In this document: in pieces, positions 1-28,617 of the stretch
Layout: each line of letters starts with the position of its first letter
Numbering within the stretch: position 1 is the stretch's first letter
Origin: a virus
Strand: one strand, 5' to 3'
DNA: 28,617 nt
IMG/VR virus record: IMGVR_UViG_3300012666_000380
Location: 1 to 28,617 of that record
Notes under the pieces: model-generated
Database searches by the model: none
The model's input: the letters and a program-made list of their open reading frames with translations, nothing else
What the model was told of the DNA's origin: nothing
Made by a program: the position numbers and the translations under genes

Positions 1-833
1 GTCAGCTCGGTGTTGTTAAAGGTGGAGACATTCAGCAGCTACAGGTAAACCCTGGCTATAAGACAGATACAGCATTAGATCGCCTTGAGCGACAAGAGCG
101 TTTAGAAGGCGCCATCCCAGCAGAGTTCGGTGGCGAATCGGGCAGTAACATTCGTACAGGTCGACGTGGTGATGCTGTACTTTCGGCAACTGTTGACTAT
201 CGCGTACAAGAAGCACAGTCAATCTTTGAGTCATCAATGATTCAGGAAGACAAAATTGCTATTGCTATTGAGCGAGCATACTGGGGCGCTTTCCAAAAGT
301 CGTTCTATATTCCAGGTCGCGCAGCAGCAGGAATGGCTATCTATGTTCCGAATCAACTTTGGAATAACGACTTCCACTATGTAACTTATTCAGCTGCGGG
401 TTCAGATGTAAACGGATTGATTGTTGGTCTTGGACAGCGACTTGGTACTGGATTGATGAGCAAAGAATCTGCACGAGAAGCAGACCCATTGATTTCAGAC
501 CCCGACCTAGAACATGATAGAATCGTTGCAGAAGGTGTTGAGTCAGCGTTACTTAGCTCTATTCAACAACAAGCGGTAGATCCAAACGGTCCATACCAAC
601 CAGAGGATCTAGCTTATTTAACCCGTTTGGTGATTGAGCAGAACGTAACTCTGTACGAAGCTGTTAAGCGCACAGATCAACGTGCACGAGACAGGCAAGC
701 AGCAATGGTGCCTCCTGGTTCTCCAGAGGCTATGCCAGGGTTAGCTATGCCAGGCATGGGTGCAGAAGCGCCAATGCAGCCACCTCCTGGACCACAAGGA
801 TTAGACGGACTACTAGCACAACTCGGAGGCTGA
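1..833 (+). CDS. Portal protein, C-terminal part (truncated by window edge)
   Basis: An open frame runs from the window edge (first whole codon at base 3) to TGA at 831-833, giving 276 visible residues. The visible part is charged and helical, with stretches such as ALDRLERQERLEG, an arginine-rich GRRGDAV and a segment with IQEDKIAIAIERAYWG. It ends in a flexible Pro/Gly/Met-rich tail and the closing GLLAQLGG. This layout is familiar from C-termini of actinophage portal proteins, the dodecameric ring through which DNA is packaged and ejected. The ATG at 237 is internal, because the frame is open well upstream of it. Position ahead of the virion genes fits a portal. The N-terminal portal core lies outside the window, so the call rests on the C-terminal pattern and context. 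Confidence 0.7.
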   Translation, partial: QLGVVKGGDIQQLQVNPGYKTDTALDRLERQERLEGAIPAEFGGESGSNIRTGRRGDAVLSATVDYRVQEAQSIFESSMIQEDKIAIAIERAYWGAFQKSFYIPGRAAAGMAIYVPNQLWNNDFHYVTYSAAGSDVNGLIVGLGQRLGTGLMSKESAREADPLISDPDLEHDRIVAEGVESALLSSIQQQAVDPNGPYQPEDLAYLTRLVIEQNVTLYEAVKRTDQRARDRQAAMVPPGSPEAMPGLAMPGMGAEAPMQPPPGPQGLDGLLAQLGG

Positions 834-834
834 G

Positions 835-1215
835 ATGGCAATACGGACAGACCTACAGAATAAAGCAAACGTTATTGGTAGCACCATGACTCCAAAGGTT
901 GGACCAAGCAATCAATACGGCGAAGTAAAAAAACTTATGGATGGGCTTAAACAAGTTCCGTCTGGACCTGCTGCTGGTGATCGTACTGTGACCGCACAGC
1001 AACCAAGAGAAAAAGTTAACTTGCTTGCAATGACTAATCGCCCCAATGAACCTATTACTGCTGGCGCAGCATTTGGTCCAGGTATGGGTCCAGTACAAGC
1101 TGGTATTCCAATACCAAACCCACTTAATGATGCGGTGATGGAATTGCGCAACATTGCACGTTTTGATACGTCTAGTGGATTGGGTGATTTAATTGACAAG
1201 TACGAGACAAGTTAA
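835..1215 (+). CDS. Small hypothetical virion-region protein (126 aa)
   Basis: The ATG lies one base after the portal stop, with GGAGG at 825-829 at good spacing, so translation is probably coupled to the portal. I do not recognise the family. The protein is low in hydrophobic residues and rich in Gly, Pro and Ala (residues 75-100 hold repeated GPGMGP-like turns). It ends in a short amphipathic helix-like stretch with NDAVMELRNIARFD. There is no signal peptide or membrane segment. Its stop overlaps the start of the giant downstream gene (TAATG). It may be a minor head protein or an assembly factor for the portal or internal proteins, but that is only inferred from position. Confidence 0.65.
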   Translation: MAIRTDLQNKANVIGSTMTPKVGPSNQYGEVKKLMDGLKQVPSGPAAGDRTVTAQQPREKVNLLAMTNRPNEPITAGAAFGPGMGPVQAGIPIPNPLNDAVMELRNIARFDTSSGLGDLIDKYETS

Positions 1216-4200
1216 TGTCTTGGCAAAGGAACTTAGATAGACAAAGCAAATCAGTTTTATTGCAGGAAACTGCAATGCAACAAGAAGCTTCGTCTCGAAA
1301 ACCAGTTGTTGACCCGTTAGTAACAGAACGTATTTCTTACATCAACAATAGAGCACCTTGGATTCCAGCCAATACTCAACTTTCGTTAGCCAAGAATTAT
1401 GCAAGCGATGGAGCTGTAGATAAAGCAGCAGAACTTTATGCGCGCAACTTAAGCGATAACCCAGTTTCGGCAGGTTTTTTAACAGGCAAAGCTCAAGAGT
1501 ATCTTCTTAGCGACAAAGTAAATACCGCTGTAAAAAGAGTAGCTGAAGGCAAATCTGTTGATAAAAGTTTTTTTGAAGAAGAGTTGGATCCACGCAATCT
1601 AGGCCCAAACCTTTATGGAGGTCTTAAATCTGCATCTAGGGTTGTTAGTGCTATTAGTTCTGCTGCTCCAGAACTATTACAAAACGTTTTTTCTCTTAGT
1701 ACCCTTGGCACGGAAGAAGGAAGAAAAAGAAGTTATTCGGTTAAGGATGCCTTAGAGTCTTTTAGTTTGTTTCAGTTATTAAATAACTGGGATAACCAAG
1801 GCGAGGGCTTTTTTATTTCAGAAGAACTAATGGCTCAGCAATCAGAAGCTGCGCGTAGAACACGTGGCATGGTAAACGGTTCTGCTTACACTATTGGTAG
1901 AGGTGTTGCCTCGCTTACTCACTTACCAGAAAATAGTATTTGGTATACAGGAGTTTCTGGTTTTCTCGATGTAATAACGCAACTGGTTGTCCCAGATCCA
2001 ACAAAGTATTTAGTAAAGGGTGGCAAGGTTTTATCTCTTGCAAGCAGAAACCTACCTGAAATTTTAGGTTCTGGTAGCACCGCAAGAGAGATTGTTGATT
2101 TTGCTAGAGGGGTTGTTCCTTCAATAACTAAAGCAGACGCCAAAGCATATAGAGACGCATTAGCTTCTAGTGCTGGTCTAAGCAAATCACTTACTGGTTT
2201 GTCTCTTGATGTTCAAAAATGGGATAGGTTTATGAGCACCAATAAGCAAGCAGTAAAAGCTGTTAATGAAATTGCTGAGGAGTCAGACGAACTTGCAATC
2301 GCGGAAAGATTTGATTGGAAATTAAGTCCAGAACAAATTCAACGTTTAGCAAAAGCCAATACAGCTGACAAAGTTAAAGAAGAATTAGTTGGATCGTATG
2401 CAATGGGTGCAAGCACTTTAAGTACAAGCATCCAGGATATTCAGACAGGGTTTCTTCACAACCCAGTTAAGTGGACAGTAGAGAGAACTATGGGTGGTTC
2501 CAGATTGCTAAGCCAAATGCCTGGTTCTCAACTAGTCATAAACGGCAGCACAAAAGATCGTATTACTGCTGTCAAAAATATGCACCTTTCCCTAAAAGCG
2601 TCGGGAGCAACGCCTGAAGTTTTGTCAAAGTTTACAAAAGAAGCACTTGATAAATTTAAATCGATTTCAACATCGGATGACCAGTATGAAGCTTATGCAG
2701 TTTACAAAGGCTACATAAAAGAAACTCTTAAACTTAACGGTGTTGAGGATGAAGTTATTCAAAGCCTGTTTGAAAGAGTAAGAGTAAGCAGAGATAGTTT
2801 GCGTACCTACATGTTGAACAGGGCAGGCCAAGAAACAGATCTTGGTTATATGAAAGTCTACGGGGACTTGCTTAAGAAACACTTTCCTGAATCTGTGTGG
2901 AATGAATTTATAGAAAAATCTGCAGAGCTTGGTCAAGCACATATGGCTTTTGCTCGACCAATGCAATTGTCTCAGTTGTTTGATCGCGTGCAATCTTTGC
3001 CAGACGCAAGAGAGCTAAGAAGGCTTACATCAAATCCATTTATGAGAGAAGCTTTGGCATCTAGTTTTGGGCGTACGGGCAAAATTCGTCCCTTGTTTTC
3101 CGCTAGAAAAAGAAAAATGGACATTGAGGAAATTACAGATCAAGTTCAATACGACAAAATTAAAAGTCAATTAGATTCTCTTCCTTCTGGCAAAGATGAA
3201 AATTTGCTTAAGACAAAAGCTGATTTGCAAGCCCAATTAAATGCATTAACAAAAACTGTTAGCAGAAGAGTTTACACAGGCGAACAATCAATAACCGTTA
3301 GTATTTTAGATGGGTTTCAAAACGCTATTTGGAAACCGCTTAACCTTGCGACAATTGGCTATATTGTGCGAAACGCAATGGATGCACAAGTGCGTATGGC
3401 TCTTGGTGGCAAAACTGGATTCCTAAATCACCCTGGCGAATACATATCTCTTTTGTTGGGCGAAACTAGATCTGCTAATAAACTAATGAAGCTGGCAAAA
3501 AAATACGACCTCTCAACTAAAGAGCGATCTATTTTGGGTGAACAACTTGTAGTTAAAGGCCCTCAATTAATTGGCAAAAACAAAAGAGAAGCCAATGCAG
3601 AGATTGCAGAAGAATGGCAAAATCTGCGAGATGAGCATGCAGAACTTCTTCAAGTAACCAAGCGTATGCACGGATTAAATGAAATCAAAGGCGCACAACA
3701 TTTAAGTTACACAGGTGATTGGATACCAGTTTCTAAACTTACTGGAGATAGGCAACACGCAGAAGCAGCATTAGATACTTTCCGTTTGATCAACGAGGAT
3801 CCGCTGCAAAGAACAGCAGCGCAAGAAATTATTTTCAATACTGCGGAAGATAAGATTTTTGACAAACTTACTGGGATTGCTGATGAAGCTAAAAACTTCA
3901 GACAGATAGATGGCGCTTACAGTCGTGGACTTCCATTTAAAGCCCTTGAAGGACAATCTGTTCAGGGTCCAGCAGAATCACTTAAAGGGTTAAAGCCAGA
4001 TGAGCGTCGAGCTTTTTTGCGTGAGCACGTGAAAAGTCTTCCATATACAAACGTAAAAAATATGACGGGGGGTATCCGCGAAGCTACTTTTATTGCAGCA
4101 TTTGATCGCATGCCAGTAGGTAGTTCGATTGTTCTCCCGAAAGATGCTCTTACCTTAAAATACTCAAACGAAGAACTTAAGCTGGGAACTTTTGTTGAGC

Positions 4201-6326
4201 TTTACAACAATAAAGGCAAGATGTCTATTCTTCCTCGTGGTAAAAAAGTTGATCCCGAAAACGCATTTGATGGTGTGGTTATTGGTTTTCAAGATGGAGA
4301 AGCAATTATTCAACCAGCGTACAAAGGATCGGCAACAGGTAAATCAACATTCAGATACAGTCCCGAGGCTGTTCGTTTTCTTAAAAATGCTCCAGTAGAT
4401 ACAACTGGGGCTGGTAATGGATTGAATCCTTACTACGGAAGAGAGCAAAGAATAAGTGACACAAAGGGTAAAAACTGGTTTCAATCAACTCAGGAAGGTT
4501 TGGATTCGTTTACCAATCTTTTCTTTCAAGAACTTATTGGACAAAAATTTGTTAAGACTGTTGAGCGTAGTCCAGTTTTTAGAAAGTTTTACTATGAAGA
4601 AATTGGTAATCAAATAGGAAGACTTGCTACTGACGAAGCTCAAAAAATAGTTAAGAAACTTGAGAGTTCGGCAAGAAAAGCTGGCTTTGGTGATGACATT
4701 GGAAAATATATTGGCAGTCAAGAAACTGCTACAAAACTTAAAAAGGTAGCAAGCACCCCAGGAACTGGTACGTTAACAGCCAATGACTTAGACGACTATG
4801 CCCGTTTAGTTGGTATCACCAAAACCAAAGACTTATTATATGATGCAACAGAAAAAAACAACCTTGAAGATGCGTTGCGTATTATCTTTCCGTTTGTTAG
4901 TGCGTGGCGAGAAATTGCTGGGACCTACGGCAGCTTAATGCTTGAAGATCCAAGTCGTTTAGCAAGGATTGGGCGATACACAAATAACCTAGCGCAGTCT
5001 GATCCAGATGGTGATGGTCGTGGTTTTTTCTACGAGGATCCTCAATCTGGAGAACAGTACTTTAAGTTTCCAGAAATTTTTGGGTTCCCAGCAGCGCTTA
5101 GAGCAGCTGGCGTTAAATCATTTTTTGAAGCACCAGTTAAGCAACTTAGTCAGGGTATGAGTTGGGTTCCAGGTCTTGGACCGTTGGCTCAGATTCCAGC
5201 TTCTTTCTTGTTTAAGAACACCCCAGACACAGATCAAATTGTGCAAACGCTTTTGCCTTATGGCAAGGTGGGTCTTAAGCCAGGAGAATTAGCTGGTCAG
5301 TTTAATCCATTGCCAGGCACGGTAACAAAAACTTTTTCGCTTCTTTACAGTTTGCTTGAACCACAAGATCTTGAAAAAAATAAAACTTTTGCAAGTACTT
5401 TACATGAGGTTGTGCGAGCAAAGTATGCATCAGGGGATTATGATTTCTCAACCCCAGAAGGATTTAGGAAACTTGAAAGCGACTCAGTTCGTGATGCTCA
5501 AGTCATTTCAGTCTTGCGAATTGCGCAACAGTTCTTTGGACCAACAGCACCTCAAGTTGGGTTTCAAATTGAAGCACAAGATAAAGACGTTTACGTAGAT
5601 GAGATAGTTAAAGTCTTTAGCAAAATGCAAGAAGAGGATTACGACTCAGCAGTTCCTCGTTTTCTCAATGTCTTTGGCAATGAGGCAGCATTGTATGTTG
5701 GTTCAAAAAGTAAATCTTTGGTTCCTGGTCTTGAAGCAACACCAGAGTTTGGTGAATGGGAATTCGCGAATAAAAATCTTTTAAAGGATTACCCAGAAGT
5801 AGCAGCTTACTTTGCTCCACGGGGTTCAGAATTTAACTTTGACGTATACAGACGACAAGAACAAGAAGGTCTTCGGAAAAAACTTTCCGTTTCGGAAATG
5901 GTTGAATTAGCTCAAAACCGTATTGGTTCAGCTAAATTTAGAGCTGCTCGACAAATGTTTGGCGCATTTCCATCTGAGGCAGAAAGCCAAAAACTTGCTG
6001 CTTATCGCCTTAAGTTAAGCAGAGAATACCCTGGCTTTAAACCAGTAGCTGAATTTACTGTTGGCAAATACGAGAATCAATTGATACAGCTTAGGGAGAT
6101 TATAAAAGATCCACGATTGGCTGATAACGAAATAGTCCCATACCTTCAAAGATATTTGGCTTCTAGAGATTCTTTGCTTGCTACTTCAGGTCTTAAAAGT
6201 TTCAATTCAGAGGCTGCTATCCCGTTAGCAGAGAATCTGTATTCTTTTGGTAATAGCCTGGCTGCACAAAGTCCAGAATTTGATAGAATCTGGCAACGAT
6301 TGCTCTCATCAGAGGTTGAAAAATAA
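1215..6326 (+). CDS. Giant internal-virion / DNA-ejection-like protein (1703 aa)
   Basis: This is the largest gene in the window, starting at the TAATG overlap with the upstream stop. The protein is mostly predicted helical, with no signal peptide and no clear membrane helices. A stretch near residues 1220-1250 (IFPFVSAWREIAG then SLMLEDPSRLARIGRY) resembles a segment common in very large phage 'polyvalent' and internal virion proteins. No catalytic motif is visible, and I found no convincing lysozyme or polymerase signature. It sits directly after the portal and is followed by three more overlapping genes of unknown family, like the ejection-protein blocks of podoviruses. It could alternatively be a tail or tape-measure-like protein, but the absence of membrane helices and of tail-chaperone genes argues against a classical tape measure. 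Role is inferred. Confidence 0.8.
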   Translation: MSWQRNLDRQSKSVLLQETAMQQEASSRKPVVDPLVTERISYINNRAPWIPANTQLSLAKNYASDGAVDKAAELYARNLSDNPVSAGFLTGKAQEYLLSDKVNTAVKRVAEGKSVDKSFFEEELDPRNLGPNLYGGLKSASRVVSAISSAAPELLQNVFSLSTLGTEEGRKRSYSVKDALESFSLFQLLNNWDNQGEGFFISEELMAQQSEAARRTRGMVNGSAYTIGRGVASLTHLPENSIWYTGVSGFLDVITQLVVPDPTKYLVKGGKVLSLASRNLPEILGSGSTAREIVDFARGVVPSITKADAKAYRDALASSAGLSKSLTGLSLDVQKWDRFMSTNKQAVKAVNEIAEESDELAIAERFDWKLSPEQIQRLAKANTADKVKEELVGSYAMGASTLSTSIQDIQTGFLHNPVKWTVERTMGGSRLLSQMPGSQLVINGSTKDRITAVKNMHLSLKASGATPEVLSKFTKEALDKFKSISTSDDQYEAYAVYKGYIKETLKLNGVEDEVIQSLFERVRVSRDSLRTYMLNRAGQETDLGYMKVYGDLLKKHFPESVWNEFIEKSAELGQAHMAFARPMQLSQLFDRVQSLPDARELRRLTSNPFMREALASSFGRTGKIRPLFSARKRKMDIEEITDQVQYDKIKSQLDSLPSGKDENLLKTKADLQAQLNALTKTVSRRVYTGEQSITVSILDGFQNAIWKPLNLATIGYIVRNAMDAQVRMALGGKTGFLNHPGEYISLLLGETRSANKLMKLAKKYDLSTKERSILGEQLVVKGPQLIGKNKREANAEIAEEWQNLRDEHAELLQVTKRMHGLNEIKGAQHLSYTGDWIPVSKLTGDRQHAEAALDTFRLINEDPLQRTAAQEIIFNTAEDKIFDKLTGIADEAKNFRQIDGAYSRGLPFKALEGQSVQGPAESLKGLKPDERRAFLREHVKSLPYTNVKNMTGGIREATFIAAFDRMPVGSSIVLPKDALTLKYSNEELKLGTFVELYNNKGKMSILPRGKKVDPENAFDGVVIGFQDGEAIIQPAYKGSATGKSTFRYSPEAVRFLKNAPVDTTGAGNGLNPYYGREQRISDTKGKNWFQSTQEGLDSFTNLFFQELIGQKFVKTVERSPVFRKFYYEEIGNQIGRLATDEAQKIVKKLESSARKAGFGDDIGKYIGSQETATKLKKVASTPGTGTLTANDLDDYARLVGITKTKDLLYDATEKNNLEDALRIIFPFVSAWREIAGTYGSLMLEDPSRLARIGRYTNNLAQSDPDGDGRGFFYEDPQSGEQYFKFPEIFGFPAALRAAGVKSFFEAPVKQLSQGMSWVPGLGPLAQIPASFLFKNTPDTDQIVQTLLPYGKVGLKPGELAGQFNPLPGTVTKTFSLLYSLLEPQDLEKNKTFASTLHEVVRAKYASGDYDFSTPEGFRKLESDSVRDAQVISVLRIAQQFFGPTAPQVGFQIEAQDKDVYVDEIVKVFSKMQEEDYDSAVPRFLNVFGNEAALYVGSKSKSLVPGLEATPEFGEWEFANKNLLKDYPEVAAYFAPRGSEFNFDVYRRQEQEGLRKKLSVSEMVELAQNRIGSAKFRAARQMFGAFPSEAESQKLAAYRLKLSREYPGFKPVAEFTVGKYENQLIQLREIIKDPRLADNEIVPYLQRYLASRDSLLATSGLKSFNSEAAIPLAENLYSFGNSLAAQSPEFDRIWQRLLSSEVEK

Positions 6327-7264
6327 TGGCTAACGGCGATAAAGATAACACAACTGCATCACAAAATCTTGCAGAAATGAACTTAGTTGGCGATACTGGG
6401 GTTAATTCTACTGGAATGGTTGCAGATCCAAATGCTGTAGTTTTGCCTGAGCGTTTACTTGATTTAACTAACACTCAAAATTTGGATCGACTTAAACAAG
6501 AAGCAGCTTATTCGCCACGTGCAACATCTCTTGGCAAAGAAGGGCAACGAAACTATCAACCTGTATTTCAGCCAGCAGTAGGTTTTGCTGCAACACTTCC
6601 ATCTACGCTTAAGGCTCAACGCGGACCTGGTGGTACCCGATGGGTTTATGTGGGTGAAGACTTGGTTGATGAAAACAATAATCTTCAATCTAAATACACA
6701 GGTGCTGCAGAAGATATTTATAGAGAATTTTTTAGATTAAAAAACGATGCTGATCGTTCACAGTTATTTCAAACAATGGAACGTTTGGGTTATTACCAAG
6801 GCACAGCGCAGGGCAAACCAAGTCCACAGGCTTTACAAGGCATTGGCTTAACTGGTGCAGATGAAAATGCTATGAGAGATTTCATGTTGCAACTTGCAAA
6901 CAATAAAGGTCGCACCATGAAAGCTTTGGTAGATCTTTACGCTACTGGCGCAATGAAGTTTCCTGCAGGTTTAGCTGGTGGTGGTCGAACCGTATCTGTT
7001 GTTTCGAGAGAGGATGCAGCAAAGCAAACTGGCAATGCGTTCTTTGAACTTCTTGGTAGGGCGGCAACCCCAGCAGAAGTAAAGATTGCAGTTCAAGCAA
7101 TCCAAGATATGGATAGAAAGCGTCAACTATCTAATGTTGAGAACCCGACCACTCTTGGTGTTGCAGCTGAACAGCAAGCAATGAAAGCTGCACCTGGTGA
7201 GTTTGGTGCATACTCGGCAGGTAAAGCAATTAACCAGATCTTTTCGTTGTTGGGTGGCGCATAA
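6326..7264 (+). CDS. Hypothetical virion protein (312 aa)
   Basis: The start overlaps the stop of the giant gene (TAATG). The N-terminal third is low-complexity and polar. The middle has a compact helical segment with DIYREFFRLKNDADRSQLF (about residues 132-150), followed by RLGYYQG. The C-terminal third is Ala/Gln-rich helix (AAEQQAMKAA). No known catalytic motif, signal peptide or membrane segment is visible. Together with the two downstream genes it forms a four-gene translationally coupled block with the giant protein, suggesting that the products are made together and enter the particle together. Function is not recognised; a minor internal virion protein is the best guess from context. 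Confidence 0.65.
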   Translation: MANGDKDNTTASQNLAEMNLVGDTGVNSTGMVADPNAVVLPERLLDLTNTQNLDRLKQEAAYSPRATSLGKEGQRNYQPVFQPAVGFAATLPSTLKAQRGPGGTRWVYVGEDLVDENNNLQSKYTGAAEDIYREFFRLKNDADRSQLFQTMERLGYYQGTAQGKPSPQALQGIGLTGADENAMRDFMLQLANNKGRTMKALVDLYATGAMKFPAGLAGGGRTVSVVSREDAAKQTGNAFFELLGRAATPAEVKIAVQAIQDMDRKRQLSNVENPTTLGVAAEQQAMKAAPGEFGAYSAGKAINQIFSLLGGA

Positions 7265-8229
7265 TGGCAAAAACAAAAACAGAGGTAAAGCCAAAGGTAA
7301 AGCCGCCAGTTACGCCTAAACAAGATTGGCGTAGTGCTTTCATTGCAAAGTTCCCACAATACGCAAAGCTTGTTGATGGTGGACCAGGAGAACAAGAAGC
7401 TCGAGCCAAGTTTGGTGATGATTTAGTCGATCTTATCCAAGACGTAGCCAAAAGACCTGATCAGTACGAATTTACAACTCAGGCTGGTGTTGATGCTTTT
7501 AATGCAAAAGTTAAATCAACTAAGTATTACAACGAAACAGTTGAGTCTGCTAAAGCATTTGATGCTTTACTTGATGTAGATAAAGCTGACAAAATTAGAA
7601 CTAATCGCATGACCATAGCTAGCGGTTATGGCGATCTTGGATTAACAACTAAAGAGTTAGATGATATTACTTTGGTGGCAACGCGTCGTGGTCTTAGTGG
7701 ACTTGCTTTAACGCAATATGTAAACAGCGTTGTGGGCACCCGTGCTCGTGGCAAACAAGATTTATTAGAAAGTCTTGATGCGCAAGCATTAAAGAAGGTA
7801 GCGGTAGATTACGGATATAACCCATCGGATTTAAACGAACAAATTCTTGCTGCACTTCAGGGCAAAGAATACAACGGAGAAGCTATTACTCTTGATACTT
7901 TTAAAAAGAAAGGTATAGCTTTAGCTAAAGCAGCACATTTTCAGTTGGCTCCACAACTGGACGCTGGTTTAACTCTTGCTGAAATCTTTAGTTCTTATCG
8001 AGATACAGCTGCTAACACATTAGAATTAACACCAGAATCTATTTCTTTTAATGATCCAAAGTTTAGAGATGCGTTTGGTGGACCTAACACACCGCCGCCT
8101 ACGTTGGGCGAGTGGGAAACTATGTTGCGTACGGACCCTAAGTACGGTTTTGAAAACACAAAAAGAGCAAAACGTGATGCTTTTAAGTTAAGCACAACTA
8201 TAGCTAAAATGTTTGGAGAGGTATTGTAA
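7264..8229 (+). CDS. Hypothetical virion protein (321 aa)
   Basis: The start overlaps the upstream stop (TAATG). The protein opens with a basic Lys/Pro/Val-rich tract (residues 1-20, repeated KPKVKPP-like units), followed by DWRSAFIAKFPQYAKLV, then a long helical body. The C-terminus contains the segment LGEWETMLRTDPKYGFENT (about residues 281-299). I recall similar WETMLRTDPKYG-type endings in structural proteins of actinophages, but cannot assign a function. Both this and the next gene product look helical and soluble, and they may be distant relatives of each other. No enzyme motif is visible. Placement within the ejection-like block suggests an internal or tail-associated component. Confidence 0.65.
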   Translation: MAKTKTEVKPKVKPPVTPKQDWRSAFIAKFPQYAKLVDGGPGEQEARAKFGDDLVDLIQDVAKRPDQYEFTTQAGVDAFNAKVKSTKYYNETVESAKAFDALLDVDKADKIRTNRMTIASGYGDLGLTTKELDDITLVATRRGLSGLALTQYVNSVVGTRARGKQDLLESLDAQALKKVAVDYGYNPSDLNEQILAALQGKEYNGEAITLDTFKKKGIALAKAAHFQLAPQLDAGLTLAEIFSSYRDTAANTLELTPESISFNDPKFRDAFGGPNTPPPTLGEWETMLRTDPKYGFENTKRAKRDAFKLSTTIAKMFGEVL

Positions 8230-9485
8230 TGGCTAACCCAGCAACTGGTTGGACTGGTCCAGGTCCAGGTCCAGAAAACTACAATCCAGACACTCCACCA
8301 AAGGACGACACTCCACCCAAAACCAAAAGTGGTCGTGATCAGTTCACTCCCGAAGAAGCTGCTCAAATTGACCAAGCTGCTTATAATGCGGCTGGCTACT
8401 CTGGTGATACTGCTACCGCAGATTATATTCGTCAACTTCAATCAGGGGCGTTGGGTGGTGGTGCGGATACTCAAGCTGCATTAGACAGACTTGTTGCTGA
8501 AGGTAAAGCACGCAATCTTGCGGAGCGCGGCAATGAAGAGTTTTATGCTGGTTATGACCCAGGCGGAAGAAAAGAAGATGACAATCAAGAAGATGAGAGT
8601 AATGAGGATGAAGGAATTGACTACAACAGAGTGCCTGGAGCATCAACAATAATCCGAAAGGTATTAGCTACTTATGGTTTAGAAAGTTTGTATGAGTTTG
8701 TGTGGAAACTTTATGGCAAAAATGAAGTAGATGTCAACGATGGAGACTCTCTTGTTTATGCATTATCAGAACAAGAAGCATACAAAAAACGGTTTATTGC
8801 TAACGAAAAACGTCAGTCCTTAGGGTTTAAACCGCTTTCGCCAGCCACTTATATTGCTATGGAAAAAGCATACAAAGACACATTGGCTGCCAACGGTTTA
8901 CCGCAAGGGTTCTACGACTCCCAAGATGATTTTGCAGGATTTATTGGTGGTGATGTGTCCGTAGCTGAACTTAATAGCCGTCTCAAAGACGCATATCGAG
9001 TAGTCCAAGATGCTTCCCCAGAAGTTAAAGCAAAGATGGCTGAGATGTACAACATAACTGACGGAGATCTTCTTGCATATGTAATTGACCCTGATCGGGC
9101 ACGTCCTCTTATGGCTCCAGATTATAAACGTCAAGCACAGGCAGCTTTGATTGCGGAAGGCGCTCAAAGACTTGCTGGAATAAACATAGGCAAAGATTCA
9201 GCAGAGCAGTTTGTGCGACAGGGCGTTACTCAAGCTGAAGCAGAAGCAGGCTTTACATCTATAAGGCAAATGAAAGAGTTAAGGCGCGCTGGGTTTGGAG
9301 AAGAATATATTTCAGATATTGATCTTGTTGAAGGTGTTTTGGGTACAGATGCTGATGACAAAATGAGATTAGAAGAGCGCAAGAGACGTCGTATTGGTGA
9401 GGTAAGTGCTAGTGGTGGTTCAGCAACTTTTGCTCAAGGTGACAGCACTTCGTACAAATCTGGGTACGGTCAAGCAGATCGTTAA
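8229..9485 (+). CDS. Hypothetical virion protein with acidic linker (418 aa)
   Basis: The start overlaps the upstream stop (TAATG). The first 40 residues are Pro/Gly/Asp/Lys-rich and probably disordered. A very acidic stretch with DDNQEDESNEDEG occurs around residues 118-130. The rest is helical, with segments such as FAGFIGGDVSVAELNSRLKDA and YVIDPDRARPL, the latter type also seen in tail or internal proteins of other actinophages. The last 30 residues are Ser/Gly/Gln-rich, with an arginine cluster (ERKRRRIGE) just before. It is the last gene of the block begun at the portal, and a promoter and structured leader follow immediately. Function unknown; a virion component is likely. Confidence 0.65.
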   Translation: MANPATGWTGPGPGPENYNPDTPPKDDTPPKTKSGRDQFTPEEAAQIDQAAYNAAGYSGDTATADYIRQLQSGALGGGADTQAALDRLVAEGKARNLAERGNEEFYAGYDPGGRKEDDNQEDESNEDEGIDYNRVPGASTIIRKVLATYGLESLYEFVWKLYGKNEVDVNDGDSLVYALSEQEAYKKRFIANEKRQSLGFKPLSPATYIAMEKAYKDTLAANGLPQGFYDSQDDFAGFIGGDVSVAELNSRLKDAYRVVQDASPEVKAKMAEMYNITDGDLLAYVIDPDRARPLMAPDYKRQAQAALIAEGAQRLAGINIGKDSAEQFVRQGVTQAEAEAGFTSIRQMKELRRAGFGEEYISDIDLVEGVLGTDADDKMRLEERKRRRIGEVSASGGSATFAQGDSTSYKSGYGQADR

Positions 9486-9501
9486 TATAGATAACCAACC
9501 C

Positions 9502-9529
9502 TTGACAATCACTAATTGTGATGTAAGAT
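9502..9529 (+). promoter_or_regulatory. Candidate promoter for the scaffold/capsid operon
   Basis: A perfect TTGACA at 9502-9507 is followed after 16 bases by TAAGAT (9524-9529); the alternative AAGATA at 9525-9530 gives 17-bp spacing. It lies in the largest non-coding gap of the structural region, just upstream of the scaffold and major capsid genes, which need high expression. The predicted start of transcription (about 9536) falls at the foot of the first leader hairpin. The -35 is strong and the -10 only moderate. Confidence 0.6.
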
Positions 9530-9534
9530 AGTTG

Positions 9535-9638
9535 TATCCCATCAGGGATAACCATTGGAAATCCCCCCGATTTCAATGTGCTAACAGGGGTGAGATATGC
9601 AGCCACTTGGCCCCTCCAGCCAGGTGTGGGCGGAGGAG
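9535..9638 (+). promoter_or_regulatory. Structured leader RNA upstream of scaffold: three hairpins plus alternative pairing at the SD
   Basis: Three consecutive stem-loops are readable. First, TATCCC (9535-9540) pairs with GGGATA (9545-9550) around loop ATCA. Second, arms 9554-9563 and 9569-9577 form 9 bp with one bulged G and a five-C loop. Third, arms 9604-9611 and 9619-9626 form 8 bp with one G-U pair and a 7-base loop. The tract CCCCTCC at 9611-9617 overlaps the third loop. It could pair instead with AGGGG (9586-9590) or with the Shine-Dalgarno GGAGG (9632-9636), and these pairings are mutually exclusive. This layout could switch scaffold translation. No known riboswitch class was recognised. 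Confidence 0.5.
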
Positions 9639-9644
9639 TGGGTC

Positions 9645-10106
9645 ATGCAAGAACAAGACTTCTATGAAGAGGACAGCGTTCAGGAAGACCAGGCAACAAA
9701 GAATCCAGTTCGTGCAAGGATGCGTGAGTTGGAGTCAGAGGTTAAGAGCTTGCGTCAGCAAGCAGAGGAAGCTAAGTCAGCTCAACGAGAGTTGGCATTT
9801 GTGAAGGCAGGCGTAGACCTATCTTCAGGGATGTCCAAGTATTTCGTTAAGGCTTACGATGGCGATCTCACACCCGAGGCAATCCGAGTTGCAGCCGCAG
9901 AAGCAAATCTCATTAAGCCCCAAGAAATCATGCAAGCAGCTCCTACACAGGAGAAGCAAGCATGGGATCGAGTTAGCAACGCATCACGCGTTGGAGATAC
10001 AACTGAAGCGACGGTTGACTACAGCACTAGAATTGCAAACGCTAAATCCGAAAGAGAAGTAATGGAATTGTTGGCTCAAGCAAGAATGAATCAAATCAAC
10101 AATTAA
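9645..10106 (+). CDS. Capsid scaffolding protein (153 aa)
   Basis: The ATG at 9645 is preferred because GGAGGAG lies at 9632-9638 with ideal spacing. An in-frame ATG at 9597 would add 16 residues and place the strong hairpin 9604-9626 in coding sequence. The protein has an acidic N-terminus (EQDFYEEDSVQED), a coiled-coil-like charged helix at about residues 24-52 (RMRELESEVKSLRQQAEEA), and a middle segment with GVDLSSGMSKYFVKAYDGDL. It ends in a short helical tail (EREVMELLAQARMNQ). Acidic, helical, C-terminally helical proteins directly before the major capsid gene are typical scaffolds, which co-assemble with capsid protein and then leave the procapsid. Identification rests on composition and position. 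Confidence 0.75.
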   Translation: MQEQDFYEEDSVQEDQATKNPVRARMRELESEVKSLRQQAEEAKSAQRELAFVKAGVDLSSGMSKYFVKAYDGDLTPEAIRVAAAEANLIKPQEIMQAAPTQEKQAWDRVSNASRVGDTTEATVDYSTRIANAKSEREVMELLAQARMNQINN

Positions 10107-10108
10107 CC

Positions 10109-10126
10109 AATTCTTTAAGGAGAATT
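10109..10126 (+). promoter_or_regulatory. SD-presenting hairpin before the major capsid start
   Basis: AATTCT (10109-10114) pairs perfectly with AGAATT (10121-10126), leaving the loop TTAAGG. The Shine-Dalgarno AAGGAG (10117-10122) starts in this loop, and the ATG follows six bases after the stem. A small AT-rich stem would keep the ribosome site ordered but accessible. Confidence 0.5.
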
Positions 10127-10131
10127 AAAAC

Positions 10132-11103
10132 ATGGCAGGCGAAACAACAACCTCGTCTCTCTCTGTAGATCAGGTCGCGTTTGACCGTCTTGCGTACTTC
10201 GCATTGCGTTCAGAACTCCTCTTCGACCAGGCAGCAGACGTACAACCAGTACAACAGGCAATGCCTGGAACTGGTGTCACATTCACCATCTTCGCAGACA
10301 TCGCAGCAGCGACATCTACGTTGAACGAAGTAACTGACGTAACCCCAACAGCGCTCTCGGACAGTCAGGTAACAGTTACCTTGGCTGAATACGGCAACGC
10401 AGTTGTTACAACAGCAAAACTCCGTGGCACAGCATTCTTGGATGTTGACTCGGCAGCAGCAAACATCATTGGCTACAACGCAGGTGACTCGATCGATCAA
10501 GTCGTTCGTGAAGTCCTCGCTGGTGGCAGCAACGTGGCATACGCAACTGGTGGAGCTTCAGCCCCATCAAGCCGTGTAACCATGGCTGTTGATGACTTGC
10601 TGGTAGCAAACGACATCCGTAAGCAAGTAGCTGCTTTGCGTGGAGCAAACGTAGCAACTTTCAACGGTTCGTACATTGGCTTCATCCACCCAGACGTTTC
10701 GTATGACTTCCGTTCGGCAGTCGACGTAGCATCGTGGCGTACACCAGCTAACTACGTAAACCCAGAAGGCATTTACAATGGCGAAATTGGCCTCTTTGAA
10801 TCGGTACGATTTATCGAGACACCACGCGCCAAAGTATTCACTAACGCTTTCAACGGCGCAGGTGCAGCTGGTACGGGAGACTCGTATGCAACTCTTATCA
10901 TGGGTCGTCAGGCTCTTGCTAAGGCGTTCAGCACACAAGATGGCAATGGCGCAACACCGAAGATTGTCCGTGGCAATGTCACAGATATCTTGATGCGCTT
11001 GCAACCACTCGGTTGGTACTGGCTTGGTGGCTACGGTCGCTTCCGCGAGGCTTCGCTTCGTCGAATCGAATCGGCTTCAAGCATCGGTGCAAACGCCGTC
11101 TAA
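10132..11103 (+). CDS. Major capsid protein, N4 gp56-like (323 aa)
   Basis: A strong AAGGAG precedes the ATG by nine bases. The protein contains a segment around residues 45-95 with FTIFADIAAATSTLNEVTDV and then SQVTVTLAEYGNAVVTT. This pattern (a 'tLnE..d..p..ls...v.vtl.eyGn' run) is characteristic of N4 gp56-family major capsid proteins with the HK97 fold. A later part holds FNGSYIGFIHPDVSYDFR and IMGRQALAKAF, also typical of capsid proteins of this family. Length matches a single-domain HK97-fold capsid subunit. It follows the scaffold and is closed by a strong terminator, as expected for the most highly expressed structural gene. Codon choice differs visibly from its neighbours (many GCA, GTA, AAC and TTC codons), consistent with high expression. 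Confidence 0.88.
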   Translation: MAGETTTSSLSVDQVAFDRLAYFALRSELLFDQAADVQPVQQAMPGTGVTFTIFADIAAATSTLNEVTDVTPTALSDSQVTVTLAEYGNAVVTTAKLRGTAFLDVDSAAANIIGYNAGDSIDQVVREVLAGGSNVAYATGGASAPSSRVTMAVDDLLVANDIRKQVAALRGANVATFNGSYIGFIHPDVSYDFRSAVDVASWRTPANYVNPEGIYNGEIGLFESVRFIETPRAKVFTNAFNGAGAAGTGDSYATLIMGRQALAKAFSTQDGNGATPKIVRGNVTDILMRLQPLGWYWLGGYGRFREASLRRIESASSIGANAV

Positions 11104-11116
11104 TAATTAGTCAAAG

Positions 11117-11150
11117 CCCTCCGCCCTTCCTCATCTGGGCGGGGGGTTTT
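11117..11150 (+). terminator. Intrinsic terminator after the major capsid gene
   Basis: CCCTCCGCCC (11117-11126) pairs with GGGCGGGGGG (11137-11146) over 10 bp with one T-G wobble, around the 10-base loop TTCCTCATCT, followed by TTTT (11147-11150). The U-tract is short, so some readthrough into the downstream genes is likely. Its position right after the capsid gene would boost capsid over tail transcripts. Confidence 0.8.
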
Positions 11151-11178
11151 GCTATACTCTTGCTAACGAAAGGTTCGT
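11149..11178 (+). promoter_or_regulatory. Candidate extended -10 promoter and SD hairpin for the next unit
   Basis: TGCTATACT at 11150-11158 is an extended -10 (TGn plus TATACT) starting at the terminator's U-tract. I see no good -35. The predicted start (about 11165) is followed at once by a hairpin, ACGAA (11166-11170) with TTCGT (11174-11178). It has the 3-base loop AGG, so the AAGG of the ribosome site lies at the loop, and the ATG at 11179 directly follows the stem. Confidence 0.4.
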
Positions 11179-11547
11179 ATGTCGATTTCTAATTATGCTG
11201 AACTAAAAATCTTGGAGCACACCACAGGTAAAACTGCTTGGACTATGCCAACAAATGTGTATGTTAAGTTGCATACTGGTGATCCTGGTGAGGCTGCTAC
11301 TTCTAATGCTGCTACAGAAACAACTCGTAAAGTTTCTGCTTGGGCTACAGCGGCTTCGGGTGCTATTGCAACAAGCTCAACTATTGAGTGGACTAACGTT
11401 TCTACTACAGAAACTTATACACATTGGTCGTTGTGGGATGCGTCAACTGCGGGTAATGCTTTGTGGACTGGTGCATTGTCAGCATCAGCTGCTGTAACTG
11501 CTGGCGATACTTTTCAAATCACTACACTAACCCTGTCTCTCGATTAG
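11179..11547 (+). CDS. Small structural protein, Gp80/tail-fibre-like family (122 aa)
   Basis: The start ATG sits directly after a small hairpin that holds AAGG. The N-terminus (NYAELKILEHTTGKTAWTMP then VYVKLHTGDPGEAATS) matches a pattern I know from small phage structural proteins labelled Gp80 or putative tail fibre. In these a short helix is followed by a beta-sandwich opening with 'lyvaLytgdP'. The rest is rich in Thr, Ser and Ala beta-strands (TETYTHWSLWDASTAGNALW). It is about the usual length of that family. It may sit on the virion surface as a decoration or fibre component. Exact role is unknown. It begins the post-terminator transcription unit. Confidence 0.65.
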   Translation: MSISNYAELKILEHTTGKTAWTMPTNVYVKLHTGDPGEAATSNAATETTRKVSAWATAASGAIATSSTIEWTNVSTTETYTHWSLWDASTAGNALWTGALSASAAVTAGDTFQITTLTLSLD

Positions 11548-11548
11548 T

Positions 11549-11568
11549 CATAGGGGGTAAACCCTATG
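11549..11568 (+). promoter_or_regulatory. Hairpin enclosing SD and start codon of the repeat protein gene
   Basis: CATAGGG (11549-11555) pairs perfectly with CCCTATG (11562-11568) around loop GGTAAA. The Shine-Dalgarno tract AGGGGG (11552-11557) lies in the 5' arm and loop. The start codon ATG (11566-11568) forms the end of the 3' arm. If it folds, this 7-bp stem would directly limit initiation. Confidence 0.55.
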
Positions 11569-12804
11569 GCATTAGTAACTGGCTACATAGAACCATATGT
11601 AGATACACGCCCGTACTATCGCAGTACTTTTGTTCCGCCGCGTACGTTTTCTCGTACAGCTACAGGTAGTGGTGTTAGTGCCGAAATAACTGTTTCGGGA
11701 CCTACTCAACTACGTATTGGTAAATTAACCGACTATTCATTCCCATATTTAACTGGTGGTGCTTATTATGTAGGTGCACCTATAAAACAAACAGCTGCTA
11801 CTGGTTCTGGTTTTGGTACGGAAACCGCAATTGCGTTTGCAACAAAAGCAAAATTTGGTACTGGTTCAGGAACTGGAACCGAGTCGGCTTCTGGAGTACG
11901 TATAGTATTACGTACAGCTACAGGGTCTGGTGTTGGCGCTGATAGCGCAATAACTTCTGGTTCTAACCAGTTACGTCTTACTGGGTTAACTGACTATTCA
12001 TTTCCATATTTAACTGGTGGTCGCTACTACTTAGGTCCTGCAGTATATGCAAGGACTGCTACTGGTTCTGGTGTTGGTACGGAAACTGCAACTAGATTAG
12101 TTATAACCATTCGTACTGCTACGGGTAGTGGTACAGCAGGTGAATCAACAAGCACAACTAAAGAAGTTTTAGCTCGCACCGCTACGGGATCTGGCACAGG
12201 TTCTGGTGACGGAGATCCATTTTTGTTCCTTATAAGACAAGCAACAGGTGGTGGTACTGGAGCTTCTTCAACAGTATTTATTCGTGGTTTAGTAAGAAAC
12301 GCTACAGGTAGTGGTAACGGCACGCAAACAGCAGTCAGACTTCTTGTCAATATAAGAACCGCTACTGGTTCTGGTCTTGGCACCGAGACTGCCACCAGAA
12401 TCGTTGTGCTGCTCCGTACGGCGACAGGATCGGGTGTTGGTACCCAGACAGCCAGCGGTATCGAATCGCTTCCTAGAACAGCTACAGGCTCTGGTGTGGG
12501 TTCTGTAAGCCAGAATGCTACATGGGTTAAGTCTCGCATGTTTAGGGTTCCACAAACTACGAACTTTGCTTTTGTTGAAGGGTACTCAGAAATTAGTTGG
12601 CAACCACGCAAACGATTGTTTGCTCGTCTACCTAACGGCGTAAGAGTAGAGAACCTCTTTGAATTACAAGATGGTTCGTATACAATTAATGATCCAAGAG
12701 ACGGCACAGTAGTTAAGGTCTACCTTGGTTCACACGTAATCCCATTAACGGATGAAGAAGTAGCAGACCTAACAGCAGCTGGATACGGAGCATACATAAC
12801 GTGA
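11566..12804 (+). CDS. Repeat-rich fibre-like protein with 12 TATGSG repeats (412 aa)
   Basis: Residues 31 to about 320 hold 12 copies of a unit built on TATGSGxGxxTA followed by 5-9 hydrophobic/basic residues. Two of the gaps carry a nearly identical inserted module (LTDYSFPYLTGG then YYxG). The C-terminal 80 residues are not repetitive (SEISWQPRKRLFARLPNG, later VYLGSHVIPLTDEEVADL) and look like a separate folded domain. Repeats of this type suggest a beta-solenoid or fibrous shaft on the particle. Every repeat uses a different mix of synonymous codons, so they are old and kept by selection, whereas the two YSFPYLTGG modules are 34/36 identical in DNA (11725-11760 and 11986-12021). No enzymatic motif is visible. 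A fibre or capsid-surface role is inferred. Confidence 0.75.
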   Translation: MALVTGYIEPYVDTRPYYRSTFVPPRTFSRTATGSGVSAEITVSGPTQLRIGKLTDYSFPYLTGGAYYVGAPIKQTAATGSGFGTETAIAFATKAKFGTGSGTGTESASGVRIVLRTATGSGVGADSAITSGSNQLRLTGLTDYSFPYLTGGRYYLGPAVYARTATGSGVGTETATRLVITIRTATGSGTAGESTSTTKEVLARTATGSGTGSGDGDPFLFLIRQATGGGTGASSTVFIRGLVRNATGSGNGTQTAVRLLVNIRTATGSGLGTETATRIVVLLRTATGSGVGTQTASGIESLPRTATGSGVGSVSQNATWVKSRMFRVPQTTNFAFVEGYSEISWQPRKRLFARLPNGVRVENLFELQDGSYTINDPRDGTVVKVYLGSHVIPLTDEEVADLTAAGYGAYIT

Positions 12805-13073
12805 AGCATGCAGAAACGCATCCTACTTTAGATGTTGACGGTTGCTTTGGTTGTCGCATTGCAAATATACGCATGGGCACTAACAGCACTACTACACGCG
12901 GGAAAGAAGTAGAGCAAACAAATAAGGTAGAACGCAACTGGCAAAAAGACATGCCAGCTTATAAACGTTTACGGAAGGAAGGTTTGCAACCAAAACGAAT
13001 TGATGGTTCAGCCGAAGTTGAGGCAAAAGCAAAACATAAATGGCAAGTCGAGACAGGGATAGGTATTAAATGA
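12801..13073 (+). CDS. Small CxxC phage protein (90 aa)
   Basis: The start is GTG, overlapping the previous stop (GTGA). The N-terminus has a HAETHPTLDVDGCFGCRIANI pattern with a CxxC pair at residues 15-18, which I recognise from small actinophage proteins of the 'GCFGC' type. The remainder is charged and basic (NWQKDMPAYKRLRKEGLQP). The two cysteines may bind a metal with a partner or in a dimer. Its stop overlaps the ATG of the next small gene. The same motif occurs in many phages next to structural genes, but its job is unknown. The GTG start is supported by coupling; no strong independent Shine-Dalgarno is evident. Confidence 0.6.
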   Translation: MKHAETHPTLDVDGCFGCRIANIRMGTNSTTTRGKEVEQTNKVERNWQKDMPAYKRLRKEGLQPKRIDGSAEVEAKAKHKWQVETGIGIK

Positions 13074-13246
13074 AAAACAAATCTAAAGTAAATGCTGCTG
13101 GTAACTACACCAAACCAGCAATGCGTAAAAGATTGTTTAACAAAATTAAGGCTGGTTCTAAAGGTGGAGATCCTGGTGAATGGTCTGCACGTAAAGCACA
13201 GTTGCTTGCAAGCGAATATAAAAAAGCTGGTGGGGGATACAAATAA
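13070..13246 (+). CDS. Small basic phage protein with SKGGDPGEWSARKAQ motif (58 aa)
   Basis: This gene is only 177 bases and begins with an ATG overlapping the upstream stop (ATGA). It ends at a TAATG overlap with the next gene. The translation (MKNKSKVNAAGNYTKPAM at the start) contains the block AGSKGGDPGEWSARKAQLLA and ends KKAGGGYK. I recognise the 'tkp.lR..l..kI.aGskGG.pG.WSARKAQ' pattern from tiny basic proteins that recur in aquatic phages and in giant viruses. I recall a DUF label for this family but cannot verify which one. It is strongly positively charged, so binding to DNA or RNA is a reasonable guess. Coupling on both sides makes it a real gene despite its size. Confidence 0.75.
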   Translation: MKNKSKVNAAGNYTKPAMRKRLFNKIKAGSKGGDPGEWSARKAQLLASEYKKAGGGYK

Positions 13247-13482
13247 TGGCATTAGCTAAATCTCAAAAGTCGTTAAAGAATTGGACAGCACAGAAATGGC
13301 GTACGTCTGATGGCAAACCATCTAAGGGTAAGAAACGATATCTGCCTTCTGCTGCATGGGCTTCGTTGAGTCCAGCAGAAAAAGCTGCAACTAATAAAAC
13401 TAAAGCAGAAGGAAACAAAAAGGGAAAGCAATTTGTAAAGCAACCTAAAAATATTGCACAAAAAACAAAGAGGTATCGTTAA
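13246..13482 (+). CDS. Small basic protein, KKRYLPxxAW family (78 aa)
   Basis: The start overlaps the upstream stop (TAATG). The protein is lysine-rich. It opens with a WTAQKWRTSDGKPSKGKKRY segment, has a central LPSAAWASLSPAEKAATN, and ends KKGKQFVKQPKNIAQKTKRY. I know this arrangement ('rYLP..aw..Ls..ek.atn..K..g.kkGkQfv.qp..ia.k') from small proteins found beside the SKGG-type protein in phages and large DNA viruses. The function of the family is unknown to me. High charge suggests nucleic-acid association, possibly with packaged DNA. The next gene starts at its stop codon. Confidence 0.75.
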   Translation: MALAKSQKSLKNWTAQKWRTSDGKPSKGKKRYLPSAAWASLSPAEKAATNKTKAEGNKKGKQFVKQPKNIAQKTKRYR

Positions 13483-13781
13483 TGAAATCACCAGCATGGC
13501 AACGCAAAGAAGGAAAGAATCCAAAAGGTGGACTCAATGCAAAAGGTCGAGCCTCGTACAAAGGTGGGACATTGAAAGCCCCAGTTAAAGCAGGAGACAA
13601 TCCACGTCGAGCATCGTTTCTTGCACGCATGGGTAATGCACCAGGACCTGAAAGAGATGAAAAAGGTAAACCAACAAGACTGCTATTATCTTTACAGGCT
13701 TGGGGTGCTTCGTCTAAAGCGGATGCACGGTCTAAGGCTAAAGCAATATCCGCACGAAACAAGAACAAGAAAGGCAAGTAA
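13482..13781 (+). CDS. Small basic protein, KNPKGGLNAKGRAS family (99 aa)
   Basis: The start overlaps the upstream stop (TAATG). The sequence SPAWQRKEGKNPKGGLNAKG is followed by NPRRASFLARMG and ends in a helix LQAWGASSKADARSKAKAIS with a lysine-rich tail. It belongs to a recognisable small protein type ('spaWtRkeGKnpkGGLn.kGRas'). It usually occurs near the previous two small proteins in phages and in some giant viruses. No catalytic residues are visible. The strong positive charge and lack of cysteines or membrane segments suggest an RNA/DNA-binding or virion-internal role. This is an inference, not a known function. Confidence 0.75.
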   Translation: MKSPAWQRKEGKNPKGGLNAKGRASYKGGTLKAPVKAGDNPRRASFLARMGNAPGPERDEKGKPTRLLLSLQAWGASSKADARSKAKAISARNKNKKGK

Positions 13782-13885
13782 TGCCAAAAGTAGGAAAAAA
13801 AGAATTTGCTTACACCCCAAAGGGTATGGCAATGGCTAAGAAGGAAAAGATGAAGATGAAGATGAAAGCCAAGAAAAAGAAATAA
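13781..13885 (+). CDS. Tiny lysine-rich protein, MPKVGKKEFAYTPKG type (34 aa)
   Basis: This is a 105-base gene, with ATG overlapping the upstream stop and its own TAA overlapping the ATG of the next gene (TAATG on both sides). The product starts MPKVGKKEFAYTPKGMAMAK and ends in alternating Met/Lys and Lys runs. The 'MPKVGKKxFxYTPxGMxxAK' opening recurs in tiny phage proteins, so I think it is genuine. It is almost half lysine. Together with the three preceding small basic genes it forms a cassette just before the head-tail adaptor. Its role is unknown. Confidence 0.65.
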   Translation: MPKVGKKEFAYTPKGMAMAKKEKMKMKMKAKKKK

Positions 13886-14772
13886 TGACAACAGCAGCAA
13901 CGGTAATTAATAAAACGTTGCGGCAACTTCTATCTGGAACGGTGGAGGCCCGCAACAAGTTGGCCTCTACCGTAAACAGTTCTGCCACTAGTATTGTTTG
14001 CACGTATGCCCTTGAGGGGTTGCGCGCTGGGCAGATTTTTGAAATTGAATCCGAAGTATTTTATATTTGGGCTGCTGATACGGTAACAAAAACATTAACT
14101 GTAGAACGTGGGTTTAACGGAACTACCGCAGCTGCGCATACGTCTGGCGCATTGGTTACTGTTAACCCTAGATTCCCAAGAGCACAAGTTCTTGAAGCCA
14201 TCAATGATGAAGTATTAGATCTTTCATCTCCAGTCAATGGATTGTTTCAGGTCAAAACATTAAACTTTACGTACAACGGCACAGACAGAATGATTAATTT
14301 AACTTCTGCTACCGATGTTATCGACATCTTAAACGTATCTGTTCGGTATCTAACCGACGACTATCCAGTTGCTCGTAAGGTAAAACTTGTTCGTGATTTA
14401 CCAACAGATGACTTTGCTTCTAGTTTTGCTTTAAAGTTTGATCAAGCTGTATACCCAGGCAGACTTCGTATTGTTTACAAAGCACCTTACGCTTCAGTTA
14501 CTACTGAGGCGACCAACCTCAACACAGACTGTGGTATACAGGAATCAGTAGAGGACATTGTTGTTGTAGGTACACAGCTTAGGTTGATGGCGCCACGTGA
14601 AATTAAACGCAACTTTGTTGAATCGCAAGGGGATACCCGTAGGGCAGAAGAAGTTGCATCAGGCGCAATTACTAACTCCGCAACAGCACTAAGACAACTA
14701 CGGAGAGACAGAATTATTGCGGAGGCTGCTCGCTTAATGCGGTCATACCCAACATTCTTGACAAGGGAATGA
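13885..14772 (+). CDS. Probable head-tail adaptor/connector protein (295 aa)
   Basis: The start overlaps the upstream stop (TAATG). The N-terminal part is a beta-rich module: ARNKLASTVNSSATSIVC, then RAGQIFEIESEVFYIW and LTVERGFNGTTAAAH around residues 25-90. The latter resembles the small 'dGd.i.igsE.m.Vts....ltV.RG..GT.aaaH' domain found in many phage structural proteins. The middle contains FPRAQVLEAINDEVLDLSS, the kind of helix seen in podovirus adaptor proteins. The C-terminus is helical (LRLMAPREIKRNF, RRAEEVASGAI, RRDRIIAEAARLM). Length and position directly before the large propeller-like tail gene fit the ring that joins portal to tail nozzle. The assignment is by architecture and context only. 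Confidence 0.55.
   Translation: MTTAATVINKTLRQLLSGTVEARNKLASTVNSSATSIVCTYALEGLRAGQIFEIESEVFYIWAADTVTKTLTVERGFNGTTAAAHTSGALVTVNPRFPRAQVLEAINDEVLDLSSPVNGLFQVKTLNFTYNGTDRMINLTSATDVIDILNVSVRYLTDDYPVARKVKLVRDLPTDDFASSFALKFDQAVYPGRLRIVYKAPYASVTTEATNLNTDCGIQESVEDIVVVGTQLRLMAPREIKRNFVESQGDTRRAEEVASGAITNSATALRQLRRDRIIAEAARLMRSYPTFLTRE
14753..14771 (+). promoter_or_regulatory. SD-presenting hairpin before the GTG start at 14776
   Basis: CATTC (14753-14757) pairs with GAATG (14767-14771) around the loop TTGACAAGG, which contains the AAGG ribosome site. The GTG start follows four bases after the stem, and the upstream gene's TGA (14770-14772) overlaps the 3' arm. The stem is only 5 bp, so on its own the evidence is weak. 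Confidence 0.3.
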
Positions 14773-14775
14773 TCC

Positions 14776-16629
14776 GTGTCTTTAGTACTACGGTATACGG
14801 ATGCCTACTATCCAGCCGTTCCTTACTTTGCAGGAAAGGAAAGTAGTTCTTTGGTTCCAGATATTTTTCCTGTTGCAATTGACTCAAGGCCGTTTCTTGT
14901 AGATTCCAAATCAAATATGTTCTCGCGTGGATTTGAACCTAGGGTTCGAGATTCGGTTGATCAGTCAACCACGCCAGGCGAAGCAGCAATTAACCCACAA
15001 GGTTTGTGGCGTCGTGGCGAATCATCGTGGCATCTGGGTGCTGGACAGAAGTATGCCGACACAGCAGAAGCACAAGATTATAGGTTTTACACAAGTCAGG
15101 GTATTGATCCGTGGACTAAGGGTCAGATCTCGTTGCTTAAAACTGTGGCCCTGTCAAAGTCTGCTACTGGCACAAACTTAAAGATTGCTACAACAGATAC
15201 AGAAGTTTATTTCTTAGACGGTACGAATCTTTACTATTCAACAAACCCATATGCATCGAGTCCAACATGGACAGCTGTAACTGGGCTACCTACTGGTACG
15301 CCACGCGACATGGTTAGTGACGGATCATCTGTTTATTTAACATACCCAGGTACAACTAATTCGTATGGATTATGGAAAGTACCTTCAAGTCACACACCAG
15401 CCAACGTTGCTTACGGTCACGAGTTTGGTTATGTTGATTTGTCTAAAGGATTTTTTATTGTTACTGGTGGTCCAGGAAGTAGCGAGCAACACAAACTTTA
15501 TTACAACCCAACTGGCAATGTTGCTGCAGCAGACTACACGCATCCATTAAATGCTTGGATATGGATTGGTTCTGCGTCTGGACCTAACGCTATTTATTTA
15601 GCTGGCTATACAGGTAACCGTGGAGCAATTTATAAACTTACCATCACTACAGCTGGCGTTTTGGAAACACCAGTAGTTGCACTTGATTTACCAATTGGAG
15701 AGATACCAACTCACCTTGGCTCTTACCTTAACGGAGTATTAATTGGAACAAACAAGGGTGTACGTTTTGCTACAGCAGATAACAACGGAGACTTAACTAC
15801 TGGTGCTCTTATTTCAACTAGTGGTGACGTAAACCAATTTACTGCTGAAGGTAATTTTGTTTGGTTTACTTGGTCAAATTTTGTTACTTCGACTTCAGGA
15901 CTTGGACGATTAGACCTTTCAACGTTTACAGCGGTAAACGTCCCAGCTTACGCATCAGACTTAATGGCTGGTGTTGGTGGCACAGTTCAAGCTGCGGGAA
16001 CATTTAGTTCTAAACGATTGTTTGCTATTTCTGGTGTAGGACTTTACGCCGAATCAACAGACCTCGTTTCATCTGGTTCGATTACTACTGGCATTTACAG
16101 GTGGGGTATTCCAGATAGAAAGTTTGTAGCTAAGTTTGATATCCGCAGCACCCCGTTAGCTGGTACTGTAACTCCGTATATCTCTAGTGATACTGGAACG
16201 TATACAGCAATGACAGCACACAATGTTGCGTCAGCTACTGAGTCTGTTGCTACTGGTCCGCAAGCTAAATTTATCGAAGCTTCTTTTAGGTTGGACTTTA
16301 CTAGGGGTTCCACTACTACTGGCCCAACCGTAACACGTTGGATGGCTCGAGCCTACGCTTCGCCAGCCCGAAGCCAGGTGTTCAAAGTGCCCCTACTTAT
16401 GCATCACCAACAGGTAATCAACGGCATTGAATACTATTTAGATGTAGAAAGCGAACTAACCCTGTTAAGGAACTTAGTTACGAATCCACGTGTGGTAAAC
16501 TATCAAGAGAATACGGAGACCTTTTCGGTAGTCGTAGAGGACTTGGAATTCCAAGTTCTTGACGGCATCCAAGGAAAGTGGAACCTTGAGGGTGTCTGTG
16601 TTGTTACAATGAGATCTGTGCAGGATTAG
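14776..16629 (+). CDS. Large beta-rich tail protein, nozzle/propeller-like (617 aa)
   Basis: The start is GTG, three bases after the upstream stop. The protein is beta-strand-rich with repeated motifs such as TDTEVYFLDGTNLYYST, MVSDGSSVYLTYPG, NGVLIGTNKGVRFAT and VWFTWSNFVTSTSGLGRLDL. This is the strand pattern of a beta-propeller-like or repeated beta-sheet protein. The last 170 residues form another beta domain (YISSDTGTYTAMT, then QVINGIEYYLDVESELTLL). No catalytic motif or signal peptide is seen. In podovirus-like genomes a long beta-rich protein after the adaptor is usually the tail nozzle, and this is my leading inference. An alternative is a large minor tail or receptor-binding protein. 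Fibre genes follow immediately. Confidence 0.6.
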   Translation: MSLVLRYTDAYYPAVPYFAGKESSSLVPDIFPVAIDSRPFLVDSKSNMFSRGFEPRVRDSVDQSTTPGEAAINPQGLWRRGESSWHLGAGQKYADTAEAQDYRFYTSQGIDPWTKGQISLLKTVALSKSATGTNLKIATTDTEVYFLDGTNLYYSTNPYASSPTWTAVTGLPTGTPRDMVSDGSSVYLTYPGTTNSYGLWKVPSSHTPANVAYGHEFGYVDLSKGFFIVTGGPGSSEQHKLYYNPTGNVAAADYTHPLNAWIWIGSASGPNAIYLAGYTGNRGAIYKLTITTAGVLETPVVALDLPIGEIPTHLGSYLNGVLIGTNKGVRFATADNNGDLTTGALISTSGDVNQFTAEGNFVWFTWSNFVTSTSGLGRLDLSTFTAVNVPAYASDLMAGVGGTVQAAGTFSSKRLFAISGVGLYAESTDLVSSGSITTGIYRWGIPDRKFVAKFDIRSTPLAGTVTPYISSDTGTYTAMTAHNVASATESVATGPQAKFIEASFRLDFTRGSTTTGPTVTRWMARAYASPARSQVFKVPLLMHHQQVINGIEYYLDVESELTLLRNLVTNPRVVNYQENTETFSVVVEDLEFQVLDGIQGKWNLEGVCVVTMRSVQD

Positions 16630-16637
16630 GAGAATAA

Positions 16638-17150
16638 ATGGCGGCAGTAACTAGGAGATCGTATGCAGGTGCAGCTCCTGCTTGCACGCTTACAAGTTCT
16701 ATTACTTCTGGTGATACAACTGCTTCACTTACTGGAACGGTAACTAACTGGCCTACAACTGCAGGTGGACCTTTCCACATGGTCATTGATCCAGGTTTGT
16801 CAACAGAAGAAAAAGTTCTTGTTGGTTCTCGATCAACTGGATCCCTATCTTCAATTACTCGTGGTGTAGATGGCACTTCAGCTAGTTCACACTCAGCAGG
16901 TGCTACTTGTTATCCAGTCTTCACAGCATCTGATGCTAACGAAGCAAACGAGTTTACGTCGACTTTGACTACTCGTGGCGATCTACTAACGTTAGATGCG
17001 TCCGCTAATCCCACCCGTATTGCTATTGGTACTGCGGGTTATTTGCTAACTTCTAACGGTACGGATGCTGCTTGGGCTGTTGCACCAACTTCGGGTATTA
17101 GTTCTGGTGATGATTCGGCTATCGTTTTGGGTTCACAAATTTTCGGTTAA
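16638..17150 (+). CDS. Tail/fibre-associated structural protein (170 aa)
   Basis: AGGAG lies seven bases upstream of the ATG. The first half has a beta domain with SSITSGDTTASLTGTVTNWP, then a FHMVIDPGLSTEEKVLVGSR segment and LSSITRGVDGTSASSHSAGA. This is another copy of the 'ltsgdttasl...ideeGl.sEEkvlv.s....ltv.RG.dGT.a..Hs.GA' module seen in phage structural proteins. The second half has TTRGDLLTLDASANPTRIAI followed by YLLTSNGTDAAWA, a short repeat-like unit typical of phage fibre heads. No enzymatic motif is visible. It is likely a virion-surface protein attached to the tail. Confidence 0.65.
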   Translation: MAAVTRRSYAGAAPACTLTSSITSGDTTASLTGTVTNWPTTAGGPFHMVIDPGLSTEEKVLVGSRSTGSLSSITRGVDGTSASSHSAGATCYPVFTASDANEANEFTSTLTTRGDLLTLDASANPTRIAIGTAGYLLTSNGTDAAWAVAPTSGISSGDDSAIVLGSQIFG

Positions 17151-17163
17151 CATAGGAGATAAC
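17146..17163 (+). promoter_or_regulatory. Weak SD-loop hairpin before the start at 17165
   Basis: GTTA (17146-17149) pairs with TAAC (17160-17163) around the loop ACATAGGAGA, which displays the AGGAG Shine-Dalgarno. The ATG begins two bases after the stem. The stem is 4 bp, so it is reported because of the repeated pattern in this region rather than its own strength. Confidence 0.25.
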
Positions 17164-17164
17164 A

Positions 17165-17527
17165 ATGGCAACATTTACTAAGAAAAAACTGTCGGGTTCT
17201 ACTGATGGTTTGGCTATCAAGGTTACGGGTACTGGTACTGGTTCGACGGTGACGGTTCATACCGCGTACACGACGGTTACTACTGCTGGTTTGTTTGATG
17301 AGATTTGGTTGTATGCAAATAATACTTCTGCTTCGGCTGTGAAACTTACGTTGGAGTGGGGTACTGCTACGGCTGCTGATGGGAATATCGAACTTAATAT
17401 TGCTGCGGAGTCGGGTCTTGTTTTGGTGGTTCCTGGTTTGATTTTGCAGAACACGAAAGTTGTGAAGGCGTTTGCTGCGACTGCTGATGTGATTTTGCTT
17501 ACTGGTTATGTAAATCAGATTTCGTAG
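17165..17527 (+). CDS. Small beta-rich tail/fibre protein (120 aa)
   Basis: AGGAG lies upstream of the ATG at good spacing. The product is strongly beta-predicted, with KKLSGSTDGLAIKVTGTGTG, VHTAYTTVTTAGLFDEIWLY, LTLEWGTATAADGNIELNI and then a VLVVPGLILQNTKVVKAFA stretch. It ends in VILLTGYVNQIS. I recognise this as a common small aquatic-phage protein type found among fibre genes, but with no established function. Its codon usage differs from neighbours (frequent TTG, TCG, ACG and GTG), so it may have been recruited separately. There are no cysteines, signal peptide or catalytic signature. Confidence 0.65.
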   Translation: MATFTKKKLSGSTDGLAIKVTGTGTGSTVTVHTAYTTVTTAGLFDEIWLYANNTSASAVKLTLEWGTATAADGNIELNIAAESGLVLVVPGLILQNTKVVKAFAATADVILLTGYVNQIS

Positions 17528-17536
17528 GGTTTAACG

Positions 17537-18382
17537 ATGTCTAGATTTGGTCAGCGCACAAGAGTTAGTACAGAAATTTCGGCTTGGATGCCGACAGGTG
17601 ATGAGGTTCCACAAAATCCACCATCTATTGAAATGCTTTTGGCTGGCGGCGGTGGTGCAGGTGGTGGCGGTAATGGTATTTTTTATCCATCGAATCCATC
17701 ACAATCAGGCGGTGGTGGCGGTGCTGGCGGTGTGTACTCCTCGGTTACATCAAACCCAGGCGGCGGTCCAGGTGGTGCTGTAGCCTCAGCAACACCTATT
17801 GCTAGTGGGGTTACATATACAATCACTATCGGCGGTTCGGGAACTCCATCAACTTTTGCTGCACCAACAATTTCAACAATTACGGCAAACGGTGGTAGTG
17901 GCGGTTCGGGAGCAGGAGGACCTGGAGGTGCTGCTGGTGCCTACACAGGAAACCCATCTACTTATAGCGCTGGCGGTACTGGTCCTAGTTCCCCTGAAGC
18001 CTCTCAAGGTGGCGGTGGCGCAGGAGCAGGAGGAAGCGGTGCAGTTGGTGGGCAATATCCAACTAATTATGGTCAAGGTGGCGCTGCAATAACAAATACG
18101 ATTAGGGCAGCAGCCCCAAGTTTTCCGCAGTCTTATGGTGGTGGCGGTGGCGGCGGTGAAGTTCCTGGGCGAATTCCAGGTAATTCGCCTGGTGGAGGAA
18201 CTTATGGCACAGGCGGAGTCGGAGGGGTTAGTTCTGGGTCTTCTGGTCAGCCAGGTGTTTGTGTATTTAGGTATCCTGATACATTTCCTACAGCACCCAC
18301 AACAACTGGTAGCCCAACATTGACCACAACAGGTGGTTATCATATTTACACCTTTACGGCATCAGGAACAATCGCATGGTAG
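17537..18382 (+). CDS. Glycine-rich tail adhesin / receptor-binding protein (281 aa)
   Basis: The ATG follows AGGG nine bases upstream. The first 30 residues (RFGQRTRVSTEISAWMPTGD) form a short N-terminal part. From residue 33 there are many GGGG and GGAGG runs separated by Ser/Thr/Asn/Pro segments (EMLLAGGGGAGGGGNG, QSGGGGGAGGVYSS). A short non-Gly strand block, TITIGGSGTPSTFAAPTI, interrupts them. The C-terminus ends GVCVFRYPDTFPT and then YHIYTFTASGTI. This is the composition of glycine-rich phage adhesins that fold as polyglycine-II sandwiches, exposing variable loops to the receptor (as in T-even-like Gp38 adhesins). It probably contacts the host surface. Overlap with the next gene (7 bases) suggests coupling to a conserved small protein. 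Confidence 0.7.
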   Translation: MSRFGQRTRVSTEISAWMPTGDEVPQNPPSIEMLLAGGGGAGGGGNGIFYPSNPSQSGGGGGAGGVYSSVTSNPGGGPGGAVASATPIASGVTYTITIGGSGTPSTFAAPTISTITANGGSGGSGAGGPGGAAGAYTGNPSTYSAGGTGPSSPEASQGGGGAGAGGSGAVGGQYPTNYGQGGAAITNTIRAAAPSFPQSYGGGGGGGEVPGRIPGNSPGGGTYGTGGVGGVSSGSSGQPGVCVFRYPDTFPTAPTTTGSPTLTTTGGYHIYTFTASGTIAW

Positions 18383-18765
18383 CGGTTCGTCATTTTGCTG
18401 AATTGGAAAACAATATTGTAGTAGCAGTTGTTGCTGTTGCGGAAAATGATTGTCTTGATAGTGATGGTAATTTTCAAGAAGTTATTGGCGAAAACATTTG
18501 CCGAAGGTTGCGACAATCTTCACTCAAATGGATTGAATGTTCAACTGATGGGTCATTTCGCAAAAATGCTGCCGTTTTAGGAACGGTTTATGACGAGATT
18601 AAAAATGGTTTTTACAATCCAAATAAACCTTTTCCATCTTGGGTCTTAGACGAAACCCTTAACTGGACAGCACCTGTTTCAAAACCAGAAAATGTTGAAG
18701 GTTTTTATTTTGATTGGGATGAGTCAAGTTTGTCTTGGGTTAAGATAGCAGAAACACCTAAATAA
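18376..18765 (+). CDS. Small conserved aquatic-phage protein with SFRKN/PSWVLDE motifs (129 aa)
   Basis: The ATG overlaps the last seven bases of the adhesin gene. The protein begins with a beta strand HFAELENNIVVAVVAV, then has the blocks CRRLRQSSLKWIECSTDGSF followed by RKN, and PFPSWVLDETLNWTAP. It ends in FYFDWDESSLSWVKI. I recognise this pattern ('HFAkld..nvV..vivv', 'W.q.s.ng..RKn.a.iG..yd', 'pfpSWvld...w.wp.p.P') from small proteins found next to fibre genes in many marine and freshwater phages. It may be a fibre chaperone or a virion protein; no function is established to my knowledge. It marks the beginning of a more AT-rich stretch. Confidence 0.65.
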   Translation: MVAVRHFAELENNIVVAVVAVAENDCLDSDGNFQEVIGENICRRLRQSSLKWIECSTDGSFRKNAAVLGTVYDEIKNGFYNPNKPFPSWVLDETLNWTAPVSKPENVEGFYFDWDESSLSWVKIAETPK

Positions 18766-18788
18766 TATTTTCAAAGTTCGAAATATTA
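18763..18788 (+). repeat. AT-only 8-bp inverted repeat at the stop codon
   Basis: TAATATTT (18763-18770) pairs with AAATATTA (18781-18788) around a 10-base loop. The 5' arm contains the stop codon of the preceding gene. It has no following T-tract on the + strand and the stem is A-T only, so it would be a weak terminator at best. It lies just before the candidate promoter at 18800. Confidence 0.4.
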
Positions 18789-18833
18789 AAAAACTAAGAT
18801 ATACTTTGGCAATGGAATTTACGGGAAGTAAAT
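18777..18833 (+). promoter_or_regulatory. Candidate promoter and SD hairpin before the oxygenase pair
   Basis: TATACT at 18800-18805 is a good -10, with a poor -35 TTCGAA at 18777-18782 (17-bp spacing). The -10 and the bases after it (TATACTTTGGCAA) resemble the other candidate at 11153 (TATACTCTTGCTAA). Downstream, ATTTAC (18817-18822) pairs with GTAAAT (18828-18833) over 6 bp around the loop GGGAA, and the ATG begins two bases later at 18835. The ribosome site would again lie in the loop. Confidence 0.4.
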
Positions 18834-18834
18834 A

Positions 18835-19449
18835 ATGGCTTTTCACAGAAATCCAATTCGCACATTGACAGCGATGCCTTCATCGGTAATTACACGCAAT
18901 ATTTTTACCGTAGATGAATGTAATAAAATTATTCAAGATGTTAAAAATTTGGTTACACCAATACAGGGCACATTAAGTGGTGAGTTAAAAGACAAAAAAA
19001 GAAGAAATAGTTCAGTTAGGTGGTTTTCTTCTACACCTGAATTCAAATGGATTTTTGACAAAATTGATTATGTATTTAATGAAGTCAATAATGAATGGTT
19101 TAATTTTAATTTAATTGGATATAGTCAAATTCAATTTACAGAATATGATTCAACCGAAAATCAACATTACACCTGGCACACCGACATGGTGTGGGCAGAA
19201 GAAAATATGCAGTTTGCGCCTGATTCTACTTTGCGAAAATTATCTTGTTCAATTGTGTTAAATCAACAAGAAGTAAATTTTGAAGGCGGGAATTTTGAGT
19301 TGGACAACATTCTTAGACCAACAGTTCCAGAATTAGATAAAGGTGATGGTATTTTTTTTCCATCGTTTGTGTGGCATCAAGTTAAACCAGTAACAAAAGG
19401 GACACGATATTCACTGGTTGTTTGGATGATAGGGCCGCCGTTCCAATGA
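18835..19449 (+). CDS. 2OG-Fe(II) dioxygenase, prolyl-hydroxylase-like (204 aa)
   Basis: The protein shows the double-stranded beta-helix iron site. H115xD117 lies in HYTWHTDMVW, the distal H181 is in FVWHQVKPV, and R191 ten residues later (GTRYSLVVW) would bind 2-oxoglutarate. Strands before (IGYSQIQFTEYDS) and between (LRKLSCSIVLNQQ, FEGGNFEL) the ligands fit the family. The N-terminus has an ITRNIFTVDECNKII helix typical of PKHD-type hydroxylases. No signal peptide is present, so it acts in the cytoplasm, using oxygen and 2-oxoglutarate. The substrate is unknown; neighbours suggest a tail protein or a host factor, but DNA modification cannot be excluded. It is more AT-rich than most neighbours, suggesting separate acquisition. 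It overlaps the second oxygenase by ATGA. Confidence 0.85.
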   Translation: MAFHRNPIRTLTAMPSSVITRNIFTVDECNKIIQDVKNLVTPIQGTLSGELKDKKRRNSSVRWFSSTPEFKWIFDKIDYVFNEVNNEWFNFNLIGYSQIQFTEYDSTENQHYTWHTDMVWAEENMQFAPDSTLRKLSCSIVLNQQEVNFEGGNFELDNILRPTVPELDKGDGIFFPSFVWHQVKPVTKGTRYSLVVWMIGPPFQ

Positions 19450-20030
19450 AAAAAGAAAATGATTTTCAAACAAAAAAATATCAAGTTGTTAAAAATATAA
19501 TATCAAAAAATGTTGCACAGTTAACAACTCAAGCGCTTTTGTTTAGCGAAGCCGACTATAAAACAAAAAATAAAATAATTGACTCGGACCCACAGGTTCC
19601 TGGGATGCAAATGTTTTATGCACATCCCGTTACCGAATCTTTAATGGTTATATTGTTGCCAAAAATAGAAAAAATTGTTGGCGAAAAATTAACTCCAACT
19701 TATTCTTATGCTCGTGTTTATAAAAATGGGTCGGTTTTAAAAGAACATATTGATAGACCTTCGTGCGAGGTTTCGGTAAGTATTCAATTAGCCGCAGTTG
19801 GTGTTAAAAACGAAAACGGTTGGGGGATTGTAATGGGAGAAGAAACATTGTATTTATTGAATTGCGATGGAGTTATATATAACGGAATTAAAGTTCCACA
19901 TAAAAGAGATGAATTATTTTGTGAACCAAACGGGTTTCAGGTGCAAACATTTTGTCATTATGTAAAAACAAATGGTAGGTTTTCTCGTTTTGCTTACGAT
20001 AAACGAATGGGTCCAGGAATAACCCGCTAG
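19446..20030 (+). CDS. Second 2OG-Fe(II) oxygenase-like protein (194 aa)
   Basis: The start at 19446 is chosen because its ATGA overlaps the upstream stop; a further in-frame ATG at 19422 would lie inside the previous gene. The core reads YSYARVYKNGSVLKEHIDRP (H101xD103), then ISIQLA-like strands with VSVSIQLAAVG, and IKVPHKRDELF with H152. The QVQTFCHYV strand follows in place of the usual arginine strand. This matches a family of small phage 2OG-Fe(II) oxygenases known from marine phages (pattern 'rvYkkG..L..HiDR.sCe.S.s', later 'yrG..v.H.Re'). Its length and metal triad look intact. It differs clearly from the preceding oxygenase, so the two are not a recent duplication and may act on different residues or in sequence. 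The gene is extremely AT-rich (19441-19500 has 10 G/C in 60). Confidence 0.8.
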   Translation: MKKENDFQTKKYQVVKNIISKNVAQLTTQALLFSEADYKTKNKIIDSDPQVPGMQMFYAHPVTESLMVILLPKIEKIVGEKLTPTYSYARVYKNGSVLKEHIDRPSCEVSVSIQLAAVGVKNENGWGIVMGEETLYLLNCDGVIYNGIKVPHKRDELFCEPNGFQVQTFCHYVKTNGRFSRFAYDKRMGPGITR

Positions 20031-20032
20031 GT

Positions 20033-21721
20033 GTGGATAGAACTCGTCTAACACGCTGGCTGATACCGCTACCAGCAATCCTGTTTGCGCTTACAGCGCA
20101 AACTGTTAATGCTGAACCAATCCTAGGAATAGAAACCACCTATTACACGATTGACGAAATACCGCCAGTCCAGTCGGACACCGAATACTTAGTTTGCGGA
20201 ACAGAGGTTGAGAACAACATCAACCGCAACTACGACTACGAACTATACGAAGACTGCACAGGCGACCTGTTTATGGTCCACATGACAGGCTTTATCGACA
20301 TACCTGAACACGACACGATTGAGTTCATGCTTGCCACAGATGACGGCGGCGAGATGGAGATTGATGGCAACACATTCGGCAACTGGAACGACCAAGGTTG
20401 CTCATGGATGATGTCAGGCGAGCTCACACTAGAACCTGGAAGCAACGCCTTCAATGTGTGGATGTATGAGCATGGCGGGAACTCGTGCATCATGCTTGCA
20501 TGGAACATCGACAATCAAGGCTGGGCGATAGTGCCAGACGAAGTGTTTACAACTAACGAAATACCTACCACTACTACATCTACTACTACATCTACTACTA
20601 CTACTACATCTAGTACTACTACTACTACAATCGCATTAACAACTACTACATCTAGTACTACTACAGTTCAGGAGACCACCACATCATGGGAGTCAAGTAC
20701 AACATTCACGATCCCAACGACGACAAGTATTACTACTGTTGTTCAAACGACTGTCCCTGTAATGACGACCACGACATCTTTACCAGTACCAACGGGAACG
20801 ACGACAACGACAGAAGTAATAGTTTCCACGACCACGACCCAGCCTGAAGTAATAAAAGTGGAGTTAGGAGGACCTCAAGAAACAATTAGTCCCACCATCG
20901 AGACTCTGCCCGTAACCAACATAACCGTAGACGAAACCATAGTTGTCGTAACTGAGACAACCGAACCCGAAACATTTATAACCGACCCCGAAGAAATAAC
21001 TGTACCTGAGACAACCGAACCAGAAACATTCGTGACCCTACCCGAAACCATAACCGTACCCGACACCACCGAACCAGAAACAACTACAACCTATCCTGAC
21101 GGTCTTCCTGGAGATATTGCTGAACCTGATGTAACTTTTCCTGAAGTAACTCTTCCTGATGATACCGTTCCTGAAGAGATTGTTCTTGACGAAACAGATG
21201 CCTCAACAACAACAGAACCGCTAGGGGGATATACACAAGATACAGAAGAAGAATCGCCACAGTTGTCATCATCTACTACCTTACCTGATATCCCAGCTAA
21301 TGAGCCAGTTACTGACGAACGGATAGAGGAGATCTTAAATACTTTTGTTGAGGCTGAACCTGAGCAGATTGTTGCTGCTATTACCCAGGTGTTGGCTGCA
21401 GAGATTACCTCAGATCAAGCTACTGAGATTGCCTCAAGCCCTGAGGTGTTAGCTGCCATTACGGAGGATCAAGCAGAGGAATTGTTTGAGCAGATTGACG
21501 TAAAGGAACTAACTGAGGAACAGTTAGAAGAGTTTACGGCAGTTATTCAAGAGGCCCCTACCAAGGTAAAGAAAGCGTTTGAGAAAACCATTGACATCTT
21601 TGGCTCTGAGTTTGAGGACTACGTACCTACGGGCTCGAGCATCCCAGTCAAGACACGCAGAACCCTTGTAGCTGCTGGGGCGCTTATCGCAGCAATGCCA
21701 TCTACTAGAATTAGACGTTAA
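20033..21721 (+). CDS. Secreted PA14-like, mucin-like Thr-rich surface protein (562 aa)
   Basis: The start is GTG, two bases after the upstream stop. Residues 1-27 form a signal peptide (RTRLTR, hydrophobic core, cleavage after VNA). Residues about 33-172 form a PA14-like beta-sandwich, with FMLATDDGGEMEIDGN carrying the D103-D104 pair and the later D111-G-N typical of this carbohydrate-binding fold. Four cysteines (55, 75, 123, 152) could form disulfides. Residues 178-290 are a Thr/Ser-rich, mucin-like stalk. Next come about three TEPETF-x-T-x-PE-x-ITVP repeats, then an acidic helical region (AAITQVLAAEITSDQATEI). The tail has basic residues plus a short hydrophobic segment near residues 541-562 (RRTLVAAGALIAAMP). 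It resembles surface proteins of aquatic actinobacteria. It may coat the infected cell or bind a glycan; host acquisition is likely. Confidence 0.75.
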   Translation: MDRTRLTRWLIPLPAILFALTAQTVNAEPILGIETTYYTIDEIPPVQSDTEYLVCGTEVENNINRNYDYELYEDCTGDLFMVHMTGFIDIPEHDTIEFMLATDDGGEMEIDGNTFGNWNDQGCSWMMSGELTLEPGSNAFNVWMYEHGGNSCIMLAWNIDNQGWAIVPDEVFTTNEIPTTTTSTTTSTTTTTSSTTTTTIALTTTTSSTTTVQETTTSWESSTTFTIPTTTSITTVVQTTVPVMTTTTSLPVPTGTTTTTEVIVSTTTTQPEVIKVELGGPQETISPTIETLPVTNITVDETIVVVTETTEPETFITDPEEITVPETTEPETFVTLPETITVPDTTEPETTTTYPDGLPGDIAEPDVTFPEVTLPDDTVPEEIVLDETDASTTTEPLGGYTQDTEEESPQLSSSTTLPDIPANEPVTDERIEEILNTFVEAEPEQIVAAITQVLAAEITSDQATEIASSPEVLAAITEDQAEELFEQIDVKELTEEQLEEFTAVIQEAPTKVKKAFEKTIDIFGSEFEDYVPTGSSIPVKTRRTLVAAGALIAAMPSTRIRR

Positions 21722-21888
21722 TGAAACGAGTTATCACGTATGTAATGGAAAATACTTGGACATGGGTGGGTACTGGCATGGTTTTAATTACCTTATCGGG
21801 CCCTACTTTGCGACAAGCTATGCTTCTTACGGGCGTAGGTATCTTAATACACTCAGTTATATCCCTCACACAAAAGGACACAGAATGA
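21721..21888 (+). CDS. Small two-helix membrane protein, holin-like (55 aa)
   Basis: The ATG overlaps the upstream stop, and the TGA overlaps the ATG of the next gene (ATGA). The product starts MKRVITYVMENTWTWVG. It has two hydrophobic segments, roughly residues 14-26 (WVGTGMVLITL) and 35-49 (LLTGVGILIHSVIS), with a short turn containing RQ. A small charged C-terminus ends QKDTE. Two short membrane segments at the start of a lysis cassette suggest a holin, antiholin or pinholin component. The adjacent 81-aa holin-like gene makes a two-protein holin/antiholin pair plausible. No specific family is recognised. Confidence 0.6.
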   Translation: MKRVITYVMENTWTWVGTGMVLITLSGPTLRQAMLLTGVGILIHSVISLTQKDTE

Positions 21889-22130
21889 ACTCAGCAATTG
21901 CAAAAGCTTTAGACCTTGGACAACGACTAGTATCGTTATTCATTGCATCAGCCTTACCAATCATTACAGGTGGAGCAATCCTCGGTGTTGATGTGGTCAA
22001 GTCGGCAGGTGTTGCAGGTCTTACAGCCTTGTTTGGTGTGGTACAGAAACTTGCTGCTGCATCAGTAGATGGTGAACTTACAGCTGATGAAATCTCTGCA
22101 GCGTTTGGTACAGCAAAGAAAAAGAAGTAA
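21885..22130 (+). CDS. Holin, small two-TM type (81 aa)
   Basis: The start at 21885 overlaps the previous stop by ATGA; an upstream in-frame ATG at 21756 would lie deep in the preceding gene. The protein has a short N-terminal charged helix (AKALDLGQRL), a hydrophobic stretch about residues 16-33 (LFIASALPIITGGAIL) and a second at residues 42-56 (GVAGLTALFGVV). It ends in a soluble tail SVDGELTADEISAAFGTA with four terminal lysines. The layout fits r1t-type actinophage holins, including the 'DG.Lt.dEi..AF' ending. It would sit in the membrane and release or trigger the M15 lysin encoded immediately downstream. Its stop overlaps the lysin start (TAATG). Confidence 0.75.
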   Translation: MNSAIAKALDLGQRLVSLFIASALPIITGGAILGVDVVKSAGVAGLTALFGVVQKLAAASVDGELTADEISAAFGTAKKKK

Positions 22131-22675
22131 TGTCTAAGTGGCCTATCGTTAAGGTTGTACTGCCTGCGGATCTTAAAGGTGTAAAGCCTGGAGCCCTTCC
22201 AGCTTCCCTACTTCGAGACGTACAACCTTACGGTAAGCTACATTGGCGCGCAGCTGACGCATACCATGCAATGCGTGCAAAGGCGTTGGCTGACGGCATC
22301 AAACCGTTTAAGCCCACATCTGCTGGAGATACATACCGATCGTTAGAGATGCAAACTACGGCGTTCTTGCAACGCTATCAAAAGGAACCTATTGCTGGCG
22401 CATCAACCCGTACTTGGGATGGTGTTAAGTGGTACAAGAAATCTGAGAAGCTTGCTAGTTTGGCTGCTCCTGGCACGTCGCAGCACAACGTTGGTATTGC
22501 TGTGGATATTAGTGAGGCATCTGGTAAACGCTTTGAGTGGATGCTCAAGAACGCACTCGACTTTGGATTCTCATGGGAAGTAGTGCCAGAAGAACCTTGG
22601 CACCTGCGATATACACAGGGAGATAAAGTGCCAGCAGCCGTACAGGCGTGGTTGGATAGCCAGAAAGCTGTATGA
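22130..22675 (+). CDS. Endolysin, peptidase M15 / D-Ala-D-Ala carboxypeptidase-like (181 aa)
   Basis: The ATG overlaps the holin stop. The M15 zinc site is complete: SQHNVGIAVDIS gives H119 and D126, and EEPWHLRY gives catalytic E155 and H158. The upstream AGDTYRS stretch (R70) matches the conserved substrate-side arginine region of this family. There is no signal peptide, so release depends on the holin. It cleaves D-Ala or peptide cross-bridges of cell-wall peptidoglycan and is a lysis enzyme. Length is normal for a single catalytic domain; no cell-wall-binding repeat is attached. It lies in a holin, lysin, membrane-protein order, a common actinophage lysis layout. Confidence 0.88.
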   Translation: MSKWPIVKVVLPADLKGVKPGALPASLLRDVQPYGKLHWRAADAYHAMRAKALADGIKPFKPTSAGDTYRSLEMQTTAFLQRYQKEPIAGASTRTWDGVKWYKKSEKLASLAAPGTSQHNVGIAVDISEASGKRFEWMLKNALDFGFSWEVVPEEPWHLRYTQGDKVPAAVQAWLDSQKAV

Positions 22676-22676
22676 C

Positions 22677-22898
22677 GTGGACGGTGGTTGGGCGTTAATA
22701 CTGTCTGCTGTAGTGACAGCGGTGGGTGGAGTACTAGTTACTCTTATTGCGCAGTTTCGTAAAGAAAACAAAGAAGATCACGCTGTAGTTGCAGGGATGC
22801 TTTCTCATATATATAGAAGTGTAGGAAGAGTTGAAACGAAGGTAGACAAAGTTGAGAACAAACTCAACGACCACATCAAGGAACATAACCGCAGTTAG
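22677..22898 (+). CDS. Small membrane-anchored coiled-coil protein (73 aa)
   Basis: The start is GTG, one base after the lysin stop. A single transmembrane helix lies at about residues 5-26 (WALILSAVVTAVGGVLVTLI). Following QFRKENKEDH, there is a charged coiled-coil at about residues 45-70 (YRSVGRVETKVDKVENKLND). This single-TM plus coiled-coil layout is common next to lysis genes of actinophages (DUF2746-like), and such proteins are suggested to aid holin function or span the envelope. No catalytic residues are visible. It closes the late region; a structured intergenic segment follows. Confidence 0.65.
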   Translation: MDGGWALILSAVVTAVGGVLVTLIAQFRKENKEDHAVVAGMLSHIYRSVGRVETKVDKVENKLNDHIKEHNRS

Positions 22899-22902
22899 TT
22901 AG

Positions 22903-23026
22903 ACCCGTCTGTACCCCCCGTCGGGTTGCCTCAGTCCGACTCCCTATTTCAATCACAGCGCTTTGCCACATGACATGGCAATCGACCCAGGTTCCCCTGT
23001 TTACGTCCCACCCCTTGCGACAGGGG
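22903..23026 (+). repeat. Three inverted repeats in the lysis/early intergenic region
   Basis: This 279-base gap holds no gene. ACCCG (22903-22907) pairs with CGGGT (22922-22926). TTGCCA (22963-22968) pairs with TGGCAA (22976-22981) around a 7-base loop. CCCCTGT (22994-23000) pairs with ACAGGGG (23020-23026). None is followed by a T-run, so I cannot call a clear intrinsic terminator. The region probably ends the late transcript by another route or holds operator sites. Confidence 0.4.
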
Positions 23027-23072
23027 CACAACCATGCGTCTAGTAAATTGTGTTCACACAGTAGCGTAATGC

Positions 23073-23101
23073 TTGCCAAGTTGCAACATGTGTACTATAG
23101 T
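23073..23101 (+). promoter_or_regulatory. Strong candidate early promoter
   Basis: TTGCCA (23073-23078) and TATAGT (23096-23101) each differ from consensus at one base, with the ideal 17-bp spacing. It is the best sigma-70-like promoter in the window and reads into the early gene block. The predicted start is about 23108, the first base of a strong hairpin. Confidence 0.75.
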
Positions 23102-23107
23102 TTGATC

Positions 23108-23156
23108 GCAGCTCAGAGGGGTTTTGGTTCTTCCCTTCCTTTACCCTCTGGGCTGC
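23108..23156 (+). promoter_or_regulatory. 13-bp hairpin at the 5' end of the early transcript
   Basis: GCAGCTCAGAGGG (23108-23120) pairs with CCCTCTGGGCTGC (23144-23156) over 13 bp with one T-G wobble, around a 23-base pyrimidine-rich loop. The stem starts where transcription from TATAGT is predicted to begin. The first early gene's GGGAGGAAAC ribosome site lies beyond it, 13 bases after the stem. It lacks a T-tract, so a mRNA-stabilising or protein-bound 5' stem is more likely than a terminator. Confidence 0.6.
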
Positions 23157-23177
23157 ACTTAACAAACGGGAGGAAAC

Positions 23178-23378
23178 ATGAGCAAATTCAAAGAATCATT
23201 AAAGACAAAAATAAAAGTAAATCCACGGGAAGCAATCAAACAATTACTTGATAAAGAATCGTATGCAGATTTTGAAGCAGCCTTGAAAGATCAATCTATT
23301 TCATCGGCAGCTATTGGCTCTACCCTTAGAGAGTTCGGGGTGCAAGTATCCAACATGACCATCCAGCGCTGGAGGTAA
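23178..23378 (+). CDS. Small HTH-like DNA-binding protein (66 aa)
   Basis: The ATG follows a good ribosome site GGGAGGAAAC. The product is basic and helical: SLKTKIKVNPREAIKQLL, then AALKDQSISSAAIGSTLREF, and the C-terminal GVQVSNMTIQRWR. The last part resembles the recognition-helix end of small phage helix-turn-helix proteins ('lre.Gv.vs..TI.RWR'). It is the first gene after the early promoter and hairpin, a suitable place for a regulator of the early genes or of the promoter itself. The family is inferred from the helix pattern; no precise match is claimed. Confidence 0.6.
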   Translation: MSKFKESLKTKIKVNPREAIKQLLDKESYADFEAALKDQSISSAAIGSTLREFGVQVSNMTIQRWR

Positions 23379-23379
23379 C

Positions 23380-24369
23380 GTGAGTAAATTCAATGAGGTT
23401 ATTCAACTTGAAAGTAATCTAATTGAATTGAAGAAGGCGTTGCTTTATAGTCAAAGAGCTGAAGCTAAGGCCAAGTTTAAGACAGCCAACTTGATAGAGG
23501 CTGTATATGAGGCAGCAGCTAACTCGTTGTTATCCACACCACGCCCAAAGATTATTCCTCCACTCAAAGATTCAAGGAAGAGCAAGCCAGAGGTAGCTCT
23601 TGTTCATCTTACCGACTGGCAAGCTGGCAAGAAAACTGTTTCGTATGACATCCCTACGTTGTCCTCTCGCATAGAGGAGATGATTAAGAAAGTGCTATCT
23701 CTTACCGAGATCCAGCGAGCACACCATCCAGTAAAGGAGTGTGTGGTCATGCTGGGTGGCGACATGGTGGAAGGCGTCGGTATATTTCCAGGGCAGCAGT
23801 ATGAGATAGGTGCACATCTGTACGAACAAATGTTCGAGGTGGTTCGCATCATTGAGGGATGCATTCGCTCGCTTGCCCAATCGTTTGAGAAAGTCACAGT
23901 CGTGTGTGAGTTTGGCAACCATGGCAGACTAGGTAAAAAAGGTGAGATGCCAGCAGGTGACAACATTGATCGCATGGCTTACCAAATTGCTGCAAACAAC
24001 TGCAAAGATATCAAGCACGTCAAGTGGCAGATGTCGGATGATTGGTATCAGATCTTCCATATCGGAAACTACAAAGTGTTATTGGTGCACGGTGACGAGA
24101 TCGGTTCATTCGGAAACATCTTGCGCAAAGTATCAGCTTGGTCCACGGGTGTAGTAGAACCATTTGATGATTGCTACATGGGGCACTTCCACACCCCAAC
24201 CGCATTGACTATGGCTAATGGTGGGCGTATCTTTGTTACGGGTTCACCAGAATCACACAACGAATACGCACGCACATTCATTGCTGCCGTGGGCAAACCA
24301 TCGCAACGCATTCACTTCATTGACCCAGACAAAGGGCGGGTAACCGCAGAGTACGTGTGCTGGCTATGA
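23380..24369 (+). CDS. Calcineurin-like metallophosphoesterase (329 aa)
   Basis: The start is GTG, one base after the previous stop. The conserved metal ligands are visible in order: D79 with Q81 in HLTDWQAGK (Q replaces the usual H), D128 in MLGGDMVEG, N180-H181 in FGNHGR, H237 in LLVHGDE, and H269/H271 in MGHFHTP. The N-terminal 70 residues are a helical, charged extension, possibly a coiled coil. The core resembles the MRE11/SbcD-like and phage phosphoesterase branch, which cuts DNA or RNA ends, but the substrate cannot be read from the sequence. It lies in the early region with a recombination exonuclease and an annealing-like protein, which supports a DNA-processing role. Its stop overlaps the next small gene (ATGA). 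Confidence 0.8.
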   Translation: MSKFNEVIQLESNLIELKKALLYSQRAEAKAKFKTANLIEAVYEAAANSLLSTPRPKIIPPLKDSRKSKPEVALVHLTDWQAGKKTVSYDIPTLSSRIEEMIKKVLSLTEIQRAHHPVKECVVMLGGDMVEGVGIFPGQQYEIGAHLYEQMFEVVRIIEGCIRSLAQSFEKVTVVCEFGNHGRLGKKGEMPAGDNIDRMAYQIAANNCKDIKHVKWQMSDDWYQIFHIGNYKVLLVHGDEIGSFGNILRKVSAWSTGVVEPFDDCYMGHFHTPTALTMANGGRIFVTGSPESHNEYARTFIAAVGKPSQRIHFIDPDKGRVTAEYVCWL

Positions 24370-24536
24370 GACTTCGCTGCAACAAGTGCGACGCGATTCT
24401 TGAATATGATGACACAAAGATGGCCTCGTGTCTCTGCGACCCTGATGCCCCGACTTGGGTGGCAATCACCCGCGAAGGACGAATCATGTCCATGTCGCAC
24501 GCCAGTTACGAATACCTACCAAAGGCACAATCATGA
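24366..24536 (+). CDS. Small Cys-rich zinc-ribbon-like protein (56 aa)
   Basis: The ATG overlaps the phosphoesterase stop (ATGA), and the TGA overlaps the next small ORF. The product begins MRLRCNKCDAILEYDD and contains SCLCDPDAPTWVAITREG. The CxxC at residues 5-8 and CxC at 22-24 would form a four-cysteine zinc site. It ends with SHASYEYLPKAQS. It is too small for a catalytic domain and probably binds nucleic acid or a protein partner. Coupled translation on both ends supports it as a real gene. Confidence 0.65.
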   Translation: MRLRCNKCDAILEYDDTKMASCLCDPDAPTWVAITREGRIMSMSHASYEYLPKAQS

Positions 24537-24631
24537 CGCACACACGCGCGCGCCTGTGCGCGTGCGTAAATAAAGGTGTGCCCCCGCGCGACCCGATCTG
24601 CGGGGAGAAACCAGACGATGACGAAGAATGA
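24533..24631 (+). CDS. Possible tiny ORF (32 aa)
   Basis: An ATG at 24533 overlaps the upstream stop (ATGA), and the frame runs to TGA at 24629-24631. It overlaps the start of the next gene by 14 bases. The product starts MTHTRARLCACVNKG and has three cysteines (9, 11, 23), ending in an acidic DDDEE. The coding stretch includes the CG-alternating hairpin at 24543-24564, so its composition may be driven by that DNA or RNA element. The gene could be a translational coupler rather than a functional protein. I have little confidence. Confidence 0.3.
   Translation: MTHTRARLCACVNKGVPPRDPICGEKPDDDEE
24543..24564 (+). repeat. CG-alternating hairpin
   Basis: CACGCGC (24543-24549) pairs with GCGCGTG (24558-24564) around the 8-base loop GCGCCTGT. 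The surrounding stretch 24536-24567 is an almost uninterrupted alternation of C or T with G or A (CACACGCGCGCG), unusual in this mid-GC genome. No T-tract follows, so a terminator is unlikely. Confidence 0.5.
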
Positions 24632-24911
24632 GCTCACCTATATATATGTGACGTGGACGGACGCGCACTCGGGTAGCGAAACGTGGACCAACATACGTGA
24701 CCTTGACCAAGAACCCGTGCTCGTGCGCACAGCAGGATTTTTACTACCGCAATCAGATGGTGGCAAGGAAGGGCACATCACCATATATCAGAGCATCACC
24801 CCAAACGATGACATAGATCATGTCCTACATATACCGACAGCGATGGTCAAAGAATTCAAGTGCATCCAAATAAATCTCGAATCAAAGGTTGTGTCCATCC
24901 CCTTGACGTGA
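24618..24911 (+). CDS. Conserved small phage protein with YVTWTDAHS and HIPxAMVK motifs (97 aa)
   Basis: I choose the ATG at 24618 because GGGGAG lies at 24602-24607, ten bases upstream, and MTKNELTYIYVTWTDAHS is the natural beginning of the domain; an earlier start at 24576 would add 14 unconserved residues. The protein includes EPVLVRTAGFLLPQSDGG, HITIYQSITPNDDIDHVLHI and PTAMVKEFKCI. I recognise this pattern from small proteins of unknown function in aquatic phages. The mostly beta pattern suggests a compact beta domain. No catalytic residue set or metal site is clear. It probably acts within the early gene block. Confidence 0.65.
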   Translation: MTKNELTYIYVTWTDAHSGSETWTNIRDLDQEPVLVRTAGFLLPQSDGGKEGHITIYQSITPNDDIDHVLHIPTAMVKEFKCIQINLESKVVSIPLT

Positions 24912-24939
24912 TACGTTTGTATTACACGAAAGGAAGAAC

Positions 24940-25875
24940 ATGAGATACACAATCAGCAAGCCACAACATGGCAGCAAAGAATGGTTGGAGGTACGGTGGC
25001 GTGACCACAACGGACTCTCCCGTATCGCAGCATCAAGCGCAGCAGCCGTGCACGGTGAGCACGAATATATGACGGCAGGAGATCTCGCAACAGAACTCTT
25101 GGCAGAGGAAGCACCACAACCAAAGCAGGCCAATGCTGCAATGGAGCGTGGCAACAGACTTGAACCAGTCCTTATTCAATGGACGGCAGATCTAGAAGAA
25201 ATTGTTTTGAATACTCCAGACATTATGTATTGCTTTGAAAACGGTGATGCCCGCATGATTGCGACACTTGATGCAATTAGTGCAGACGGCATGCCATTTG
25301 AAATCAAGACAACCAAGAAGCGCTGGGATGGTGTGCTCCCACGCCAATGGTATTGGCAAGGGGTACAGCAATCCATTTGTGTAGGCACGAATCAGATTGA
25401 GTGGCGTATCTTTGACAGCGATCTTGAGTTGCATCAGTACACGCAGATCATTACATCCGATGAGCAACAGATACACATCAGCGCAGTTGATGAGTTCTTG
25501 AATCTAATCGAGCAAGGACTAGTACCTGAGGTAGCCAAGCTTTCTTATGACAACGTATCCAATCTGTACAGCAAATCTTCTGATATGCAAACCATGCTGC
25601 CATCATCAGCAATGGAGATCATTAATCAATTAGAGAAAACGAAGGAAGCAAAAAGAAAACTTGAGGAAGTAGAAAACAATCTCAAGGCAGAGCTTGGCTT
25701 GATGATGAAAAATTCTGAGGAAGGAATACTCAACGGCGATATCGTGGTGACATGGAAAACTCAGACACGCAATGTGTTTGACTCAGCAAGGTTTGACAAA
25801 GAGCATCCAGCTCTGTCAAAAAAATACAGGAAGGACACGAGCTTTCGTGTTCTTAAAACAAAGGTAAGGAGATAA
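24940..25875 (+). CDS. YqaJ-like viral recombinase / DNA exonuclease (311 aa)
   Basis: AAAGGAAG precedes the ATG. The N-terminus GSKEWLEVRWRDHNGLSRIA and AAAVHGEHEYMTAGDLATEL match the YqaJ/lambda-exo-like fold. The active site is visible as E75 in ERGNRLEPVL, D111 in ATLDAIS, and E121xK123 in FEIKTTKKRW. The Q-rich helix QWYWQGVQQSICVG (residues 136-149) follows, as in the YqaJ family. Residues 225-260 form a coiled coil (IINQLEKTKEAKRKLEEVEN). The enzyme degrades one DNA strand to make single-stranded DNA for an annealing protein, and such a candidate is encoded immediately downstream. Function in phage recombination or replication is inferred from this pair. Confidence 0.85.
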   Translation: MRYTISKPQHGSKEWLEVRWRDHNGLSRIAASSAAAVHGEHEYMTAGDLATELLAEEAPQPKQANAAMERGNRLEPVLIQWTADLEEIVLNTPDIMYCFENGDARMIATLDAISADGMPFEIKTTKKRWDGVLPRQWYWQGVQQSICVGTNQIEWRIFDSDLELHQYTQIITSDEQQIHISAVDEFLNLIEQGLVPEVAKLSYDNVSNLYSKSSDMQTMLPSSAMEIINQLEKTKEAKRKLEEVENNLKAELGLMMKNSEEGILNGDIVVTWKTQTRNVFDSARFDKEHPALSKKYRKDTSFRVLKTKVRR

Positions 25876-25877
25876 CA

Positions 25878-26534
25878 ATGCCAGGGTTCAACTTAGATAA
25901 CTACGAAACAGTAGAGGACAGACTCGTAAAGTTTTGGGCTGACCATACAAATGGTCGGATCAATACATCTATCCACTACTACGATGACACACGGATTCTT
26001 GTGCGGGCAGAGGTTTACTTTGACCGTGAAGATGCTACCCCAGTAGCAACGGGGTATGCAGAGGAAGTACGTGGTGCAAGCCCAGTAAACCGCACCTCAC
26101 ACGCAGAGAACGCAGAGACCAGCGCCATCGGTAGGGCTCTCGCCAACTGTGGATACGCAGCCAAGGGTGTACGCCCTAGCCGTGAGGAGATGCAGAAGGT
26201 AGAACGTGGGGATGTGTGGGTTTCACGACCTATGAATCCAACCGTAATCGTAACCAAAGATAATACCGTGAATGAAATCATGGAGGAGTTGGTTAGCAAC
26301 GGTGCTACTTATGTAGAGGATGAGCAGAAGCCACGGAATATCTCGATCAAGAATCCGAACGAGCCAGCATCGCCCAAGCAATTAGGTATGTTGCGTGCAG
26401 TACTACGCAGCCAAGGTATCTCTGACAACAAAGAGGTACTTGACCTGTGCAGCGCAGCTGTGAACCGCAACATATCCAAGCTTGACGAACTTGAAAAGGG
26501 TGAGGCATCAGCGCTTATCACCCAATACAAGTGA
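25878..26534 (+). CDS. Putative single-strand annealing protein (218 aa)
   Basis: AAGGAG lies upstream of the ATG. The central block PVNRTSHAENAETSAIGRAL with ANCGYAAKGVRPS is the most conserved part; 'E.aETsAiGRALa..Gy' is a hallmark of a phage protein family often paired with YqaJ or exonuclease genes. The N-terminal beta domain (RILVRAEVYFDREDATPVAT) is also present. A C-terminal helical part SPKQLGMLRAVLRSQGI with DELEKGEASALITQ is similar to C-terminal domains of single-strand annealing proteins. The role would be to pair single strands made by the exonuclease. I cannot assign a precise superfamily (RecT, Erf or Rad52-like). It overlaps the next small gene by GTGA. Confidence 0.6.
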   Translation: MPGFNLDNYETVEDRLVKFWADHTNGRINTSIHYYDDTRILVRAEVYFDREDATPVATGYAEEVRGASPVNRTSHAENAETSAIGRALANCGYAAKGVRPSREEMQKVERGDVWVSRPMNPTVIVTKDNTVNEIMEELVSNGATYVEDEQKPRNISIKNPNEPASPKQLGMLRAVLRSQGISDNKEVLDLCSAAVNRNISKLDELEKGEASALITQYK

Positions 26535-26680
26535 GCAAGAAAGCAAAGACTTTGATTACCATCCGTTTGGATACCGAGTTGATTGGGCAAGTCAATAAGG
26601 TATCCAAACGGATACATTCCACAAGATCAGAAACAATCAGAGTCTTACTTAGAGAAGCACTCGGACAATACAATGGATGA
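26531..26680 (+). CDS. Ribbon-helix-helix DNA-binding protein (49 aa)
   Basis: The start is GTG, overlapping the stop of the annealing-protein gene (GTGA). The product is KKAKTLITIRLDTELIGQVN followed by RIHSTRSETIRVLLREALG. A beta strand with a TLITIRLD pattern precedes two helices, where the second (SETIRVLLREAL) carries the usual conserved N-cap. This is the Arc/CopG ribbon-helix-helix fold, which binds DNA as a dimer and often represses its own or early phage promoters. It is very short and overlaps the next gene by 8 bases. Target sites are unknown; the early promoter region at 23073 is a natural candidate. Confidence 0.75.
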   Translation: MSKKAKTLITIRLDTELIGQVNKVSKRIHSTRSETIRVLLREALGQYNG

Positions 26681-27116
26681 AAGGAAAGGTTACTGTGAAG
26701 GCAACAAAGATAAGTGCAACACCAAGGGATGTCCCCTATTCGGAACACTCGGGCGCGCCAGTCGTGACGGTGCGCGTAGGATTCGCAACTGTGGCGACCC
26801 TGCAGCTAGGGGTAAACGTAACAGATCTAAAGGGGATTCGAAAGCACGTCGTGCCCGTAAGAAACTTGGGTTGGGTGGTCATCTTACCCGTCACGAGGAA
26901 AACTGGGGTGGTGCTTTTCGTACCGAGGTCAAAGCGGGCGCGCAAGTTGGTCCGATTTATACACGATTCAGAGACGCGAAAGCACAGAGTGATCAAGCAA
27001 AGGCGTTGGGTGACAATCGCCCATTTATAATGGTCGCAATGCCAGACGGAACAACCGAAGGAATCATCTTAATTACACTTACCGAGTTCACAGAAATCAT
27101 AAGCCTTATTCCATAA
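26673..27116 (+). CDS. Zinc-containing PD-(D/E)XK or resolvase-like nuclease (147 aa)
   Basis: The ATG at 26673 overlaps the previous stop and begins MDERKGYCEGNKDKC; an upstream in-frame ATG at 26583 would lie inside the ribbon-helix-helix gene. Four N-terminal cysteines (8, 15, 20, 40) suggest a zinc site. Residues 44-70 are very basic (AARGKRNRSKGDSKARRARK). The core EENWGGAFRTEVKAGAQVGP contains the E75/E76 and E85-V-K87 arrangement typical of ExK nuclease cores, then YTRFRDAKAQSDQ and RPFIMVAMPDG. Similar proteins in actinophages are described as Holliday-junction-resolvase-like. It may cut branched DNA in replication or recombination. The nuclease label is inferred from the ExK motif and context. 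Confidence 0.55.
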   Translation: MDERKGYCEGNKDKCNTKGCPLFGTLGRASRDGARRIRNCGDPAARGKRNRSKGDSKARRARKKLGLGGHLTRHEENWGGAFRTEVKAGAQVGPIYTRFRDAKAQSDQAKALGDNRPFIMVAMPDGTTEGIILITLTEFTEIISLIP

Positions 27117-27151
27117 GGACTTCAGGAGTTTTACTATAATGGGAGGGAACA

Positions 27152-27694
27152 ATGAACATACTTATACGGTGTATAGCCGTACCTTTGGCAGGGTTAATTG
27201 CTTTGAGTTCGCAGGCTCAGGCAGCAATAGCACCTTCACCAGCTTCCACCTTGATCAGGTGGGAGATTCAATCACCAACCACATACGTCAATCACGAGAG
27301 GTTGGATTTACCGAGGTACCCAACTTTCAAACACGGGGATATCTCCTGGCTACCGAGCTTGGCAGCTCAGGCTGGGTGGCCTCGCTCGACATGGAAGAAG
27401 CTTGGTCAGATAATCCTGAGGGAATCAGGTGGCTGCCCTAACCGTGCTGGCGGGGACATGGTCGACAGGAACTGCAATATAACTGGGGTTTCCGAATGGA
27501 ACCATAGGTCAGACACAGGGTTGCTGCAGATTAACGGGGTACATTGGAAGCAGGATCATGCCCAATACCACGGACTTATCTGCAAGAGACTTGGGGTATG
27601 CGAGCAGTCTATACTGTTAGACCCGCTCACTAATCTCATAGCAGGCAAACTCCTTTACGATGTTGCGGGGTGGAGTCCCTGGGATATCGGATAG
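27152..27694 (+). CDS. Secreted lytic transglycosylase-like protein, SLT fold (180 aa)
   Basis: GGAGGG (27142-27147) precedes the ATG. Residues 1-24 are a signal peptide (basic start, IAVPLAGLIALSS core, cleavage after QAQA). Then LGQIILRESGGCPN provides catalytic E91 in the lysozyme-like ESGG, followed by HRSDTGLLQING (residues 118-129), the SLT-fold 'S..G..Qin' motif. A helix LLDPLTNLIAGKLLYD with GWSPWDIG closes the domain. Cysteines at 95, 108, 144 and 150 may form two disulfides. The enzyme would cleave peptidoglycan glycan strands outside the membrane. It lies in the early block, not in the lysis cassette, so a role in host wall remodelling or exclusion of other phages is possible. Confidence 0.8.
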   Translation: MNILIRCIAVPLAGLIALSSQAQAAIAPSPASTLIRWEIQSPTTYVNHERLDLPRYPTFKHGDISWLPSLAAQAGWPRSTWKKLGQIILRESGGCPNRAGGDMVDRNCNITGVSEWNHRSDTGLLQINGVHWKQDHAQYHGLICKRLGVCEQSILLDPLTNLIAGKLLYDVAGWSPWDIG

Positions 27695-27725
27695 AAACCA
27701 AATGAAAGATAGAAAGGAATGGGAT

Positions 27726-28007
27726 ATGGAACTAATGAATGAGTTCTCCTTGTTTAACAAGGACTTTAGCTGGGGTGACGAGGCAGCTTGCAAAGGTATG
27801 CCGACCGACATGTTCTTTCCAGAACGTGGCAACAGCTCAACAGAAAGAAAAGCAATCAAAGAGTTATGCGGAGGTTGCAAAGTGCAGCAGCAATGCCTAG
27901 ATTTTGCAATCGATAACTTCATTACCTATGGTATTTGGGGTGGCATGACATTGAATGAAAGACGTAGATACAAGGCGAGGGCTGAGTGGGCAAAGAAATC
28001 ATCATGA
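27726..28007 (+). CDS. WhiB-like Fe-S transcription factor (93 aa)
   Basis: The ATG at 27726 is chosen because AAAGGA (27713-27718) lies seven bases upstream; in-frame ATGs at 27702 or earlier lack it. The four WhiB cysteines are C22 (AACKG), C48, C51 (ELCGGCKV) and C57 (QQCLDFA), followed by the GIWGG turn (residues 69-73) and a basic helix TLNERRRYKARAEW. These are the hallmarks of the actinobacterial WhiB family, which binds a [4Fe-4S] cluster, contacts sigma factor and controls transcription. Phage copies are known to change host gene expression or block further infection. It is the strongest evidence that the host is an actinobacterium. It overlaps the next small gene (ATGA). Confidence 0.93.
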   Translation: MELMNEFSLFNKDFSWGDEAACKGMPTDMFFPERGNSSTERKAIKELCGGCKVQQQCLDFAIDNFITYGIWGGMTLNERRRYKARAEWAKKSS

Positions 28008-28162
28008 CAGACGAGATGTTGGTTAGCGTATCTAAGTTTCTACGCCGTGCATTTGTTGGCAGATTAGAAGAAGAAGAACTTGTCAATTGTGTATCGGTAA
28101 TAGAACACGAACTAATGAGAAGGAGGATTGATGCTGCCAGAAAACATAGATCGATTCGTTGA
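28004..28162 (+). CDS. Small charged helical protein (52 aa)
   Basis: The ATG overlaps the WhiB-like stop (ATGA). The product begins MTDEMLVSVSKFLRRAF, has LEEEELVNCVSVIEHEL and ends with the basic MRRRIDAARKHRSIR. It is helical and strongly charged, with no clear domain. It overlaps the following gene by 32 bases, which is long for this genome, but its ATGA coupling supports reality. It may be a small regulator or a protein-binding peptide. I do not recognise a family. Confidence 0.5.
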   Translation: MTDEMLVSVSKFLRRAFVGRLEEEELVNCVSVIEHELMRRRIDAARKHRSIR

Positions 28163-28508
28163 TAGGTTGTGTGCGCTGTACCCCAACAGGCAGGTAGCAC
28201 GCAACACAATCAAGTCTGGTTGGAGAGTGGACAAAGAACTCTTGGCTGCATCGGTGCACATGTGTCGCAGGGTTATTGATATTGTGGAAAGAGACGGAGA
28301 GTTTCCATCACTACATAGAATCAAGACCTTACTGAAAGACATGAGACCCAATGACCAGATCACCACATGTACGGTTTGTAACGGGTCGGGTTGGGGCGAG
28401 AGGTACACAGCACTATCGGATGTTGGTATTGAATACACATACGTTAAGCCATGCATATGCAGGGAAGGGATAACACATGAAACGTCATTGGAATTGCAGC
28501 ACTTGTAA
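28131..28508 (+). CDS. Replication-region protein with a zinc-finger-like C-terminus (125 aa)
   Basis: The start is ATG at 28131, four bases after AGGAGG (28121-28126); a TTG one codon earlier is too close to the Shine-Dalgarno. The N-terminus is helical (ENIDRFVDRLCALYP, KSGWRVDKELLAASVHMCRR). The C-terminal part has CTVCNGSGWGE (CxxC with GxG) at residues 80-90 and KPCICREG (C108, C110). This gives a four-cysteine zinc site resembling half of a DnaJ-type zinc finger. Proteins of this type lie near helicase or loader genes in phages. Its exact role is unknown. The last bases overlap the next gene. Confidence 0.65.
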   Translation: MLPENIDRFVDRLCALYPNRQVARNTIKSGWRVDKELLAASVHMCRRVIDIVERDGEFPSLHRIKTLLKDMRPNDQITTCTVCNGSGWGERYTALSDVGIEYTYVKPCICREGITHETSLELQHL

Positions 28509-28617
28509 CAATCAGATAGTTACCTATGTAGAGTTATCTGAACCACCAACGTGCTCGAACCGTCATTCAATTAAACAAATGGAAGAGAAGGGAAAACGAA
28601 ATGAACATTCCGAAGTT
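28477..28617 (+). CDS. Small zinc-ribbon-like protein (truncated by window end)
   Basis: An ATG at 28477 within the end of the previous gene opens a frame that remains open to the last base (47 residues seen). The product starts KRHWNCSTCNNQIVTYVELS and has PPTCSNRHSIKQM. A CxxC pair (residues 7-10) plus C26 and H30 make a possible zinc site. A second ATG at 28601 (MNIPK) could begin the next gene. I cannot see the end, so its length and role are unknown. The 32-base overlap with the upstream gene is longer than usual for this genome. Confidence 0.5.
   Translation, partial: MKRHWNCSTCNNQIVTYVELSEPPTCSNRHSIKQMEEKGKRNEHSEV

Follow-up and report, generated by a model that had tools for sequence, protein, structure and literature searches.

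A conserved hairpin at one late-gene junction of an uncultured virus is a probable translational-coupling element

The late genes of an uncultured freshwater virus of bacteria raise the question of whether small hairpins that hold the Shine-Dalgarno (SD) motif constitute a general mark of the starts of these genes, or whether such structures are under selection at particular sites only. The window analyzed here is the whole record of this virus, 28,617 bases. A sequence-only reading of this window had described seven late starts, each preceded by a stem around or near the SD, and had proposed selection on these structures. All seven pairs of complementary arms were found again, each at the reported position or no more than 1 base from it; the start codon at 14776, which had been read as ATG, is actually GTG. 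The seven stems, with their fate in homologous leaders, are as follows.

11549..11568, plus strand: hairpin CATAGGG-GGTAAA-CCCTATG before 11566; conserved; minimum free energy (MFE) −10.4 kcal/mol, z −3.4
10109..10126, plus strand: stem AATTCT-TTAAGG-AGAATT before the capsid gene; kept in 2/37 distinct leaders, not conserved
11166..11178, plus strand: stem ACGAA-AGG-TTCGT before 11179; 5′ arm overlaps the SD GAAAGG; 21/86 leaders still able to pair
14753..14771, plus strand: stem CATTC-TTGACAAGG-GAATG before GTG 14776; within the coding end of the upstream gene; 6/48 leaders, not conserved
17146..17163, plus strand: stem GTTA-10 nt-TAAC before 17165; 11/80 leaders, z −0.07, outside the MFE fold, not conserved
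17522..17537, plus strand: 4-bp stem before 17537; 0/4 leaders, z −0.15, not conserved
18817..18833, plus strand: stem ATTTAC-GGGAA-GTAAAT before 18835; z −2.9 in the window; A-C mismatch in the sole close relative

Of the seven sites, 11566 alone gives support for selection on a hairpin that holds the SD; the other six look like chance. On the strength of the comparisons described below, we consider it probable that 11549-11568 is an intercistronic translational-coupling hairpin, the other six stems being chance pairings and late genes bearing no general mark of this kind. The hairpin lies within a gene order that runs from the capsid gene through a gene for a gp80-like virion protein to tail/fibre-type genes and an exonuclease region. 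The genes concerned are listed here.

Start at 10132: capsid gene (major capsid), PF13252, phrog_1357
11179..11547, plus strand: gp80-like virion protein, upstream member of the proposed coupled pair; PF23140 (E 1e-30), phrog_240 (E 7e-34), PDB 8jou (E 8.5e-12)
11566..12804, plus strand: downstream member of the proposed coupled pair, 412 aa, no assigned function; phrog_23524

The title of the PF23140 family is 'Podophage GP4 fiber I protein gp80'. The N-terminus of the 412-aa product is similar to relatives of the MAxTAVTGY/F type, and searches of Pfam and PDB found no match for this protein. It contains many internal ATGSGVG-like repeats, and the gene occupying this position varies from relative to relative.

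The hairpin starts 2 nt past the stop codon of the gp80-like gene, with the SD AGGGGG of the downstream gene in its 5′ arm and loop and the start codon of that gene in its 3′ arm. The relatives used for comparison were database fragments, some of them from one contig; duplicates were removed on the basis of their leader sequence. Their junctions share the layout UAG-(few nt)-AGGG(G)-loop-(C)CCC(U)-(short linker)-AUG. In the hairpin class, the GGG/CCC core is kept in all 33 of the 33 distinct junction sequences (15 at 85% leader identity); the loop has between 3 and 6 nt, and variation also affects the outer pairs and the linker that leads to the start codon. Compensatory changes, which the sequence-only reading had suggested looking for, were found at 11566 in the form of two both-sided exchanges, but not at 11179. 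In the two sequences concerned (L126 and L230), AGGGA/UCCCU replaces AGGGG/CCCCU, that is, an inner G-C pair is exchanged for A-U with both sides changed. Covariation is thin: the both-sided changes affect a single pair in two related sequences, two of the four core pairs are invariant, and the term for covariation amounts to only −0.29 kcal/mol. Two other explanations of the site were rejected, namely a terminator, because no T-run follows the stem, and readthrough of the stop at 11545, because a second in-frame TAG is present at 11551-11553 and relatives do not all have the start in the same frame.

Conservation of the two arms might alternatively reflect their sequence, the G-run serving as a strong SD and the C-run as start-codon context, with the pairing as a by-product. 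The two core pairs that never vary are compatible with this explanation, as is the related GGUAGCC that precedes many other starts at this junction where no stable stem is formed. However, both GGGA sequences carry a matching UCCC, and the arms stay complementary while the lengths of the loop and the linker change. Moreover, the C-run is not explained by codon constraint, because the 3′ arm is non-coding, and we know of no role in initiation for a C-run beside a start codon, which also counts against conservation of the sequence as such. We therefore regard this explanation as unlikely. In several loci that lack a strong hairpin (L110, L136, L368, L378 and others), (A)GGUAGCC recurs directly before the start codon; it may correspond to a weak stem or to a motif in the sequence itself.

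The hairpin class accounts for 33 of the 102 distinct junctions that follow gp80-like genes. Another 68 distinct junctions of the gp80 family have a weak hairpin or none, and show instead the weaker GGUAGCC motif, no structure, or a stop and a start that nearly touch. The stop-to-start distance is short in nearly all 102 junctions, and some relatives have a near-overlap of stop and start in place of the hairpin. Two types of downstream genes predominate behind the hairpin, MAxTAVTGF/Y and MAxFQSTL, and it is absent or weak before genes of the MATNFPTSLD type. It was not found at the matching junction in the Streptomyces, Mycobacterium, and Gordonia phages that were checked. A covariance model built from the junction set had one match in the window, its own reverse complement being the only, weak second match; no curated Rfam family matched anywhere in the window. 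Across 2.4 Mb of related loci, 50 of the 71 distinct GGG-hairpins that abut an ORF start are located at this junction, and the remaining 21 occupy no comparable recurrent gene junction, with several lying inside the capsid gene. As judged from these sequence comparisons, the junction hairpin is conserved in many related viruses and appears confined to this virus group.

Coupling through RNA unfolding is an established mechanism, with phage f1 VII/IX, MS2 coat/lysis, and E. coli rpmI-rplT as examples (PMC12548453). As in these systems (PMC12548453), stop and start are close together at the junction described here, and the downstream ribosome-binding site is covered by a hairpin that the ribosome of the upstream gene could open. 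The junction differs from them in having a tiny hairpin of 4-7 bp that is contained entirely in the interval from stop to start and is shared across uncultured DNA phages of one group; the coupling proposed here is based on sequence.

We infer the following sequence of events for translational coupling at this junction. The downstream gene's SD, AGGG(G), would pair with the C-run just before the start codon and thus be masked, so that the hairpin most likely keeps this gene closed to free ribosomes. The SD arm lies 3-9 nt past the upstream stop throughout the hairpin class, a distance that, as ribosome footprints indicate, is within reach of a terminating ribosome. A ribosome that finishes the gp80-like gene would then cover the 5′ arm and open the stem, and the same or a following ribosome could initiate at the downstream gene. 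The output of the second protein would in this way be tied to that of the first, possibly for the purpose of matching their amounts. The effect might also run in the other direction, because structure after a stop can lower coupling: in the relevant passage of PMC12548453, Chemla et al. are cited for a correlation between structure just after the stop codon and lower coupling.

Hairpins at ribosome-binding sites are also found in phage T4. Sequestered SDs (genes e, soc, 49, and I-TevI; PMC3014915) resemble the junction in that the SD or the AUG is part of a helix beside the start. The helix of T4 gene e, however, distinguishes early from late transcripts and is not tied to an upstream stop (PMC3014915), whereas at the junction the nearest promoter-like element is located upstream of both genes. 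The split initiation regions of T4 genes 25 and 38 likewise have a small stem at the ribosome-binding site, in part of the phage group only, but there the stem lies between the SD and the AUG and helps initiation (PMC3014915), whereas at the junction the stem includes the SD itself.

If the coupling function is correct, the junction would illustrate a way in which a phage group that is common, though uncultured, could fix the ratio of two virion proteins. A more far-reaching proposal, which we put forward as speculative and rather improbable, is that the hairpin is a dedicated stoichiometry device that remains attached to the gp80-like gene as its anchor, while the gene behind it is exchanged among at least two unrelated kinds (MAxTAVTGF and MAxFQSTL types). 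In that case, a newly acquired fibre partner would at once be made in step with the anchor.

The hairpin might also be a protein-binding translational operator, such that a virion protein binds it and shuts off the downstream gene late in infection. In the hairpin of the MS2 replicase operator, the SD is in the 5′ arm and the AUG in the 3′ arm. The layout at the junction, with the AUG in or beside the 3′ arm, is the same, and the presence of one site per genome would also suit an operator. Binding by a protein should, however, hold the loop constant, and no constant loop is seen: apart from the range in length, the letters vary (GGUAAA, AUAA, AAU, GAU), there is no conserved bulge, and, in contrast to MS2, no binding protein is known. 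An operator of this type is accordingly quite unlikely, and coupling by unfolding is the reading that we retain.

The six remaining stems look like chance complementarity around A/G-rich ribosome-binding sites. The capsid-leader stem AATTCT/AGAATT before 10132 is limited to near-identical loci, and other relatives retain only AAGGA in an A-rich leader. The arms of the stem before 14776 coincide with the final codons of the preceding gene, and they are retained solely by homologues that are at least 90% identical. At both 14776 and 17165 the arms are present but are not paired in the predicted minimum-energy fold. The stem before 18835 is broken by the A-C mismatch in L311, the only close relative found (0/1). 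Before 11179, the SD GAAAGG is retained in 74 of the 86 leaders; this motif is complementary to CCUUUC at the 3′ end of many 16S rRNAs. The stem that overlaps it was rejected as a structure, the C6-G16 pair being broken in 12/20: the opposite arm drifts, both-sided changes number zero, and the covariation score is no better than that of shuffles.

The chance level was also higher than had been supposed. When perfect stems of at least 6 bp with loops of 3-10 were counted in all 43-nt windows of this genome, 6.2% of the windows had one, compared with the earlier rough estimate of about 4%. The three 6-bp stems at seven late sites become 4/25 across all late starts, including a further 6-bp stem before 9597 that had not been listed; the pattern is lacking at eighteen other late starts, which had been left out mainly because they adjoin an upstream gene. 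Shuffling the flanks with the SD and the start codon held fixed gave an expectation of 0.40 SD-spanning stems of at least 6 bp in the window, compared with 3 observed at the 22 SD-bearing late starts (P = 0.004), and of 1.56 stems of at least 5 bp, compared with 5 observed (P 0.018). This SD-anchored test was run after the pattern had been picked, and the excess is nominal; at the 6-bp threshold it depends on 10132, 11566, and 18835, one of which is the conserved 11566 site.

In the relatives, the corresponding excess is missing. Across 827 SD-bearing leaders, with the 11566-type site excluded, 14 SD-spanning stems of at least 6 bp were observed compared with 14.4 expected from shuffles, and 46 stems of at least 5 bp compared with 53.4 expected. 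The folding of 689 leaders from 61 gene clusters equaled that of shuffles (mean z −0.003); the mean of the 11566 cluster in this set (−0.45) was set aside because automatic start picking had misplaced many starts there. Early and late genes can be compared inside the window alone, because the fetched loci contain no early-gene homologues. Given that the 827 leaders show no excess, there is no general hairpin mark on the late genes. The sequence-only reading had named homologous leaders without stems, together with hairpins no more frequent than in shuffled controls, as evidence that would count against it, and a structural signal across the late-gene starts of this phage, for which the nominal enrichment in this single genome speaks, is hardly credible in the face of the relatives, whose leaders have lost the stems and fold no better than shuffles. 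The proposed phage-wide regulatory signal is thereby removed, and one small, testable element is left. As a separate observation, the 11 non-redundant leaders of one cluster (L033:19308), which is absent from the window, fold better than shuffles (mean z −1.14), with TACGA...TCGTA arms around GAGGA before the ATG.

Upstream of the junction hairpin, a fused terminator/−10 unit that had been missed in the earlier reading is conserved. Its two parts are listed here.

11112..11151, plus strand: intrinsic-terminator-like hairpin after the major capsid gene; MFE −29.0, z −6.4
11150..11158, plus strand: extended −10 promoter element TGCTATACT, 20 nt before ATG 11179; sole TGNTATANT match in the window

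The T-run of the hairpin leads directly into TGCTATACT, and the −35 position would fall within the terminator. A −10 of this type is present in 54 of 58 non-redundant relatives, at a distance of 20-22 nt from the ATG in 49 of them, and 53 of the 54 have a strong hairpin just upstream (mean z −5.7). The stems differ widely in sequence among relatives (UUCG loops, GAAA loops, long stems), which looks like the outcome of selection on structure. The expected transcript would start near 11165, with a leader of about 14 nt. The putative promoter and terminator may together form a barrier between the capsid gene and the fibre genes.

A TATACT element at 18800-18805 is located 29 nt before 18835, the start of a gene for a 2OG-Fe(II) oxygenase, and the gene that follows (19422/19446) matches a phage family labelled ferrochelatase. 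Because a single close relative was found, these observations suggest that the two genes are a recently acquired pair, perhaps with a promoter of its own.
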